From contig NC_015416.1 of NCBI RefSeq assembly GCF_000204415.1, positions 682,001 through 746,000 of the forward strand: a DNA stretch of 64,000 bases, in the 5' to 3' direction. The DNA is from Methanothrix soehngenii GP6 (GTDB taxonomy: Archaea > Halobacteriota > Methanosarcinia > Methanotrichales > Methanotrichaceae). The notes beneath the pieces are model-generated. The model was not told where the DNA came from and searched no databases. It saw only the letters and a list, made by a program, of their open reading frames with translations. How positions within the stretch are numbered: position 1 is the stretch's first letter; the number at the start of each line of letters is the position of its first letter. A program made the translations under genes and the position numbers. This document shows, piece by piece, positions 1 to 64,000 of this stretch.

Positions 1-609
1 GAGGACATAGGCCAGTCGCTCAAGGACGGCCTGAGGACAGACAAGATCGTGGGGACCTGCGAGAAGTGCAATTCCGAGCTGATAATCAGGCGCGGCCACC
101 GGGGATCGCGCTTTATCGGCTGCTCCGGCTATCCGGAATGCAGATTCACCCTCCCGCTCCCCAGGTCGGGGGCAGTAGTGGTAACGGATAAGGTCTGTGA
201 GAAGCACGGCATGTTTCATATCCGCATCATAAACAAGGGCAAGAGGCCCTGGGATCTGGGCTGCCCCCACTGCAACTTCTTGGACTGGCAGGCGAAGAAG
301 GCTCTGGAGTTGGCGGAGGGCAAGGAGAGCGGGGAAGGAAAAGGGGCAAAAGCGCGGCCGGCAAAGAAGACGGTCAGGGGATCAGGGGCCAAAGCTGCCA
401 AGAAGGCCAGCGGGCCATCCAATGCAGATGGCGATGGGCTCGCCAGATTGCCGGGAATTGGCCCCAAGACCCTGGAAAAGCTGGCATCGGCAGGGATCAA
501 GACATCTGGAGAGCTGGCAGGTGCCAATGCCAAGAGCCTCGCCGCCAAGACCGGCCTGTCCGAGAAGAAGATCGCCGCCTGGAAGAGCGCTGCCAAAGCC
601 CTGAGCTGA
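1..609 (+). CDS. topA: DNA topoisomerase I, C-terminal part (5' end outside window)
   Basis: The frame is open from base 1 to the TGA at 607-609, so only the last 202 codons of a longer gene are present. A C4 zinc finger of the topoisomerase type begins near codon 20, with CEKC and then a second pair in CSGYPEC. A Lys/Ala-rich linker follows, and then a helix-hairpin-helix segment (LPGIGPKTLEKL) like that at the end of many archaeal type IA topoisomerases. Type IA enzymes relax negative supercoils through a 5'-phosphotyrosine intermediate; the catalytic domain lies upstream of the window. A different zinc-finger/HhH DNA-repair protein is less likely given the finger type. Confidence 0.85.
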   Translation, partial: EDIGQSLKDGLRTDKIVGTCEKCNSELIIRRGHRGSRFIGCSGYPECRFTLPLPRSGAVVVTDKVCEKHGMFHIRIINKGKRPWDLGCPHCNFLDWQAKKALELAEGKESGEGKGAKARPAKKTVRGSGAKAAKKASGPSNADGDGLARLPGIGPKTLEKLASAGIKTSGELAGANAKSLAAKTGLSEKKIAAWKSAAKALS

Positions 610-697
610 GACGCGCTATATCCCTCATCACCAATTTTTTCGGCTTTTCAAAGATATGAAATTCAGGAAAGGCCAAGATGGCTATAGTTGCCAGCAT

Positions 698-771
698 GGG
701 CCTGGCCGGATTTGAACCGGCGGCCACTCGGTTATGAGCCGAGCGCTCTAACCGGACTAAGCTACAGGCCC
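698..771 (-). tRNA. tRNA with CAU anticodon (Met elongator or Ile2)
   Basis: The reverse strand folds into a full cloverleaf. The acceptor stem is GGGCCTG/CAGGCCC, the anticodon stem is CTCGG/CCGAG with loop CTCATAA, and the T-loop is TTCAAAT. The anticodon is CAT. The sequence alone does not settle elongator Met versus Ile2, which depends on the modified C34; the GGGCC acceptor argues against the initiator. No CCA is encoded. It lies 10 nt downstream of tRNA-Asn on the same strand and is probably cotranscribed with it. Confidence 0.93.
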
Positions 772-781
772 AGAGGAATGC

Positions 782-868
782 GCCGCCAACAGGGCTCGAA
801 CCTGTGACATTCTGGTTGCTGCTTATTCAATTAACAGCCAGACACTCTACCATCTGAGTTATGGCGGC
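782..868 (-). tRNA. tRNA-Asn (GTT) with a 15-nt intron
   Basis: The reverse strand has acceptor GCCGCCA/TGGCGGC, T-arm ACAGG/CCTGT and anticodon stem TCTGG/CCAGA. Fifteen extra bases follow the anticodon GTT and A37. Removing them restores a 7-nt loop CTGTTAA, which places the intron at the canonical 37/38 position. Intron bases CAGC can pair with GCTG around the anticodon, as expected for the bulge-helix-bulge cut by the archaeal splicing endonuclease. The mature tRNA would be 72 nt. Confidence 0.93.
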
Positions 869-925
869 TCGACCACCACCCTGGATGCACAATGATTTAA
901 GCCTTTTGATTAGAGAGGATATCCT

Positions 926-1963
926 ATGCGCGTCCTGAAGAAAGATCTGCGTGGCGAGGAGGGCGAGATCGCCCTTCTTCCCGAGTCCCTGGATGACCTG
1001 TGGCACCTGCGCCACTTAGTGGAGAGGGGAGACCTGGTATTCGCCCTGAGCCAGAGAAAGGTTCCAGCGATTGCTGACAAGGCCAGGCCGGAGAAGATGG
1101 AGAGAAAGACGGTACGCCTGGGCGTCAAGATAGAAGATGTAGAGTTTCACATGTACTCCAACTGGCTGCGGCTGCATGGACGCATAGTATCGGGCATGGA
1201 TGTGGGATCGTACCACACCCTTAATATCGAGGTGGGAACGGACCTGTCCATACTCAAATATCACTGGAGGCCAGACCTCCTGGCGCGCATAGATGATGCG
1301 GTGAAAGAATCGCAACGGCCCAAGGTGGTGCTGGCCCTGGTGGAGGAGGGAGAGGCCACTATAGGCCTTCTCCGCCAGTTCGGGGTGCAGATGGCAGCAG
1401 AGATTCGCATGAGCAGCGGCAAAGGGAGCGGCGAGGACACCCGGGCCTCGTTTATGAGAGGGGTGGCCGAGGCCATAGATAACGCCGCCGGAGGGGGAGC
1501 AGACGTGATCCTCGCTGGCCCGGGATTTGCCAAGGACGACCTGAAGAAGGTGATAGACTCCTCTTACCCCGACCTGGCGGGGAGGATCGCCATGGACGAT
1601 GCCTCCTCAATTGGCAGATCGGGCTTCCAGGAGGTGCTCCGCCGGGGAGCGGTGAAAAGCGTCCTTGAGTCCAGCCGCATAGCCAGGGAGGCAAAGCTGA
1701 TCGAGGAGCTATTCAGGGAGATCGCTACGGGCGGCAAAGCGGCCTACGGCATCGCCGAGGTGCAGAAGGCGATGAATTACGGAGCCATAGAGAGCCTGCT
1801 GGTCTTGGACGAATTCGCCCGCCGGGGTGATGTGGACGATATCATGCGACAGGTAGGCAATTCCCGCGGCAAGGTGATCGTATTCAGCTCTGAGTTTGAG
1901 CCCGGGGATAGGCTGGCCTCTTTGGGCGGAGTGGCGGCATTGCTCAGGTTCAAGATAGCATGA
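926..1963 (+). CDS. pelA: mRNA surveillance protein pelota
   Basis: This 345-aa protein has the pelota/Dom34 length and order: an N-terminal Sm-like domain (residues 1-130), a central eRF1 domain 2-like fold (VVLALVEEGEATIGLL) and an eRF1 domain 3-like C-terminus (YGIAEVQKAMNYGAIESLLV). Archaeal pelota binds the A site of stalled ribosomes and, with aEF1A and ABCE1, triggers subunit dissociation. The start ATG follows GAGAGGATATCCT. The next gene begins 15 nt after the stop, so the two are probably cotranscribed. Confidence 0.96.
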   Translation: MRVLKKDLRGEEGEIALLPESLDDLWHLRHLVERGDLVFALSQRKVPAIADKARPEKMERKTVRLGVKIEDVEFHMYSNWLRLHGRIVSGMDVGSYHTLNIEVGTDLSILKYHWRPDLLARIDDAVKESQRPKVVLALVEEGEATIGLLRQFGVQMAAEIRMSSGKGSGEDTRASFMRGVAEAIDNAAGGGADVILAGPGFAKDDLKKVIDSSYPDLAGRIAMDDASSIGRSGFQEVLRRGAVKSVLESSRIAREAKLIEELFREIATGGKAAYGIAEVQKAMNYGAIESLLVLDEFARRGDVDDIMRQVGNSRGKVIVFSSEFEPGDRLASLGGVAALLRFKIA

Positions 1964-1978
1964 TCAAAGGGGGATGAA

Positions 1979-2797
1979 ATGACCAGATGCTGCAAGTGTC
2001 CTATGCCTGCCGTAATCTATCAGAAGTACTCAGGAATGCATCTATGCCAATCTCACTTTGATGATGATGTCCACCGAAAGGTAAGGGAGACAATTCGCCA
2101 GACCGGGCTCTTTGCCCACGGCCTGAGACTGGCTCTGGCCATGGATGGAGGAAAGGGCAGCGCAGTTATGGCCAATATCATAAAGGAGCTGTTCGCGAGG
2201 CGAAGGGATATCGACCTCGCCCTCCTGATCCTCGATGACCACGGCCCTGGCGCGAAGTCGGCCTGGATCGCCTCCCAGCAGCTAGGGCTGCGCGTGTCCA
2301 TCAAAGCTCTGCCTGTATCGCTCCTGAATGAGAGGGTGGCGAGCGATCCAGCCCCAGATCCAATCAGCTTTGCTCAAAAGATGAGGATGATGACCGGACT
2401 CGCGAGGGAGATGGGAGCGAACGCTATTGCCACCGGCCATGACCTGGACGATATGGCCACGGAGGTATTCATAAGCTATCTGGAGGGGAATATCTGTGGG
2501 CTGCAATATGGACGGCAGGAGACGAGGCAGGAGGGATATGAGCAGGGAATGATCCCCACCATCCAGCCATTGCGGCGAATACCCGGCAAGGAGGTCCGGC
2601 TCTATGCCCTCCAGCATGGTCTGTGCTTTGCCGAGATGAGATTAGAGGACGAGCTGCATAAAGAGGCAAGGCAAGAGCTCTGCCGCTTTGACTCCCGCCA
2701 TCCGGGAACGAAGTATTCCCTGTTGCGCAGCCTGGAGAAGCTGGATAAAGAGAGATCGGATCGATCTGGATCCCAGAGGAGCAAAGCCTTTAAGTGA
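1979..2797 (+). CDS. Degenerate Ncs6/TtuA-like PP-loop protein
   Basis: This 272-aa protein matches the Ncs6/TtuA tRNA thiolase family in its N-terminal Cys-rich finger (CCKCP, then CQSHF), in ATGHDLDDMATEVFISYLEG, and in the C-terminal HPGTKYSLLRSLEKL. The family adenylates tRNA U34 or U54 and inserts sulfur. Key residues are altered here: the ATP loop normally reading SGGKDS is DGGKGS (residues 56-61), and the region that usually carries the CxxC cluster cysteines reads ISFAQKMRMMTG, with none. It is therefore probably a non-canonical paralog. It lies just downstream of pelota, with GGGGGATGAA before the ATG. Confidence 0.8.
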   Translation: MTRCCKCPMPAVIYQKYSGMHLCQSHFDDDVHRKVRETIRQTGLFAHGLRLALAMDGGKGSAVMANIIKELFARRRDIDLALLILDDHGPGAKSAWIASQQLGLRVSIKALPVSLLNERVASDPAPDPISFAQKMRMMTGLAREMGANAIATGHDLDDMATEVFISYLEGNICGLQYGRQETRQEGYEQGMIPTIQPLRRIPGKEVRLYALQHGLCFAEMRLEDELHKEARQELCRFDSRHPGTKYSLLRSLEKLDKERSDRSGSQRSKAFK

Positions 2798-2821
2798 TGA
2801 TGAAAAACAACCGAGAGGTGT

Positions 2822-2896
2822 GCCTCGGTAGCTCAGCTGGTCCAGAGCGATTGACTTGTAATCAATAGGTCGCGTGTTCGAATCACGCTCGGGGCT
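2822..2896 (+). tRNA. tRNA-Thr (TGT)
   Basis: This is a full cloverleaf. The acceptor is GCCTCGG/TCGGGGC with G-T wobbles, the D-arm region is GCTCAGCTGGTCCAGAGC, the anticodon stem is ATTGA/TCAAT with loop CTTGTAA, and the T-arm is GCGTG/CACGC. Anticodon TGT reads ACA and ACG. Discriminator U, no encoded CCA. A T-rich tract (CTTTTCTTT) follows and probably terminates the transcript. Confidence 0.95.
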
Positions 2897-2899
2897 TTT

Positions 2900-3096
2900 C
2901 TTTAAAAAATTTAAAGTCGAGCAAATAAGGATTTAATCCTAAAATAATTAAGAAGACAAGAAAAACAATCAAGTCTGATTTCCCCTCCCCATCCGAGGGG
3001 CTCTATCCTTCCCCTGGATAAAATAGATAGGCTTGGCTCAAATTTTGCGAGCCGCCTTTCAATCCAGGGATATGGATATTGGGCAGAAATATCCAC
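2900..3096. other. Intergenic stretch without a recognisable gene
   Basis: Between tRNA-Thr and the small zinc-ribbon gene I see AT-rich spacer with a possible T-rich terminator right after the tRNA. No ORF here shows codon bias or recognisable motifs. Confidence 0.5.
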
Positions 3097-3213
3097 TTAA
3101 GCCTTCTTCGTCCTTCTCACATCCAGTCTGGTCTTACATCTGGGACAGGCCTTCGGTCGGCTAACCCGCGTCTCCCATGCATAATGGCATTTGGGGCATT
3201 TCATTTGTTTCAT
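3097..3213 (-). CDS. 38-aa zinc-ribbon protein
   Basis: The reverse strand encodes a 38-aa protein, below usual ORF cut-offs. It has two knuckles, KCPKCHYAW near the start and CPRCKTRLD near the end, and a basic tail (VRRTKKA). Four cysteines in two CPxC pairs predict a structural zinc ribbon. It diverges from the Lrp-type gene at 3327. An AT-rich element (AGTTATTAATACTC) about 25-30 nt upstream could be a TATA box giving a nearly leaderless mRNA. The function is unknown; a role in nucleic-acid binding is inference only. Confidence 0.72.
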   Translation of the reverse strand: MKQMKCPKCHYAWETRVSRPKACPRCKTRLDVRRTKKA

Positions 3214-3326
3214 ATTAATACAGTTGTAATAAGAGTATTAATAACTTTCGATAGTATATGATTATCCCTATTATGGCCGCAAGCGCAAAGCCTATAATTG
3301 AATAGAGAGGGAAAAGAGAGAATTTC

Positions 3327-3806
3327 ATGCACGAGATTTTGGAGATCCTTTACGAAAACGCCAAGGCAACACCTTCCGAGATCGCAGCGCTGCTGGGCAA
3401 ATCCGAGGAGGAGGTGGCCCGGGAGATCAAAGAGATGGAGGATGCAGGAATAATAAGGAAATACATCACTCTGATCAACTGGGAGAAGCTCGACCAGAGC
3501 GTCGTCTTCGCCGTCCTGGAGCTGAAGGTAGCTCTGCAGAGAAAGACGGGCTACGATGCAGTGGCAGAGAGGATCGCCAGGTTCTCGGAGGTGGAGTCAG
3601 TGCGGCTGATCTCCGGAGGCCACGACCTGTCCGTTACCGTGCGGGGCAAATCCATGAAGGATATCGCCTATTTTGTGGCGGAGAAGATCGCCCCCCTGGA
3701 TGGTGTCCAGTCCACCTGCACCCATTTCATACTCAAGAGCTATAAGGAGCATGGGGCTATCCTCACTGAGCAGCCCAAGCCCGAGAGACTGGTGATAACT
3801 CCATGA
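3327..3806 (+). CDS. Lrp/AsnC-family transcriptional regulator
   Basis: This 159-aa protein has an N-terminal winged helix (residues 1-55, ATPSEIAALLGKSEEEVARE as the HTH) and a C-terminal RAM-like ligand/oligomerisation domain (SVVFAVLELKV ... HDLSVTVRGKS). Lrp-family proteins bind DNA as dimers or octamers and sense amino acids. The stop overlaps the aminotransferase start (ATGA), so regulator and enzyme are translationally coupled. It probably regulates itself and the aminotransferase. A purine-rich GAGAGGGAAAAGAGAG precedes the ATG. Confidence 0.88.
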   Translation: MHEILEILYENAKATPSEIAALLGKSEEEVAREIKEMEDAGIIRKYITLINWEKLDQSVVFAVLELKVALQRKTGYDAVAERIARFSEVESVRLISGGHDLSVTVRGKSMKDIAYFVAEKIAPLDGVQSTCTHFILKSYKEHGAILTEQPKPERLVITP

Positions 3807-5011
3807 AGCAGCAGACAAAAAAGCAGCGCCTCAAGAATGTCCTCCCCTGGAATGCAAAAGATCACATCAATCAGTCGGTAAGGGATATGCCTCCCTCCGG
3901 GATACGCAAGTTCTTCGACCTGGTGAGCGAGATGAAAGGTGCGATCTCCCTGGGAGTGGGCGAGCCAGACTTCGTCACGCCCTGGCATGTGCGCGAGGCC
4001 TGCATCTACTCACTGGAACTGGGAAACACCCATTACACCTCCAATAAAGGCATGCCCGAGTTGAGGGAGGCCATCTGTCAGGAGGTCAGCAGGGATATGG
4101 GGATCGACTTCGACTGCAATGAGGAGATCCTCATCACCACTGGAGTGAGCGAGGCGGTGGACCTGGCCTTCCGGGCGACTCTGAACCCCGGCGAGGAAGC
4201 GGTGGTTCCCGAGCCCTGTTATGTGGCTTATACTCCGGACATCATCCTGGCCGGTGGAGTGCCAAAGACGGTCCCCACCCGGCTGGAGAATGAGTTTCGA
4301 GTCCAGGCGGAGGATGTCGCCAGAAGAGTGACCGAGAAGACCCGCAGCCTTCTCTTGAGCTATCCCAACAACCCCACCGGAGCTATAATGACCCGCTCGG
4401 ACCTGGAGGACCTGGCTGATGTGGTGGTGGAAAACGACCTGATAGTGATATCCGATGAGGTCTATGCAGAATTAACCTATTCCAAAAGCCATATCAGCTT
4501 CGCCCAGCTGGAGGGTATGAAGGAGAGGACCCTCATCTTGAATGGCCTCTCCAAGTCGCATGCCATGACTGGCTGGCGGATAGGCTATGCGATGGGAGAC
4601 CCGGCGCTGGTCGGTGCGATGACCAAGATCCATCAATACACCATGCTCTGTGCCCCCACCATGGCTCAGGTGGCAGCCCTCGAAGCCATGCAATCGGGCA
4701 AGGACGAGATGCTGCACATGAGGCATGAGTATGACCTGCGCAGGCGCCTTTTCGTCTCAGGATTAAACCGCATTGGCCTGGACTGCTTCGAGCCCAAGGG
4801 GGCATTTTATGCCTTCCCCTCAGTCCAGAGGTTTGGCCTCTCCTCAGAGGAGTTTGCGGAAAGGCTATTATACGAGCAGAAGGTGGCGGTAGTCCCGGGC
4901 AATGTCTTCGGCGAGAGCGGAGAGGGATTTTTGCGCTGCAGCTATGCCACCAGCAGAGAGGAGCTGATAGAGGCGCTGGACCGGATGGAGATATTCATCA
5001 AGAGCCTGTGA
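3803..5011 (+). CDS. PLP-dependent aminotransferase, class I/II
   Basis: This 402-aa protein has the fold-type I signature: SYPNNPTGAIM for cofactor binding, ISDEVYAELTY with the PLP-pairing Asp, and NGLSKSHAMTGWRIGY with the Schiff-base Lys. It falls in the aspartate/aromatic aminotransferase (AspC/AraT) group. The amino donor cannot be decided from the sequence. Its coupling to an Lrp-type regulator suggests an amino-acid-responsive role such as aromatic or branched amino-acid transamination. Confidence 0.9.
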   Translation: MKQQTKKQRLKNVLPWNAKDHINQSVRDMPPSGIRKFFDLVSEMKGAISLGVGEPDFVTPWHVREACIYSLELGNTHYTSNKGMPELREAICQEVSRDMGIDFDCNEEILITTGVSEAVDLAFRATLNPGEEAVVPEPCYVAYTPDIILAGGVPKTVPTRLENEFRVQAEDVARRVTEKTRSLLLSYPNNPTGAIMTRSDLEDLADVVVENDLIVISDEVYAELTYSKSHISFAQLEGMKERTLILNGLSKSHAMTGWRIGYAMGDPALVGAMTKIHQYTMLCAPTMAQVAALEAMQSGKDEMLHMRHEYDLRRRLFVSGLNRIGLDCFEPKGAFYAFPSVQRFGLSSEEFAERLLYEQKVAVVPGNVFGESGEGFLRCSYATSREELIEALDRMEIFIKSL

Positions 5012-5041
5012 GAGCAAAGAGGAAAAGAGGAAGAAAAAGAC

Positions 5042-5650
5042 ATGCTCAAAGCCACCCTTCGATCGGAGAAGACCGACCGCCTGGCAGGAGGCCTGGCAGC
5101 AATAGGACTCAGTCCCAATGCCTGGACCCTAATCTCCCTGGTGCCGGCACTGGCAGGCCTGGTGGCCCTGGTCATGCACCAGCTCGCCCTGGGCCTGGCC
5201 ATGTTCGCCCTATCTGCCTTCATCGATATCGTGGACGGGACGGTTGCCCGGGTCACCAATCAGGTCAGCGACAAAGGGGCCTATATCGATGGGGTGGTTG
5301 ACAGGTATGTGGAGCTGATGCTCTACCTGGGGCTGCTCATTTATATTGGACGAGGGGAGTTTTTTGGCCTTCCCAATGAGGTCTGGATAGTGCTCCTGAT
5401 ATTTGGCGGGCTCATGACCAGCTTTGTCCGGGCCTATGCCGACCACCGGGGGATTGTGAAAGACCCGGGGGAGCTGAAGAGGATGGGAGGTCTCCTCGAG
5501 AGGCTGGAGAGGCTCATGCTGCTCTATTTCGGGATGTTTCTGGGCCTGTTTGACATCCAGTGGCTGATGGCGGTCATAGCTTTGACCGCATTACTGGCCA
5601 ATGCCACTGCCCTGCAGAGGATCCGGTTTGCCCTGAGAGCAAAATCCTAG
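5042..5650 (+). CDS. CDP-alcohol phosphatidyltransferase family enzyme
   Basis: This 202-aa membrane protein has the complete CDP-alcohol transferase motif: DGTVAR, eight residues, G, three residues, D, three residues, D (DGTVARV ... GAYIDGVVD). Five or six hydrophobic segments are visible. Family members swap CMP on a CDP-activated lipid for an alcohol. In archaea the likely products are archaetidyl-headgroup lipids, for example archaetidylinositol phosphate. The exact headgroup is not determined. It follows the aminotransferase by 30 nt and may be cotranscribed. Confidence 0.88.
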   Translation: MLKATLRSEKTDRLAGGLAAIGLSPNAWTLISLVPALAGLVALVMHQLALGLAMFALSAFIDIVDGTVARVTNQVSDKGAYIDGVVDRYVELMLYLGLLIYIGRGEFFGLPNEVWIVLLIFGGLMTSFVRAYADHRGIVKDPGELKRMGGLLERLERLMLLYFGMFLGLFDIQWLMAVIALTALLANATALQRIRFALRAKS

Positions 5651-5666
5651 CCTCAAAGCCAATGTC

Positions 5667-5891
5667 TTGAAGACTATCCAATGCGGACTGCTACTGCTCC
5701 AGCTCTTCCTGATAATCATCCTTTCCGCCATCCGCGCCGGGCAGATCCAGCTGGTCTTGGCTTTCCTCACCAGCTCGATTCTGGGAAATCTCTTCATGGT
5801 GCTGGTCTTTGCCTCCATGGCTCTGGGCAGCCCGATGACCGTGGATCAATCCGCGGGAGCTGATCGCCTCACTGCCGACCCCATTATCTAA
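5667..5891 (+). CDS. Small two-helix membrane protein, TTG start
   Basis: This 74-aa ORF begins with TTG 16 nt after the CDP-alcohol transferase stop. It contains two hydrophobic segments (LLLLQLFLIIILSAI and NLFMVLVFASMAL). Its third codon positions are strongly G/C-biased like those of the upstream gene, which supports coding. No in-frame ATG or GTG exists upstream. I do not recognise the family. Placement suggests a membrane function coupled to lipid synthesis, but this is inference. Confidence 0.5.
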   Translation: MKTIQCGLLLLQLFLIIILSAIRAGQIQLVLAFLTSSILGNLFMVLVFASMALGSPMTVDQSAGADRLTADPII

Positions 5892-6279
5892 TATCAGAAG
5901 GCTTTAACTTTCCTCGCTCTGTTCTGTCAAAATCGCTATCAAAACTCACAATGATTAAATTATATTTTTCCGCCAGAGCATATTGATAAGCATCATCATA
6001 ATCGAGTTTGAATCTTCTTGATGCCAGAACAACTCTTTGCATATCTTCTGGGCCGATCCGCATTAGCCGAATACCTCCCACCAAGAGCATATCCTCCATC
6101 GCTTTTAGGAAGATATCATGCATGATGCGACGTATCAAAATAACACCAATTGAATCTATTGTGAACTCCGATACGGAGAGCATCTCGGGAGGTGTTTCCA
6201 AAAGAAGCCGTTCTACCTCATCCGCTTTCTTTTGGTTAAGTAGCAGTTCCAGTAGAATATTGGTATCCAGCAGGTACAT
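5884..6279 (-). CDS. vapC: PIN-domain toxin (VapC-like)
   Basis: This 131-aa PIN nuclease has the first acidic residue in YLLDTNILLELL, an internal Glu in SEFTIDS and a C-terminal acidic cluster (DYDDAYQYALAE, then SFDSDFDRTE). VapC toxins are Mg-dependent RNases that cleave tRNA or rRNA. I chose the ATG at 6279, overlapping the antitoxin stop by one base, over one 15 nt upstream. The 3' end overlaps the convergent gene at 5667-5891 by 8 bp. Confidence 0.85.
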   Translation of the reverse strand: MYLLDTNILLELLLNQKKADEVERLLLETPPEMLSVSEFTIDSIGVILIRRIMHDIFLKAMEDMLLVGGIRLMRIGPEDMQRVVLASRRFKLDYDDAYQYALAEKYNLIIVSFDSDFDRTERGKLKPSDIR

Positions 6280-6485
6280 CAATCCCCTCTCCACTCCAGA
6301 ATCTTGTGCTGGAGCTCTACTGATGTGTACTCATCTTTCATATCCTGCAAAGCGCCCCTCCACTCCAGCTTCATCCGACCTTTCCGCTTTGGGCCTCGTT
6401 TCTCCATCAGGAACCTTGCGAAATCGACAACCTCTTGATGTAAATCAGGAGGCAGCTCTTTGATTATTTCTTCCAGCTCAGACAT
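6279..6485 (-). CDS. vapB: VapB-type antitoxin (DUF2281-like)
   Basis: This 68-aa protein begins MSELEEIIKELPPDLHQEVV and continues with DFARFLMEKR, the pattern of DUF2281 antitoxins: a helical N-terminus and a basic linker leading to a toxin-wrapping tail. It is directly upstream of and overlaps the PIN toxin, the normal VapBC order. Such antitoxins usually repress their own promoter, which should lie in the AT-rich 6486-6560 segment. Confidence 0.82.
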   Translation of the reverse strand: MSELEEIIKELPPDLHQEVVDFARFLMEKRGPKRKGRMKLEWRGALQDMKDEYTSVELQHKILEWRGD

Positions 6486-6635
6486 AGAGATGACATCCTT
6501 TGCTTGAGTATGACATTAACCTCTTTTGAGATTAATATAACGATCATGAAACGGGCTTTTTGCCCCATCAAAAAAAAGAGAATGAAATCCACCAGCCCAT
6601 TAAGTGGATCTCTTCGATCTTGCCCAAGGTACTGC

Positions 6636-8081
6636 TTACTTCCTTGCCGCCATCTCCAGCACCTTGACTGCCTGCGCTCCCGCCTCCATGATCTCCAGGT
6701 TCTTGGGTATGAGCTTGGGCTTCTTGGCAAAGGTAACGCGGAAGGCGTCCCCATAGGCATCTTTCGGCAGACCCAGTTTTCCGGCCTGCATCAAGGCCCC
6801 CAGCATGGCCGTGTTGGCGGCCATACTGGCCCCCTTGTCCGCAGCGATCTCAGTTGCAGGCACGGATATGGCTTTTACTCCTTCCGGAGCCTGAAACTGG
6901 CCGGCCAGAGAGTCGTATAAGATCACCCCCCCTTTCTTGACCGTAGGGGCGAACTTTTCCAGAGATGGGCGGTTGAAAGCCACCAGCACATCGGGATGGT
7001 CCACCACCGGCGAGCCGATGGGCACTCCTGAGATGATCACCGAGCAGTTGGATGTCCCGCCCCTCTGCTCGGGCCCGTAATCCGGATACCAGGAGACGAA
7101 CCGACCGCATCCGAAGGCCGCCTGGGCCAGGGCCAGCCCCATGCTGAGCACCCCCTGCCCGCCGAACCCAGCGATCTTCACCCCTTTGGGCACGAACTCC
7201 GGATCATTCTCGAACTGGACACATACATTATCCTCGCAGCCGAAGATCCTGTCCAGGGACTGCAGGGTGTAGTCGCTGTTCGGCCTGATGATGGGCTCTG
7301 CTTCAGCCGACCTGTCCCGGAATCTCTTCAAGGGAAACTCCTTTTCCATCTGCTCGTTGATGAACCGGGCGCATCCCCGGGCATCCATCCTCAGAATGGT
7401 GGGACAGGGGCTGAGGAGCTCCACAAAGGCATAGCCTTTTTTATCTCGCTGAACCTCCAGCGCCCGTCTCACCGCCCTCCTGGCCTTGCGAATGTGCTCG
7501 ATATCCGAGAGGCTCGCCCTCTCGATGAATACCGGGGCGCTGAGGGTATCCAGTATCTCGCAGATATGAATGGGATAGCCCTGCTCCTGGGGGTCGCGCC
7601 CCTGGGGGGTGGTGGATGTGATCTCGCCGATCAGTGTGGTGGGAGCCATCTGGCCGCCGGTCATGCCGTAGACGGTGTTATTGACGAAGAAGACCGCCAG
7701 CTTCTCCCCCCGGTTGGCCGCCTGGATGGTCTCGTTCAGGCCGATGGAGGCCAGATCTCCGTCCCCCTGATAGGAGATGACTATGGCATCATCCTCTGCC
7801 CGGGAGATGCCTGTGGCTATGGCTGGAGCCCTGCCGTGAGCGGCCTGCACGTGTCCCGAATCCAGATAATAGTAAGCGAATACAGCACACCCCACGGGAC
7901 TGATCACAACGCACCGGTCCTGAATTCCCAGGTCGGCCATGGCCTCGCCGATCAGCTTATGCAGTATGCCATGCCCGCAGCCCGGACAGTAATGAGTGGC
8001 GGTAGGAGCAGACCCACCCTTGCGCGGGAAGACGTCGTACATTCCCGGATGCCCGCCAAACAGCTTCTCTTTTGCCGCCAT
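6636..8081 (-). CDS. vorA: 2-oxoacid:ferredoxin oxidoreductase, fused beta-gamma subunit
   Basis: This 481-aa protein joins two domains. Residues 1-290 are the thiamine-pyrophosphate beta subunit, with [12 protein letters not shown] and the TPP/Mg motif [12 protein letters not shown]. Residues 305-481 are the gamma subunit, with [18 protein letters not shown]. The length and fusion match VorA of 2-ketoisovalerate oxidoreductase in Methanothermobacter-type enzymes better than separate KorB/KorC. The reaction is reversible oxidative decarboxylation of a 2-oxoacid to acyl-CoA with ferredoxin reduction. It is last in a four-gene operon, starting immediately after vorB. Confidence 0.87.
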
Positions 8082-9125
8082 TTATGCCACCTCCCTGATT
8101 TTATCCATGATCTCGTCGATGTTGATCAGATTTCCTCCGTAACGGCAGACAAGCTCCACCGGCCGGCAGCCGCTGGCAAGGCGAATATCATCTCGCATCT
8201 GGCCGTTGCTCATCTCCACCGATATGAACTTGCAGCCCCTATCGGCAAGCTTGGCGATCTGCTCCGTGGGGAATGGATAGAGGGTTATGGGCCGGAAGAG
8301 CCCCGCCCGGATTCCCTCCTTTCTGGCACTGTCCACCGCCGATCGGGCGATCCGGCTGCTGATGCCGTAGGAGACTAAGACCACATCCGCATCCTCCAGC
8401 CGGTATCCATCCCACAAAACCTCGTTCTCCTCCACCTGGCGGTACTTCTCCTGCAAGATCAGGTTATGCTTCTCCAGGTCGCCGAAGTCCAAAGAGATGG
8501 ATGTAACCAGATTTCCTCTGGTCTCCGCCCTGCCTGCCACCGCCCAGGTGGTATCAATGGTATGCTCTATTGCCTCCTGGGGAAACTGGAGGGGCTCGAC
8601 CATATGCCCCAGAACTCCGTCCGCCAGGATGATCACCGGATTTCTGTACTTGAAGGCCAGGTCGAAGCCCTTGCGAGTGAAGTCGCACATCTCCTGCACG
8701 CTGGCTGGAGCGAGGACAATGTTGTGGTAGCAGCCGTGGCCTCCTCCCTTACAGGCCTGATTGTAGTCGGACTGCTCTGGACCGATGTTGCCCAAGCCCG
8801 GCCCCGCCCGGCAGATGTCCACGATAACGCAGGGCAGCTGCGCTCCGGCGATGTATGTTATTCCCTCCTGCTTCAGGCTCATTCCCGGCCCGGAGCTGGC
8901 GGCCAGCACCCGGTGGCCGGCAGTCGCAGCCCCATAGACCATGTTGATCGCTGCTTCCTCCGATTCCGCCTGGACGAACTTGCGGCCCACCAGAGGGAAG
9001 AATTTGGAGGCCTCCTGCAATATCTCGCTGGCCGGAGTTATGGGATAGCCGAAGAAGCAGTCGCATCCTGCATAGAGCGCTCCCACGATCACTGCACTGT
9101 TCCCCGCCATTAATCCAGATGCCAT
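8082..9125 (-). CDS. vorB: 2-oxoacid:ferredoxin oxidoreductase, alpha subunit
   Basis: This 347-aa protein matches VorB/KorA alpha subunits, with [21 protein letters not shown] at the N-terminus, the substrate-site segment [13 protein letters not shown], and a C-terminal transketolase-like domain. It assembles with the beta-gamma protein encoded one base downstream. The delta ferredoxin subunit is not a separate gene but appears as the C-terminal domain of the gene just upstream. Branched-chain substrate preference is inferred from the VOR-like subunit arrangement. Confidence 0.87.
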
Positions 9126-9127
9126 TT

Positions 9128-11029
9128 TCAGCTCTCCTGCGCAGACTTCTCTTTCTGAGGCACATGGACCTCAATTGCCAGCGGCTCGGGACAGGTGTAG
9201 TAGCAGGCTGCGCAGCCTATGCATCCGTCTCCTGAGTATAGCACATAGTTGTAGCCGCGGACGTTCAGCTCACTGCCCATCTTCAGCACTCCTGCCGGAC
9301 AGGCCTCAACACACCTCTCGCATGCTTTGCATTCCAGGGAATTGATCACCGGATAGGGCTTGTCCTTATCCCGGATCTCCACCCTCCTGATCTTGCCGCT
9401 GATGGTCTTGGGAAGCTCATCAACGAACTCGACTATTCGGGGGTACTTGTAGGGCGCCGTCACCTTTTTAACGTGGTCTTGCAGCTCTCGTTTCAGCTCC
9501 TCGGAGGGGCTGAATCCCTGGGTGAGAACCACCGTAGCCTTGACCACCTGACCGCGGATGGGATCGGGAACTCCTGTGATTGCCACCTCCAGGACGGCGG
9601 GATGGGACATGAGAGCCGACTCGACCTCAAAGGGCCCCACCCGGTAGCCGGAGCTCTTGATCATGTCGTCCGTCCGGCCGATGAACCAGAAGTATCCATC
9701 CTCGTCTCGCCAGGCGGTATCTCCGGTATGATAATAGTCATCGTGCCAGGTGTTCTGGGTCTTGTCCGGGTCCATGTGGTAGTCGGTGAAAAGGCCCACC
9801 GGCTTTCCTTTATCCGTCCTGATCACAATCTCCCCTTCCTCGCCCACCTCGCAGATCTTGTCGTTCTTTCCCACCAGGAGGATATCGTATCCTGCTGCGG
9901 GCTTTCCCATGGATCCTGGTTTGGCCTCCATCCAGGGATAGTTGGAGATGCAGACCACGGTCTCCGTCTGGCCGTATCCCTCCATCAGCCGCAGGCCAGT
10001 GGTCTCAAGGAAGCTCTCATATACCGAAGGGTTGAGGGGCTCGCCTGCTGTGACTGCATACTTGAGGCGGGAGAAGTCATAGCGAGACATATCGCTCTTG
10101 ATCATGAACCTGAAGATGGTGGGCGGGGCGCAGAAGGTGGTCACGCCGTATTTGCCCATCTCGTCCATCATCCTTCCGGCATCGAAGCGGTCGTAATCAT
10201 AGACGAAGACGGCCGATCCTGCTATCCATTGGCCGAATATCTTGCCCCAGGCGCATTTGGCCCAGCCGGTATCGGCAACTGTGTAATGCAATCCGTCATC
10301 CTCCACGTTCTGCCAGAACTTGGCGGTGAGGATATGTCCCAGGGGATAGGTCTGATCGTGCTTGACCAGCTTCGGATAGCCGGTGGTGCCGGAGGTGAAG
10401 TATGCCAGCAGTATATCATCGTTTTTAGTCGCCTGATTTCCTTTAGGCCGAACGAAGGTTTCACTTGCCCGTTCCAGCTCCAGATCGAAGTTGATCCAGC
10501 CCTCCCGATTCAGATCCCGGCTTCCCACCAGGGCTTTGACCAGGGGAACGTCTCCCGCCTCTCTGTGGGCGGCATCGAACTCTGCAGGAACGCCGTTCTC
10601 ACCGATGCAGACGATGAGCTTCAGATCTGCTTTTTTGATGCGATAGAGAAAGTCTTTGGCTTTCAGCATATGGGTGGAAGGGATGGCGATTGCGCCGAGC
10701 TTGTTCAAGCCCACCATGCACACCCAGAACTCCCAGCGGCTCTTGAGGGTGAGCATTGCTGTATCGCCTTTCTTTATCCCAAAGCCCTGAAAGAGGTTGG
10801 CGGCTTTGTCGCTTAATTTCTTCAGCTCTTTGAAGCTGATGGTCTTCGCCTCGCCATGATCGTTACACCAGACGAGTGCACATTTATCAGGACATTCAGC
10901 GGCATAAACATCGACGACGTCATAAGCGAAATTGAAGTTCTCTGGGACGAGGATCTTCAGGTTCTCTCTGAAGTCATCGTATGATTTGAAATCCAATCGC
11001 GAGACATACCTAGGCAATAAAGATGTCAT
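9128..11029 (-). CDS. Acyl-CoA synthetase fused to a 2x[4Fe-4S] ferredoxin domain
   Basis: This 633-aa protein has an AMP-forming synthetase of about 555 residues, with P-loop [42 protein letters not shown] and the acylated-Lys region [10 protein letters not shown] ferredoxin-like tail of about 75 residues follows, with [12 protein letters not shown] and [12 protein letters not shown], eight cysteines for two clusters. The synthetase part resembles the methanogen medium/branched-chain acyl-CoA synthetases. The tail corresponds to the delta (VorC/KorD) subunit missing from the operon. It may activate branched acids such as 2-methylbutyrate or isobutyrate for reductive carboxylation by VorAB. 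Confidence 0.87.
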
Positions 11030-11050
11030 TTTTAATCCTCTGTAACGGGT

Positions 11051-11614
11051 TTACATGACCACGGCCAAAAGCTTCACCGGCTTATCACTTAAAGCTTCCA
11101 TGACATGGTCATATGTTGAATCAAAGAATATCGAGTCCCCTTCATTGAGAATGACCTCGTTCTCATTGATGGTGATCTTTAGTGTGCCCTCAAGAACATA
11201 CTCGAACTCCTGGCCTGGGTGGCTGTATAGCGAGTGGACCGGATGTGATTGGCTCTCTTTCTTGGGATCTATGGTGACGATAAAAGGCTCAGCCTTCTTA
11301 TTGGCGAACTTTCTGGCCAGGCTCTGATAATGATACTGCTTTCTGCGCTCCACCTCCACACCCTCGCCCTTACGGGTTATGGCGAAGATGCTCATCTTGG
11401 ACTCCTCGCCGGTTAGGAGCAGGCCTGTATCCACGTTCAGCCGTCGCGCAATGCCTATGAGAATGCTGGCCGGGATGTCCAGCATACCGTCCTCATAGCA
11501 GTTGTACGTGTCAACTGCCACATTCAGGTGCTCTGCCATCTCTTCGGGCGATACTCGGTTCAGCTCTCTCAGCTCACGAAGTCGCGTTCCTATCTCCTCA
11601 AGCGTTTCTTTCAT
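11051..11614 (-). CDS. XRE-cupin transcriptional regulator
   Basis: This 187-aa protein has an XRE helix-turn-helix (residues 10-60, [20 protein letters not shown]) and a C-terminal cupin barrel ([20 protein letters not shown] ... [12 protein letters not shown]). Start ATG at 11614 is preferred over an in-frame upstream ATG at 11695 because GAGG sits 7 nt before it. XRE-cupin regulators often sit beside acyl-CoA synthetases and are thought to sense small acids or acyl derivatives in the cupin. It heads the operon with the fused synthetase 21 nt downstream. Confidence 0.87.
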
Positions 11615-11697
11615 GCACATTCCTCGGCGCATCCCAACTTCATGGTCCAGAGCAGTAGATCCAGGCCACAGGTAATGCAGGGTTGAGACTGCCATAC

Positions 11698-11712
11698 ATT
11701 TATATTTGAATC
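11698..11712 (-). promoter_or_regulatory. Probable TATA box of the XRE-cupin/vor operon
   Basis: Reverse strand reads TTCAAATATAAATG, an archaeal TATA-like element. It would start transcription near 11675, about 60 nt before the chosen ATG. This also argues against starting at the ATG at 11695. Confidence 0.5.
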
Positions 11713-11774
11713 TATCTCAGGAAATGGGCTCAATTCGGGCCGATCCATATCGGATGATGAATAAGGATGATATG

Positions 11775-11811
11775 GTGCCTTAATTATCAATTATGCTCAA
11801 TTGTGCCTTAA
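11775..11811. promoter_or_regulatory. Direct repeats GTGCCTTAA upstream of the vor operon
   Basis: GTGCCTTAA occurs at 11775 and 11803, 28 bp apart, separated by AT-rich sequence. They lie upstream of the TATA element and could bind the XRE-cupin regulator. Only their presence and position support this. Confidence 0.3.
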
Positions 11812-11819
11812 ATACATAA

Positions 11820-12069
11820 TAATCACTTAATCATTCACCCAAAATTGATGACTGAGGGAAGCTTGGAGATAAAACGGAAACCTGACTGACCAGGCGATTC
11901 TTTGCCAGAGAAAAGGTGTTTTGCCCCGCAAAAACGAATACTATGGGCCATTATGGCCATTATGGGCGATTTTTAATTATTATAGCTGTCGTGAGCAATT
12001 GCCAGAGGCTCCTGGCAGCTGCAGATGGCCATATATTCTACCTGTTATGGGCCCAGTATACATATCCTT
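11820..12069. other. Intergenic stretch, no gene seen
   Basis: This AT-rich segment contains a short repetitive patch (ATGGGCCATTATGGCC, then CATTATGGGC, at 11944-11969). No ORF shows coding bias; the overlapping reading frames of 69-93 codons have no recognisable motif. Confidence 0.5.
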
Positions 12070-12435
12070 TCAAGAGGTCCAGTCGTCTTCATCAAGCCAG
12101 CTCTCTGATCTTCTCTTTGAACTGACCGTTGCTGCGACCCTCTGCTTGCCGGCATATGCCATAGCGGCAGTTCGAACGCGACTGCTCCCGCGCATGAGCT
12201 GATAGGCTATCTCCGGATCGATGTCGTATTTGTCCCGGTAGGCTTGGCGGGAGAGGTGCTCGCCAAAGCCGGAGATGTAGAGGGGCTCGCCTACTACCGG
12301 AGTTATCTTCCCCGCAGGCAGGATCCATTCAAAGCCCTCAGGGAGGGTGCATTCCAGCCAATCATCGCCATCGTCTAAAGCTCCATCGGAGATCTCGTTT
12401 ACCACTCCGCAGTTTTTGCAGATGATCTTTTTCAT
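12070..12435 (-). CDS. Uncharacterised protein with N-terminal CxxC
   Basis: This 121-aa protein starts MKKIICKNCGVVNEIS, a one-pair zinc-knuckle, and continues with acidic and Trp-rich sequence (DDGDDWLECTLPEGFEWILP). ATG at 12435 is chosen because GGTGAG lies 5 nt upstream; a TTG start at 12450 is less likely. It is divergent from the repeat protein at 12657 and shares a 220-bp AT-rich promoter region with it. I do not recognise the family. Confidence 0.65.
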   Translation of the reverse strand: MKKIICKNCGVVNEISDGALDDGDDWLECTLPEGFEWILPAGKITPVVGEPLYISGFGEHLSRQAYRDKYDIDPEIAYQLMRGSSRVRTAAMAYAGKQRVAATVSSKRRSESWLDEDDWTS

Positions 12436-12623
12436 ATTACTCACCTTCAATGAGATTACTCAGTTAATAACAGTATATATAATTTACCTAAGAAAATACT
12501 TATTGGAATGAGCCGCTCTATCCAGTGCAATGGCGAACATAAATTATTTATACTCATCAGTAATCAAGTAGAATTAGATCTCAATCGAGAGACTTCGTAA
12601 ATTAATGGAATATTCAATCGCAA

Positions 12624-12636
12624 GAGTTATAAACTT
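12624..12636 (+). promoter_or_regulatory. TATA box of the repeat-protein gene
   Basis: AGTTATAAACTTT lies 25-30 nt before the ATG at 12657. This spacing predicts a leaderless or nearly leaderless transcript, common in archaea. Confidence 0.5.
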
Positions 12637-12656
12637 TAGAAAATATCTGATTAAGT

Positions 12657-14621
12657 ATGAAGGACTTTATGGGATCGAGAACCACCTATTACAGTCTGGC
12701 TAAAGATAGATTGAAGGGAAAGCATCCCAGAATATACAATCTTATTTTGATACTCACACTGATGTCACTGACTGGCACAGCCGCTTTTCTGATTTCGGAT
12801 ATCTTTTCTTTCGGCATCGATTACGATAATATGAGCATTCAGGGCGGCAAGGGCATCATATTCCCAGCTCTTTGGGGCGACAAAAAAGCAAGCAGTGGTG
12901 CTACGGATGACGGAGGACAGGAGAATGCTTTGAGTGCTCTTGATGCCAATGCATCCCCAGATAAGGCGATGAGCAGCCAATCGACCTCGAATTCAACAGG
13001 CAAGGATGAAAATGGAAATGCGAGCAGGGAGCTTGATTCGTCCCAAAACAGCTCCGCAACTGGGCAGGCGACAGGCTCCATCGCTTCTGCAAAGAAGACC
13101 AGCTCATCAACCAGCAGCAAGAAAAGCCATAGCTCATCAGGCTCTTCAAGCTCATCCCGTTCAAAGTCCTCGTCGGAGAAGGAAGAGAAAGCAGCCGTCC
13201 CGGATAATGAGAGCGCAAATGCTACTGCCAAAAATCAGACATCCATAAGTCAATTGCCAGAAAAAAGCTCTGATGAGGGAGCGATAAAGGCGGACGAGGA
13301 CGAAAAGGCCGGAAAGCAGGCAAATGAAGAGACGCCGGCAGAGATTGAAACATCTGCGGAGGCTAAAGCAACGGCCAAAGCGGAGACACCGGCCAAGCCA
13401 GAGACGACAGAGACCGGGACAACGGTCAAAGCAGACACACCAAACGATATCGATGCCCGGGTTATGGCCGCTGGGGAGGCAAGCTCGACACCTGCAAAGG
13501 CAAATGAGATGCAGGAGAGCCAATCTGAGAAGAGAGATGAACTGGCAAAGGAACGGGCAGAGCATAATGAAAAAGTGGCAAATGAAAAGGCTCTGTCATC
13601 GAGCCAATCTGCAGAAAAGGCGAGCTTGACAGCGTCGCAAAGAAGCACAGAGCGGCAGGAGAGCCAATCTGTGAAGAAGGATGAACTGGCAAAGGAACGG
13701 GCAGAGCATAATGAAAAGGTGGCAAATGAAAAGGCTCTGTCATCGAGCCAATCTGCAGAAAAGGCGAGCTTGACAGCGTCGCAAAGAAGCACAGAGCGGC
13801 AGGAGAGCCAATCTGTGAAGAAGGATGAACTGGCAAAGGAACGGGCAGAGCATAATGAAAAAGTGGCAAATGAAAAGGCTCTGTCATCGAGCCAATCTGC
13901 AGAAAAGGCGAGCTTGACAGCGTCGCAAAGAAGCACAGAGCGGCAGGAGAGCCAATCTGTGAAGAAGGATGAACTGGCAAAGGAACGGGCAGAGCATAAT
14001 GAAAAAGTGGCAAATGAAAAAGCTCTGTCATCGAGCCAATCTGCAGAAAAAGCGAGCTTGACAGCATCGCAAAGAAGCACAGAGCGGCAGGAGAGCCAAT
14101 CTGTGAATAAGGACGAACTGGCCGAGGAACGGGCAGAACGCAATGATGAAGCGATGAGTGCAAAGGCTGTTGCAGCACCATCCAATTCAGAGAAAAGCAA
14201 TAATGCGGCTGCGATCCTATCCATACAAGCATCAGATCCTCAGAAAGAAGTTGGAAGCAATGACCAGTGCTCCGCGTCTGCACAATCCTCTCCCCCTGCA
14301 CAAGAGGAAAAGGATTCTGCATCCCTGTCTAAAGCCTCTGCCTCCAGCTCCCGCGATCAGGCGCAAAAAGAGAGGACAGAGGCAATCGAGAATAGCAGGG
14401 ACTTGAAAAGCAGCCGATCAGAGCAGTCCGAAAAAATAGCAGTCATGAGAGCCGATCGCAATGTTGCAGCTGCTGACTCGAAGGCCTCAGCCGCAGATCT
14501 TCGGTCCCAGGCCCAGTCTGAGCGGACGAAAGCAAGAGAATTGGCCAAGGAGACGGCTCTCTCCAAGGCCGATGCAAAAAGCAGAGAGCTCGAAGAGGGC
14601 AGATCCAGATCTGCCGCCTGA
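12657..14621 (+). CDS. Membrane-anchored Ser/Lys/Glu-rich protein with 48-aa tandem repeats
   Basis: This 654-aa protein has a short basic N-terminus, one transmembrane segment (residues about 27-50, LILILTLMSLTGTAAFLIS), a Ser-rich linker and a long hydrophilic, probably coiled-coil region. Four nearly identical 48-residue repeats (units with KDELAKERAEHNEKVANEK and SSSQSAEKASLTASQRS) run from about residue 286 to 477, followed by a fifth, diverged partial copy. Similar K/E/S-rich segments continue to the end. Topology suggests a surface stalk or envelope-spanning protein. I recognise no enzyme domain. Confidence 0.82.
   Translation: MKDFMGSRTTYYSLAKDRLKGKHPRIYNLILILTLMSLTGTAAFLISDIFSFGIDYDNMSIQGGKGIIFPALWGDKKASSGATDDGGQENALSALDANASPDKAMSSQSTSNSTGKDENGNASRELDSSQNSSATGQATGSIASAKKTSSSTSSKKSHSSSGSSSSSRSKSSSEKEEKAAVPDNESANATAKNQTSISQLPEKSSDEGAIKADEDEKAGKQANEETPAEIETSAEAKATAKAETPAKPETTETGTTVKADTPNDIDARVMAAGEASSTPAKANEMQESQSEKRDELAKERAEHNEKVANEKALSSSQSAEKASLTASQRSTERQESQSVKKDELAKERAEHNEKVANEKALSSSQSAEKASLTASQRSTERQESQSVKKDELAKERAEHNEKVANEKALSSSQSAEKASLTASQRSTERQESQSVKKDELAKERAEHNEKVANEKALSSSQSAEKASLTASQRSTERQESQSVNKDELAEERAERNDEAMSAKAVAAPSNSEKSNNAAAILSIQASDPQKEVGSNDQCSASAQSSPPAQEEKDSASLSKASASSSRDQAQKERTEAIENSRDLKSSRSEQSEKIAVMRADRNVAAADSKASAADLRSQAQSERTKARELAKETALSKADAKSRELEEGRSRSAA
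13512..14140 (+). repeat. 144-bp tandem repeat inside the surface protein gene
   Basis: The anchor CAGGAGAGCC occurs at 13512, 13656, 13800, 13944 and 14088, an exact 144-bp (48-codon) period. Copies 1-4 are almost identical at the DNA level. The fifth diverges after about 50 bp. Near-identity suggests recent duplication or gene conversion and likely copy-number variation. Confidence 0.95.
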
Positions 14622-14666
14622 TATTACTCGTCCAATCTTGAACGGGACTCTTTCAGTTGCTTTTTT

Positions 14667-15140
14667 TCAAGCTTTCTGCTTTGATATTCTCATTATGCAT
14701 CCCTCGTCGGTGTGCTCGACCTGGAGCTCCATCTTCAGCTCAGAGAACACCTTCTGCCAGTGGGATTCGATGCAGGTCTTGCAATGTTCCTTGGCGATCA
14801 GGCTCGCCCCCACCCGTGCAAAGGACTTGGCACCCCCCATCTGGCCGCAGCGGAGTCGTCTGATCTCCACAAAGCCGTCCCCTTCTGCCACCTCCACCTG
14901 GCTTCCAAAAAGGTTCTTGTCATTGGTGGCTATGGCCATGGCAACGCTCTCCGGCTCGTCCAGGCCCAGCTGCTTGAAGGTGGCCGCAACCTGGCGGGCT
15001 CCGATATCCTGAAACTCCCTCAAGCCCTTCTTGCCAAGCTTCCGGGCCACATAGCCGCTGCTGCCGTAAAAGCTTCCCATCCACATGGCCACCACTCGCT
15101 GCTGGATCTGGTCCAGAGGGATATCCGGAACTTCTGTCAT
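14667..15140 (-). CDS. Uncharacterised protein with C-terminal cysteines
   Basis: This 157-aa soluble protein has an N-terminal helical half (PLDQIQQRVVAMWMGSFYGS), a central REFQDIGARQVAATF segment and a C-terminal alpha/beta half with CKTC and a further late Cys (EGCIMRI). The distribution of conserved-looking cysteines resembles small thiol or metal-binding proteins, but I do not recognise the family. It is convergent with the repeat-protein gene, 45 bp away. Confidence 0.7.
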   Translation of the reverse strand: MTEVPDIPLDQIQQRVVAMWMGSFYGSSGYVARKLGKKGLREFQDIGARQVAATFKQLGLDEPESVAMAIATNDKNLFGSQVEVAEGDGFVEIRRLRCGQMGGAKSFARVGASLIAKEHCKTCIESHWQKVFSELKMELQVEHTDEGCIMRISKQKA

Positions 15141-15256
15141 ATCAGTTCAAGTGCGATCCAGACTATTATAATACTTCCGCGTCCGAACTGAGCTGAATGG
15201 AAGGCAAAGGGAGCGCGGCATGAGGAGCAATGTAGAGCTGCTAAGATAAAAAGAGA

Positions 15257-16123
15257 TCAAATATCGCCATGCAGATATCTGGACAGCGCATCGACAAGAT
15301 ATGCGGCAACTCCGCCGGGATAATAGACCTCAAGGGCATCCAGCTCTGCCACCTTTCTCGGATCGAGAGAGCATTTTTTCAGATATCTTTCGTAGCGTTC
15401 CTCTTCCTCCCTTTGGCCTCTATTGCCATGTACAAGCGGAATCTTCAGCAATCCAATCTGGTCGGGCACCAGACCGATTGATTTCACCTCAATGCTTGCG
15501 CTGTGCCCCACGGGCCTTGAGCCGTCGATCAAATCCGCCAGATCCTGGGCGAAGAATGCGTCCTTCGGGCTGAGGTCGGAGAGGGTAAGGATGGTGGTCT
15601 GGGCACAGGCGCGAGCGAATAGACTGGCTACGGCCTCCTTAGAGGGCCGGCCGTCGAACCAGATTAGAGCGATGCCATGCTTTTTGCATATGGGAATGAG
15701 AAGCGAAGAGAGCGAGGGCTTATTCAGCCAGACCTCAGTGGCCGGGGTGGATCTCATCTGGCCATTCGTGTGATCATTCGTCTGCATAACCGCCGGCAGA
15801 AAGCTGCCCTCGCCTGAGGTCTCCTCGATTATAGCCTCGAGGGATACGAATCCCATCGCTTTGGATTTTCGAGCCCATTTCAGGAGTTTTAGCCCATCCT
15901 GCTCATGGTAGGGCCTCATGATCCTGATCTCTCCTACAAATCCCCCGCAGATCGGGTATTCCGAATCCTTCATCTGCAGGGCATGATAGAAAAGCCCCCT
16001 CAACGTGGTCTTGGGCCTGCCGGTCCTCCGCAGAAAATCCTGGTAGACTCTGGCCACCCATTTGGATTTGGTCTTGTCCGTCTCTGTGAAGACATATGCC
16101 TCATTGGCTATGCTGCTGCCCAT
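15257..16123 (-). CDS. Orphan Spo11/Top6A-like protein (winged helix plus degenerate Toprim)
   Basis: This 288-aa protein resembles stand-alone relatives of topoisomerase VI subunit A. Near residue 40, TTLRGLFYHAL matches the family's T-x-R-x-L-Y-Y motif with the catalytic-type Tyr. Near residue 150, GIALIWFDGRPSKEAVASLF matches the first Toprim strand (G-S/P-K-E). Near residue 180, ILTLSDLSPKDAFFAQDL aligns with the DxDPSG Toprim motif, but only one Asp remains. Start ATG at 16123 is preferred over one 30 nt upstream. It may have lost strand-cleaving chemistry. The assignment rests on motif reading only. Confidence 0.6.
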   Translation of the reverse strand: MGSSIANEAYVFTETDKTKSKWVARVYQDFLRRTGRPKTTLRGLFYHALQMKDSEYPICGGFVGEIRIMRPYHEQDGLKLLKWARKSKAMGFVSLEAIIEETSGEGSFLPAVMQTNDHTNGQMRSTPATEVWLNKPSLSSLLIPICKKHGIALIWFDGRPSKEAVASLFARACAQTTILTLSDLSPKDAFFAQDLADLIDGSRPVGHSASIEVKSIGLVPDQIGLLKIPLVHGNRGQREEEERYERYLKKCSLDPRKVAELDALEVYYPGGVAAYLVDALSRYLHGDI

Positions 16124-16182
16124 GCTCACACCTTTTGCTGCTGCCAACACCACAATTCTGCCACTGCCCTTAAATTCGGGCC

Positions 16183-16197
16183 TGAGGTATATATGCT
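16183..16197 (-). promoter_or_regulatory. TATA-like element of the Top6A-like gene
   Basis: Reverse strand reads TTAGCATATATACCTG, placing transcription start near 16165, about 40 nt before the chosen ATG. Confidence 0.45.
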
Positions 16198-16200
16198 AAG

Positions 16201-16696
16201 TTGTTTCTCAGAGTATACTGCTCTGCGCAAAGCACTATGCTTCGCAAGAAAGACCTTCCGATCCGTTCAAAGGCATGGAAAGAGGCTCTTTTTAGAGCTT
16301 GAGGAGGACCTGTGGCTCACACTTTCTGAGGATCTTTGGAGAGGCGGGACTCACAGAAAGCCCCTCCGTTTTCCTGACGGAGGGAAAGACAGGGCCCGAT
16401 GCTCTGCTGATAGACTGGGATGATTTTCAAAAGATCATGCGCAGCAGGAGGGGAACCATGAGATGCAGCTATCTCGCCTCATCTCAATTATCAAAGAGGT
16501 TCTGAAGACCTCGATCTCTGTCCGGGCGGATTTCGACCGCCTGCCCGAATCCTATCTCCTCCGCCATCGCCATCATGGCGGTCGCTGCCCTAGAGACGGA
16601 GCGCTTCTTCAGCATGAGACGCTTGGCGGCCGGACCTGCTACTACTGTCCCGAGCATCAGAGACTGGCCGATTCCGGGCCGGAAGATGAGAGATGA
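16201..16696 (+). pseudogene. Decayed Fpg/Nei-family DNA glycosylase
   Basis: Pieces of a formamidopyrimidine/endonuclease VIII glycosylase appear in order but in shifting frames. RHGKRLFLELEEDLWLTL (near 16270) is the beta-sandwich segment. GPDALLIDWDDFQKIM (near 16400) starts the H2TH domain. RDGALLQHETLGGRTCYYCP (near 16590), preceded by GRCP and followed by EHQ, is the C-terminal zinc finger. The N-terminal catalytic region and the middle of the H2TH domain are missing, and at least two frame changes separate the pieces. Intact enzymes excise oxidised purines or pyrimidines. Confidence 0.72.
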
Positions 16697-17026
16697 TTCC
16701 GATTGAGGTGATGATGGCATTATAGCTGTGAGCCAAAGTGTACCCCCTTCTCAATGCCCTGGCCAATGCATTCATGGCCAGCTGGCCTCCTGAACTACTG
16801 CCCATATCCCAGACGGTACACTCTCTGCAGGAGAGGCAAGAAGCGATATAAGAAATCCGAAATGAGTCGAAAGCATCTCTCAAAGGCTTCTGGCTGCAAG
16901 CAGCATCGTGGACTCCATTTGGCATTTCCATCAAGAAAATACTTTCGTTCCGCCCTTCGGTGAACTTTATTAATGCAGAAAACATATAATTTCATGAAGT
17001 GGCAAAAGGCATTCTAAAGGCGAGCT
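16697..17026. other. Intergenic stretch without recognised gene
   Basis: The reverse strand has an open frame with the segment GGQLAMNALARALRRG that might be old coding sequence, but I cannot assign it. Bases just before 17027 (AAAGGCGAG) supply the ribosome-binding site of the HD gene. Confidence 0.4.
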
Positions 17027-18339
17027 ATGTCTAATCAAGAGATTCGAGACCCCATCCATAATTTTATCCGGCTGGAGACAGAAGAGATGCGGGTCCTGGA
17101 TTGTGGTCCCTTCCAGCGGCTCAGGCATATCCATCAGCTTGCTTTGACCTATCTGCTCTATCCAAGTGCCACTCATCGTCGATTTGAGCATTCTCTAGGG
17201 GTCATGGAGCTTGCCAGCAGAGTCTATGATGTGATAACGGACCCGGATAACATCCATGAATCAGTAAGATCAATAATTCCCAGGAAATTTGATCTGGAAT
17301 ACTGGAGAAGAGCATTGCGCATGGCGGCTTTATGTCACGATCTTGGCCACCTTCCATTCTCTCACGCAGCAGAGCGCGATCTCTTGCCAGCCGGCTGGGA
17401 TCACGAGCGTCTAACCCTGGAGCTGATTCGCAGTGGCGAAATGGAGCCGATTTGGACTGCGATGAAAGTGAACTCTGAGGATGTGGCAAAGCTTGCCGTG
17501 GGTCCCAAACACTACAAAGATAGCAGATTTGATGACTGGGAGGCTATACTCTCCGAGATAATAGTAGGCGATGCCTTCGGAGTCGACAGGATGGACTACT
17601 TGCTTAGGGACTCCATCACATAGGAGTTGCCTATGGGCGATTTGACCAATATCGTCTGATCGATACCCTTCGCATTCTACCCAAAGTTGACCGAACCTCA
17701 GAGGAGGAACCGGGATCACAGGAACCGGCCCTGGGTATTGAAGAAGGAGGAATTCACTCTGCAGAAGCGCTACTGCTGGCGAGGTACTTCATGTTCTCTC
17801 AGGTCTATTGTCACCATGTTCGCCGAATTTACGATATTCATCTAAAAGACTTTCTCAAGAGCTGGCTTCCTGGTGGCGTGTTCTCTACATCCATAGAAGA
17901 ACTACTGAGGATGACCGACAGCGAGGTAACGCAAGAGCTCTCCAAGGCAGCCCGGGATGAAAATCATCCTGGTTTTGATTCGGCCCGTTGCATTGCCAAG
18001 AGGGTGCATTTCAGATTGCTCTACCAGAGGACAAGGGAAGATCTAGAAAAAAACCGCGAGTCCGGCAAGGCTGTTTTTATTGCAGCATGCAAGGAATTTG
18101 GGGAATCTGAGGTCCGGCATGATACATACATCCAGAAGGGGAGTGGTCTAAACTTTCCCGTTATCGCCAGAGATGGCCGGATTTTTTCTTCTCTTTCCAG
18201 GTCGGAGACTATAGAAAAAGTGCCAGTGGTAGCGATTGATTATGTTTATATAAGCCCGGTGTGCAGAAAAAGAGCTGAGACCTGGCGTGAAAAGAATCTG
18301 ACAAGGATCATCAGTTCGAAGGAGGGAGTGGAAGAATGA
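17027..18339 (+). pseudogene. HD-domain phosphohydrolase, frameshifted (or sequence error)
   Basis: The first frame (17027-17623, 198 codons) carries the HD motif set: RFEHSLGVMELA, LCHDLGHLPFSHAAE and GVDRMDYLL. It stops at TAG just after LLRDS. In the -1 frame the expected continuation HHIGVAYGRFDQYRLID follows at once and runs to 18339. The break is explained by loss of one C in a CCC tract near 17614 (GACTCCATCAC instead of GACTCCCATCAC). The intact protein would be about 437 aa, a SAMHD1/dGTPase-like nucleotide phosphohydrolase. It overlaps the YwgA-like gene. Confidence 0.85.
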
Positions 18340-18890
18340 TGAAGAGAATGCAGCGAGACGCCGTTCTGCTCTCGTTGATAAAAGAGATGAAAGATAAAGG
18401 GAGTTGGTGCGGTGAGACTCACATCCAGAAGGCTGCGTATTTTCTGCAAGAGCTGCTGGGAGTCCCAATGGGTTTCGAGTTTATTCTTTACAAGCATGGG
18501 CCGTATTCATTTGATCTGAGCGACGAGGTCACTGCGATGCGAGCGGATAGCTTGCTGGAGTATAAAACACGTGTGCCCTATGGGCCAAACCTTTTTCCCA
18601 CAAAAGAAGGCCAAGAATTCCTTCTTCGATACCCTAAGACGCTAAGCAATTATGCCGACAGAATTAACTTTGTCGCTGAGAAGATCGGGAATTTAGGCGT
18701 TGCAGATCTTGAACGCCTTGCTACTGCCCTGTATGTTACCTTCGACGAGAACGTAGAAGGAAAGTCACGAGAGGATACGATCATTGAGCTGAAGCCTCAC
18801 ATCACGATTGATGAATCCTGCGAAGCATTGAAAAAAATTGATGCCATAAAAAGAGAAGCAATGGAAAAAGGACTATCCAGCAGCTCATGA
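18336..18890 (+). CDS. YwgA-like protein, partner of the HD hydrolase
   Basis: This 184-aa protein has the YwgA/SocA-like features GETHIQKAAYFLQELLGVP and FEFILYKHGPYSFDL near the N-terminus. Its ATG overlaps the HD gene stop (ATGATG). In Bacillus subtilis, ywgA sits next to the HD gene ywfO, so the HD-YwgA pairing is conserved across domains. The biochemical role is unknown; a regulatory or substrate-gating function for the HD enzyme is inference. The stop overlaps the HsdS remnant. Confidence 0.75.
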   Translation: MMKRMQRDAVLLSLIKEMKDKGSWCGETHIQKAAYFLQELLGVPMGFEFILYKHGPYSFDLSDEVTAMRADSLLEYKTRVPYGPNLFPTKEGQEFLLRYPKTLSNYADRINFVAEKIGNLGVADLERLATALYVTFDENVEGKSREDTIIELKPHITIDESCEALKKIDAIKREAMEKGLSSSS

Positions 18891-18985
18891 TGCATGTCCT
18901 CAAGCGCTACCAGGCCCAGACCGCCGCCGAGCTTGACGCCCTCACACCCGCGATACTGGAGCGGGCCTTCCGGGGCGAGCTTTGA
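18890..18985 (+). pseudogene. C-terminal remnant of type I restriction subunit HsdS
   Basis: A 31-codon ORF ends ELDALTPAILERAFRGEL, the signature end of HsdS specificity subunits (coiled-coil conserved region 2 followed by the AFRGEL tail). The target-recognition domains and the hsdM and hsdR genes are absent. It marks a former type I restriction-modification locus. Confidence 0.75.
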
Positions 18986-19035
18986 TGAGGAAAAGGCTTA
19001 CATCTTGTATTTGCTAATATCTTTATGAGGATCAT

Positions 19036-20385
19036 ATGGCAGAAGGAATAACGCGCATCTCTGTGAAGGGTTTCAAGTCCCTGGCGGAAGAGTGCTCCAT
19101 AGAAGTTCGTCCCCTGACAATACTGGCAGGTGCCAATAGCTCAGGCAAGTCGAGCATAATGCAGCCATTGTTGATAATGAAGCAGACCCTGGAGGCTACA
19201 TATGATCCGGGCCCGCTCTTGCTTGATGGCCCAAATGTACGTTTTACCTCTGTTAATCAATTTATGCCTAAGTTCAATTCATCAGGAGGGTACTGGATCT
19301 CACCTGGTTTGTTAAATGAGTTTGGTGTCGACCTGATACATCAGTTTAGCTTGGGATTGGAATTAGAAAACTCTATGTCATTTAATGAGTCATTCATTAT
19401 CAAAAAATCTTATGAAATAGATATAGGTGAGATCTCATTCCAAAATGAATATGGCAATACTATCCTGCGTCCAAAAATGACACATGACGAGATGAGTTCA
19501 GCTTTTCTATTGGCTCGTCGTCCTGGGTGGACAAGGAATTATTTTAAAAATGAACTGAATAATAAGGTTCCGAAGCTGATCATTGAGCGAAATAGGTTCT
19601 TTTTAGAATTAAAATTAATTACAGGTGATGATGAATATATCACACAATTAAATAGGACTTTCTCAAATGCCATTTTAAGCTTGATTCACCTTCCAGCGTT
19701 GCGAGGAAATCCGGAGAGAAACTATAAGAAGACCTCTACAGGCCCTAGATTTCCTGGAACCTTTGAGATTTATGCCGCCAGCATAATCCACAATTGGCAG
19801 GCAAACCGGGACCCGCGCCTTCACGCTCTCGGAGCTGCCCTGGAGGTGTTGGGATTGACCTGGAAGGTCGGCGCAAGGGCTATCGATGATGTCAGCTTTG
19901 AGGTGATGGTTGGGCGCCTCATCCATAAAAAAAATGATGATTCTAACGACATGGTGAGCATTGCAGATGTGGGATTTGGCCTATCGCAGACTCTCCCCGT
20001 CCTTGTAGCTTTATTGGCGGCAGAGCCTGGCCAACTGGTCTACATAGAGCAGCCTGAGATCCATCTGCATCCAAAGGCCCAGATGGCGATGGCGCAAATT
20101 CTGGCGGAGGCTGCCAACTGCGGTGTTCGAGTTGTGGTCGAGACCCACAGCTCCATGCTGCTTCTGGGCATACAGTCTATTGTTGCCGAAGGAAAGCTAT
20201 CGCCAGATAAGGTCAAGCTCCACTGGTTCAAGAGGAGGCCGGAGGACGGCGTTACGGAAGTATCCAGTGCGGACTTGGACAAAGCAGGGGCTTTCGGTGA
20301 CTGGCCGGAGGATTTCTCATCCGCAGAAATGGACGCTGATATCCGCTACATTCATGCAGCCGAGGCTCGTCTGGAGCCGAACTAA
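19036..20385 (+). CDS. AAA ATPase (OLD/AAA15-like, DUF3696-type C-terminus)
   Basis: This 449-aa protein has an SMC/ABC-type split ATPase. The N-terminal strand is ISVKGFKSLAEECSIEV, Walker A is GANSSGKSSIMQ (residues 32-43), the signature-like segment is VGFGLSQTLPVL, Walker B is QLVYIEQPEIHLHP and the switch His lies in VVVETHSSMLL. The C-terminal WPEDF segment resembles the DUF3696 end. There is no fused nuclease; the overlapping next gene supplies a PIN-like one. Middle codons (19240-19680) are AT-richer than the ends, suggesting mosaic origin. Confidence 0.85.
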   Translation: MAEGITRISVKGFKSLAEECSIEVRPLTILAGANSSGKSSIMQPLLIMKQTLEATYDPGPLLLDGPNVRFTSVNQFMPKFNSSGGYWISPGLLNEFGVDLIHQFSLGLELENSMSFNESFIIKKSYEIDIGEISFQNEYGNTILRPKMTHDEMSSAFLLARRPGWTRNYFKNELNNKVPKLIIERNRFFLELKLITGDDEYITQLNRTFSNAILSLIHLPALRGNPERNYKKTSTGPRFPGTFEIYAASIIHNWQANRDPRLHALGAALEVLGLTWKVGARAIDDVSFEVMVGRLIHKKNDDSNDMVSIADVGFGLSQTLPVLVALLAAEPGQLVYIEQPEIHLHPKAQMAMAQILAEAANCGVRVVVETHSSMLLLGIQSIVAEGKLSPDKVKLHWFKRRPEDGVTEVSSADLDKAGAFGDWPEDFSSAEMDADIRYIHAAEARLEPN

Positions 20386-20915
20386 TGTCATCCCCAGATG
20401 GGTTGTGTCTGGTCATCGATGCATCAGTGGCCACATCCACCGGCGAGCGGGGCCAGAGAGGTGTGCTCTGCCAGCAATTCTTAAAAATCATGATAGAGAG
20501 GACATCTCATCGGCTGGTGATGACGAAAGAGATAGGCGCTGAATGGGATGTCCACTCTCATCCTTTTGCTCGAAAATGGAGAAGAAGCATGAACGCCAAA
20601 AAGAGGGTTGATCGGCCAAGAATAGATCACGATCCCCTATTGGCGGAAAAGATCGTTCGGGCAAATACACCAGAAAAAGCTCTTAATGCTATGGAAAAAG
20701 ATCTGCATCTTGTCGAGGCAGCAAGGGCAACAGATAACCGTATCGTCTCGCTTGATGACGCTGCGAGGAGATATTTCTGCGCAACTTCCGCCATTGCTGG
20801 CGAGCTCAGGCAGATCTTGTGGGTAAATCCTGCCATGGAAACCGAGAGGCCAATTCAGTGGTTAGAGGAGGGCGCTCCTAATGAAGAGGAACGACTGATA
20901 CGTCCTCCTGCCTAA
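20385..20915 (+). CDS. PIN-like nuclease partner of the AAA ATPase
   Basis: This 176-aa protein begins with a hydrophobic strand ending in an acidic residue (LCLVIDASVATSTG), has an internal Glu in TKEIGAEWD, and late acidic residues in DLHLVEAARATDNRIVSLDD. This is the spacing of PIN-domain nucleases, though it is more divergent than VapC. Its ATG overlaps the ATPase stop by one base, so the two are translated together. A nuclease gated by ATPase sensing, as in abortive-infection modules, is the favoured inference. No direct functional evidence is available. Confidence 0.7.
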   Translation: MSSPDGLCLVIDASVATSTGERGQRGVLCQQFLKIMIERTSHRLVMTKEIGAEWDVHSHPFARKWRRSMNAKKRVDRPRIDHDPLLAEKIVRANTPEKALNAMEKDLHLVEAARATDNRIVSLDDAARRYFCATSAIAGELRQILWVNPAMETERPIQWLEEGAPNEEERLIRPPA

Positions 20916-20927
20916 TTTATGTAAAGC

Positions 20928-21788
20928 TTAAACCAGTGGCTCCGGCTGCTTTCCCTCCGGCGTCACCGGCAGGCCCGCCCGGTGCAGCACCAGCTGCCCG
21001 GAAAAGTGCATCGCCCGGTTTAATATCAGCCTCTTTCCCATCGGGGTCAGAGCGAAGACGGGAATGGCAATGCCAATCTGCATCAGCGCCTTTCCTCCTG
21101 CCACCTCCCTCACGGATCGGGAGGCGCAGGACCAGACAAGGTCGCAACATTCCGCCAGAACCTGGGCCTCGTTCTCGCTTATGCCCGTGGTGTGAACGGC
21201 TAAAATTGTGGCCCGGGCTCCCAAAGCTCTCTCCCTCTCCCGCAGCGCTCGAGCGTCATCTGCCCTGTGACCGGCTAGGCTTACAGCAATCCTGCTATAT
21301 CCTGCTTCTACTGCCCTCTCAAAACCCAGGACCTGATCTACTGTTCCCTGCCGGTCGATCAGAATGCATCCCCTCTCCTCCAGGCCGCTTTGAATCTCTT
21401 CGATGGGCTCAGTCTTCACCAGGCCGGTCATATGGGCTCCGATCGCCTGCAGGACCTCGGGCCTAGTGGCCACCACTGTCCCTGCACCCTCACTGACCAG
21501 CACAGCGGCATCTATTAGCCCTTCTGTCAGGGCATCTGAGAGGATCTCCGAAGCCCCGAAGCTCACCGGCTTATCTTCCAGCTCCAGGACTCTCTTCGGC
21601 CCGTACATGCCAAGCTCTGCCATATGCTCTTCTAATACCCTCTTCACCGTCTCCTTGCTCTCGACCTTGATGCCATACAGATCCTGACGCAAGGGACATG
21701 AGCGGATGGCAGGCTCAGTTAGAACCTCGACCTTCCCGTCCCGAACCCTGACCCGGGCCCCGGCCATCTCCAGCAGATGCTCTGACAC
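20928..21788 (-). CDS. Probable methanogenesis marker protein 8 (DUF2099)
   Basis: This 286-aa protein shows the DUF2099 pattern: an N-terminal ARVRVRDGKVEVLTEP segment, then RSCPLRQDLYG, a central ISDAL-like VSFGASEILSDALTEG and VSEGAGTVVATRPEV, and a C-terminal Cys pair (ECCDLVWSCASR). The family is restricted to methanogens and relatives. Its exact role is not established. It is the last gene of a leftward run with hisD, lig and hom (30-nt gap to hisD). Confidence 0.75.
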   Translation of the reverse strand: MSEHLLEMAGARVRVRDGKVEVLTEPAIRSCPLRQDLYGIKVESKETVKRVLEEHMAELGMYGPKRVLELEDKPVSFGASEILSDALTEGLIDAAVLVSEGAGTVVATRPEVLQAIGAHMTGLVKTEPIEEIQSGLEERGCILIDRQGTVDQVLGFERAVEAGYSRIAVSLAGHRADDARALRERERALGARATILAVHTTGISENEAQVLAECCDLVWSCASRSVREVAGGKALMQIGIAIPVFALTPMGKRLILNRAMHFSGQLVLHRAGLPVTPEGKQPEPLV

Positions 21789-21818
21789 TCTAGATCAGAT
21801 CGATATCAGGCCGCGGGT

Positions 21819-23105
21819 TCATTCCCGCGGCTCCAGCCTTCTTCTCACCGATTCGGCGTGGGCGAGCAGCCCTTCCGCCTCGGCCAGAGTGGTAATCGTC
21901 TCCTCCAGCCCCAGAAGCCCCTCATCGGTGATCATCTGCAGGGTCATCTTCTTGGTGAAGTGGTCCACATTCAGGCCGGAGAAGATGCGAGCATATCCCG
22001 AGGTGGGAAGCACATGATTCGTCCCGCTGGCATAGTCCCCTGCCGCCACCGGGGTGAACTTTCCGAGGAACACGCTCCCTGCATTGCGAATGGACCTCAG
22101 GACGTTCATGGGCTCCCTGGTGATTATCTCCAGATGCTCAGGGGCAAAAGCATTGACAAAATCAAGCGCCTCATCCATATCGTCCGCCAGCAGAATGGCA
22201 CTGTGCTCCAGGCTCTCAGAGACAATATCGCTGCGTGCAGCCCCAGGAGCCTGAATGTTCAATTCCTCCGCCACGGCGCTGGCCAGGAGATCATCCAGGG
22301 ATACGAAAACGGAGATCGATTTGGGATCGTGCTCTCCCTGAGCGATCATATCGGCAGCTATCACCCCAGGATCCGCTGTCCGATCGGCCAGGATCAAGAC
22401 CTCGCTGGGACCAGCAGGAAAATCGATCTCCACCGAGCCTCGGGTAAGCATCTTGGCGGCAGTGACATAGACATTGCCCGGCCCCACGATCTTGTCCACC
22501 CTTTCAATGCTATCTGTGCCCAAAGCCATGGCAGCTATCGCCTGAGCCCCTCCGAGCTTATAGATCTCGTCAGCTCCTGCCATATCCGCAGCAGCCAGCG
22601 TCAATGGATTGATCGATCCGTCTTTTTGGGGCGGGGTGCAGACCACAATCCTGGGCACATCAGCAACCTTGGCGGGAATGACGGTCATCAGGGCCGAACT
22701 GGGGTAGGCCGCCCTGCCCCCGGGAACGTAAGCTCCAACAGAATCCAGAGGAACGACCTTCTGGCCCACCAGCACCCCGGGAGATGCCTCGCTCATCCAG
22801 AGGTCATGCTCTTTCTGTTCATTATGGAAATAAAAGATATGATCCGCTGCCGAGGAGAGCGCCTCAAGAAGCCTGTCATCCACCAGGTCGTATGATAGAT
22901 CGATCTCCTCCTGGGTCACGCGCAGGTCATCGAGGTGTGCCCCTTCAAACTTCTCAGTGTACTTGAATAGAGCCTCATCTCCTTTCGACCCGACCTCCAT
23001 GATGATCTCATTTACTGCAGGAAGAACATCCTGAATGCCCACATCCCTGGAGAGAAGTGAACGCAGATCCTCATCCTCGAGCTCGCTCAGCCTTTTAGTT
23101 ATCAC
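21819..23105 (-). CDS. hisD: Histidinol dehydrogenase
   Basis: This 428-aa enzyme has the family hallmarks: [50 protein letters not shown] and [14 protein letters not shown], plus the zinc/active-site Glu-His in IAQGEHDP and APEHLEI. It performs the last two oxidations of histidine synthesis, L-histidinol to L-histidine with NAD. No other his gene is nearby, typical of dispersed archaeal his genes. It lies 26 nt after lig. Confidence 0.97.
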
Positions 23106-23131
23106 TTTAAAACCTCCTTCATAATACCCTT

Positions 23132-24802
23132 TCAGCGGGAGTTATTCCTTCCTCGCTGCACCCGGTAGAGGGATTCCACTCTCTCCAGGCTATCCGCTTC
23201 CTCCAGGGACTTGTCATCCCTCACCCTCACCAATCTGGGAAAACGAAGTGCATATCCCGATGAGTAGCTCTGGCTCTTTTGTATCTCCTCATAGGCCACC
23301 TCGAAGATCACCGCCGGCTTCAGCTCGACCTCCATCCCATTCTGCACCAGGATCAGCTCTCGGAACAGCTCAGTAAGCTCCGCCAGAGCCTCGTCCGTTA
23401 GGCCAGTGGCTACCCAGCCTATATCCTGGAGCTTGCTCGTAGCCTCATCCAGGCAGGCCAGCCGGTATGAGCCCAGGAAGCTAGCTCTCCTGCCCTCGCC
23501 CCATTTTGCCCCTATCACTGCCAGGTCCAGGGTTTCCATAACCGGTTTTATCTTAAGCCAGTTCTTGCCCCTCTTTCCCGGAGCGTATACCGACATCGAA
23601 TTCTTGAGGATCAGCCCCTCGTGGCCTTTTTCCAAAGCCTGGTGGTAGATCTCTTCTGCCCTCTGGACGCTGTCGGATATGACCTGATCTGCCAGTATCG
23701 ATGGATCGGCGATACCCTCCAGCAGTTCCCGCCGTCTGGTCAGGGGCAGATCCACTGTGCTTTGGCCATCAAGATATATCAGATCGAATAAAAATAAGTG
23801 CAGAGGCGTTTCTTTGGCCTGCTTTTCCACATTGTACTTCCTGCGAAAGCGCTTCAAAATCTCCTGGAAGGCCAGGGGTCTGGAGTCTTTGCCAATGGCC
23901 ACCACCTCTCCATCCAGGATGGCCTTATCCGCCCTGACCTCCTGGGCAAGACGGACGATCTCGGGCAGGGACCTGGTCACATCCTCCAGCCGGCGGGAGA
24001 AGATGCGAACCCTCTTCCCATCCTTGTGGATCTGCACCCTGGCTCCATCGTACTTCCACTCTATCGCCGCAGACCCCAGCTCCTGCATGGAGGCGGAAAT
24101 TCCCTCTCCCACCTGGGCCAGCATCATCTTGATGGGATGGTTGATCAGCACACTCAGATCTGCGAGCGTCCCTTTGCGGGCATTGACTGCCACCAGGCCG
24201 ATATCGTTGGTCAGGTTGTAGGCCCTCTCCACTTTTGACGCATCCTGGGAAAAAGCCTGGGCGATGGCATCTCTAACTCCTCCTTCACCGATTCCGATTC
24301 TCATATCCTCTATTGCCAGGCGAGCGATATATTGCGCTTCAAGAGGAGTGGCCTGGCTGAAGAGATATTGCAGGTTCTTGACCTTGGCATCCTGGCTTCC
24401 CTTTCCCGAGGCCCGGGCCACGGCTACAAGCCTCTGATAAACCTCTTTGATGGAGAGCGGCTCATCTTTGATGAAGGCAGCAAATCCGATGGGCTTTTTC
24501 TTATCGACGGCCGCAGATGCCACCAGTCCCGGGTCCCCGGTAGCGCGCAGCATATCTGATATCCTCTCCGTCGAGCATCCACAGGCGCGTGCCATCGCCT
24601 CGTAAAGGATGCTCGGCCCCACCCCCATCACCAGGTCCATGCTGGGGGAGAAGAGATCCCCCATGATGAACCCTGAGGCAACTGCCAGCTCATCATCATC
24701 CAAATTCTTCAGGAATGCTGCCACTAGGTCGACCTTTTCCAGAGAGCCGGAGACCCCCTCCACTCGCTGACAGAGCTCGGCGAAGCTCAAGAAGCTGCTC
24801 AT
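23132..24802 (-). CDS. lig: ATP-dependent DNA ligase
   Basis: This 556-aa protein has an N-terminal DNA-binding domain (residues 1-225), adenylation domain with motif I EWKYDGARVQIHKDG (Lys acceptor), motif IV-like GHEGLILKN, motif V NWLKIKP, and an OB-fold C-terminus ending with LRFPRLVRVRDDKS (motif VI region). It seals nicks during lagging-strand replication and repair. The length is normal for archaeal Lig. It follows hom by 21 nt. Confidence 0.96.
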   Translation of the reverse strand: MSSFLSFAELCQRVEGVSGSLEKVDLVAAFLKNLDDDELAVASGFIMGDLFSPSMDLVMGVGPSILYEAMARACGCSTERISDMLRATGDPGLVASAAVDKKKPIGFAAFIKDEPLSIKEVYQRLVAVARASGKGSQDAKVKNLQYLFSQATPLEAQYIARLAIEDMRIGIGEGGVRDAIAQAFSQDASKVERAYNLTNDIGLVAVNARKGTLADLSVLINHPIKMMLAQVGEGISASMQELGSAAIEWKYDGARVQIHKDGKRVRIFSRRLEDVTRSLPEIVRLAQEVRADKAILDGEVVAIGKDSRPLAFQEILKRFRRKYNVEKQAKETPLHLFLFDLIYLDGQSTVDLPLTRRRELLEGIADPSILADQVISDSVQRAEEIYHQALEKGHEGLILKNSMSVYAPGKRGKNWLKIKPVMETLDLAVIGAKWGEGRRASFLGSYRLACLDEATSKLQDIGWVATGLTDEALAELTELFRELILVQNGMEVELKPAVIFEVAYEEIQKSQSYSSGYALRFPRLVRVRDDKSLEEADSLERVESLYRVQRGRNNSR

Positions 24803-24823
24803 TATCTGACCCGAGTCATTGAT

Positions 24824-25831
24824 CTAGAATATGGCATCTATGCGTTTAGTCCGGTAGATGCTGATGATATCGGTGAGAATGGCCGAGGCCGTCTCTATGG
24901 AGCCTGCACCAAGACCCGATACAGTAATCGTCCCGGATAGATCGGTATAAATAGCAGCGGAGTTCAGAGTCCCGGCCACGGCCAGTGGGCTGTCCAGGGG
25001 CACCAGAGTGGGCCTGACTGTGAGTGCGGGCACATCTCCGATCAGCTTTATGGCATATCCTCTCTTCTTGGCCAGAGCAAGAGCCTCTGGAGTGACTCCT
25101 GTGATGCCGGTCACATTCACATCGGAGTACTTGACATTCATGTTGAACAGGGAGTTGGCCAGGATTAGCACCTTTCCAGCGGTATCCACCCCCTCTACAT
25201 CATAGCTGGGGTCGGCCTCGGCAATGCCCATATCCTGAGCCTCGCTCAAGGCGTGAGCATAGGGTATGCCCTCCTCAGTCATGCGGGTTAGAATATAGTT
25301 GCAGGTGCCGTTGAATATGCCCCGGACGCCGAGGATCGTATTGCCTACCAGGGTGCGCTCAACCAGGCTGATCAGGGGCATGGTGCCGCCGACTGTGGCC
25401 TCGAACTTCAGCATCACGCCGTTATCCTCTGCCAGCTTCTTCAGGCTGCCGTAGGATACCACTAGTGGCCCTTTGTTGGATGTAACCACATGCTTGCCCG
25501 AGGCGAGCGCAGCTTCCATATGGCCCAGACCCGGCTGGCCGTGAACGATGTTGGTGGGAGTGACCTCGATCATCAGGTCGGAGTCAATGGCATTGATGGC
25601 CTCTTTCCCCTTCATGCTCGATGTGGCCACATTGGCCAGGGTCCTCTCGCCCAGGATCTTGTTCGCATCCACACCGTCCTCGGACAATACCGTTCCCGTG
25701 TGATCGGTGACGCTAACCAGCATCAGGTTCAGGCCCATATCCCGGAGGATCTCTCTCTTTCTGGTGAGAACGTCAACCACTCCGTGGCCCACAATGCCGT
25801 AGCCAACCAAGGAGACCTTAATATCTCTCAT
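24824..25831 (-). CDS. hom: Homoserine dehydrogenase
   Basis: This 335-aa protein starts with a Rossmann fold (VSLVGYGIVGHGVVDVL) and contains the homoserine dehydrogenase signature around LKFEATVGGTMPLI and GIFNGTCNYILTRM, plus AEADPSYDVEGVDTAGK with catalytic Asp and Lys. It lacks the C-terminal ACT domain of bacterial enzymes. The overlapping upstream gene encodes ACT domains instead. It reduces aspartate semialdehyde to homoserine for threonine and methionine synthesis. Confidence 0.95.
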   Translation of the reverse strand: MRDIKVSLVGYGIVGHGVVDVLTRKREILRDMGLNLMLVSVTDHTGTVLSEDGVDANKILGERTLANVATSSMKGKEAINAIDSDLMIEVTPTNIVHGQPGLGHMEAALASGKHVVTSNKGPLVVSYGSLKKLAEDNGVMLKFEATVGGTMPLISLVERTLVGNTILGVRGIFNGTCNYILTRMTEEGIPYAHALSEAQDMGIAEADPSYDVEGVDTAGKVLILANSLFNMNVKYSDVNVTGITGVTPEALALAKKRGYAIKLIGDVPALTVRPTLVPLDSPLAVAGTLNSAAIYTDLSGTITVSGLGAGSIETASAILTDIISIYRTKRIDAIF

Positions 25832-26334
25832 ACTGCCTCCGTCTCTATGGGCTCGATAACAAGCAGCTTCTTCTCCTCGCCCACATTGCGCAGAATGGTC
25901 AAAGCCTTTTGGATCTCAGCCTTGCCGGTGGCGCGAATCTTGAGGTAGGCAGAGGAGGGCTCATTCACGCCGGGCATGGTCAGGGAAAGGTCCATCACCT
26001 CAGCGTAGCCGGTGGAGTCGATCCGGTTTATGGTGTCTCCCAGGTCGCTATCCAGCACATGGCCCACTAGCACAACTGATACTGCTTCGATGAATCGGTC
26101 CTCTCCCGCCCGGACAACGGAGATTCCGCTTTCTTGGAGCCTGGCCTGGACAGCCTCGATTCTTGAGCGGTCCATCTCCACGACGAATCGAACCGGGATC
26201 ATGCCCCGGGGAGTCTTGCGGTCCCTGTGGTGAACCACGCTGATGATGTTAGCCTTGTTATCACTCAAGGGTTGCATCGCAAGGAGCAGCTGGCCGGGAA
26301 CATCCTGCAGCTCTAAATCCATGGAAAGTCGCAT
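25828..26334 (-). CDS. ACT-domain protein, likely regulator of homoserine dehydrogenase
   Basis: This 168-aa protein has an ACT domain at residues 1-75 (DVPGQLLLAMQPLSDNKANI) and a second alpha/beta half. Its stop overlaps the hom start by 4 nt. In several methanogens a separate ACT protein precedes hom and is thought to provide allosteric threonine feedback. I choose ATG at 26334, with GAGG six nt upstream, over the ATG at 26346. A TTTATTTAA element near 26380 could be its TATA box. Confidence 0.85.
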   Translation of the reverse strand: MRLSMDLELQDVPGQLLLAMQPLSDNKANIISVVHHRDRKTPRGMIPVRFVVEMDRSRIEAVQARLQESGISVVRAGEDRFIEAVSVVLVGHVLDSDLGDTINRIDSTGYAEVMDLSLTMPGVNEPSSAYLKIRATGKAEIQKALTILRNVGEEKKLLVIEPIETEAV

Positions 26335-26478
26335 AGCATTCCTCATATTTTGCTGGAATTCTCCTGCTGGTTAAATTAAATAAACCTTGTGCAGATGGGA
26401 TCCGAGGGTGGGCGTCTGTCCGATAGTAATTAATATTACCTCATCCAAGCAGTTGCCAACGAAAGTAGGAGGATCTTC

Positions 26479-26574
26479 ATGGCAGGTGGAAATGGTCTGG
26501 CAATTGGATTGATGCTTATCGGTTTCGTAGTATTGTTTTTAGTGCCCCTGGTGTTCTTGACCAGCCTGTTTTGA
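26479..26574 (+). CDS. 31-aa single-helix membrane protein
   Basis: The 31-codon ORF (MAGGNGLAIGLMLIGFVVLF and a further hydrophobic stretch) is almost entirely one transmembrane helix. A strong ribosome-binding site AGGAGG lies 6 nt before the ATG, and an AT-rich element (TAATTAATATTA) lies about 45 nt upstream. The combination of promoter, RBS and clean hydrophobic ORF supports a real gene. Function unknown. Confidence 0.68.
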   Translation: MAGGNGLAIGLMLIGFVVLFLVPLVFLTSLF

Positions 26575-26671
26575 TAGTCAGGCGGGCCAAGGGGCTATTC
26601 TATTTATTTTATAGCAATTAGGTCTAATAAGGGACGCTAGTGGGTCCTGTAAACCATTGCTAGTAGTACGG

Positions 26672-26686
26672 ATATTTTATATACCA
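26672..26686 (+). promoter_or_regulatory. TATA box of the methyltransferase gene
   Basis: ATATTTTATATACCA lies about 50 nt before the ATG at 26732. This places transcription start near 26700, downstream of the longer ORF start at 26657, and so supports the shorter protein. Confidence 0.55.
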
Positions 26687-26731
26687 ACATTACTATCCGG
26701 AAGTGTGGATTCATTTACAACCTGGAGAGAT

Positions 26732-27571
26732 ATGTTCATTCAGCTGGAAGAAATCAATAGTCGACCTGAACCATTTGGGTTCTACACAGCGGCAGACCTG
26801 TGGACCGACGAACATACCTCAGAGCAAATGCTTGCATATCATCTCAATGCCGATATCGATGTATCATCCCGTCGAGGCGAGTTCATCGATCGATCGGTGG
26901 AATGGATTGCATCCCGCTTTAGTATTGGCGCCGACACCCGAATCGCCGATTTTGGCTGTGGTCCCGGGCTCTATGCAAATCGGCTGGCGAAGGTCGGTGC
27001 TAGTGTAATTGGTATTGATTTCTCTAAGTGCTCAATCAAGCATGCCCGAGAAGCAGCGCGAGAGGTGGGATTGACCATTGAATACATAAACCAGAACTAC
27101 CTGGATTTCGAAACAGAACACCGCTTCGATCTCATTCTGATGATCATGTGCGACTTCTGCGCTTTAAGCCCGTCGCAGCGCAGGATTATGCTCGCTAAGT
27201 TCCACTCCATGCTTCTGCCAGGTGGGTCTGTCCTTCTCGATGTTTATTCCCAAAGTGCGTTCAAGCAACGCAAGGAGGCAAGCTCGTATGGAGTGAATCT
27301 TCTCGATGGATTCTGGTCCGCGGAGAAGTACTATGGATTTCTGAACACTTTCAAGTACGACGACGCAATGGTGGTTTTGGATAAGTACACCATCGTCGAA
27401 TCGGCGAGAAAACGAACTGTCTACAACTGGCTGCAATACTTCACTCCCGAGTCGTTGTGGCGCGAGTTTGAGATGGCAGGTTTCGCAGATCAAGAGCTCT
27501 ATGCTGACGTTGCGGGCGCGCCGTTTGATAAAATGGCCTCTGAGTTTGCCATCATTGCGCAAAAGAAATAG
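26732..27571 (+). CDS. Class I SAM-dependent methyltransferase
   Basis: This 279-aa protein has the SAM-binding motif I ADFGCGPGLYANRLAK (near residue 70), motif II VIGIDFS, and a motif III region LLPGGSVLLDVY. The substrate is unknown. Start ATG 26732 has GGAGAG 2-8 nt upstream and a TATA box at suitable distance. The codons are less GC-biased than flanking genes, and it stands alone on the plus strand between two leftward operons, suggesting acquisition by transfer. Confidence 0.85.
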   Translation: MFIQLEEINSRPEPFGFYTAADLWTDEHTSEQMLAYHLNADIDVSSRRGEFIDRSVEWIASRFSIGADTRIADFGCGPGLYANRLAKVGASVIGIDFSKCSIKHAREAAREVGLTIEYINQNYLDFETEHRFDLILMIMCDFCALSPSQRRIMLAKFHSMLLPGGSVLLDVYSQSAFKQRKEASSYGVNLLDGFWSAEKYYGFLNTFKYDDAMVVLDKYTIVESARKRTVYNWLQYFTPESLWREFEMAGFADQELYADVAGAPFDKMASEFAIIAQKK

Positions 27572-27577
27572 TGATTA

Positions 27578-28003
27578 TTAAATGTCGATCTTAATGCCGA
27601 AGAGCTTCTCGAACCTTTCGTACTTTGTCCTGGCGCGGTAGATGTTCTGCCTGACATAGGGCGATCCCTCTTGGCAGGCGATCATATCCCTGATCTCGGC
27701 CGGGGTGAAGATGGCATCCAGCTTCTCCCGGGGCAGATCAGCAACCTTCACCTCTTCCTTTAGGAATTCAAGCGGCAGATCATCTAGCCAGCTCCAGTCC
27801 CTGCCATAGCGAATCAGTGCCAGATGCCCTTTTGCACATTGAGCCGAAACCAGCCACTCTGAATCAGTGCTATAATAGGCCAGGCTTTCCAGATCCGAGC
27901 CACAGGTGCTGCAGAAGCCAATCACATTCCTTGATTGGGAAAGGGGATTATGCCTCTCTCCATTGAAGAGAAGGAACATCCCTTTCTCCGTCAACTGATT
28001 CAT
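27578..28003 (-). CDS. Uncharacterised protein with treble-clef-like cysteines
   Basis: This 141-aa protein carries FCSTCGSDLE (residues 30-39) and QCAKGHLAL (near residue 55), a CxxC and C-x3-H pair likely to bind zinc. The C-terminal part (FTPAEIRDMIACQEGSPYVR) is helical. It overlaps dapB by 4 nt (ATGA) and is translationally coupled to it. I do not recognise the family. Confidence 0.7.
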   Translation of the reverse strand: MNQLTEKGMFLLFNGERHNPLSQSRNVIGFCSTCGSDLESLAYYSTDSEWLVSAQCAKGHLALIRYGRDWSWLDDLPLEFLKEEVKVADLPREKLDAIFTPAEIRDMIACQEGSPYVRQNIYRARTKYERFEKLFGIKIDI

Positions 28004-28785
28004 CTGGATTCTAGAACGTCCGCCATGCCGTAAATACCAGGCTTCCTGCCAACCACCCAGGTGGCTGCCCGCACTGCACCGCTGGCAAAAGCGGCTCTGC
28101 TATGGGCCTGGTGCCTGATCTCCAGCCTCTCGCCAGGACCCGCCAAAAGGACGGTATGGTCTCCTACGATGTCCCCTGCCCGCACGGCATGAACTCCAAT
28201 CTCTTTGCCTCGCGGCATGATCCCGTTCCGGCCATAGACGACCTCCGAGAGATCCGACTCACCCCGAGCTCTTCTTATAGCCTCCAATGTGGCCAGAGCA
28301 GTGCCGCTGGGTGCGTCCTTCTTTTGATTGTGATGGGCTTCTATGATCTCTATATCGAAATCGTAGCCTTTAAGAGCTGCTGCAGCATCAGCCACCAGCT
28401 TCCAGAACAGGTTTACTCCCACGCTGAAGTTGGGGGTTATGACCGCGGCCACATTGCCTTCTATTGCCTCTCTCATCTCGGAATGCTGTTCCGAAGAGAT
28501 GCCTGTGGTTCCCACCACCAGATCGACACCTAGAGAGGCCGCTATGCAGACGTTTTTCACTGCCGCTTTGGCTATTGTGAAGTCGATGAGCACATCCGGC
28601 CTAGTCTCTTTCAAGACCTGCTCTAGCTGTGAGGCATCTTTTACCAGAACGCCCCCCTGAAGCGGCTTTCCCGCGCCGACCGCATCCAGGCCTGCCACCA
28701 GCTCCATCCCCTCAATCCTGGCCGCCTCCTGGATGACTAGGGTGCCCATGCGCCCCAGCGCTCCAGTAATCGCAATTCGAGTCAT
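28000..28785 (-). CDS. dapB: 4-hydroxy-tetrahydrodipicolinate reductase
   Basis: This 261-aa enzyme has the N-terminal dinucleotide motif ITGALGRMG, VVGTTGISSEQ, the catalytic segment EAHHNQKKDAPSGTAL (His and Lys) and C-terminal RAAFASGAVRAATWV. It reduces the DapA product with NAD(P)H in lysine synthesis. It overlaps dapA by 4 nt and the downstream gene by 4 nt, so this is a tightly packed operon. Confidence 0.96.
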   Translation of the reverse strand: MTRIAITGALGRMGTLVIQEAARIEGMELVAGLDAVGAGKPLQGGVLVKDASQLEQVLKETRPDVLIDFTIAKAAVKNVCIAASLGVDLVVGTTGISSEQHSEMREAIEGNVAAVITPNFSVGVNLFWKLVADAAAALKGYDFDIEIIEAHHNQKKDAPSGTALATLEAIRRARGESDLSEVVYGRNGIMPRGKEIGVHAVRAGDIVGDHTVLLAGPGERLEIRHQAHSRAAFASGAVRAATWVVGRKPGIYGMADVLESR

Positions 28786-29660
28786 GCTCTCTCGCCCAGG
28801 GTCACCAGCAGCTCCTTTAGCATCTTCTCTTTATCTGCAGCCATCTCCCCCAGGGGAAGGCGCAATGGGCCACCTGCCAATCCCAGGTACTTATGAGCAG
28901 TCTTCACAGGTATGGGGTTGGTCTCAAGGAACATCGCTCGAACCAGGGGAGCAAGCTCATAGTGCAGGGATCTTGCCTTCTCCAGGTCGCCCTTCATCAT
29001 GGCATCCACCATTGCCACAGTCTTTCTGGGGGCAACATTGGCCACCACTGAGATCACGCCCTTTGCACCCAGGGCCATGGCTGGAAGCGTAAGATCATCA
29101 TCGCCACAGAGAACGGAAAAGTCGCTTCCCCATGTCTGCTCAATAATTTGAGATAGCTGGGAAAGGCTTCCGCTGGCCTCCTTTATGGCCACGATATTCT
29201 TTATTCGAGAGAGCTTTGCCACAAGCTCCGGCTTGAGGTCGATTCCGGTCCTCTTGGGAACATTGTAGAGCACTATGGGGATGTCGCACTTCTCGGCTAC
29301 GGTCTTGAAGTGCTCGAACATGCCGCGATCATTGGGCTTATTATAGTATGGGGTGATCAGCAGGGCAGCATGTGCGCCCGCCTCTGCGGCATGACAGGTC
29401 AGCTCCACCGCCTCGCGGGTGTTATTGGAGCCAGTTCCTGCTATCACCGGAACCGTGGAGTTCTCCACTGCGATCTCTATCACTCGCTTATGCTCTTCGA
29501 AGGTCAGAGTTGCCGCCTCACCGGTAGTGCCGCAGGGAACCATGCCTGATATTCCTGTTTTGCTCAGGTACTCTACGTTTCTCTTCAGACCCTCCTCGTC
29601 CAGGCTCTTGTCCTCATGAAATGGCGTGATTATCGCAGGAAGCACGCCGCTATACATCAA
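28782..29660 (-). CDS. dapA: 4-hydroxy-tetrahydrodipicolinate synthase
   Basis: This 292-aa TIM barrel contains GMVPCGTTGEAATLT, the catalytic Tyr in VLYNVPKRTGIDL and the Schiff-base Lys in NIVAIKEASGS. It condenses pyruvate with aspartate semialdehyde. It connects to the hom/ACT genes in the neighbouring operon, since both use aspartate semialdehyde. Its start overlaps the rps17e stop by 11 nt. Confidence 0.97.
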   Translation of the reverse strand: MMYSGVLPAIITPFHEDKSLDEEGLKRNVEYLSKTGISGMVPCGTTGEAATLTFEEHKRVIEIAVENSTVPVIAGTGSNNTREAVELTCHAAEAGAHAALLITPYYNKPNDRGMFEHFKTVAEKCDIPIVLYNVPKRTGIDLKPELVAKLSRIKNIVAIKEASGSLSQLSQIIEQTWGSDFSVLCGDDDLTLPAMALGAKGVISVVANVAPRKTVAMVDAMMKGDLEKARSLHYELAPLVRAMFLETNPIPVKTAHKYLGLAGGPLRLPLGEMAADKEKMLKELLVTLGERA

Positions 29661-29865
29661 CCTCGACCTCTCTTCTCGTACTTCTCTGCCTCATAACATT
29701 GGATATGTAGCCTGCTATGCGGTTGCGGATGGTTTTGTTCTTGATATCGGTATACTCCGATACCCGCAGCTTGTTCTGCTCAAAGTCAGGGCTAAATGAG
29801 CTCTCGTAGGTTCTCAACAGGTCCATCGCGAAATTCTTAATATAACTAGGCTTTACGCTTCCCAT
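29650..29865 (-). CDS. rps17e: Ribosomal protein S17e
   Basis: This 71-aa protein starts MGSVKPSYIKNFAMDLLRTY and continues with FEQNKLRVSEYTDIKNKTIRN, the archaeal/eukaryotic S17e pattern. A longer in-frame ORF begins at 29931, but the family starts at this Met. It is a small-subunit component embedded in the lysine operon, an arrangement seen in other archaea. Confidence 0.93.
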   Translation of the reverse strand: MGSVKPSYIKNFAMDLLRTYESSFSPDFEQNKLRVSEYTDIKNKTIRNRIAGYISNVMRQRSTRREVEVDV

Positions 29866-29914
29866 AATCAACACTCCAGCTAGATCAATCCTTTGTGCAT
29901 CCTTGCTCCACAAT

Positions 29915-31264
29915 TTATATCTTGCTATCATCCTCTAGAATGCCCCAAGCCCTGGACGCCGGCAAGCTGGCCAACAGTTCGACCAGCAAGGATGCTGAAG
30001 CCCCCAGCAGATAAAGCCTGGGCTCTTTACCCAGGACGCCCTCATCCCATATCGCAGCGGGCAGTAGAGCTGAGCCTTCCCCTTCGCTCAGCTCCTCCTC
30101 GCCCTTCAAATGGCATTGGCCAATTGCTGCCAGTTCATCCAATCGAGCGCGATCTATTATCGGGAGGCCAAGCTCTCTGCAGGATAGGAGGGCCTTTGGC
30201 TCTAAATCGATGGCCGCTTTTGCCAGAGGGTCTATTTTCATTGCGGCAAGGATCACAGAAGCGCTATCGCTCCTGCCACCGAATCGAAATCCTCCAAACC
30301 GGCATACTCTCTCCTCGATCTTTGTTAATCCTCCCTCCAGCGCTGCCACATCCTCAGGGCATCTGGCACCGGGAATGGCCATGGCAGGCCCTGCTCCTCC
30401 CTTCAGCATGAGATCGAAGAGCTCGTGAGAGTTTTCCAGCAGATCCACCGCCACTTCCAGATCGCACAGAACCCGGTAACGGCTCGCTTCAACTCTCAGG
30501 GCTGCAGACTGGTTTACCGGGCCCACCCCCTTTCCCACCCTGAGGCTCCCGCGAAGGGCACTCTTTGCGAACTCCTTTGCATTCAGGGCGGCGTTTTCAA
30601 TTGAGCAGCCCAGGGCAAGAAAAGAGGTTAAAGCGGCAGAGAAGGTACATCCAATGCCGTGGTTCTCTCCTGGTATCCTTTCTGAGGGCAGAAGAGTGGA
30701 CTTGTTGCGCACCATGAGCAGATCGGTGCAATCCAGGTGCCCTCCCTTGACGATCACCGCTTGTGCCCCCAGGCTCATGATACCGCGGGCGGCATGAGCA
30801 GCACTATCCATGTCGCGAACGCGGATTCCAGAAAGAGCCTCTGCCTCGAAGATGTTGGGGGTGACCACCCCTGCCAGGGGGATCAAGCGCTCTTTCAGGG
30901 CAGATACCGCATCGGGCCGAAGGAGCCTGCCGCCAGCCTCAGCCTCGATCACCGGATCCAGGACCAAAGGAATATCATTTGCCTGGAGGTGATCGGCTAC
31001 TGTATCCACAATCTGGGCCGAGTGGAGCATACCGGTCTTGGCCCAGGCAATGGAAAAGTCCTCTGTGATCGATTCGAGCTGCGCTCTTACCTCTTCGGGA
31101 GAGAGTGCATAGACGTTTTGCACTCCCAGAGTGTTCTGGGCGGTGATGGCAGTGATGGCGGATGTTCCATGCAGGCCCAGGACGGAAAATGTCTTGATGT
31201 CCGCCTGGATTCCGGCACCTCCTCCTGAATCCGATCCGCCTATAGTCAGCACTACTTTCGGCAT
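29915..31264 (-). CDS. thiDN: ThiD-ThiN fusion: HMP/HMP-P kinase and thiamine-phosphate synthase
   Basis: This 449-aa protein has a ThiD ribokinase-fold domain (residues 1-255; [31 protein letters not shown] and the C-terminal [14 protein letters not shown]). A ThiN domain (residues 270-449; [28 protein letters not shown]) follows. ThiD phosphorylates hydroxymethylpyrimidine phosphate, and ThiN joins it to the thiazole phosphate. The fusion is common in euryarchaea lacking ThiE. It heads the rps17e-dapA-dapB run. Confidence 0.94.
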
Positions 31265-31325
31265 ATCTTGGGCATTGAAAAATCAGGATGGCTTCAAGCG
31301 GCTTTATCCGGCTTCAGAATATCTT

Positions 31326-31877
31326 TCAGGATATCTTCTTCTCTGCCTCTGCCACCATCTCTTCTGGAAGGTCGTACTTCTGGGCGATCTTCAGGGCTTT
31401 GCGGTAGAGGCCGGCTTGCATATGCTGCTCAAAGGACTTCTTTGCTGCTTCCTGTTTCATTGGTCTGGGGAGGTCGAAGTCATCGGCGATCTCAGCAGCG
31501 TTCTTGACCATGCCCATGCTCATGCTCTTATTGAAAGCCTGGATGGCCGCCTGCCGGACCATATCCTCTGGCAGCCCGAACTCCTTGGCGTACTCCGCCG
31601 CTGCCCGGTAGAACTCGCTGTCTATCTTTCTATAAAACGATCTCTGAGCGGCTTCCAGACGATGGTCGCTGGGAAGATCATATTGTTTGGCCAGTTCGGC
31701 AGCCAGAGAATAATCCCCCTTCTTCATATTGGCATCGTATGCCGACTTCACCGCATCCTGAAGCATCGAGTTCGGAAGGCCCAGATCCGACTTGATCTTT
31801 GCTGCCTCTTTGTAGGCCCCTGCGTTCATCTTCTCTTTAAACCGTCTTGCGCCTTCTGCCAGCTTATCTTCTGCCAT
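31326..31877 (-). CDS. Alpha-solenoid repeat protein
   Basis: This 183-aa protein consists of five helical repeats of about 36 residues. Each ends in a short G/Y-x-LP signature: DLGLP, QYDLP, EFGLP, DFDLP and KYDLP, after a helix of the type GxYxxAAxxA. The start is ATG at 31877, because GGAGG is 5 nt upstream; the in-frame GTG at 31889 would place it inside the RBS. Such TPR/PPR-like stacks normally bind proteins or RNA. The partner is unknown. Confidence 0.82.
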
Positions 31878-31915
31878 ATAATCCTCCACCGCTATCTTTT
31901 GATTTTATCGATCCT

Positions 31916-32365
31916 TCAGTCGCTGATATTTCTGTCCCGGAGATTGGTAATGAATGCATACTGTGTGGTTGTAGGAAGCTTCCGGCGAAGCTCTCGCACA
32001 TCGGGAAGGTAGATTACGATCTGCTTGTTCAGCGGCTTCTCTTTGCCCAGTATCTTGCTTACCATCTCCACCTCTGCCTCACCCTGAATACGGGCACCAC
32101 CACTGCCGAAATCCGGGGACATCTCAATGAGCATTGGCAGTCTGAGGCGGCTCCACAGGAATCTTGGAACTGACTCGGAGATCAGCTTCAGCTCTGACTT
32201 GTCCATAATGAAAAAGGTGTTATCCTTTCCCCTGATTCCGGGCTTCTCCATTGCCAAGAGCTCGGTCAGATTGAGCCGCCTGTTTGGCAGGTGCTGATTC
32301 ATCGTCTGGATGGTCTTGACCAGTATGTTCTTGTTTAATCCTCTTCCTTCTCCGGAAAACGCCAT
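31916..32365 (-). CDS. DUF61 (UPF0216) family protein
   Basis: This 149-aa protein has the family pattern [15 protein letters not shown] near the N-terminus, [13 protein letters not shown], then [18 protein letters not shown] and KILGKEKP. The family is archaeal and uncharacterised. It lies 25 nt downstream of the HD hydrolase and 38 nt upstream of the solenoid protein, all leftward. Confidence 0.85.
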
Positions 32366-32390
32366 TGGAATCAATCTCTCTTCTTTTGAC

Positions 32391-33593
32391 TTAAAGGTAA
32401 TCGTTATGGATGTCTGAGAATGTATGCTGCACAGTGCTCTTCTTCAGGTTCAAGCACCTTCTGGCAGCTTTTGCCACATCATCCCTCAATTCCGCTGGGG
32501 CGTAGACGCCGAATCGCCAGGTGGCCCTCTGGGCTCTCTCCAGGATGCTGACCAGGGGGGAGACCATTCGCAGGGGTCTGGTCTCTTCCCCGACCAGGGC
32601 GGGAAAATTGCCTTCAGAGCTATCGGGCAGGGGTGGATTGTCCACCAAGATGCTGCCCGGATCCATTCCTGCCTCCGCAGCTATCTCCTGAGCGATGATC
32701 TTCTCGCTTACCCTCTGCAGCGAGGGCTCCAGGCTTTCCAGATCCACATAGACCGCTCTTTTGAATAGCTTGCGAGATCTTATGCGAGAGGCCATCTCTG
32801 CGGGATAGCCGTCCGCTATCTCCAGAGCGGTGAAAAGCTGGATGTCGTCCATCTCCTTCACCTTTGCGGCGCTGGAGATGCCATCTTCAATCATCCTTCT
32901 GATTCCTGAGGAGATCATGCACTCGGATATGCGGCAGACGTGATGGTAGTAGACCGCGGGGTGCATGAGCAGCCGGGAGATGAGAAGCGACGTTGCTGCC
33001 TGCACCCCACCAGCTTCCACCGCCAGCTGGCCCTGGTGAAGGGTCATCTTCTGCAATAGTCTCAGCCGGTCTATCACCCCATAGGCCACGCCGGTATAGT
33101 GGGCGTCCCGGATCAGGTAGTCCATGCGGTCGACATCGATCTCGCCGCTCACGATCTGGCCTTTGTCCTGGCCGTGGATGAAGGATTGGATATCGGTTGG
33201 CTTGAGGCCGTGTCTATCCAACACCTCCCCCAGCTCTCCTTTTTTCAGAATCTCGATGACGCTCTCGTGCTCTGTTCTCAGAAAGGGGGCCAGGGCTGAC
33301 TCTGTGGCATGAGAGAGGGGGCCGTGGCCTACGTCGTGCAGGAGGGCGGCAGCGCCCACAAGCAAGCGATCATCCTCATCCAGGCCGAGGTGATCGGTGA
33401 GGTGAAAAGCCATATGGTAGGCTCCCAGGCTGTGCTCGAAACGGGTGTGGTTGGCCCCGGGATAGACCAGGTTTGCCAGGCCCAGCTGCTTGATCCAGCG
33501 GAGCCTCTGCATCTGAGGGGTATTGGCAATCTCCAGGGCCAGGCCCTCCAGCTTGACGTAGCCGTGCACCGGATCTCGGACCTCTGTCATCAA
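32391..33593 (-). CDS. HD-domain phosphohydrolase (dNTPase-like)
   Basis: This 400-aa protein has all HD metal ligands: TRFEHSLGAYHMA (His), LLHDVGHGPLSHATE (His-Asp) and EIDVDRMDYLIRDAHYTG (Asp). It belongs to the SAMHD1/dGTPase-like group that hydrolyses nucleoside triphosphates. It is intact and is paralogous to the frameshifted gene at 17027; alignment of the two shows where the latter lost a base. The strand region RDPVHGYVKLEGL is the usual N-terminus. Confidence 0.92.
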   Translation of the reverse strand: MMTEVRDPVHGYVKLEGLALEIANTPQMQRLRWIKQLGLANLVYPGANHTRFEHSLGAYHMAFHLTDHLGLDEDDRLLVGAAALLHDVGHGPLSHATESALAPFLRTEHESVIEILKKGELGEVLDRHGLKPTDIQSFIHGQDKGQIVSGEIDVDRMDYLIRDAHYTGVAYGVIDRLRLLQKMTLHQGQLAVEAGGVQAATSLLISRLLMHPAVYYHHVCRISECMISSGIRRMIEDGISSAAKVKEMDDIQLFTALEIADGYPAEMASRIRSRKLFKRAVYVDLESLEPSLQRVSEKIIAQEIAAEAGMDPGSILVDNPPLPDSSEGNFPALVGEETRPLRMVSPLVSILERAQRATWRFGVYAPAELRDDVAKAARRCLNLKKSTVQHTFSDIHNDYL

Positions 33594-33727
33594 AGAAGCC
33601 TTTTAAATCCTGGACCTTAAAAATCTTGGCTCTTCGCGTTTTCTCAACAAGAGGATTTTCACTGAAAGAAAAGACCGCATTTACGCATTCTTCCGGGACG
33701 ACGCCAGTCGACTCTTTCTTTAAACAT

Positions 33728-33940
33728 CTATCTCAATCCAATCGACCGGCAAAAATCGCTATAAGGCCGCCCCTCAATTGCCAGGTACATGAATATCCCA
33801 GACCATGCCCATACCGCCAGGGCGAAGACTATGGTGAACACGAGAAAGAATGTCAGCATGATCAGCAGGCCAAGAACGAATAGCAGAATGGATATCGCTG
33901 CATATTTCAGGCGGGTGGTTTTGTCTATCTTCTCATACAT
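33728..33940 (-). CDS. Small two-helix membrane protein
   Basis: This 70-aa protein has two close hydrophobic segments (YAAISILLFVLGLLIMLTFF and VFALAVWAWSGIFMYLAI). ATG at 33940 follows AAGGAATCAG. It is divergent from the MFS gene at 34021 with an 80-bp gap. The family is unknown. Confidence 0.62.
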   Translation of the reverse strand: MYEKIDKTTRLKYAAISILLFVLGLLIMLTFFLVFTIVFALAVWAWSGIFMYLAIEGRPYSDFCRSIGLR

Positions 33941-34020
33941 CTGATTCCTTTGAATGAGCAATTGCAGGCTATCAACTTTGCGGAACTCTTTTTAAGCCCT
34001 TGGTACAAGGCCCTTGAGCT

Positions 34021-35475
34021 ATGGGATCCGGCTCAACAGAACTGAAGGCAGAATATAAGGATAAAGAACAGGAATCGGGCAGCAAGAACCGCTACATCGT
34101 CCTGGTTTTAGTCCTGACCGGCGTCCTGATGGCCGTTCTCGATGGCTCAGTGGTCAGCATCGCCCTGCCCACCATAACCGAGCACTTCCGGGTGTCCATC
34201 GCCGAGTCCCAGATGATAATGACCGCCTATCTGGTGACGATCACGAGCTTGCTTTTGATATTCGGGAAGGTGGCTGAGCGGGTGGGAAAGGCCAGGCTCT
34301 TCATGCTGGGTCTGGCCCTCTTCACCTCTAGCTCTCTTGCCTGCGGCATCTCCACCAGCCTGGAGATGCTGGTCTTATGCCGGATCTTTCAGGCTACTGG
34401 AGGGGCGATGATGTTCTCCATAAGCGCGGCGATAATATTCCTCGCCTTTCCCAAGAGCGAGCAGGGCCGGGCCATGGGCTACATCGGATCGACGGTGGCC
34501 ATTGGCAGCATCCTGGGGCCAACTCTGGGAGGCTTCATCGTGGACCTCTTGGGCTGGAGCTACATCTTTCTGATCAACGTGCCCATAGGCATAGTCCAGC
34601 TCCTCCTCTCTGCCAGATACCTGAGAATCGAGGAGACGAGATCCAAGAGCCTGGAGGTGGACTGGATAGGCGGCCTGACCCTGATCGCGCTCATCGTCTC
34701 CATGATGACATTTCTTGGCCAGCTCTCTTATGGCTTTGCCCCGACGCCGCCCATACTCCTCTTGGCCTTGATCTTTGTCCTATCCTTCTTCGGATTCATA
34801 ATCAACGAGTCCAGGCAGAAGTCACCCCTGCTGGACCTTTCCATCTTCCGCTACCGGATGTTTGTCCTGCCCAGCATCAGCATGATCCTCTTTTTCGTGG
34901 CCAACCTGATGATAACCGTCCTCGGGCCGTTCTATTTTGAGGGGGTGAGGGGCTATACTGCTTCGCAGGTGGGACTGATCTTTCTTATCGTCCCGGCCAT
35001 CACCGTCTTCGGAGCGCCCCTGACCGGTGCCGTATACGACAGGCACCAGTTCAGGTACCTGGCAGCTCTGGGAATGTCGATCATGGCCCTCTCCATGATC
35101 GCTCTGGGATTCCTGGCGATGAGCACGGCGAACGATATCAGACAGCTCTTGATCTGCTTCGTCTTCATGGGGTTGGGTGCCGCGTTCTTCCAGAGCCCCA
35201 ACAATACCGAGCTGATGAGGTCCCTGCCCGTCTCCAAGATCAACATCGCCTCCAGCTTCACCGCCACCATCAGAAACCTGGGAATGGCACTTGGTGTCTC
35301 CCTCTCCGGCCTTCTGGTCTCGCTGCAGATGGCCCAGGCCGGTTACTATGGGACCATATCCGATGCCGGCCCTGCGATCCTCGCAAGCAGCATAAGCCGT
35401 GTGATGATGATCGCAGGGGGCTTATGTATTATAAGCGCCATTGTGGCCATATATAGAGGATCGAAAATGAAATAA
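34021..35475 (+). CDS. MFS multidrug transporter, DHA2 (EmrB/QacA) type
   Basis: This 484-aa protein has about 14 transmembrane helices, LDGSVVSIALPTI in TM1 (the DHA2 motif D1), GKVAERVGKARLF in the TM2-3 loop (motif A) and GSILGPTLGGFIVD (motif C). DHA2 members export drugs or lipophilic compounds by proton antiport. The substrate cannot be inferred. Its base composition fits the core genome. Confidence 0.92.
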   Translation: MGSGSTELKAEYKDKEQESGSKNRYIVLVLVLTGVLMAVLDGSVVSIALPTITEHFRVSIAESQMIMTAYLVTITSLLLIFGKVAERVGKARLFMLGLALFTSSSLACGISTSLEMLVLCRIFQATGGAMMFSISAAIIFLAFPKSEQGRAMGYIGSTVAIGSILGPTLGGFIVDLLGWSYIFLINVPIGIVQLLLSARYLRIEETRSKSLEVDWIGGLTLIALIVSMMTFLGQLSYGFAPTPPILLLALIFVLSFFGFIINESRQKSPLLDLSIFRYRMFVLPSISMILFFVANLMITVLGPFYFEGVRGYTASQVGLIFLIVPAITVFGAPLTGAVYDRHQFRYLAALGMSIMALSMIALGFLAMSTANDIRQLLICFVFMGLGAAFFQSPNNTELMRSLPVSKINIASSFTATIRNLGMALGVSLSGLLVSLQMAQAGYYGTISDAGPAILASSISRVMMIAGGLCIISAIVAIYRGSKMK

Positions 35476-35679
35476 TACCAAAGGACTGACACTTGATTGA
35501 CCTTAAACTTACCCCGAAAAATAGGTGAGTGTTCATGTCATCAACTTCCTAATTATCGGAGTATTCGTGACGTTCTGCGATCCCTATTTAATGGATATTC
35601 GTTTAAAGCTTGTTAGTGACATAACGATCGATTATGTAATTACAATATAACTTTATTTTAAGTTACAAAAAAAGAAATC
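35476..35679. other. AT-rich boundary of the accessory island
   Basis: Composition drops to AT-rich here (for example TTATGTAATTACAATATAAC). The segment probably holds the promoter for the 35680 gene. No ORF is seen. Confidence 0.45.
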
Positions 35680-36069
35680 ATGCATACAACAGAAAGCAGG
35701 AAGATGCTTAAAGATCTTAAGAAGATGACCGGTATCGAGATGATGGTTTTAGAGAACTTGACATTATTGGACATAGTTGAAGCTAGAGACTTGGCCATCA
35801 AACTCGAGAGATCAATTATCGAGAAAAAGGATGCCATTAGAGTCTTGAAGGTGCAGGCAAGACTCGAGGATTTGAGCGTCTATTGTGTGAAGATGGAAAA
35901 GGTCGTGAGAAAGGGGAAGACTAAGATATACACATACTGGTATGCCTCTTGGAGGGATGGCCGGAAAGTTAAGAACGTATACATTGGCAGCACCAATAAC
36001 CTGAGTTATATTGAGGCTCTGGCGAAGGCTCGAAGATTAAAGGCGACTTTTTTGGGTTTAGAGGCGTAA
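35680..36069 (+). CDS. Uncharacterised protein with YWYASWR motif
   Basis: This 129-aa protein has a helical N-terminal half (DIVEARDLAIKLERSIIEKK) and a basic C-terminal half with KIYTYWYASWRDGRKVKNVY, the hallmark of a small archaeal family often seen near mobile elements. The C-terminal segment looks like a compact beta hairpin that could bind nucleic acid, but its function is unknown. It is AT-rich in third positions, unlike flanking core genes. Confidence 0.65.
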   Translation: MHTTESRKMLKDLKKMTGIEMMVLENLTLLDIVEARDLAIKLERSIIEKKDAIRVLKVQARLEDLSVYCVKMEKVVRKGKTKIYTYWYASWRDGRKVKNVYIGSTNNLSYIEALAKARRLKATFLGLEA

Positions 36070-36505
36070 AATAAATTATATAAAAAATATTACGAATTTT
36101 TCTGTGACATCATTGGAGATTATTTTTGATTGCAACATACAAAAATTATTTTAGTTATAGATAATAATATTAGTGATAGCAATTCGGGATGTTCTTCAAT
36201 TGCACCCGAAAAAAAGGTGAGCAACTATGGCAGATAATCAGGATATAGATAAAGGCGGTTGGGCAATATTCTATAGTGAGCTATGCAAGCAGATAAAAGG
36301 ATTGGAATCAGATGGTGTAAAAAAATCATTCCAATTCGCAGGAATGCCAATGGAAGCCGCATGGTGGCAGGATACGGAATTTAATGCATATCAAATCATC
36401 GACCGCGAACCACAAGCTCTCGATGGTTACTATACGCCATCGTCCAAAAACATCCATTTAGACTATGGGACTTTTCTCAATAACGTGCGACTTAATGTGG
36501 CTCCA

Positions 36506-36513
36506 CAAAATCC
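36506..36513. repeat. Left target-site duplication of IS copy 1
   Basis: CAAAATCC here is repeated at 37683-37690. An 8-bp duplication is within the range for IS1-family transposition. Confidence 0.9.
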
Positions 36514-37682
36514 GGTAGTCACCCCCTTATGCGTTGATACTTTCAGGAACCACTAGCAACATCATCATCTCGTCAATAGTCCAGATATGATCAGTTATGC
36601 CAGCTGCCATAGCTGGAGATCTGGGATCCCATTGTCTTTGATCGCTATTGGATTCTTCTCGCAAGGATTTGAGAGGTCTTCCATAGTTATAAACCATATC
36701 CTCCAAGGCACAAGAAGCCTTAAGCATCTCCTCTTCTTTTGAGAATGATAAGGTTTTTCGAACCATTCTTCCATTCATTTGTCTCGAAGTTAGATTGGTC
36801 CTTTCGACATATGCGGTATTCAATCCCAAAAAACTTGGTACCTCGTTAGGATCTCCATAGACTACTCTGTGAGTGATGCGAATCAATCTTCCACCTGATC
36901 GATGCTTTGTAACCTGGAGACATCTCCATCCAGGCTGCGGTTGTTTTCGAGTTGGAGGTCTTCCCCTGCCAGCGTATTCAGGCGACTTCCCCCAGGTTTC
37001 AAGCATTGCTTCAGGATAACTATCATTTCCGTCGCTCGATATTGCAGGAGGTTCAATCGGATTGCAGCGATTCTTTATTTGCAGCATCATAGCCACTGCA
37101 ACTTCCTCTTCATTCTTTCCTATCGCACGTCCCACTCTCAGCCTGGTATCGACATCTATCGCGGTACCTCGCCAGAATGTGCCTCGATCGACCTCTTCAG
37201 GATGGTTGCTTTTTCCCCCTTATGTCCTACATAGGTCCACATCGCATCGAGCTGAACTCGGGTCAGATGGTAGTTAGCCAGAAGCAAAGCCTCAATCTCT
37301 TCAACATGAGCCGATGCTTTGCGAAGCCAATCCACAATAGTCTCTTCCTTTATTCCTTTCACTCTATGGATGGCGGCAAGGCTATTTCTTTCCGCAAGCA
37401 TAGCCAGACATTCGAGGATCTCTTTTGGGCTGTGATGCAGGCCATAAAAGATAGTCCCTTTATTTCCTACAAATACTCTGCCACATGTTTTGCATTTCAA
37501 ACGTTGCGTGCCCTTGGAAGTGCGGCCGTATCGGACTATGTTTCCGTGATCCACTTTGCCATAGTCAGGACAGTCTTTATTCCAGCAAAACGAACCAGCA
37601 ATTGCCAGTCTACCTGCCTTCATTGCATTCCCCAAGCTAAATATGCAATGAAGGAATATAAACTTAATTAGGGGGGACTACC
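36514..37682 (-). mobile_element. IS1-family insertion sequence, copy 1 (1169 bp)
   Basis: The ends are imperfect inverted repeats (GGTAGTCACCCCC at left; the reverse complement of the right end reads GGTAGTCCCCCC). They are flanked by 8-bp direct repeats CAAAATCC at 36506-36513 and 37683-37690. The element is the same length as copy 2 (42422-43590) and I found no difference in the segments compared. It carries an orfA/orfB transposase read leftward. Confidence 0.95.
36527..37635 (-). CDS. IS1-family transposase, orfA plus orfB by -1 frameshift (copy 1)
   Basis: OrfA (37635-37156, 159 aa) has a zinc finger (CPDYGKVDHGNIVRYG ... CKTCGRVF), an HTH and the start of the catalytic domain (QLDAMWTYVGHKGEK). 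OrfB (stop at 36527) carries TAIDVDTRLRVGRAIGK, the DDE strand, and a late YVERTNLTSRQMNGR segment with the Asn/Glu helix. Joining them requires a -1 shift. A slippery run reading GGGGGAAAAAG on the coding strand lies at 37209-37219. After it the -1 frame reads on without a stop into RGTFWRGTAID. Confidence 0.88.
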
Positions 37683-37690
37683 CAAAATCC
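37683..37690. repeat. Right target-site duplication of IS copy 1
   Basis: CAAAATCC, identical to 36506-36513. Removing one copy together with the element restores the interrupted reading frame. Confidence 0.9.
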
Positions 37691-38670
37691 GGACTACGTT
37701 AAAACTGATGAAGCTCTAAAAGCTGCAAATGAAGGGCTGAGCAGCGCTAAAATCGATGCAAATAACAGGTACCAGGCATGGAAGAAGAACAATCCCACGC
37801 ACTCTGAGGATTATCCGGACATAAAAACTGCAAAAGATTGGCTGAGTTCGGAAGGGTCTGCAGAAAACGAAAAGATCAAGGCAGCTCAGAAGAAGGTCGA
37901 TGCCTATCAACAGGAAATCGCTCACTGGCAGGACGCCCAGAGCAAACCTCTCCAAGATGCCATCAAGAATTACAATGATCATAGCAAGAACTGGTGGACG
38001 ATCACAGCCCCCAGTGGAGGCAATAGAGAAGTCCCCATTATGTCAATTACGCCTAATCTCAATACCGATCTGCAATCATGGAAAACTGGGCTTCGAAATT
38101 TCAATGAAATCAAGATCACTCGTGGCACTTCTGTGTATCAACACTGGAAGGTTTGTGGTGGTGCAGATGCCAGCTACTTTGATGGCTTTTTTGGAGGAAA
38201 TGTTGGTGGCTCAATTACCTTCGACAGCGACGTTTGGGCGGATAATCAAATGGAGTTGACGATCGACTTGCAGGATGTCAAGCTGTACACGCTTGATCGC
38301 GCTGACTGGTGGATTGGCGGTATGCTAAGTGAATATAAAAATGGCCCGTTCTATGACTCACGCTTCACTCCCGCCACATTCTTCGGAGAAGACGGCACTT
38401 TGAAGCTGATCCCCAGTGCTGTGCTGGTGGGCTTCCGACCTAAGTGCGAACTTACCATCTCGGATTTTGTGTATTCCAGGCACAGCACAGATTGGGAAGG
38501 TCATGCTGGCATTCGCATCGGCCCATTTCAGATCAGCAGCAAGACGCACAAGGTAACAGTCATCGAAAATAGCGAAAAACATACCAAGACGATTACATTT
38601 GCGCCGACCGATGACCGACCGCTGATAATTGGGGTGTTATCCGATCTTAACCTGGCATAGATCATCTTAA

Positions 38671-38803
38671 GGATGCAAGTGTTGGGCTGATCCCGAAAGT
38701 CCGCAGGCCAAGAGATCATTCCGAGCAGGAATAAAGCTTAGGCTAGAACCGATATCTGGATGTGGAGTTTCGAAAAAGTCTTCCAACCCAACACAGCATC
38801 CTG
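38671..38803. repeat. Inverted repeat between the interrupted gene and the next gene
   Basis: GGATGCAAGTGTTGGGCTG at 38671 is repeated in inverted form at 38785-38803 (reverse complement GGATGCTGTGTTGGGTTGG), with about 95 bp between. A smaller hairpin GCGAAGCACGCTTCGC follows at 38805-38820. It could be a transcription stop or a mini-element. Confidence 0.45.
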
Positions 38804-38877
38804 CGAAGCACGCTTCGCAAGAATCCGGATACAAGGGAATATATTACCAAATCGAAATTTAAACTAGGAGACAGACT

Positions 38878-39690
38878 ATGTCAATACTTAAAGGCTATGC
38901 TGTAGCGACAGGGGCTCCCGGAGCCGATCATACCTATGTGAAATGCGATAATCCCGCATTTTCTTGGCCTTGCTGGGGAAGAGACTCGGGTGGAAAAGAA
39001 ATCTGCAGTGGAAGTGGTTATGCCTCTGTTGCAGACTGCATATCTCAGCCAAGTTCCCACGCGGGCATCATATATGCGGTTACAGGGGTTTGCCATCAGA
39101 CGGCAAATCGGATTCTATTTCCCGCAGAAGAAGTCGTTGTATCAAAGGCTGGCGGTTATTCCGCATCTGTTTTATTGTATGGAACCTACGGCACTAATCA
39201 TAAAGAGTGGATCGGAAGGCTAAAAAAATGTGAAGATGCAAATGCAAAGAGATTATCAGAGTCGCCTGAAATCGAGACCCCAATAACTTCGCCAGAGAGT
39301 GCATATATTCAAAAAGTGATCGGCATCTATTCAAAGGCCGAACGTACAGATGAGAGATTTGACATTACTCTCCTGGGAAAAGAACTCCAATTGATGATGG
39401 AGTTTCGTCTCGGCGGGATTCTTGACTTAGAAGAGGTTGACTCGGCCACAAAGCTTCAAGCGAATTTCCTCGAGATCAAGCATGAGATGGATCAGGACTT
39501 TTTGGGCGGAAAAATCAGCATTGAGAGATATGTCCATGATGCAAATGAGGGCATTGGAGATTTCTTGAGGCAGTTGGCAGAAGTGTTAGGAAAAGACCAA
39601 TTCTATAAGGTGTTCGGCTTAGCTCCACCCACCGGAAGCTTCGCTCTCATCGATCTTGAAATCGCCAAGAGAGCTCATTCGCGCAAGTAA
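38878..39690 (+). CDS. Uncharacterised 270-aa protein with GVCHQTANRILFPA motif
   Basis: The N-terminal half (residues 1-110) holds several Cys (CDNPAFSWPCWGR, KEICSGSG, VADC) and the block SHAGIIYAVTGVCHQTANRI, which looks like a nucleophilic Cys-His arrangement. The C-terminal half is helical and ends LAPPTGSFALIDLEIAKRAH. No signal peptide. I think I have seen this N-terminal block in bacterial proteins of unknown function, but cannot name a family. TAGGAGACAGACT supplies a good RBS. AT-rich like its neighbour. Confidence 0.7.
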   Translation: MSILKGYAVATGAPGADHTYVKCDNPAFSWPCWGRDSGGKEICSGSGYASVADCISQPSSHAGIIYAVTGVCHQTANRILFPAEEVVVSKAGGYSASVLLYGTYGTNHKEWIGRLKKCEDANAKRLSESPEIETPITSPESAYIQKVIGIYSKAERTDERFDITLLGKELQLMMEFRLGGILDLEEVDSATKLQANFLEIKHEMDQDFLGGKISIERYVHDANEGIGDFLRQLAEVLGKDQFYKVFGLAPPTGSFALIDLEIAKRAHSRK

Positions 39691-39707
39691 AGAATGTATT
39701 CAAGCCA

Positions 39708-39760
39708 GGCTGGAAATATGAACCGCCAACCTGGTTCTTTCACTATTTATTTTTATAATT
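39708..39760 (+). terminator. Hairpin and T-rich terminator after the 38878 gene
   Basis: CCAGGCTGG and CCAACCTGG form an imperfect stem around 39712-39745, followed by TTCTTTCACTATTTATTTTT. Position 20-70 nt after the stop fits a terminator. The rest up to 39967 holds no gene. Confidence 0.45.
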
Positions 39761-39967
39761 TATGGACGGAATATTGTCTTCTAGCTATCGGATGAATCTC
39801 TCTGCAGGCAGCAGCCACGCAAATTCAGGCCGTTGACAGCAGAATGCTGAAGCATGCATTGTTCCGACGCACCGAGGACGTCTTGACCTCTAAGTCGAAG
39901 TGAGCTTAAAATGTGAATCGATTGCTTTTTATGCACCCTTGCCATCACTGAATCAGGTTGATCATCA

Positions 39968-41272
39968 ATGTCCGGTTACTGGGACCCTCATATTGAGCGC
40001 ATGCCCCTTGAGGACCTGCATTCCCTTCAGGAGGACAGGCTCAAGTTCGTAGTGCGCTATGTGTACGACCACTCCGCCTTCTACCGGCAGAGGTTCAAAG
40101 AGGCAGGCATAACGCCAGAGGATATCAAGACCCTGGCAGATGTGGCGAAACTGCCTTTCACCAAAAAGGCAGATCTGCGAGACAACTATCCCACAGGCAT
40201 GTTCAGCGCCCCCAAAAATCAGGTGGTGCGCTACCATGTTTCCAGCGGCACGACGGGCAAGCCGACGGTGGTCGGCTACACCAGGGGCGATATCGAGACC
40301 TGGTCTGAGTCGCTGGCCAGGGCGCTGACATCCTTGGGGCTCTCCCGGGATGACGTGGTCCAGGTGGGATACGGCTACGGCCTTTTCACCGGCGGCCTGG
40401 GGCTGCACTATGGCGCAGAGCGTATGGGCGCTGCCGTCCTGCCCGTCGGCACGGGCAACACCGAGCGGCAGATCGAGCTGATGCAGGACCTGGGCACCAC
40501 AGCCATCGCCTGCACACCATCTTATTTCCTGCACATCATGGAGGTGGCAGAGAAGATGGGCGTCTCCATCAGGAACGATACCCAGCTTAAGGTGGGCATC
40601 TTCGGGGCGGAGCCCTGGTCTCTTGAGACCCGCAAGAGAATCGAGGCTAATACGGGAATCAATGCCTATGACATCTACGGGACGAGCGAGATCTCAGGGC
40701 CTCTTTTCACCGAATGCCAGGCGAAGAACGGCATCCACGTCTGGGGAGATATGTTCCTCACCGAGGTGGTGGATCCGGATACCGGCGAGCCGGTAGCTGA
40801 GGGGGAACAGGGTGAGCTGGTCTTCACCACCCTGCACAAGTTCGCCCTGCCGCTCATCCGCTATAGAATTGGCGACCTCTCCGTAATGAGCAACGAGGTC
40901 TGTGAGTGCGGCCGAACCCACCCGCGTATCATGAGGATCATGGGCCGGACGGACGACATGCTCATCATCCGGGGAATCAACGTCTTCCCCAGCCAGGTGG
41001 AGTCGGTGCTGATGAGAATTCCCGAGGTGGGAGACCACTGGGAGATAATCGTCGACCGCAAGGGGCCTTTGGATATGATGACCGTGCGCGTCGAGCTGAC
41101 AGAGTCCGGCTTCTCGGATAAGATCGGCGACCTGATGAAGCTGGAGAACAAGGTCTCCAAGGAGCTGAAAGGTGTGCTGAACATAGCGGCAAAGGTGGAT
41201 CTGGTGGAGCCCGGAACCATCCCCCGATCCATGGGCAAGGCCAAGAGAGTGACAGACAACAGAAAGGTTTAG
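39968..41272 (+). CDS. paaK: Phenylacetate-CoA ligase family protein
   Basis: This 434-aa AMP-forming ligase has YHVSSGTTGKPTVVGYT (P-loop), AYDIYGTSEISGP, RYRIGDLS and the C-terminal GRTDDMLIIRGINVFPSQVE. Family members convert aryl acids such as phenylacetate or indole-3-acetate to CoA thioesters. With 2-oxoacid oxidoreductases, methanogens can use this route to build aromatic amino acids from aryl acids. The ACT gene 36 nt downstream supports an amino-acid link. Confidence 0.93.
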   Translation: MSGYWDPHIERMPLEDLHSLQEDRLKFVVRYVYDHSAFYRQRFKEAGITPEDIKTLADVAKLPFTKKADLRDNYPTGMFSAPKNQVVRYHVSSGTTGKPTVVGYTRGDIETWSESLARALTSLGLSRDDVVQVGYGYGLFTGGLGLHYGAERMGAAVLPVGTGNTERQIELMQDLGTTAIACTPSYFLHIMEVAEKMGVSIRNDTQLKVGIFGAEPWSLETRKRIEANTGINAYDIYGTSEISGPLFTECQAKNGIHVWGDMFLTEVVDPDTGEPVAEGEQGELVFTTLHKFALPLIRYRIGDLSVMSNEVCECGRTHPRIMRIMGRTDDMLIIRGINVFPSQVESVLMRIPEVGDHWEIIVDRKGPLDMMTVRVELTESGFSDKIGDLMKLENKVSKELKGVLNIAAKVDLVEPGTIPRSMGKAKRVTDNRKV

Positions 41273-41308
41273 AATAAGTTTAGAATAAGTCTTAGGAGGC
41301 TATTATAG

Positions 41309-41743
41309 ATGTCAGAGATAAAACAGGTTTCGCTCTTTGTGGAGAACCGGCCGGGAAGGACGGCAAAGGTTGCCAAGACGCTATCGGATGCCGGGGTGAA
41401 CATCCGCGCCCTCACCATCGCCGAGGCAGGAGATTTCGGGGTCATTCGCATGGTCTTAGACGATGCTGAGAAGGGGTACAAGGTCCTGAAGGAGAACGCC
41501 TTTACCGTCTCCATGACCGATGTGCTGGCGGTGGAGATGAAGGATCAGCCCGGTGGCCTGTATGAGATCGTCAATACCCTGGGAGGGAATTTGGTGAATG
41601 TGGATTACGCCTATGCCTTCGTCACCGCCAAAGCGCAGAGAGCCATGCTCATCCTGCGGGTGGACGATATCGCCAAAGCCCGCAAGGTCCTGAGCGACAA
41701 GAACATCAAGATCGCCACCAAAGAGGAGATCCAGGCCATCTGA
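41309..41743 (+). CDS. Tandem ACT-domain protein
   Basis: This 144-aa protein contains two ACT domains: residues 1-70 (VENRPGRTAKVAKTLSDAGV) and 70-144 (DQPGGLYEIVNTLGGNLVNV). ACT pairs bind amino acids as effectors. Proteins of this kind routinely accompany paaK in archaea and bacteria. It probably senses aromatic or branched-chain amino acids to tune the ligase or its transcription. TTAGGAGGCTATTATAG precedes the ATG. Confidence 0.9.
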   Translation: MSEIKQVSLFVENRPGRTAKVAKTLSDAGVNIRALTIAEAGDFGVIRMVLDDAEKGYKVLKENAFTVSMTDVLAVEMKDQPGGLYEIVNTLGGNLVNVDYAYAFVTAKAQRAMLILRVDDIAKARKVLSDKNIKIATKEEIQAI

Positions 41744-41830
41744 CGGCCTGGACGGTCATTTTTTTAATCAGCTTTCTGTTCATCATAGTCTCACAAAATT
41801 CTTATATATTAATCGCCAATTCGGCCGAAC

Positions 41831-42373
41831 ATGAAATCTCTTGCCGCCTTTCTGACCGGCATCGTTCTGCTGGCCTGCCTTGCTTTGCCTGTATCGGCTC
41901 TGGAATCAAGTGTCCTGACGATCTGCGATAAGAACCTCTCCATTGACATTGGGCCGAGCTACGAGATCGTCAGCAGCAATGTTGATGCCAGCAGCAGCGG
42001 GATGATATCCAATGACTTCTTCATCAACGACACCGCCCAGACGGGGTCTGCCTTTGTATCCATACTGACCATATTCGACGAGATCCTCACCAAGATGAAT
42101 CCAGACGCTCTGTCCGAACTCTTCCTCATCGGAGGGGTGGAGGCTGCAAAGGAAAACGGCGATACAGAGATCGGCAAATGGATGGCTGCTGATAGCAGAG
42201 GCAGAAATGTTAGCGTCACCACAATGAGTTCTGGGGATGAAGACGCTCAGATGCCCCATGGAGTCTACAATATCTCTATCTGGAACCTGGATAGTACGAC
42301 TTATGCTTTGCTGGTATCGTCATTTGATGAATATAACACCACCCAAATAATTAAGACTCTGACCGTCAGCTAG
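41831..42373 (+). CDS. Secreted protein of unknown function
   Basis: This 180-aa protein has a clear signal peptide (residues 1-24, LTGIVLLACLALPVSA; likely cut after VSALE or SA). The mature part is acidic and beta-rich with several N-glycosylation sequons (NDT, NVS, NIS, NTT). A TATA-like ATTCTTATATATTAA at 41799-41813 precedes it. The family is not recognised. IS copy 2 lies 48 bp after the stop and does not disrupt it. Confidence 0.75.
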   Translation: MKSLAAFLTGIVLLACLALPVSALESSVLTICDKNLSIDIGPSYEIVSSNVDASSSGMISNDFFINDTAQTGSAFVSILTIFDEILTKMNPDALSELFLIGGVEAAKENGDTEIGKWMAADSRGRNVSVTTMSSGDEDAQMPHGVYNISIWNLDSTTYALLVSSFDEYNTTQIIKTLTVS

Positions 42374-42413
42374 GCGGTGGATGCATCAGATCTCTTACTT
42401 TTTTCGAGCCACT

Positions 42414-42421
42414 CATTTGCA
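42414..42421. repeat. Left target-site duplication of IS copy 2
   Basis: CATTTGCA, repeated at 43591-43598. Confidence 0.9.
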
Positions 42422-43590
42422 GGTAGTCACCCCCTTATGCGTTGATACTTTCAGGAACCACTAGCAACATCATCATCTCGTCAATAGTCCAGATATGATC
42501 AGTTATGCCAGCTGCCATAGCTGGAGATCTGGGATCCCATTGTCTTTGATCGCTATTGGATTCTTCTCGCAAGGATTTGAGAGGTCTTCCATAGTTATAA
42601 ACCATATCCTCCAAGGCACAAGAAGCCTTAAGCATCTCCTCTTCTTTTGAGAATGATAAGGTTTTTCGAACCATTCTTCCATTCATTTGTCTCGAAGTTA
42701 GATTGGTCCTTTCGACATATGCGGTATTCAATCCCAAAAAACTTGGTACCTCGTTAGGATCTCCATAGACTACTCTGTGAGTGATGCGAATCAATCTTCC
42801 ACCTGATCGATGCTTTGTAACCTGGAGACATCTCCATCCAGGCTGCGGTTGTTTTCGAGTTGGAGGTCTTCCCCTGCCAGCGTATTCAGGCGACTTCCCC
42901 CAGGTTTCAAGCATTGCTTCAGGATAACTATCATTTCCGTCGCTCGATATTGCAGGAGGTTCAATCGGATTGCAGCGATTCTTTATTTGCAGCATCATAG
43001 CCACTGCAACTTCCTCTTCATTCTTTCCTATCGCACGTCCCACTCTCAGCCTGGTATCGACATCTATCGCGGTACCTCGCCAGAATGTGCCTCGATCGAC
43101 CTCTTCAGGATGGTTGCTTTTTCCCCCTTATGTCCTACATAGGTCCACATCGCATCGAGCTGAACTCGGGTCAGATGGTAGTTAGCCAGAAGCAAAGCCT
43201 CAATCTCTTCAACATGAGCCGATGCTTTGCGAAGCCAATCCACAATAGTCTCTTCCTTTATTCCTTTCACTCTATGGATGGCGGCAAGGCTATTTCTTTC
43301 CGCAAGCATAGCCAGACATTCGAGGATCTCTTTTGGGCTGTGATGCAGGCCATAAAAGATAGTCCCTTTATTTCCTACAAATACTCTGCCACATGTTTTG
43401 CATTTCAAACGTTGCGTGCCCTTGGAAGTGCGGCCGTATCGGACTATGTTTCCGTGATCCACTTTGCCATAGTCAGGACAGTCTTTATTCCAGCAAAACG
43501 AACCAGCAATTGCCAGTCTACCTGCCTTCATTGCATTCCCCAAGCTAAATATGCAATGAAGGAATATAAACTTAATTAGGGGGGACTACC
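42422..43590 (-). mobile_element. IS1-family insertion sequence, copy 2 (1169 bp)
   Basis: It is the same length and orientation as copy 1, with the same ends. Its own 8-bp duplication CATTTGCA lies at 42414-42421 and 43591-43598. The two copies encode identical proteins, so they moved recently. The insertion lies between convergent genes and appears harmless. Confidence 0.95.
42435..43543 (-). CDS. IS1-family transposase, orfA plus orfB by -1 frameshift (copy 2)
   Basis: OrfA (43543-43064) and orfB (stop at 42435) encode the same proteins as copy 1, with the slippery GGGGGAAAAAG at 43117-43127 on the coding strand. Since both copies share the frame arrangement and are otherwise intact, the shift is more likely programmed than a mutation. 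Confidence 0.88.
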
Positions 43591-43598
43591 CATTTGCA
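43591..43598. repeat. Right target-site duplication of IS copy 2
   Basis: CATTTGCA, identical to 42414-42421. Confidence 0.9.
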
Positions 43599-43624
43599 GG
43601 AAGTCTTTTAAGAGCAGTCCGGCC

Positions 43625-43921
43625 TTAGCCGAACATCGCCCCTATCCCTGCTTCTGCCGCTTCTGCCTCATCCCGGAAGGCTTTTAGCAGGGCCTTGCCC
43701 TCCTCGCCCTTGAGTTCCTCGGCTGCCGTATCTGCCAGGAGCTTTTTGGCTTCTGCTGCCAGCTCGTCCTTGACTTTGATGTAGATGCACATGCCATCTT
43801 TGTCCAGGCCCATGGCTTTGCAGTCCCTCACCGTGGGCCCCAGGCGCTTCCAGAACTCCTCGTCCAGCATCTTCTGCATATCTTTGCTTTTATCCATGGG
43901 ATAAATATATACCAATTCCAT
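43625..43921 (-). CDS. Uncharacterised 98-aa protein
   Basis: This mostly helical, charged protein (KMLDEEFWKRLGPTVRDCKA, AAEAKKLLADTAAEELKGEE) has a beta segment GMCIYIKVKDE. AGAGGAG lies 10 nt upstream of ATG 43921, and an internal Met at 43897 is an alternative start. It follows the His-rich gene by 16 nt. I do not recognise the family. Confidence 0.65.
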   Translation of the reverse strand: MELVYIYPMDKSKDMQKMLDEEFWKRLGPTVRDCKAMGLDKDGMCIYIKVKDELAAEAKKLLADTAAEELKGEEGKALLKAFRDEAEAAEAGIGAMFG

Positions 43922-43937
43922 TTTATTACGACTCCTC

Positions 43938-44171
43938 TTACAGATCCTTCAATGCCTTCTTCAGCATCTCTGTGCACTCGTCCATGAGCTCAGCTGCCCG
44001 GTTTATGTCCTGGGCGGCCAATTCACTCACCCTGGCAACCTGAGCCGCCCTCTCCCGAAAAGAGGTGCTATGGCTCTGGTTATGCTCTATCCAGTGCTCC
44101 AGGAGGTGCTCTACCTCATGGCGGTTCAGGTCGTGGCCCTTTGAATCATGGCTATGATCATGGCTGTGCAT
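43938..44171 (-). CDS. His-rich small helical protein
   Basis: This 77-aa protein begins MHSHDHSHDSKGHDLNRHEV and continues LLEHWIEHNQSHSTSF, then a helical tail. The clustered His and Asp could bind Ni, Co or Zn. Similar HWIEHN proteins are often near metal-uptake or metalloenzyme genes; none is adjacent here, so a metal-handling role is inference. Confidence 0.7.
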   Translation of the reverse strand: MHSHDHSHDSKGHDLNRHEVEHLLEHWIEHNQSHSTSFRERAAQVARVSELAAQDINRAAELMDECTEMLKKALKDL

Positions 44172-44256
44172 AATTAAATCAGCTCCAGACCCATGATGAT
44201 CCTTTCCCTCATTTGAACCTTGCCTTCAGGCTCTGAAGAGCGGCAAATGAGTTTGG

Positions 44257-45165
44257 TCAGACCACCTTCTCCAGCTCTTCCCGGCCGAGCATATGCACCT
44301 GGACCATATGATGAGGATGATAGCGCATCTTCGCCTCCCGGATCCCCTCCACACCCATATCGCTCTCCCGGTTGATATAGGTGTATTTTTTGGCCAGGAT
44401 TTTGGCCGTCTCGGCATTTATCGCCCGGTAGATTCCTTTGCAGTCAGGGAGCCCCTTCTCGAAGTGGACCAGCGCTGTATCCTCGTTTTGCCCCTCAAAG
44501 AGGGATATGGCCCCGATCTTTCCCTCCGAGCGGATGGCTATTCCCGACAGCTCAAGCTCCCGATAATGGGCCAGGGCAAAGCACAGGGCATCCTTCTCCG
44601 ATGCCAGATCCGGGTTTGAATCGCAGTCCTTCCACTCGCACCACTGCTCTACGAAATCGTTTATCTCCTCGATATTATCTGTCCCCAACTCCTCGACCAG
44701 GGGACTGCAGGTCTTCATGAACTGGTTGAGCTGGCGCCTGATGGTCGAGTATCCCTTTCCAGGCAGATGGGCCAGATCATTCGCCAGATAGACATAATCA
44801 AAGTACATCCTCTCGGGCTGAAACTGCAGCTCCGGATAGATACCGCTTATCCATTCCAGCGTCTCCTGGTCCAGCACCACAAAGGGCCTCGTCTCATCGC
44901 TCTTCAGAGCGAGGGCCAGAACCTCATGGAGGAGATCCGGATTTCTTGGCCCGATGGGAGGACGGTAGCGGGTCTTGCCGGCAATGGTGCTGGAGAGGAG
45001 CACGCAGTCCTGGACAATAGCATACCGGTAGTTGGCGTAATAGTTCCAGCAGACCATGTTGGTGAAGGTGTTGTCGCTGTGCCTCTGAGGGAACCGGCGG
45101 TAGTGCTGGACGAAAAAGTCCCTGTCCGAGAGCGTCACCGGCTTGAAGTCGCAAGAGCTCAGCAC
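44257..45165 (-). CDS. DUF2156 (lysyltransferase-like GNAT) protein
   Basis: This 302-aa protein matches the DUF2156 phosphatidylglycerol lysyltransferase-like family with its double GNAT fold. RFPQRHSDNTFTNMVCWN and FDYVYLANDLAHLPGKGYS lie in the N-half, and VHFEKGLPDCKGIYRAIN and INRESDMGVEGIREAKMRYH in the C-half. I chose GTG at 45165 with GGGAGG upstream; an ORF extends to 45294 but overlaps the GNAT gene fully. It overlaps the upstream GNAT stop by 7 nt, indicating coupling. The substrate is unknown. Confidence 0.82.
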   Translation of the reverse strand: MLSSCDFKPVTLSDRDFFVQHYRRFPQRHSDNTFTNMVCWNYYANYRYAIVQDCVLLSSTIAGKTRYRPPIGPRNPDLLHEVLALALKSDETRPFVVLDQETLEWISGIYPELQFQPERMYFDYVYLANDLAHLPGKGYSTIRRQLNQFMKTCSPLVEELGTDNIEEINDFVEQWCEWKDCDSNPDLASEKDALCFALAHYRELELSGIAIRSEGKIGAISLFEGQNEDTALVHFEKGLPDCKGIYRAINAETAKILAKKYTYINRESDMGVEGIREAKMRYHPHHMVQVHMLGREELEKVV

Positions 45166-45614
45166 CCTTGGCCCTCCCAATCCAGGAGCATGGGCACATG
45201 CCCAGGCATTTTGCGAAATCCAATTGAATCGTAAAAGTCCTCCTTTCCCGGCTCGGCGATCAGGCCCACCCAGGCGATTTTCCTGGCTCTGCACCCCTCT
45301 ATAAGCTTCTCAATTATCATCCTGCCTAATCCCATATTCTGCCAGTCGGCTAAAACCACCAGATCCTGAATGTACCCATCTGAGACCCCATCGGAGATCA
45401 CCCGGCCCATACCCACTGCCCTGCCACTCCTTCCGTCAACCGCCACTGCGAATAGAAAGCTTCCCTGAATCAGGTCATTGAGATGAGATGGGTCCATGTA
45501 CTCCCTCCACCAGCCGCCGGCCCGGTACAGCTCCACTATGTCCTCTTCTTTCCAGCGGCTGACGAATTCGACCACTACACAATTGTTATTGTCTAAAAGG
45601 CTTTTGTCCGGCAA
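45159..45614 (-). CDS. GNAT-family N-acetyltransferase
   Basis: This 151-aa protein has the acetyl-CoA motif A in QDLVVLADWQNMGLGRMIIE and a C-terminal GLIAEPGKEDFYDSIGF, the typical GNAT beta4-alpha3 and beta5 layout. The substrate is unknown. It is first of a leftward pair with the DUF2156 gene. Confidence 0.88.
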   Translation of the reverse strand: MPDKSLLDNNNCVVVEFVSRWKEEDIVELYRAGGWWREYMDPSHLNDLIQGSFLFAVAVDGRSGRAVGMGRVISDGVSDGYIQDLVVLADWQNMGLGRMIIEKLIEGCRARKIAWVGLIAEPGKEDFYDSIGFRKMPGHVPMLLDWEGQGC

Positions 45615-45750
45615 TGAGTCTACCCCTAATATTAAAGGAAAATTGAAAAAGCCGAGGAAAGATGGGTGATTGAACCGAGTTTGTTATCCAATCCCCGCAC
45701 TCTCCACTGCTATTCTTATGTCGGAAGTTCTCGACGCTCCGGTTTTTGCT

Positions 45751-48027
45751 TCAAGCGTATATATCAGCTCTCTCTACCTCTCTGGAGGCCTTCTTGCGCA
45801 GCTCCCTGGCCATTGATGAATAGTATTTCATCGTATCCGCAGTCACCGAGGGCCCAATCTCCTCTAAGGCGGCAAGGAAATGCTTCTGGCTGATCCTGGT
45901 GGCGGCCATATCCTCCCTGAGGGCCAGGCGCCCGGCCTTTCTGACCAGAGAAGCGATGTCTGCGCCCGTATACTGATCAGTCTGCTCGAGCAGCTCCTCG
46001 ACGTCGATATCATCTGCCAGGGGCGACTTTTTCAGATGGACCTGGAAGATCTTGCGCCGGGACTCGCGGTCCGGCACGGGCACCAGTATCAGCTCATCGA
46101 ACCTTCCCGGCCTGAGAAGAGCAGGATCGATGATATCCGGCCGGTTGGTCGCTCCGATCACCACCACTCCGTGCAGCTCCTCCAGGCCGTCTATCTCGCT
46201 TAGAAGCTGGTTGACTATCCTCTCGGTGACATGGGGCTCGCCCATCGCTCCCCCTCTGACGGGGACCAAGGCATCCAGCTCGTCTAAGAATATGATGGAA
46301 GGAGCAACCTGCCTCGCCTTCCTGAATATCTCTTCTACTCTCTTCTCGCTCTCTCCGTACCACTTGGACAGCAGTGCGCTCCCTTTGACGGTTATGAAGT
46401 TCGCCTCGCTCTCATTGGCCACCGCTTTTGCCAGCATGGTCTTTCCCGTGCCCGGCGGGCCGTAGAGCAGGATTCCCTTGGGGGCATCAATGCCCAGGCG
46501 CTGGAAGCTTTCCGCATTGCGCAGCGGCCATTCAACTGCTTCCACCATCAGATCCTTGACCCTCTCCAGGCCACCTATGTCCTCCCAGCTCACATTGGGG
46601 ACCTCCACCAGGATCTCTCTCATCGCCGAGGGCTGAATCTCCCGCAGGGCGGCCTCGAAGTCGCTCTTCTGCACTATGAGCCGGTCCAAGATCTCCTTGG
46701 GAATGGTGGGCTCGTCCAGATCGATCTGTGGCAGGATACGCCGCAGGGCGTTCATCGCCGCCTCACGGCTGACCGCAGCGATGTCCGCTCCCACGAAGCC
46801 GTAGGTCTCTATTGCATAGTCCTCCAGGACCACGTCCTCGTGCAGGGGCATGCCCCGGGTATGGATCTGGAAGATCTCCAGCCTTCCTTCCATATCCGGA
46901 ACGCCCAGCTCGATCTCCCGGTCGAACCTTCCCGGCCGGCGCAGTGCCATGTCCAGGGCCTCGGGACGGTTGGTTGAGCCGATGACTATGACGTTCTTCC
47001 TCTCCTTCAGCCCGTCCATGAGAGATAAGAGCTGAGCTACCACCCTCCGTTCCACCTCTCCAGTGACATCTCCTCTCTTGGGGGCGATGGAGTCCAGCTC
47101 GTCTAAGAAGATGATGGCGGGAGTGTTCTTCTCCGCCTCCTCGAACAGGTCTCTGAGGGCTTTCTCGCTCTCCCCATAGTACTTGGACATGATCTCCGGG
47201 CCGTTGATGCTTATGAAGTAGGCGTCGCTCTCATTGGCCACTGCCTTGGCCAGCATGGTCTTTCCCGTGCCGGGCGGGCCGTGCAGCAGCACTCCTTTGG
47301 GCGGATCGATGCCCAGGCGGTCGAAGAGCTCTGGATGCTTCAGCGGAAGCTCAATCATCTCCCGGACCTTGGTTATCACCGGCTTGAGGCCGCCGACGTC
47401 CTCGTAGACCACTGAGGGCACGGAGCGTTCAGGCGTCTCCACCGCCTGGGGCAGGAGCTCTATGTCCGTCCCCTCGGTGATCTTGACGATTCCGCCCGGG
47501 CTGGTGGAGACCACCCGGAGCTTGATCTCCCCCAGGCCAAAGGCCTGAGCACCAAGAAAGCCCCGGAAGATCTCCTCGAACATGGTCTCCCTGCCCATGG
47601 AATCGGTGGGGGGCTTTCTCACGCTGGTGGTGGAGATGACATCGCCTCTTAATAGCGGTCGGCCGTTGAAGACCTTGGTGAGGACATCGCCCGGGGCGAA
47701 GATCTGCATGCCCTGGGTGACGGGGGCCAGCGTTACATGCTTGGCCTCTTCCCAGGTCGCCCTCTTGACCTCTACATACTGACCGATGCTTGTTCCGGCA
47801 TTGGATCGAATTAGACCGTCCATTCTGATCATGTCGATGCCCTGGTCCTGAGTGTAGGCGCTCACGGCCAGAGCAGCTGTGGGTCGCGATCCGATTATCT
47901 CCACTACATCCAGGGGACGGATGCCGATTCGTTCCATGAACTCGTCGCCCATCCTGACAATGCCCTTTCCTACATCGCCCTGATTGGCCTCAGATGCCTT
48001 CAGCCTAACGGTTTCTCCTTCGGTCAT
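45751..48027 (-). CDS. cdc48: CDC48/VAT-type AAA ATPase
   Basis: This 758-aa protein has an N-domain (residues 1-185: double-psi barrel and 4-stranded cap). Two AAA modules follow, each with Walker A ([19 protein letters not shown] and [19 protein letters not shown]), Walker B ([12 protein letters not shown] and [12 protein letters not shown]) and an Arg-finger region (RRPGRFD, LRPGRFD). It unfolds ubiquitin-like-tagged or damaged proteins for the proteasome. No transmembrane segments. The length is normal. Confidence 0.97.
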
Positions 48028-48190
48028 TTCTCTTATGCACCTGCTTATCTGATCAGTATTGGGGTTTCTATTTTTTAAGTAGTTTGCTATCTTGAGTTAG
48101 AGTCCATATTGGCTGGCAATTCTCTCTTATTCCAGGGAGATGACCATAATAGTTGGAGCCTATTTGCAGAAATCTCTTATTCCAGAGGTC
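48028..48190. other. Upstream region of cdc48
   Basis: AT-rich bases around 48065-48080 (TTTCTATTTTTTAAG on the plus strand) may hold the cdc48 promoter. No gene is seen up to the epimerase remnant. Confidence 0.4.
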
Positions 48191-48191
48191 T

Positions 48192-48651
48192 GTAAATGAT
48201 CTCCTGGCCTCCAATGCGGCCAATATCGATGGCGCCTTGAATAATCCTTTTCGCAGCCAGGGATTGCGGGGCTAAAAAGTTGGTGTACGCATCATCTTCC
48301 GCCGTTTACGGAGATGAGCCTGCGCGGGCCCAAGCGCAAGGACCTGATGCCCGATCCACTGTATCCTTATGCTGCGGGCAAGATCACAGGCGAATATTAT
48401 GCTAGGGTCTCTCTGGGCTCTATGGATTAAGGACGGTATGCCTGCGATTTTTTAGTGTTTATGGGCCCAGGCAGGATCCGGCTTCAGAGTATTCGGCTGT
48501 CGATTCCCATTTTCATCTTCGTGGGACTTGGATTGGGTTGATGTACGAGAAGCCAAGGCCGGGGGACATCCAGGATTCTCTAGCGGATATATCCGCGGCA
48601 AGAAATGAACTTGGATACGAGCCCGGAATACAGGCCTTATATCAGGGTTAA
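48192..48651 (+). pseudogene. NAD-dependent sugar epimerase remnant (middle and C-terminus)
   Basis: Translated pieces follow the order of UDP-glucose 4-epimerase-like proteins but in different frames. NDLLASNAANIDGAL (48195) comes first. AARDCGAKKLVYASSSAVYG with DEP (48255-48323) has the Ser-rich catalytic strand. PLYPYAAGKITGEYYARV (48350) has the YxxxK motif. PRPGDIQDSLADISAARNEL and GYEP (48553-48625) form the C-terminal nucleotide-sugar loop. The N-terminal Rossmann segment is absent here; a matching one occurs at 50286. Intact enzymes make UDP-galactose or related sugars for surface glycans. Confidence 0.78.
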
Positions 48652-48703
48652 AGGAGACTGTGGTTGGTTTAGGGGATGACAGAGAAAAGAAGCATAATTC
48701 AAA

Positions 48704-49303
48704 TCAGGACATGCCCAGACGCTCTTTTATCGCCCGGATATCGGCCTGCACCAGCCTGAATTGCGCTGCGTATCCCGGCTGGATATCCTCTCTCATGCCT
48801 TTGATTTCTTCATGAATCTGAGGTATTATGTCGGTGTTCTTCCTTACAACTTTCATATCGCCCTTCATCTCTTTCATATCGCCCTTCATCTCTTTCATAT
48901 CACCCTTCATCTCTTTTATATCGCCCTTCATCTCTTTCATATCACCCTTCATCTCTTTCAGATCATCCCTCATATCCAATAGCAGCGGGATAGCCTTGTT
49001 TAGCTGGATTGCGGTGCAAACCTGGGCATATTCTCCTGTCTTCATGACATTGCTATTGGTATCCTCAAATACGATGCTCGATACCAGGGAGTGCTCCGGC
49101 CTTTGGCTCTCTGCTAGCTTCTTGAAGGCTGCAATTGCTTCTTCATTTCCCTCGATCAGGGCCACTACCTGCTGTTCATTTCCCTTCATAGTATTGCGGG
49201 CGTTGAAACCATCCAGACCCTGGTCTATGGCACTGGTCATGAGAAAATATCTGTAGCCCACGTTGTGCACGTTTTCGCCGGTGATTGTGACTTTTAGCTT
49301 CAT
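48704..49303 (-). CDS. Acylphosphatase-domain protein with heptad-repeat tail (1)
   Basis: This 199-aa protein has residues 1-95 resembling an acylphosphatase fold, with the N-terminal strand MKLKVTITGENVHNVGYRYF in place of the usual GxVQGVGFR loop. Next come a short linker (AIPLLLDMRDDL) and about six perfect heptads of KEMKGDM/KEMKGDI, which predict a coiled coil. A helical C-terminus follows. ATG at 49303 begins the fold, with an in-frame ATG 15 nt upstream. Asn at the substrate position is not obvious, so catalysis is uncertain. Confidence 0.75.
   Translation of the reverse strand: MKLKVTITGENVHNVGYRYFLMTSAIDQGLDGFNARNTMKGNEQQVVALIEGNEEAIAAFKKLAESQRPEHSLVSSIVFEDTNSNVMKTGEYAQVCTAIQLNKAIPLLLDMRDDLKEMKGDMKEMKGDIKEMKGDMKEMKGDMKEMKGDMKVVRKNTDIIPQIHEEIKGMREDIQPGYAAQFRLVQADIRAIKERLGMS
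48850..48965 (-). repeat. 21-bp tandem repeat encoding heptads
   Basis: CTTCATCTCTTTCATATCRCC recurs every 21 bp on the plus strand within the preceding gene. Each unit encodes seven residues. It is coding, not a CRISPR array. Confidence 0.9.
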
Positions 49304-49466
49304 GCTATCCATAAACATATTGCTTGAACTATTTGGCAGTTTCGCTGATCTTCATAATTGCTTATATCTTTGTATTGTCTTCATGCGGTTGCTCTCGAAT
49401 ATCTCAACACTTTTCAGCTTTTATCATGAATGGGCATTCAACTGGGGGATGATTCAGAGATTAAGG

Positions 49467-49865
49467 CTAAAGCTGCGATTCATCCAATCCAATGCAACTG
49501 CAGGCTGAGCAGCCTTCGCATTCGCCATAGAGCAGTTGATCTTTCAGTGAGGCATATTCTGAATTGGTTATCGATCCGGAATTGAGCAAATATCTATAAT
49601 GCTGCAGCTTTTGGACCTTTTCGTTAATCTCCCTCAAATACTCCGGGTTATCCAAATCGCCCAGCTTTCTGGGAAGCAAAAAGCGTCTATTGCTTGAACT
49701 CCATAGCTCTGGTTCGATGATTCTGATGGTTCTCAGAAGGGTAGCAAGATCAGCACCTAAGTTATCTGCAATTATTCTCATGATTTTTCTGCCCCCAAAT
49801 TTCAGGTAAGTATCGTTGATCCCAATTAAAAACCTTTCCCCGTCTGGATGATTGATCCAAGACAA
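49467..49865 (-). CDS. Uncharacterised protein with SHOCT-like segment
   Basis: This is a 132-codon frame starting at TTG 49865; an internal ATG at 49781 is an alternative. The C-terminal third (YRYLLNSGSITNSEYASLKD) resembles the short SHOCT helix pair, and the end is Cys-rich (GECEGCSACSCIG). The function is unknown and the start uncertain. Confidence 0.5.
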   Translation of the reverse strand: MSWINHPDGERFLIGINDTYLKFGGRKIMRIIADNLGADLATLLRTIRIIEPELWSSSNRRFLLPRKLGDLDNPEYLREINEKVQKLQHYRYLLNSGSITNSEYASLKDQLLYGECEGCSACSCIGLDESQL

Positions 49866-50285
49866 GATAGCAAGAAAATGGTGGTTAGTTGATTAAATTT
49901 TTCCAAAAAATCGAAAAAATAAATGGATAATGACTATTAAGAAAATTTCATACTCGTCGACAGCTATGCATTCATGTTCTGACAAGAAATAATATTTAAT
50001 TTTCTCTTTTATAATGCGAAAAGATATTGAATAAAGGATTGAGCGAAGACTGGATTGTTCGCATAGCTGCTCTTTAGGCCTCTGTGGTTCCGTCCGTTAG
50101 TTTGCAGCCCCGGCACCGTGCACTGCAACCGCAAAACCACACAGAAGCAGAGGACAAAAAAAGCGGAATTAAACCACAAAGAACACAAAGATCACAAAGG
50201 ACGCGCAAAGCCCGGTCTTTTTGACCTCCAATTCATGATACCGATTTGATGACATATCAATAAGAATCAAAAAAGATATCAATTA
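49866..50285. other. Intergenic region with dispersed repeats
   Basis: It contains AT-rich sequence up to 50050, a copy of repeat family C (50079-50154) and a fragment of repeat family B (AACCACAAAGAACACAAAG, 50173-50191). No gene. Confidence 0.6.
50079..50154. repeat. Dispersed palindromic repeat, family C, copy 1
   Basis: It starts CCTCTGTGGTTCCGTC and ends AAACCACACAGAAGCAGAGGA, so the ends are inverted, with TTTGCAG and CTGCAA arms inside. A second copy lies at 55752-55817. Confidence 0.7.
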
Positions 50286-50375
50286 ATGAAAGCACGGGTC
50301 AGGGGAGGAGCAGGAGTCATCGGCTCTAATTTGGTATGGGCGCTGGTTGGCCAGGGCAGCGGATGCATTCGCAGC
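50286..50375 (+). pseudogene. N-terminal remnant of a sugar epimerase
   Basis: The ORF begins MKARVRGGAGVIGSNLVWAL, the GGAGxIGSNL Rossmann start of UDP-glucose 4-epimerase-like proteins, and loses similarity after about 25 residues (VGQG). It lies on the same strand as, but downstream of, the middle and C-terminal remnant at 48192-48651. Either one gene was rearranged or two were lost. Confidence 0.68.
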
Positions 50376-50460
50376 GCTGCGGGAGGAGGGACGCAGATCG
50401 CAATGTGCGCGGCGATATAGGTGACCACTCCCACCAATAAATTGGCGGGCATCTAGGCTT
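50376..50460 (-). ncRNA. Candidate omega RNA / right-end RNA of TnpB
   Basis: TnpB guide RNAs overlap the 3' end of tnpB and the right end of the element. The region just after the TnpB stop has a GC-rich stem (CCCACCAA/TTGGCGGG) consistent with the RNA scaffold. The call is by position and structure only. Confidence 0.4.
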
Positions 50461-51595
50461 TAGCCACAGACTGTAGCCCCAGTCTGAGAATGTTTATAGC
50501 GGCGTTATGGTCCCTGTCCAGAGTCAGACCACAGAAAGAACATCTGTGGACTCTTTCTGATAGATCTTTTTGAACCACTTGACCGCAACCAGAGCATATT
50601 TGAGATGTGCCATTGGGATTCACTAGTTCGACACGTTTACCGGCCCATTCTGCCTTGTAAGACGTGGTAGTTATCAGTTTGTTCCAAGCAGCATCTGTAA
50701 TATGCTTTGCAAGACAATGATTCTTGACCATGCCCTTGATATTCAAGTCTTCGAAGGCTATCAAGTCATAGGATTTAACCAGGGATATGGAGAGCTTTTG
50801 AACAAAATCATCCCTCTTGTTGGTAATTCTTTCATGAACCCTATGAACCACTTTTAAGGCTCTAGCCCTTTCCGGTGTTCCTTTTTCTGCATTTGATAGC
50901 TTTCTCTGAGCCTTTGCCAGAGCATTTTCTTCATGAACAAAGAATCTTGGATTATCTACCTGCTCGCCATTGGATAGGGTGATGAAGCTTTTTAAACCCA
51001 CATCAACGCCTATTGATAATCCCGTCTTAGGAAGAGGTTCATCTGGTTCAACTTCAACCAGGAAGGATACAAACCATTTCCCAGTAGGCATTCTTCTGAT
51101 ATTAAGCCTCTGGATTTCTCCATCTACAGCTCTATGAAGCTTGATCTTGATATGCCTCGACTTCGTCGAGGCTGCCATCGATGCAATCGTGGCATCTCCG
51201 ATCTTGGATAACCATAGTTTGCCAGGCTTCAGGGAAAAGCCTGATTGAGTATAGGTGAAGCTATCGTACCTGCCATAGCCCTTGAACCTGGGATATCCTG
51301 GGTTTTCTCCTGCCTTGACTCTTCGGAAGAAGGCTTGATAGGCCAAATCAACTCTTTTGACGACTTCCTGTAGAACCTGAGAATGGACTTGCTTCAATTC
51401 GGGCTTTTCTTCTTTCCATCCTGGCAAAAGCTTCTTGGTATCGTAATAGGAGAGAGATTTGCTTTCTTGCTCGTAAGCGTTCATCCTGATGGCTATTACT
51501 TCGTTATAGGTCCATCTGCAAAGCTCCAAGGCGTCATCCATCTTGGTTCTCTGAGATTTTGTAGGATAGATCCTATAGCGAAGCACCTTCAGCAA
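50453..51595 (-). CDS. tnpB: TnpB, RNA-guided nuclease of the IS605 element
   Basis: This 380-aa protein has an N-terminal helix-turn-helix (LKVLRYRIYPTKSQRTKMDD). The RuvC-like active site is intact: Asp in SIGVDVGLKSFITL, Glu in IAFEDLNIKGM and Asp in LDRDHNAAINIL. A CxxC...CxxC zinc finger (ICSGCGQVV, CSFCGLT) sits between the last two. TnpB is a transposon-encoded RNA-guided DNA nuclease, ancestor of Cas12. The full length and complete site suggest activity. It follows tnpA with a one-base gap. Confidence 0.94.
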   Translation of the reverse strand: MLKVLRYRIYPTKSQRTKMDDALELCRWTYNEVIAIRMNAYEQESKSLSYYDTKKLLPGWKEEKPELKQVHSQVLQEVVKRVDLAYQAFFRRVKAGENPGYPRFKGYGRYDSFTYTQSGFSLKPGKLWLSKIGDATIASMAASTKSRHIKIKLHRAVDGEIQRLNIRRMPTGKWFVSFLVEVEPDEPLPKTGLSIGVDVGLKSFITLSNGEQVDNPRFFVHEENALAKAQRKLSNAEKGTPERARALKVVHRVHERITNKRDDFVQKLSISLVKSYDLIAFEDLNIKGMVKNHCLAKHITDAAWNKLITTTSYKAEWAGKRVELVNPNGTSQICSGCGQVVQKDLSERVHRCSFCGLTLDRDHNAAINILRLGLQSVAKA

Positions 51596-51596
51596 A

Positions 51597-52007
51597 TCAC
51601 TTCACCTTTTGCATCTCTACATAGCGTTCTATTACATCTTTGGTCGCATCTCCACAGGTGCCAACATAATAAGACGGATTCCAGAGATGTCCATCCAAAA
51701 GCTGATCTCTTAGTTCAGGATGCTTTTCAAAGAGCTTCTTTGCCGTAATGCCTTTGAAGATCTTGGCAATGTTAGCAGGAGCAAATATAGGATGAGCCGT
51801 CACAAAGAGGTGAACGTGATCGGGCATAATCTCCTGATTGATCAATGTAATACCCTTCTGCTTTGCTATCAATTCATGCAACCAATGAAGGTCTTCGGCG
51901 ATTGAACCAATAAGAACCTTCCTTCGATACTTTGTTGACCATACGAAGTGGTAATACACATTATAGACGCATCCTCTTGCGCGTATCCAATGCCCTTGTT
52001 TATTCAT
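51597..52007 (-). CDS. tnpA: IS200/IS605 TnpA transposase
   Basis: This 136-aa HUH/Y1 transposase has the His-hydrophobe-His motif PDHVHLFVT and the catalytic Tyr in WNPSYYVGTCG. It cuts single-stranded left and right ends on the lagging strand. The length is normal. The start MNKQGHWIRARGCVY agrees with family starts. Confidence 0.94.
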   Translation of the reverse strand: MNKQGHWIRARGCVYNVYYHFVWSTKYRRKVLIGSIAEDLHWLHELIAKQKGITLINQEIMPDHVHLFVTAHPIFAPANIAKIFKGITAKKLFEKHPELRDQLLDGHLWNPSYYVGTCGDATKDVIERYVEMQKVK

Positions 52008-52150
52008 CCTGAACTATACATATAGTGACCATATGCATATATATCTATCGGTAGGCACGGGCTGTATCCCGCCTTTGAAAAAGCGGGGATTAGCCCTGAG
52101 TTCGTCCTAAATATATACCAAACATCTAGAACATAGAGGACGATTCAACA

Positions 52151-52537
52151 ATGATCCGGCTGGCGGCTTTCTTATCGGGCAGAGTGCCGGGGGTCGGATA
52201 CAGGGTTAAAGCAATCACTCTTGCCGATGAGATGGATCCGGCCGGCATTATCCAGGACCGCCTTGATAAGAGTGTTGGCAGTGTCCTGGTGATTGCTGAG
52301 GGAAAGAAGAAGGACGAATCTGAGTGGTTCACCTCAGCAATTGCAGTCAAGAACGCACTCATCCATGCGGATAATGTCGATGCCCAATACTCTCAGGGAT
52401 CAGGACAACACTCAGCTTTCCGGAAGATTGCAGGTCCAAAAGAGGTCAGAGAGCGTCTTCCTGATGGCGTCGAGATAGTCAACTACCGCTTCCTGAAGGG
52501 CGCGGCTTGCCTCTACGCAAAAAGTCGCGAGGCGTAA
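52151..52537 (+). CDS. Acylphosphatase-domain protein (2)
   Basis: This 128-aa protein starts MIRLAAFLSGRVPGVGYRVK, close to the canonical acylphosphatase loop GxVQGVGFR with the phosphate-binding Arg. It continues EGKKKDESEWFTSAIAVK and ends KGAACLYAKSREA. It has no heptad tail, but a possible detached coiled-coil fragment lies at 52793. A TATA element CTAAATATATACCAAAC at 52107-52123 sits right after the IS605 left end. Hydrolysis of acyl phosphates is the family activity; the role here is unknown. Confidence 0.72.
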   Translation: MIRLAAFLSGRVPGVGYRVKAITLADEMDPAGIIQDRLDKSVGSVLVIAEGKKKDESEWFTSAIAVKNALIHADNVDAQYSQGSGQHSAFRKIAGPKEVRERLPDGVEIVNYRFLKGAACLYAKSREA

Positions 52538-52639
52538 GGGTGGCTGACTCTTCATGCTGACTACACTGTGGCACATATTCGCGTGCTGGCACCCCAGGTA
52601 CGGGAGGAGAGGTTCATTTGTCATCTTATCACCTAGATC

Positions 52640-52800
52640 GGTTGCCCGATCTCATATGCCTCCGATACCGTGTCCCTGTATTTGCTTGTACGAGTCAGTT
52701 AAGCTGTTGTCTGTTCCTCGTCAAAACGAGGGGAAGTAAATAGCTTACGGGAGAGCCCAATTCCTCCCCACCCTGAAGGATGGGGACTCTTTGAGCAACG
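52640..52800 (+). mobile_element. Solo right end of an IS605-group element
   Basis: Hairpin CCTCG/CGAGG (52716-52731) is followed by GGGAGAGCCCAATTCCTCCCC and hairpin CCCCA/TGGGG (52766-52785). This is the layout of IS605-group right ends and TnpB guide-RNA scaffolds. No tnpB is attached, so it is a remnant or mini-element. The left limit is uncertain. Confidence 0.55.
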
Positions 52801-52990
52801 TGTTGAAGGAATGCAAATCGACATCAGGAGTCTTACTGTCAGCGTTGACAACCTGACTGACCTCACTGAGGAGAGCTTCGAAAACCTTAATACCACCACA
52901 AAGAATGGATTCGGGAACCTGGGCGGCAAGATGGACCAGACGCCAAACAGGCAGGAAGAGACCAATAGAGAAAGGACTAATCTGATGAAT
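52793..52990 (+). pseudogene. Coiled-coil fragment, possibly the lost tail of an acylphosphatase protein
   Basis: An open frame reads EQRVEGMQIDIRSLTVSVDN, then LTDLTEESFENLNTTTKNGF and GNLGGKMDQT. This heptad-like helix pattern recalls the tails of the other two acylphosphatase-domain proteins. It lies just after the solo IS605 end, suggesting the tail was severed. The link is inference. Confidence 0.4.
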
Positions 52991-53201
52991 ATGATGACAC
53001 CCCATATCCAACGGAGATCTCGCCAACTAGGCACAGAGCTTACAGAGACGTGATTGGGAGCATTTCTCACCGAAATGGCCTTAGCGATTAAACATGATGT
53101 CGAGCAGGACGGATAGCGGGATATAAGAGAACGCATGCATAGTGTGCCCAAAAGAGAAAACAAGCGAAGTGACAGCGAACCATGCAGGGTGTATACATAA
53201 A

Positions 53202-54116
53202 ATGAGCAAAGCCAATAAAATATATAATCATGCTTTGAACTTATCAAGAAGGAAGGCCTTCTTATTTTTTCAAAAAATGGGACTTCATTTGACACCAAAC
53301 CATTTCTACATCCCGATTCCTGACACGAGAAAGTTGAAAATGGATTTATGGAAAGAACCGTCGGACCTCAATGGTATTGATATCAACGAGGAGGAACAAA
53401 TTAAGCTTCTCGCGATGTTTTCCTCGAAATTTAAAGATGAATATGAAAAGATTCCCAGAGATAAAACATCGATTCCTCATCAATACTATTTAAATAATGG
53501 TGCTTTTGAATCGGTAGATGCTGAAATCTTGTATTGCATGATTCGACATTTTAAGCCCAGAAAGGTATTCGAGATAGGATCAGGATATTCAACCCTATTG
53601 GCCGCTCAAGCGGTTTTAAAAAATGAGGAAGAGGGTTATGATAATTGTGAGCTGATCGCCTTTGAACCTTATCCGAATGATACCCTGAAGTCTGGCTTTC
53701 ATGGACTTTCAAAGCTTGTTACTGCAAAAATTCAGGACGTTCCGTCGTGCAGGTTTAATGAACTAAATAAGAATGATATACTGTTTATCGACTCAAGCCA
53801 TGTATTGATGATTGGAAGCGATGTCCAGTACGAATATCTCAATATAATGCCAAAACTTAAAAAAGGGGTTTTGGTTCATATTCATGATATATTCTTGCCC
53901 GCGGAATATCCCAAAGAATGGATATTAGAGGACTTCAGATTCTGGAATGAGCAATATTTATTACAGGCATTTCTAATTTATAATCAGGCTTTTGAAGTAT
54001 TATGGATGGGAAACTACATGAACCTTATGCATTCTAATGAATTGGAGGCGGCTTTTAGTTCTTATAAGAAGGGGAAAATTTCTCCGGGGAGTTTTTGGAT
54101 GAGAAAGAAAATATGA
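53202..54116 (+). CDS. Class I methyltransferase (family 24-like)
   Basis: This 304-aa protein has VFEIGSGYSTLLAAQAV (SAM motif I), LIAFEPYPN (motif II), and DILFIDSSHVL plus VLVHIHDIFLP, the Asp/His metal-site-like pattern of methyltransferase family 24. Such enzymes often modify surface sugars, consistent with the epimerase remnants nearby. It has AT-rich codons unlike the core genome. ATG 53202 (MSKANKIYNHALNLS) is preferred; an upstream ATG at 53142 lacks support. Confidence 0.78.
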   Translation: MSKANKIYNHALNLSRRKAFLFFQKMGLHLTPNHFYIPIPDTRKLKMDLWKEPSDLNGIDINEEEQIKLLAMFSSKFKDEYEKIPRDKTSIPHQYYLNNGAFESVDAEILYCMIRHFKPRKVFEIGSGYSTLLAAQAVLKNEEEGYDNCELIAFEPYPNDTLKSGFHGLSKLVTAKIQDVPSCRFNELNKNDILFIDSSHVLMIGSDVQYEYLNIMPKLKKGVLVHIHDIFLPAEYPKEWILEDFRFWNEQYLLQAFLIYNQAFEVLWMGNYMNLMHSNELEAAFSSYKKGKISPGSFWMRKKI

Positions 54117-54312
54117 GAGACTCTTTGCTGTTTCCGATTATTTATTCCCGTAAAACCGCCATTATTCAAATTATCCTCCCCCATATAGTAGTACATTGTC
54201 CAACATGATGAAATTACGGTTAATTGAAGGCTATATCAGCCGTCACTGGATTGAGGTTATGAGAGATCGATCGATTAATTTTAAATCCAATTAAGGATAA
54301 TAGGATCTCGAT
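54117..54312. other. Intergenic, promoter of hicBA
   Basis: AT-rich sequence with CGATTAATTTTAAATCC around 54273 as a probable promoter element. No gene. Confidence 0.4.
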
Positions 54313-54573
54313 ATGTTTGCAGAATACATTCAAGCAGCTTTAGAGCGGGCCGAATATGAGGTAATGGAAGATGATGAGCCTGAGCCTTATTACGCTCATG
54401 TGCCAGATCTTCCTGGTGTATGGGCTACAGGCAGGACCTTCGAGGATTGTCGCAAGGAGCTAGTTTCCGTTATTGAGGGATGGATCGCTTTGAGGCTGAG
54501 ATTTGGAGATCCAATACCACCTATTGATAGCCATACGATAAATGCTTCCTCGGAGCCCATTTGCATTGTCTAA
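54313..54573 (+). CDS. hicB: HicB-type antitoxin
   Basis: This 86-aa protein contains PEPYYAHVPDLPGVWATG and RTFEDCRKELVSVIEGWI, the HicB partial RNase H-like fold. It precedes hicA, the reverse of Escherichia coli but common in archaea and cyanobacteria. It probably neutralises the toxin and represses the promoter. Confidence 0.88.
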   Translation: MFAEYIQAALERAEYEVMEDDEPEPYYAHVPDLPGVWATGRTFEDCRKELVSVIEGWIALRLRFGDPIPPIDSHTINASSEPICIV

Positions 54574-55063
54574 TAGACTTACTCCGGTTTCAAGGAGAGA
54601 GCTAATCAGGCGGCTAACTTGCATGGACTTCGAAGGTCCGTATCCCGGGGGAGACCACGAATACCTGGCGAGGAGTGGTATTTATGTGAGGATTCCAAAT
54701 CCACATCATGGTGAGGATATAAGTGTCAGGCTCTTATCCAGAATTTTGCGTGATGCCAAAATAAGCCGTAAGCTACTCCGGCCTGAAGACCGGAGCTTTC
54801 AGCAGCCCCGATCTGGTCTGTTCCAAAAATCAGAGACCAGATCGGACCTCCAGGCCAGCCTACATGCAGCGACGATCTGCAGAGGTCCCAGTCTTGCTGG
54901 AACATTGGCCTCAGATCTGCCAAAGACGGCTTCAAATCGTGTTTCGACCGCACCCTTTCGGGCAAGAGTCTGGCAGAGCCGTACAGGATCAGCATCAAGC
55001 GGTTTACCGCGTGGGTGCCTAAGATGCCCAAGTACAATACAGGAGATGGATTTGACATGTTAA
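54566..55063 (+). CDS. hicA: HicA-type toxin with extended, mini-element-derived C-terminus
   Basis: The HicA fold occupies residues 1-67: VSRRELIRRLTCMDFEGPYP, GGDHEYLARSG with the catalytic His, IPNPHHGEDISV and LLSRILRDAKISR. HicA usually ends here with a short tail. Instead the frame runs on about 95 residues through inserted IS605-like sequence (RPEDRSFQQPRSGLFQKS). Start TTG at 54566 overlaps the hicB stop. The mRNA-cleaving activity may or may not survive. Confidence 0.72.
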   Translation: MSNRLTPVSRRELIRRLTCMDFEGPYPGGDHEYLARSGIYVRIPNPHHGEDISVRLLSRILRDAKISRKLLRPEDRSFQQPRSGLFQKSETRSDLQASLHAATICRGPSLAGTLASDLPKTASNRVSTAPFRARVWQSRTGSASSGLPRGCLRCPSTIQEMDLTC

Positions 55064-55142
55064 ATATGTATGCAGAGCACAGCGAAAGTAATGGGTGGGG
55101 CACGCTCCTCCCCGGCCTAAAGACCGAGGCTTCCGCTGCCCC
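54773..55142 (+). mobile_element. IS605-derived mini-element (no tnpA or tnpB)
   Basis: Both ends have the same hairpin-type motif in direct orientation: CTCCGGCCTGAAGACCGGAG then AGCAGCCCC (54776-54808), and CTCCCCGGCCTAAAGACCGAGG then CTTCCGCTGCCCC (55108-55142). About 370 bp lie between. It contains a frame ending KRFTAWVPKMPKYNTGDGF that may be an old coding remnant. Left insertion point coincides with the end of HicA homology. Confidence 0.5.
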
Positions 55143-55257
55143 TATACCCCGGAGCGATCTGTGAACTACTATCCGAACTTCGGCCAATCTGCCTCGGTTC
55201 TATTTCTATGACGCTTCCAAGCTTTCCTTTATGAAAGCTATCCAATAATCGAGCCGG

Positions 55258-55470
55258 GATTATTAACCAAAGAGGCACAGAGTTCACAGAGACGCCCAGC
55301 ATTCCTTTCCATTCAACCTAAGAAAGCCAACCCAATTGCTTCTGGGATAGTCGTCTCCGTTCGTTCGTCCTCCGTGCGCTCTCTTGACTCTGCGGTTCTA
55401 TTCCCGTTAAACCCCCTGGATTCCACCATCGCTCTACGATTCCCACACAGAGCCATAGAGCCGAGCAATT
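55258..55470. repeat. Dispersed repeat family A, copy 1
   Basis: It begins ATTATTAACCAAAGAGGCAC, continues CATTCCTTTCCATTCAACCT and CAATTGCTTCTGGGATAGTC, then CGTCTCCGTTCGTTCGTCC and TGACTCTGCGGTTCTATTCC. It recurs at 56632, 58437, 59517, 60394, and partially at 60945 and 62505. Confidence 0.85.
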
Positions 55471-55751
55471 CCCCCCTTTTTCTCCTGAGACCATTTGTCC
55501 TTCGTGTGCTCGTGGTTGATTCCTGCAGATCGCCATGGCAATAATCGATCGAAATCTTTTTAAATCTTTGTAATGATCATACTCTCTCAAAAGGCAAATA
55601 ATATTAAAATGAATTGCATAGTTCTCTGGGAGCTATTCTCGGTCATCATCTGAATTGAGGTTGTGATAAGAGGGGATGGCCAGATAGCTCGGGCTTTTGA
55701 AGATTTCAGATCGAGCTCCCTGAAAAAGCTAAAATTCTCTGTGTCTCTGTT
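55470..55751. other. Intergenic, no gene recognised
   Basis: It continues family A-like sequence to about 55530, then AT-rich sequence. An ATGCTTGAG-type start is not evident and no motif is found. Confidence 0.4.
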
Positions 55752-55817
55752 CCTCTGTGGTTCCGTCTGTCGGTTTGCAGCCGGCACTGCGCAGTGCAAC
55801 CACGAAACCGCAGAGGA
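55752..55817. repeat. Dispersed palindromic repeat, family C, copy 2
   Basis: CCTCTGTGGTTCCGTCTGTC at the left and AAACCGCAGAGGA at the right form inverted ends around TTTGCAGCCGGC and ACTGCGCAGT. It matches 50079-50154 with a few changes. Confidence 0.7.
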
Positions 55818-55903
55818 CCCAAAAAAAACGAAATTGAAAGAGAAAGGACTGACTTGATGAGTCTGGTGTACAACCCATGGCCAAAGGACCCTGCGAGGTT
55901 GAT

Positions 55904-56551
55904 ATGATTCGCGTGGAGATCATTGCTGGGGGAGACGTCCAGAGGGTTGGATTCCGGGATGCCGTCTGGAAGATCGCCCGCAACCTGGGGCTCTCCGGCA
56001 CCGTTCAAAACCTGGAGCCATACGACGTAAGCATCGTGGCCGAAGGAGAGGAGGATGCCTTAAAGGAGTTTTTGAAGGCCATAAATATCCAGGATGGGCC
56101 AATCAGAGTACAGAAGCTGAAGGTAAATTGGTCTGCCGCGACGGGCGAGTTTCTGTACTTTAAGATCTTGAGGGGAGACTGGCAGGAAGAGCTGGGCGAA
56201 AGGTTCGATGTTGCTGTCGGCCTGCTGCATAGAGGTATCGAGGTAGGCGAGCAGAACCTGATGGTTAGCAAAGAAAACCTAATGGTGAGCAAAGAGAATT
56301 TGTCCATCGGAAAGATGATGCTCGAAAAGCAAGATAAAATGCTTGAAAAACAGGATAAGATGATCGAAAAACAGGACGGGATGCTTGAGAAGCAAGACCG
56401 TACGATTGAGACGCAGGACGAGACCCTTGATGAGATTCGTGGCATGAGATCCGATCTGCATGAAAATGCGAACAAGCGGTTGGCTCGAATTGAAGATGAT
56501 ATCGTTGAGATCAAGAGGTCTATAAGGGAGCTCGGTGGAAGCTGCAACTAG
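55904..56551 (+). CDS. Acylphosphatase-domain protein with heptad-repeat tail (3)
   Basis: Of 215 aa, residues 1-90 have the acylphosphatase fold: MIRVEIIAGGDVQRVGFRDA with the conserved Arg, NLGLSGTVQNLEPYDV with the Asn expected for catalysis, and EGEEDALKEFLKAI. A linker follows (RGDWQEELGERFDVAVGLLH), then tandem heptads (MLEKQDK, MIEKQDG and variants), a long coiled coil, and a final helix. ATG 55904 has GAGG 5 nt upstream; an in-frame ATG lies at 55877. It shares its architecture with the 48704 gene. Confidence 0.82.
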   Translation: MIRVEIIAGGDVQRVGFRDAVWKIARNLGLSGTVQNLEPYDVSIVAEGEEDALKEFLKAINIQDGPIRVQKLKVNWSAATGEFLYFKILRGDWQEELGERFDVAVGLLHRGIEVGEQNLMVSKENLMVSKENLSIGKMMLEKQDKMLEKQDKMIEKQDGMLEKQDRTIETQDETLDEIRGMRSDLHENANKRLARIEDDIVEIKRSIRELGGSCN

Positions 56552-56631
56552 AAGAGACGCAGAGACTCAATCTTTGTGCGCCCTCTCGACACTGAGGTTC
56601 TATTCCGCAACCAACAGTTTTTTATTTTTTC

Positions 56632-56705
56632 GGCTACGATTATTAACCACAGAGGCACAGAATTCACAGAGACGCTCCGCATTCCTTTCCATCCAACCTA
56701 TGGCG
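56632..56705. repeat. Dispersed repeat family A, copy 2 (partial)
   Basis: GGCTACGATTATTAACCACA, GAGGCACAGAATTCACAGAG and CATTCCTTTCCATCCAACCT match copy 1. It is cut short at 56705. Confidence 0.8.
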
Positions 56706-56793
56706 TTGATTCATTTAGATTAATAGAAGAAGAGCTAAAGGCGGAGGCTGTCCTTGCCTGAAGTGGTCTTGCAGGACATCGCCACTCCAGTAT

Positions 56794-56920
56794 CTTCATC
56801 AATTGGGAGTGCTTCTAGATGCCAAACGAGCCGGCCACATAATTGCAGTGAAGCCCTCTCTTGATAAGTTACAGGAATTGGGATTTCGCCTAGCGTGGCG
56901 TAGAAATATAATATTACTGT
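56794..56920 (+). pseudogene. Remnant of a DUF3368 PIN-like toxin
   Basis: Frame reads LGVLLDAKRAGHIIAVKPSL and DKLQELGFRLAW, the C-terminal segment of DUF3368 toxins (normally GVLLxAKxxGxIxxVxPxLDxL). The N-terminal PIN part is missing and the end is replaced. It marks a dead toxin-antitoxin pair. Confidence 0.6.
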
Positions 56921-57017
56921 TATATCACAGTCGGGCCCATGCATGTGGGTTCATCATATGCCCGGTGTGCGGTACGGTGAAACCACAGAGACGAGAGAGG
57001 CACAGAGGAGAAAAAAC

Positions 57018-57200
57018 AAAATTGAACCACAAAGAACACAAAGCTCACAAAGAACTCCCAAAGGTTGCTTCGATTTCCTGATAACCAAGAATCTTCGGTG
57101 CGGTCTTTGTGCCATCACATGAAAGACTCATAAAGCATACTGGTTTTTCATGCTTTGTGTATAATCCCCTCCTGAGGATCATGGGCACTTTGTGGTTCAG
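57018..57200. repeat. Dispersed repeat family B and shared IS110-flank sequence
   Basis: AACCACAAAGAACACAAAGC begins a family B unit. GGTTTTTCATGCTTTG (57149) and CCTGAGGATCATGGGC then CTTTGTGGTTC (57172-57200) match the right flank of the IS110 element (62459-62517). Confidence 0.7.
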
Positions 57201-57250
57201 TTAGCACGTCATCAGTAACTTAATATAAGTACCCCCAAAACCCATCCCTC

Positions 57251-57552
57251 ATGTCGAACAAGCGCTATAAGGACTAAATTCTCACAAATATCTTACAAAA
57301 GTGTGCGGGGGGAGGGGCAAGCAAAACGCAGATTGTCCAGAAATCCTGCCTGAATTTTCGCATCGTCGTTCCGTATCTCGACCTCCTCACCAACCGCGGC
57401 CTGGTGGTGCGCGCAGAGGGCCAGATACCAGTGTGTACAGGACTACCTCCGAAGGGCGAGAAGGCTCTCGGGCACCCGCGAGAGGCCCAGAAGTTGCATA
57501 AGAGGCGGAGGATGGGCTGGCAGCGCGAGACAATGTCATGCGAAAGGCTTTA
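57251..57552 (+). pseudogene. Archaeal winged-helix regulator (HTH_45 type), decayed
   Basis: ATG 57251 reads MSNKRYKD, then TAA at 57275 where a CAA codon would fit. It continues ILTNILQKCAGGGASKTQIV and CLNFRIVVPYLDLLTNRGLV, the hallmark of small archaeal winged-helix regulators. After QIPV a duplicated GT shifts the frame to VYRTTSEGRE, and a further shift follows. One nonsense and two frameshift mutations make it inactive. Confidence 0.75.
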
Positions 57553-57586
57553 AGAACTACAAGGACGAATAACTAAAAGCGATTTT

Positions 57587-57772
57587 ATGGGTATCAAGAT
57601 CAGGGCAAGATACGAGGGTAATGCATTGAAGCCTTTCAAGGAAATAGGTTTAAAGGAAGGAGATGAAGTAGAGATCGTCGTAAAGAAAAGCGCAGTCGAT
57701 GAATTTCACGGAATGATGAAAATACCAAAGAAACTGGCCGATGAGATCATTGAAATGGAGATGTGGGATTGA
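57587..57772 (+). CDS. AF2212-like (DUF104) antitoxin
   Basis: This 61-aa protein starts MGIKIRARYEGNALKPFKEI and has GLKEGDEVEIVVKKS, the swapped-hairpin AbrB-like fold of DUF104 antitoxins. A short helix (PKKLADEIIEMEMWD) follows that would contact the PIN toxin. It is nearly leaderless or has no clear RBS. The toxin frame starts within its stop. Confidence 0.85.
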   Translation: MGIKIRARYEGNALKPFKEIGLKEGDEVEIVVKKSAVDEFHGMMKIPKKLADEIIEMEMWD

Positions 57773-58273
57773 TTTTATCTCAGGTCCCATTAAGCGAAAG
57801 AATCTTCATAGATGCGAAATATATTCCTTTACTCAGTTTTCGAGCATCCCACTTACGGAAAGAGCTGCAGGGGATTCCTAAAGCATGTGGAGAACGATGA
57901 GATAAAAGGTTTCACATCCGATCTGGTTTTGAATGAAGTATTTCATAAGCTCATGATTGCAGATATCGCCGAGATTGAGGGGATCGAGGCCAGAAATGTT
58001 GCTGGTTTGATAAAGAGGAGGCCAGACGTAATAGGAGAATTAAAACGACTTTGGGCTGAGATGGAGTTAATATCCAACTTTGGGATATCTGTCCTGAGCA
58101 CAACAGCATATCCTGAATTTGTTAGGCTTTCCAAGGAATATATGCTAACCGCCGCGGATGCAGCCCATCTCGCGACAATGGAAGCAAATGGCATCATTAG
58201 CATGGCCAGCAATGATCGGGACTTCAAAAGGGTTCCATGGCTGAAATTATGGAGACCTGAGATTGTTAATTAG
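57769..58273 (+). pseudogene. VapC-like PIN toxin with a one-base frameshift
   Basis: From TTG 57769, overlapping the antitoxin stop, the frame reads ILSQVPLSERIFIDA, the PIN first strand with catalytic Asp. An extra A in AAA at 57817-57819 then shifts it. The continuation NIFLYSVFEHPTYGKSCRGF and the rest, including AADAAHLATMEANG and SNDRDFKRV, run in the next frame to 58273. An ATG at 57812 could give a 153-aa product without the catalytic Asp. Either the toxin is dead or the base is an error. Confidence 0.78.
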
Positions 58274-58436
58274 TGATAGCCCATGGCATAACTTGGTGCT
58301 AAGAGGAAAAGCAGAGATACAATGACTATCAATGATGAGAGATGTACGACTTGGATTGATTATTAATTTCAACGCGCGTCTGCTTGTGGAAGGGATAAGA
58401 AGACTTCTAAACGGTTAGGAAGATGGTTAATCAAAA

Positions 58437-58612
58437 AGCTACGATTATTAACCACAGAGGCACAGAGTTCACAGAGACGCTCAGAATTCCTTTCCATCCA
58501 ACCTAAGAGAGCCTACCCAATTGCCTCCGGGATAGTCGTCTCCGTTCGTTCGTCCTCCCTCGCGCTCTCTCGACTCTGAGGTTCTATTCCGTAACTCAGA
58601 TCTATCAGGATC
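58437..58612. repeat. Dispersed repeat family A, copy 3
   Basis: It starts GCTACGATTATTAACCACAG, then TTCCTTTCCATCCAACCTAA, CCGGGATAGTCGTCTCCGTT and GACTCTGAGGTTCTATTCCG. Nearly full length. Confidence 0.85.
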
Positions 58613-58767
58613 CAAGGGCGAGCATCTCGGGATACAAGACAAGTCCGCATCAGACCCGCAGCATTTGCCAGCACTGCAGAACATGGTGAACTGGATCGGA
58701 AATTTATGAGTTTTGAATGAAAAGGTCTATAACTAAAAAGGCGATTAAAGTTTCATAGTGGTTAACG

Positions 58768-59046
58768 GTGGGCGAGATAAAAGTGGATGTACCCGAGGGT
58801 CTGCCTTTAAAAGATCTCCGGAAGAAGATCCTTGAGCTCATCAAAGAGGAAGAGGACAAGTTGATGTTGCTTGACAGGTCAAACAAGATGAAAGTGTTTA
58901 GCGACGAAATAATAGAAACAAAAGAACCGCTGCAAAAAGAGGAGCGAAAGAGAATCCTAGATAAGTATTATGGAAGCGTCAAGCTTGACAGAACTATAAG
59001 CATAGAGGAGATCCTGGATCTGGAGGAAGATACCTGGCGATACTGA
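58768..59046 (+). CDS. Uncharacterised antitoxin of a PIN pair
   Basis: This 92-aa protein with GTG start is helical and charged (LKDLRKKILELIKEEEDKLM; DEIIETKEPLQKEERKRILD) and ends ILDLEEDTWRY. It precedes the PIN gene with overlap of 13 nt, the VapB position. The fold is not recognised. A regulatory role is inferred from position. Confidence 0.68.
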   Translation: MGEIKVDVPEGLPLKDLRKKILELIKEEEDKLMLLDRSNKMKVFSDEIIETKEPLQKEERKRILDKYYGSVKLDRTISIEEILDLEEDTWRY

Positions 59047-59468
59047 TCGACACTAATATCATCATCTCTTTCCTATTCCCAACAGATAAATCAGAGAGGG
59101 CCAGAGAGATCCTTGAAATGTCAAACGGTCCGATCATAACCATAAGCATTTTGGAAGAAGCGGCATATGTTGGACTTTCACTCATCTATGGTTGCCACGG
59201 ATTTAAGTTGAGAGATCAACTGAAAATGAAGCTCAAAGAGACAGCCAGGGTCTTTCTTGAGCGCCTTAAATCATTCTTGGTTGAATTCAGGATTAAGCTC
59301 TTATCAATGCCCGAGGATCCCGATCTTCTTTTAAAAGCAGTTGAGGCTTACAGATTGCTTCCCAATGATGCAGCTATCGTTGCTGCCTGCCAATATTACG
59401 GGATAGAGAAAATAGCCACGTTTGATAGCGATTTCAATAGAGTTGCATCTCTATATGTAATTCGATAA
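59034..59468 (+). CDS. PIN-domain toxin with apparent CTG start
   Basis: The frame encodes ILIDTNIIISFLFPTDKSER (first catalytic Asp), EEAAYVGLS (Glu) and LPNDAAIVAACQYYGIEKIA then TFDSDFNRV (late Asps), a complete PIN domain of about 144 aa. There is no ATG, GTG or TTG at the correct place. CTG at 59034 follows GGAGGAAGATAC, so it has a good RBS at 6 nt. The first ATG (59118) would drop the catalytic Asp. Confidence 0.72.
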   Translation: MAILIDTNIIISFLFPTDKSERAREILEMSNGPIITISILEEAAYVGLSLIYGCHGFKLRDQLKMKLKETARVFLERLKSFLVEFRIKLLSMPEDPDLLLKAVEAYRLLPNDAAIVAACQYYGIEKIATFDSDFNRVASLYVIR

Positions 59469-59516
59469 CTGCCTTCGGGTACGATTTCAATCATAAAGCT
59501 ACGATGTCTTCTAATT

Positions 59517-59720
59517 ATGGAACTGAGATTATTAACCACAGAGGTCACAGAGACGTGAAATTTATCTTATTGCAGCACTTGAAAAGGGATTGCATAATTG
59601 CTTCGTAGCAATAGTCGTCTCCGTCGTTCGTCCTCTGTGCGCTCTCTCGAATCTGTGGTTTTATTCCCGTAAACCCCCAGGATTCACCATTGCTCTATGA
59701 TTCCCCCACAGAGGGCACAA
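59517..59720. repeat. Dispersed repeat family A, copy 4
   Basis: It reads GATTATTAACCACAGAGGTC, later ATAGTCGTCTCCGTCGTTCG, TCTCGAATCTGTGGTTTTAT and CCATTGCTCTATGATTCCCC. It lacks part of the middle. Confidence 0.82.
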
Positions 59721-59842
59721 TAGCCCTCACAAAGGACGCACAAAAAGAGCCTTTTTCCAATAATCCAGCGAATTTCACATATGCTCGTGGCAAGCAGTAG
59801 TCGCGAAAGCCTTATCATAATACAGGAAAGAGACAGGTAAAG

Positions 59843-60097
59843 ATGAAATTTAAGATTACCATTGAGAAAGATGATGATGGCAGATACGTGGCTGAATGCC
59901 TTGACCTTCCGGGCTGCCTTTCCGAAGGAGAGACTTTGGAGGAGGCCATAGAGAACATAAACGAGGCCATCATAGGATGCCTGAAATCCCGGCTGAAGAC
60001 TGCAGGAGAAAAGCTCAAAATACCCTTCTTTGACCGCAGGCTCGACATATCTATAGATCTGACAGGTAACTCGTATGCACAAGCTTCCACGGGCTAG
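59843..60097 (+). CDS. hicB: HicB-type antitoxin
   Basis: This 84-aa protein begins MKFKITIEKDDDGRYVAECL and has DLPGCLSEGETLEEAIENI, the canonical HicB/UPF0150 pattern. It overlaps hicA by 23 nt. A TATA-like CCTTATCATAATAC (59811-59824) precedes it. Confidence 0.9.
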   Translation: MKFKITIEKDDDGRYVAECLDLPGCLSEGETLEEAIENINEAIIGCLKSRLKTAGEKLKIPFFDRRLDISIDLTGNSYAQASTG

Positions 60098-60311
60098 CGG
60101 AGATAAACACGTGGCTGCGTTTAAAAGGGCTGGATGGGTGGTGAATCACATAGAGGGCAGCCACTACATCATGGTTAAAGAAGGAAGCGATGTCCATTTA
60201 TCCATACCAGTGCATAAGGGAAAGGATCTGGGCATTGGACTTCTTAAAAAGCTCATAGCGAAAGCAGAACTTGATAAGGACGAATATATAAATAATTTTT
60301 ATAGTAAGTAA
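60075..60311 (+). CDS. hicA: HicA-type toxin
   Basis: This 78-aa protein has VAAFKRAGWVVNHIEGSHYI with the catalytic His of the GSHxxM loop, then HLSIPVHKGKDLGIGLLKKL. It is a full-length HicA of the standard type. HicA is a ribosome-independent mRNA interferase. It overlaps hicB, which supports translational coupling. Confidence 0.9.
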   Translation: MHKLPRASGDKHVAAFKRAGWVVNHIEGSHYIMVKEGSDVHLSIPVHKGKDLGIGLLKKLIAKAELDKDEYINNFYSK

Positions 60312-60393
60312 GATTTGGCCAAATACACTAATGATCGCTCCTGCGGTTACTAGCCCATCATAGAGACACGAAGAGCAAAAAGCTAATTCCGTT

Positions 60394-60640
60394 TTGGCTA
60401 CGATTATTAACCACAGAGGCACAGAGTTCACAGAGATGCGATATCTTTGTTATCTCGATCCCTTCCAACCTTGAAAAGCCCACCAATTGCTTCCGGGATA
60501 AATAGTCGTCTCCGTCCGTTCGTCCTCAGCGCGCTCTCTTGACTCTGCGGTTCTATTCCCGTAAACCCCAGGATTTCACCATCGCTCTATGCTTCCCCCA
60601 CAGAGTCTCTGTGGTTTTATTCCGTAACCCAGCTCTGTCA
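60394..60640. repeat. Dispersed repeat family A, copy 5
   Basis: It includes GGCTACGATTATTAACCACA, CCAATTGCTTCCGGGATAAA, TAGTCGTCTCCGTCCGTTCG, TTGACTCTGCGGTTCTATTC and CCATCGCTCTATGCTTCCCC. It is the longest copy. Confidence 0.85.
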
Positions 60641-60755
60641 GGATCCAGCTTATATAACTGAATATTTCTCTCACGAGAATCGCTCCAGCATTCCAAAACT
60701 CATCGAGTGCAAAAATATTTAGCCATTGAGCAGATACTAATTTCGGGCGATTTTA

Positions 60756-60956
60756 TTGAAGGTAAAAGCCATTTACAAAAGTCACGTACTGAGGCCAGTT
60801 GGAGACCTGGATCTGGAAGAGGGCGAGGAAGTCGAATTAGAGATTAAGAAAAATATTGTAAAGAGAACATATGGGTTGATTAAACTTGACGCAGAATCGA
60901 TAGATGAAATCATAGAGGATACGAAATATGGGTCACAATGCTTCCGAGATAAATAG
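60756..60956 (+). CDS. Orphan AF2212-like (DUF104) antitoxin, truncated end
   Basis: This 66-aa ORF starts at TTG and reads MKVKAIYKSHVLRPVGDLDL and EEGEEVELEIKKNIV, close to the 57587 antitoxin. The last residues (SQCFRDK) come from a family A repeat that begins at about 60935, so the natural C-terminus and the toxin gene are lost. The leader GGGCGATTTTATT resembles AAGCGATTTTATG before 57587. Confidence 0.68.
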   Translation: MKVKAIYKSHVLRPVGDLDLEEGEEVELEIKKNIVKRTYGLIKLDAESIDEIIEDTKYGSQCFRDK

Positions 60957-61000
60957 TCGTCTCCGTCCGTTCGTCCTCTGTGCGCTCTGTGACTCCACAT
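60935..61000. repeat. Dispersed repeat family A, copy 6 (partial)
   Basis: CTTCCGAGATAAATAGTCGT and CTCCGTCCGTTCGTCCTCTG match the repeat's middle. It joins directly to the IS110 element. Confidence 0.75.
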
Positions 61001-61030
61001 GAAAAACTTAAAAAAACAAGATGCTGCGGA

Positions 61031-62284
61031 TCATCCGCATCCCTCCTTCAAATCTTTCTCCACCAAGTATCCTGCCTGACTGATGATCTTTATCATCTCG
61101 TCGATATCCATCATTCTTATGGGCGAAACAGAGCTGGGAATTTTTGGTTTGGTTTTCGTGACCTCTGGTTCTTGATAATTCTCGTGATTCATAAGCAAAT
61201 GATAGATGATGCAGAGCACTTTTCTGGCGAGCGCAACGGTTGCAATATTCTTCTTTCCGCACCTTGCCAATATCCTCTGGAAGAATCTCATTAACCTTGA
61301 ATTCTTCTTGGTCCTGGATATGGCTTTTGCAACTTCCACCAAGATCCTTCGCATATGCTTAGATCCCGTCTTAGTGATCTTCCCAGTTCGCAGCTTCCCT
61401 GCCGATTGGTAGACCGAAGGCACAATACCGAAGTATTTTGCCATCTTATCCGCACTCGGAAAGTCCCTGTAATCTCCCATTTCTGCAATAATGGTAGCTG
61501 CCGAAATGAATCCAACACCTGGAACAGACAAAATAATTTTCAAATCATCCTCGAAGGGTTTGACTTTTTCGGCGATCTCAGCTTCCAGAATTTTTATCTT
61601 CTTGCTAATATCATCTATGACATCAAGATTTGCCTTGATCAAAAATACCTGAACGGGATCTAATCCATTCTTGATGGCTTCTCTGAGTTCGTCCTCCTTT
61701 TTCCGAATCCTCTTCGAAGGTATTCCAGATATGATCTGATCGATCGTCTTTCCTTCCAGAAGCCTATCAATGATATATCTTCCAGATTTGCCAAAAGAGT
61801 CGGATATGACTGAGGAGAGCTTGATGCAGCAGGTCGAAAGTGATTGATGAATCTGGTTCTTGATTTTGGACCTTGCATTGACCAGTGTCTCACGAGCACG
61901 AGTTATGCTTCTTAGATCTCGGTAGTCTTTTGGATAGATTCTGGAGGGCGTGATGAGATTATTGAGACAATATATCGCGATTCGTTCCGAATCAAGTTTA
62001 TCGGTTTTCTTGTGCTCAATATTCCGGATCTGATATGCATTGGCCAGGATAAATTCGACATGACCTTCTAGAATGGTGAAGATAGGATACCAAAAACCTC
62101 CCGTGGATTCTACAGCCAGCCTCTGGCATCTGTGGTTTATTATCCAGGATCTGAATGCCAAGAGGCCATCTTGGTTCATATTAAAACGTTCTTGGAGCTT
62201 CAATCCACTTCGGGATATCATTGTAGCAATAAGAAAATCCCTGTGGATATCTGCTCCGCAAACTATTTCCTTATCTGAGTCCAT
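61031..62284 (-). CDS. IS110-family transposase (DEDD recombinase)
   Basis: This 417-aa protein has an N-terminal RuvC-like DEDD domain (CGADIHRDFLIATMI; AVESTGGFWYP; KTDKLDSERIA) and a C-terminal helix-hairpin-helix/serine domain (ILSVPGVGFISAATIIAEMG; GIVPSVYQSAGKLRTGKITK). IS110 recombinases are guided by a structured bridge RNA from the element. ATG 62284 was chosen; the frame is open further upstream. The acidic residues look intact. Confidence 0.92.
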   Translation of the reverse strand: MDSDKEIVCGADIHRDFLIATMISRSGLKLQERFNMNQDGLLAFRSWIINHRCQRLAVESTGGFWYPIFTILEGHVEFILANAYQIRNIEHKKTDKLDSERIAIYCLNNLITPSRIYPKDYRDLRSITRARETLVNARSKIKNQIHQSLSTCCIKLSSVISDSFGKSGRYIIDRLLEGKTIDQIISGIPSKRIRKKEDELREAIKNGLDPVQVFLIKANLDVIDDISKKIKILEAEIAEKVKPFEDDLKIILSVPGVGFISAATIIAEMGDYRDFPSADKMAKYFGIVPSVYQSAGKLRTGKITKTGSKHMRRILVEVAKAISRTKKNSRLMRFFQRILARCGKKNIATVALARKVLCIIYHLLMNHENYQEPEVTKTKPKIPSSVSPIRMMDIDEMIKIISQAGYLVEKDLKEGCG

Positions 62285-62460
62285 CGTCTCACTTGCCTGA
62301 TATGGGCAGATGATGATCACTCGTGCGTGCAACTTCACATACGCGTTCAAAGACGCATTTGGGCATCCACGAGATCATGGTTGTCTTTGTGTCGAGATCA
62401 TGTCTCAGGTCACAGATCAACCTTCACTGCCCATATCAGCCTTGCCTATGGCTCTATGGG
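62285..62460 (-). ncRNA. Candidate bridge RNA region of the IS110 element
   Basis: In IS110-group elements the bridge RNA is encoded in the noncoding left end, upstream of the transposase. This 175-bp segment is noncoding and includes inverted stretches such as GATATGGGCAG and CTGCCCATATC (62297 and 62429). The call is by position and pairing only. Confidence 0.45.
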
Positions 62461-62504
62461 TTTTTCATGCTTTGGGCATGATCCCCGCCTGAGGATCATG
62501 GGCT

Positions 62505-62577
62505 CTTTGTGGTTCTATTCTGTAAACAACATTTTTTGTTTTTTCGGCTACGATTATCAACCGCAGAGGAACGCAGC
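62505..62577. repeat. Dispersed repeat family A, copy 7 (partial)
   Basis: TTTTTTCGGCTACGATTATC then AACCGCAGAGGAAC match the start of family A units, preceded by CTTTGTGGTTCTATTC. Confidence 0.7.
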
Positions 62578-62579
62578 AC

Positions 62580-62783
62580 CTACCATGGCCGCCATCTCAG
62601 ACGTTCGATTGGATCTGCTGTCGTTCTATCGCCAAGCACGTTCAGGCATCCCTGTATAGCATCCTTGATGTTTTCCAGGGCCTCTTCGACGGTTCTTCCC
62701 TGTGAGACGCAACCTGGCAGAGAGGGACATTCTATAACCAGCCAGCCATCTTCACCATTGCTGATAATGACCTTAAACCGCAT
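62580..62783 (-). CDS. Orphan HicB-like antitoxin
   Basis: This 67-aa protein begins MRFKVIISNGEDGWLVIECP and has SLPGCVSQGRTVEEALENIK. It is a HicB/UPF0150 fold, but its C-terminus (DPIERLRWRPW) runs into repeat sequence. No hicA follows. It follows the truncated UDP-GlcNAc 2-epimerase on the same strand. Confidence 0.78.
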   Translation of the reverse strand: MRFKVIISNGEDGWLVIECPSLPGCVSQGRTVEEALENIKDAIQGCLNVLGDRTTADPIERLRWRPW

Positions 62784-62788
62784 ACGAC

Positions 62789-62929
62789 TTCACTATAATC
62801 CATCTGACGAGAGCAGAGAAGGCCAGTGGGGATCACGCTGTGGTCCAGGCCGCGGCGCTGGCACTCCCGAATCACCGGAGCCATCTTGATGATCTCCGGC
62901 CGGGTCCCGTGGATGATTGCAATGGTCAT
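62789..62929 (-). pseudogene. 5' fragment of UDP-GlcNAc 2-epimerase
   Basis: It begins MTIAIIHGTRPEIIKMAPVI then RECQRRGLDHSVIPTG, the WecB/MnaA N-terminus with the GTRPExIKMAP nucleotide-sugar motif. It is cut after MDYSEV (about 40 residues) and joined to the HicB upstream region. The intact enzyme makes UDP-ManNAc for surface polysaccharide. Confidence 0.82.
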
Positions 62930-62965
62930 GGGTAGTTGTCGCCTTTGATTTGTATCTAATAGCAA

Positions 62966-63352
62966 ATCGGTTTGATTGGATTGCAGATAACGGATTTTAA
63001 CCACAAAGAGCACAGAGGACTCACAAAGGTTAATGCAATTCCTGATAATCCGATAAACCTTCGTGCGGGCTTTGTGCCCTTTGTGAGCTTTGTGGTTTAT
63101 ATTCGTCGTGGATCGGTTTGATCGGATTGATGATAACGGATTTTAACCACAAAGAGCACAAAGATCACAGAGGACTCACAAAGGTTAATCAAGTTCCTGA
63201 TAACCCGATAAATCTTCGTGCGGGCTTTGTGTCCTTTGTGAGCTTTGTGGTTTATATTCGTCGTAGATCGGTTTGATCGGATTGATGATAACGGATTTTA
63301 ACCACAAAGAGCACGAAGATCACAAAGGCCTCGCAAAGGTTGCTTGAGTTAG
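62966..63352. repeat. Tandem palindromic repeats, family B (three units)
   Basis: The units begin around 62966, 63111 and 63265, spaced 146-154 bp. Each holds ATAACGGATTTTAACCACAA on one side and CTTTGTGAGCTTTGTGGTTT on the other, which are inverted copies of each other, so each unit can form a hairpin about 110 bp long. Further copies lie at 50173 and 57018. Confidence 0.85.
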
Positions 63353-63367
63353 CACAAAGGCTCTGCG

Positions 63368-63862
63368 TTACTCAACTATTGAATGCGAATCACCTATCGA
63401 AGTATTATCCTTATCTTCGATTTCTCTTATTATCATCTTGACCTCATCTTTCGATTTTATCCCCGATCTCCATAAAGCCCGGAGTATTGATTGGAGATCA
63501 AGGACATCGATATTCATGGAAACAGCAAACTGCAGGGCCACAAAATCCATTGAAGAGAACATATAGCCTCTGTTTTTGCATATGCTTATGGCTTCAAGTT
63601 CTCCTTTGCCGAGAGATTTGTTGCCGACGAGCATCTCTTTATAGAGCTTGTTCTCGCCTTCAGAAGGATAAACAATATCAAAGCTTTCGAAGACATCTAA
63701 CGGGAATGTATATCCATAATCAAGAGATACAGATAACTCTTCAAAGATTCTTGGAGTAATATATATTGAATGATTTGAGAATAGGCACAAAAGTAGATTC
63801 AAGCGCTCTATTTTGGCAAAGGCGCTCGCTATATCGGTATCCACTATGATGGCTTTATCCAA
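63368..63862 (-). CDS. PIN-domain toxin (DUF3368-like)
   Basis: From TTG 63862 the protein has 164 aa: LDKAIIVDTDIASAFAKIER (Asp), TPRIFEELSVSL (Glu), GKGELEAISICKNRGYMFSS and MDFVALQFA (late Asp). This is the PIN nuclease pattern of UPF0175-linked toxins. The start overlaps the antitoxin stop. A second TTG at 63874 is possible. Confidence 0.82.
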   Translation of the reverse strand: MDKAIIVDTDIASAFAKIERLNLLLCLFSNHSIYITPRIFEELSVSLDYGYTFPLDVFESFDIVYPSEGENKLYKEMLVGNKSLGKGELEAISICKNRGYMFSSMDFVALQFAVSMNIDVLDLQSILRALWRSGIKSKDEVKMIIREIEDKDNTSIGDSHSIVE

Positions 63863-64000
63863 GAATCGCGTCAACTCCCTTTTCTAGCCGTTCCCGAGGC
63901 GGAGCATGTACTATTCTCTTTATTCCTCTTGATTCTAAAAAGCTCTTAAATCCCTCTATAGAGATTCCGGCGATCTCTGCTGCCCTGCTCATAGATATCT
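63855..64000 (-). CDS. UPF0175-family antitoxin, C-terminal part (5' end outside window)
   Basis: The reverse strand reads MSRAAEIAGISIEGFKSFLE then SRGIKRIVHAPPRERLEKGV, the HTH and tail of UPF0175 antitoxins, ending at the TAA at 63855-63857. The N-terminus is beyond the window. It overlaps and precedes the PIN toxin. Confidence 0.78.
   Translation of the reverse strand, partial: ISMSRAAEIAGISIEGFKSFLESRGIKRIVHAPPRERLEKGVDAILG

Follow-up and report, generated by a model that had tools for sequence, protein, structure and literature searches.

A predicted PIN-fold protein paired with an OLD-type ABC ATPase, a candidate antiviral system of methanogenic archaea and bacterial prophages

The window, i.e. 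the whole 64,000-nucleotide stretch of Methanothrix soehngenii GP6 analyzed here, belongs to a 3.03-Mb archaeal genome. It carries two genes on the forward strand that overlap by 1 nt, with the stop of one and the start of the other joined in TAATG (20383-20387). The first gene (19036..20385, +) encodes an ATPase of 449 aa, and the second (20385..20915, +) a protein of 176 aa. The first-pass annotation had proposed an OLD/AAA15-type ATPase whose stop overlaps the start of a small protein; both open reading frames were found at these positions, and the two genes are intact and translationally coupled.

In Pfam, the ATPase matched AAA_15 (E 7.9e-26) and AAA_21 (E 3.4e-23), and its C-terminal part had a sub-threshold match to DUF3696. 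Weak matches to SMC_N and RecF were seen in the profile libraries. The Walker A motif GANSSGKSS (residues 32-40; 19129..19155, +), noted already in the first reading, was evident in the sequence. The alignment placed the ABC signature region SIADVGFGLSQTL at residues 308-320 (19957..19995, +), with the signature GFGLSQ. Sequence and alignment placed the Walker B and D-loop stretch QLVYIEQPEIHLHP at residues 333-346 (20032..20073, +), where the motif reads VYIEQPEIHLHP, and the H-loop is ETHS. With Walker A, signature, Walker B, H-loop and matches beyond the family cut-off, the protein is an OLD-type ABC ATPase (AAA_15/AAA_21). Its top models in PADLOC were NsnB of Menshen (4e-58), HEC-03B (5e-41) and PDC-M55A (1e-37).

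Profile searches with the 176-aa protein gave nothing above noise in Pfam, NCBIfam, PADLOC or PHROGs, and its family profile found only noise among PDB sequences. Structure prediction by AlphaFold (AF2) with the sequences of 13 relatives reached a pLDDT of 94 and a pTM of 0.89; this model used a 13-sequence alignment, and a 3-sequence alignment gave a pLDDT of 45. The best PDB match of the model in Foldseek was a toxin-antitoxin chain from a mycobacterium (7vwo; prob 1.00, TM 0.53, E 3.5e-3). Many of the next matches were PIN proteins too, and the top ones included protein-only RNase P, the NYN domain of KHNYN, Nob1 and VapC4. The residues D12, E53-W54, K105-D106, H108, S122 and D124 were invariant in all 13 members. 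Among them are four acidic residues, D12 (20418..20420, +), E53 in an EW motif (20541..20543, +), D106 in a KDxH motif (20700..20702, +) and D124 in an SxD motif (20754..20756, +). The acidic tetrad of PIN domains has the same order and spacing.

Both marks of the PIN superfamily, the predicted fold and the conserved acidic tetrad in the sequence, were thus found. Because the Foldseek E-values were modest, the protein was judged to be divergent, and it is the combination of fold, acidic residues and repeated PIN matches that carries its assignment. Taken together, the model and the fold search support a divergent PIN-fold protein, where "PIN-like" had been a guess. A predicted structure lacking a nuclease-like acidic pocket would have spoken against the first reading; what was predicted is a PIN fold, with four invariant acidic residues in the sequence. 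The protein is a putative nuclease and the proposed effector of the pair.

Upstream of the pair lies a remnant of an HsdS 3′ end (18887..18985, +), whose open reading frame ends in TAAELDALTPAILERAFRGEL. It was recognized by eye and by DNA matches in contig L017, and had been reported in the first reading. The preceding gene (18336..18890, +) encodes a protein resembling the C-terminal part of DarG (NCBIfam, E 1.7e-9, below the cut-off). No such neighbor was seen beside those relatives whose surroundings were read, and it probably does not belong to the pair. Further upstream, an HD phosphohydrolase gene (17027..18339, +; Pfam HD, E 3e-8, and HD_assoc_2) was present as annotated, though one frameshift splits it into the frames 17027-17623 and 17791-18339, with the missing middle read in another frame. 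The enzyme is dGTPase-like, and contig L016 has the same split frames. Elsewhere in the window, positions 12657-14621 encode a protein rich in Ser, Lys and Glu, in which a nearly identical repeat (..KKDELAKERAEHNEKVANEKALSSSQSAEKASLTASQRSTERQESQSV..) occurs about five times. Outside it, at ~630.3-636.9 kb of the same genome (G000:C1; L082:6301-12842), an apparent Gabija-like pair was seen by eye from the translations. It consists of a 613-aa OLD-type ATPase and a 623-aa UvrD-like helicase, and directly adjoins type I HsdS and HsdM genes, the HsdS gene being identified by PF01420 matches.

Homologs of the two genes were found together in every assessable case, whereas rare co-occurrence would have spoken against the first reading. 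Among 295 genomes of the phylum, the small protein had three real matches, in its own genome, in one of the same family (G110) and in one of another family (G019), each directly preceded by the ATPase. A weak PIN match in a further genome (G067) was rejected; its frame holds five stops, and no nuclease-like open reading frame was seen there. A scan of the genome collection with the small protein retrieved three contigs, L016, L017 and L018, each of which carries the pair; L018 is the same contig as that of G110. L016 is from Methanosaeta sp. PtaU1.Bin112. Its ATPase is letter-for-letter identical to that of the window, and it encodes the first 131 residues of the PIN protein.

When the ATPase alignment was used to search viral contigs, 12 of them (L041-L046, L054-L058 and L067) proved to encode full-length relatives of 37-46% identity. 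A relative of the small protein was the next gene in 11 of them; the twelfth, L057, ends at the ATPase stop and was not assessable for pairing. A scan starting from the small protein retrieved seven viral contigs, all seven with the pair and all already found through the ATPase. The viral PIN genes start between 35 nt before the ATPase stop and directly at the stop, and archaeal copies have overlaps of 1 to 20 nt or near-contact. Altogether, pairing was seen for each of the 15 clade ATPases that could be assessed, at four distinct archaeal loci and on 11 viral (prophage) contigs, a count that describes a sample and is no census, as L042 and L043 are near-identical and both scans depend on short peptide patterns. 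PINs of the window's type, or one whole pair, had no matches in phage, plasmid and E. coli collections. In this sample, ATPase and PIN protein are exclusively paired in archaea and bacterial prophages alike, with the PIN gene always 3′ of the ATPase gene.

The prophage copies have defense-type neighborhoods. In contigs L042, L045 and L046, the pair lies upstream of HNH and terminase genes, in L058 between tail genes, and in L056 and L067 next to an integrase. In L054 it adjoins an ABC-3C system (DUF2326 and HNH-CTD11), and in L044 an Abi_alpha gene is nearby. Prophages, including those of Bacilliales, carry hotspots of antiviral systems (PMC9122126). The archaeal neighborhoods appear weakly defense-like, with HsdS tails and, by eye, HEPN-like and RelE-like genes. 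The pair has moved between loci, since its neighbors differ: HsdS tails are found in the window and in L017, and others in the unrelated loci L018 and L014. In L017, HsdS 3′-end remnants flank the pair on both sides (744-826 and 2745-2828), like direct repeats, and may mark a site of integration or exchange. A whole-genome search found no second HsdS tail downstream of the window's pair.

The ATPases of the clade are conserved around the catalytic motifs and hypervariable between them. Mean pairwise identity in the 15 sequences was 79% around Walker A, where NSSGKSS was unchanged in 15/15, and 70-71% in the signature and Walker B regions, and it fell to 9-24% at residues 76-200. The ATPases of the window and L017 are 93-97% identical at their ends and ~30% identical in the middle. 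In the window, this central region (residues ~76-200; 19261..19635, +) coincides with an AT-rich stretch, with a GC content of 36-39% around 19150-19750 versus 50-57% on either flank. The AT-rich middle had been noted before and is real; it had been read as a hint of transfer or recombination. Since it coincides with the hypervariable region, which is divergent in relatives too, recent transfer into this genome explains it no better than a sensor region that has diversified or been exchanged. The hypervariable middle is as expected for a trigger-sensing region, and it may be the part of the ATPase that meets a viral trigger.

Context and pairing make the defense reading of the two genes well supported. 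The pair is very probably a little-described antiviral system of the abortive-infection type and a variation on a known theme. That the two genes form one antiviral module, in which the ATPase holds the PIN nuclease and the outcome is abortive, is in our judgment likely. For this module we infer a course that runs from complex formation through trigger and release to an RNA substrate and an abortive outcome. The ATPase would form a complex with the PIN nuclease and keep it inactive. A viral trigger would be bound by the ATPase, most likely through its hypervariable middle, and the triggered ATPase would free or activate the PIN protein. The freed PIN would then cut RNA, with tRNA as the likeliest target, and the infected cell would stop making virus.

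The ATPase is proposed as the sensor and PIN keeper because AriA plays this part in PARIS, where it sequesters the tRNase AriB and releases it on meeting a phage protein (PMC11455837). By this analogy, an ATPase that responds to infection by letting the PIN go, as the first-pass annotation had suggested, is plausible. PIN domains are needed for phage defense in two unrelated systems (PMC13092281). The choice of tRNA is a guess by analogy, suggested by PINs of the VapC type and by the RNA-ligase gene found beside HEC-03, a candidate system of PADLOC-DB.

We see roughly even chances that the pair is a separate, unnamed immune system of methanogenic archaea and bacterial prophages, with an exchangeable trigger sensor in the hypervariable center of the ATPase and an RNA-cutting PIN of a family that Pfam, NCBIfam, PHROGs and PADLOC lack. 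Separate status would be needless if it were a divergent member of the catalogued HEC-03 or Menshen. The ATPase matches to NsnB and HEC-03B speak for this, and HEC-03 (HEC-03A and HEC-03B) is similarly built. Its DUF3696-type OLD-ABC ATPase has on its 3′ side a small PIN-like protein that is comparable in length and carries a similar D...E...D...D pattern (DTN...EY...D...D). In contrast, the window's PIN protein had no match to the HEC-03A model at E 1, and together with 12 relatives none even at E 5; hhalign gave a profile-profile probability of 17% between the PIN family and HEC-03A. In a 42-row tree of ATPases, the window's clade was separate from that of HEC-03, each with support of 100/100. 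The ATPase lies outside the HEC-03 clade, and HEC-03B was its second-best PADLOC model, after NsnB. NsnA and NsnC of Menshen are absent. Membership in HEC-03 was accordingly rejected, on the missing HEC-03A match and the separate ATPase clade, and we regard assignment to either catalogued system as unlikely.

HEC-03 pairs occur in viral contigs, on plasmids and, within the window's phylum, in one archaeon. Those of L023, L024 and L031, from plasmids of Azotobacter and Aeromonas and from an archaeon, are followed by an RNA-ligase-like gene, confirmed by PF09414 for L024. This gene is possibly a third HEC-03 component that would mend cut RNA. It often adjoins HEC-03, whereas the window's pair has no RNA-ligase third gene.

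A toxin-antitoxin-like addiction module, in which the ATPase neutralizes a PIN toxin and loss of the genes leads to post-segregational killing without any specific viral trigger, would account for the tight gene overlap and the occurrence in mobile elements, and VapC-type PINs are classic toxins of such modules. However, the ATPase, which is 449 aa long, has the full set of ABC motifs and is hypervariable in its middle, does not resemble small antitoxins. The nuclease gene is the second of the two, and prophage members adjoin other defense genes. These features make an addiction module distinctly unlikely.

Some PIN-like enzymes cut DNA and PIN enzymes may also serve in RNA processing, and OLD-type ATPases are related to SMC and RecF, as the weak profile matches reflect. 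The PIN nuclease could then attack viral or plasmid DNA, loaded onto it by the ATPase in the manner of SMC/Rad50-type ATPases. Against this, most of the closest solved folds belong to PIN proteins that act on RNA, and the RNA ligase gene often found beside the analogous HEC-03 hints at an RNA substrate; a DNA target thus seems improbable. Protein-only RNase P was among the fold matches, but housekeeping RNA processing (e.g., tRNA maturation) with no role in defense is highly improbable for a PIN gene that is patchy (~1% of the sampled genomes of the phylum), occupies unrelated loci in relatives and is present in prophages.

To our knowledge, few antiviral systems beyond CRISPR and restriction are known in methanogens. 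Read as an antiviral module, the ATPase-PIN pair is a compact candidate system for these archaea, with copies in prophages, and it adds a PIN effector family missing from all four profile libraries used here (Pfam, NCBIfam, PADLOC and PHROGs). Its hypervariable ATPase region makes a concrete prediction of where the trigger would bind.

Among other known systems, Menshen (NsnA, NsnB and NsnC) shares with the pair its ATPase type, NsnB being the best PADLOC match, and differs in its partners, here replaced by a 176-aa PIN protein. It was rejected, as the PIN gene stands downstream of the ATPase gene and the HsdS remnant and the gene resembling DarG lie upstream. PARIS likewise consists of two genes, an ABC ATPase (AriA) and a separate nuclease effector (AriB). 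Its effector is a Toprim protein; no Toprim partner is present here, where the partner has a predicted PIN fold, and PARIS was rejected as well, although the pair, as an ATPase sensor with a nuclease effector, would work in a PARIS-like way. DUF3696-type ATPases swap partners, with NsnC in Menshen, HNH- or DUF262-type neighbors on plasmids and PIN-like proteins in HEC-03. By eye, the partners of other archaeal ATPases of the superfamily (L032, L036 and L037) are likewise short and PIN-like, or truncated. Further archaeal DUF3696-type ATPases are followed by short proteins with PIN-like motifs at L035:2754-3224, L036:2063-2497 and L037:2035-2322; the motifs in L036 are VVVIDAS...KDIHL...SLD, and the effectors of L035-L037 are divergent or truncated.

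OLD-ABC ATPases paired with PIN endoRNases have been described in BREX contexts and proposed as a back-up suicidal effector (Rakesh & Krishnan 2026, PMC12839542). As described there, those pairs are BREX auxiliaries, whereas no BREX gene was recognized among the neighbors read here. The pair had been called undescribed. This does not hold for the combination of OLD-ABC ATPase and PIN as such, which is already published and has an analog in HEC-03; it may hold for the distinct ATPase clade and for the PIN family, which match none of the models. The clade is set apart from HEC-03 and Menshen, for which it could be mistaken if ATPase models were the sole guide.
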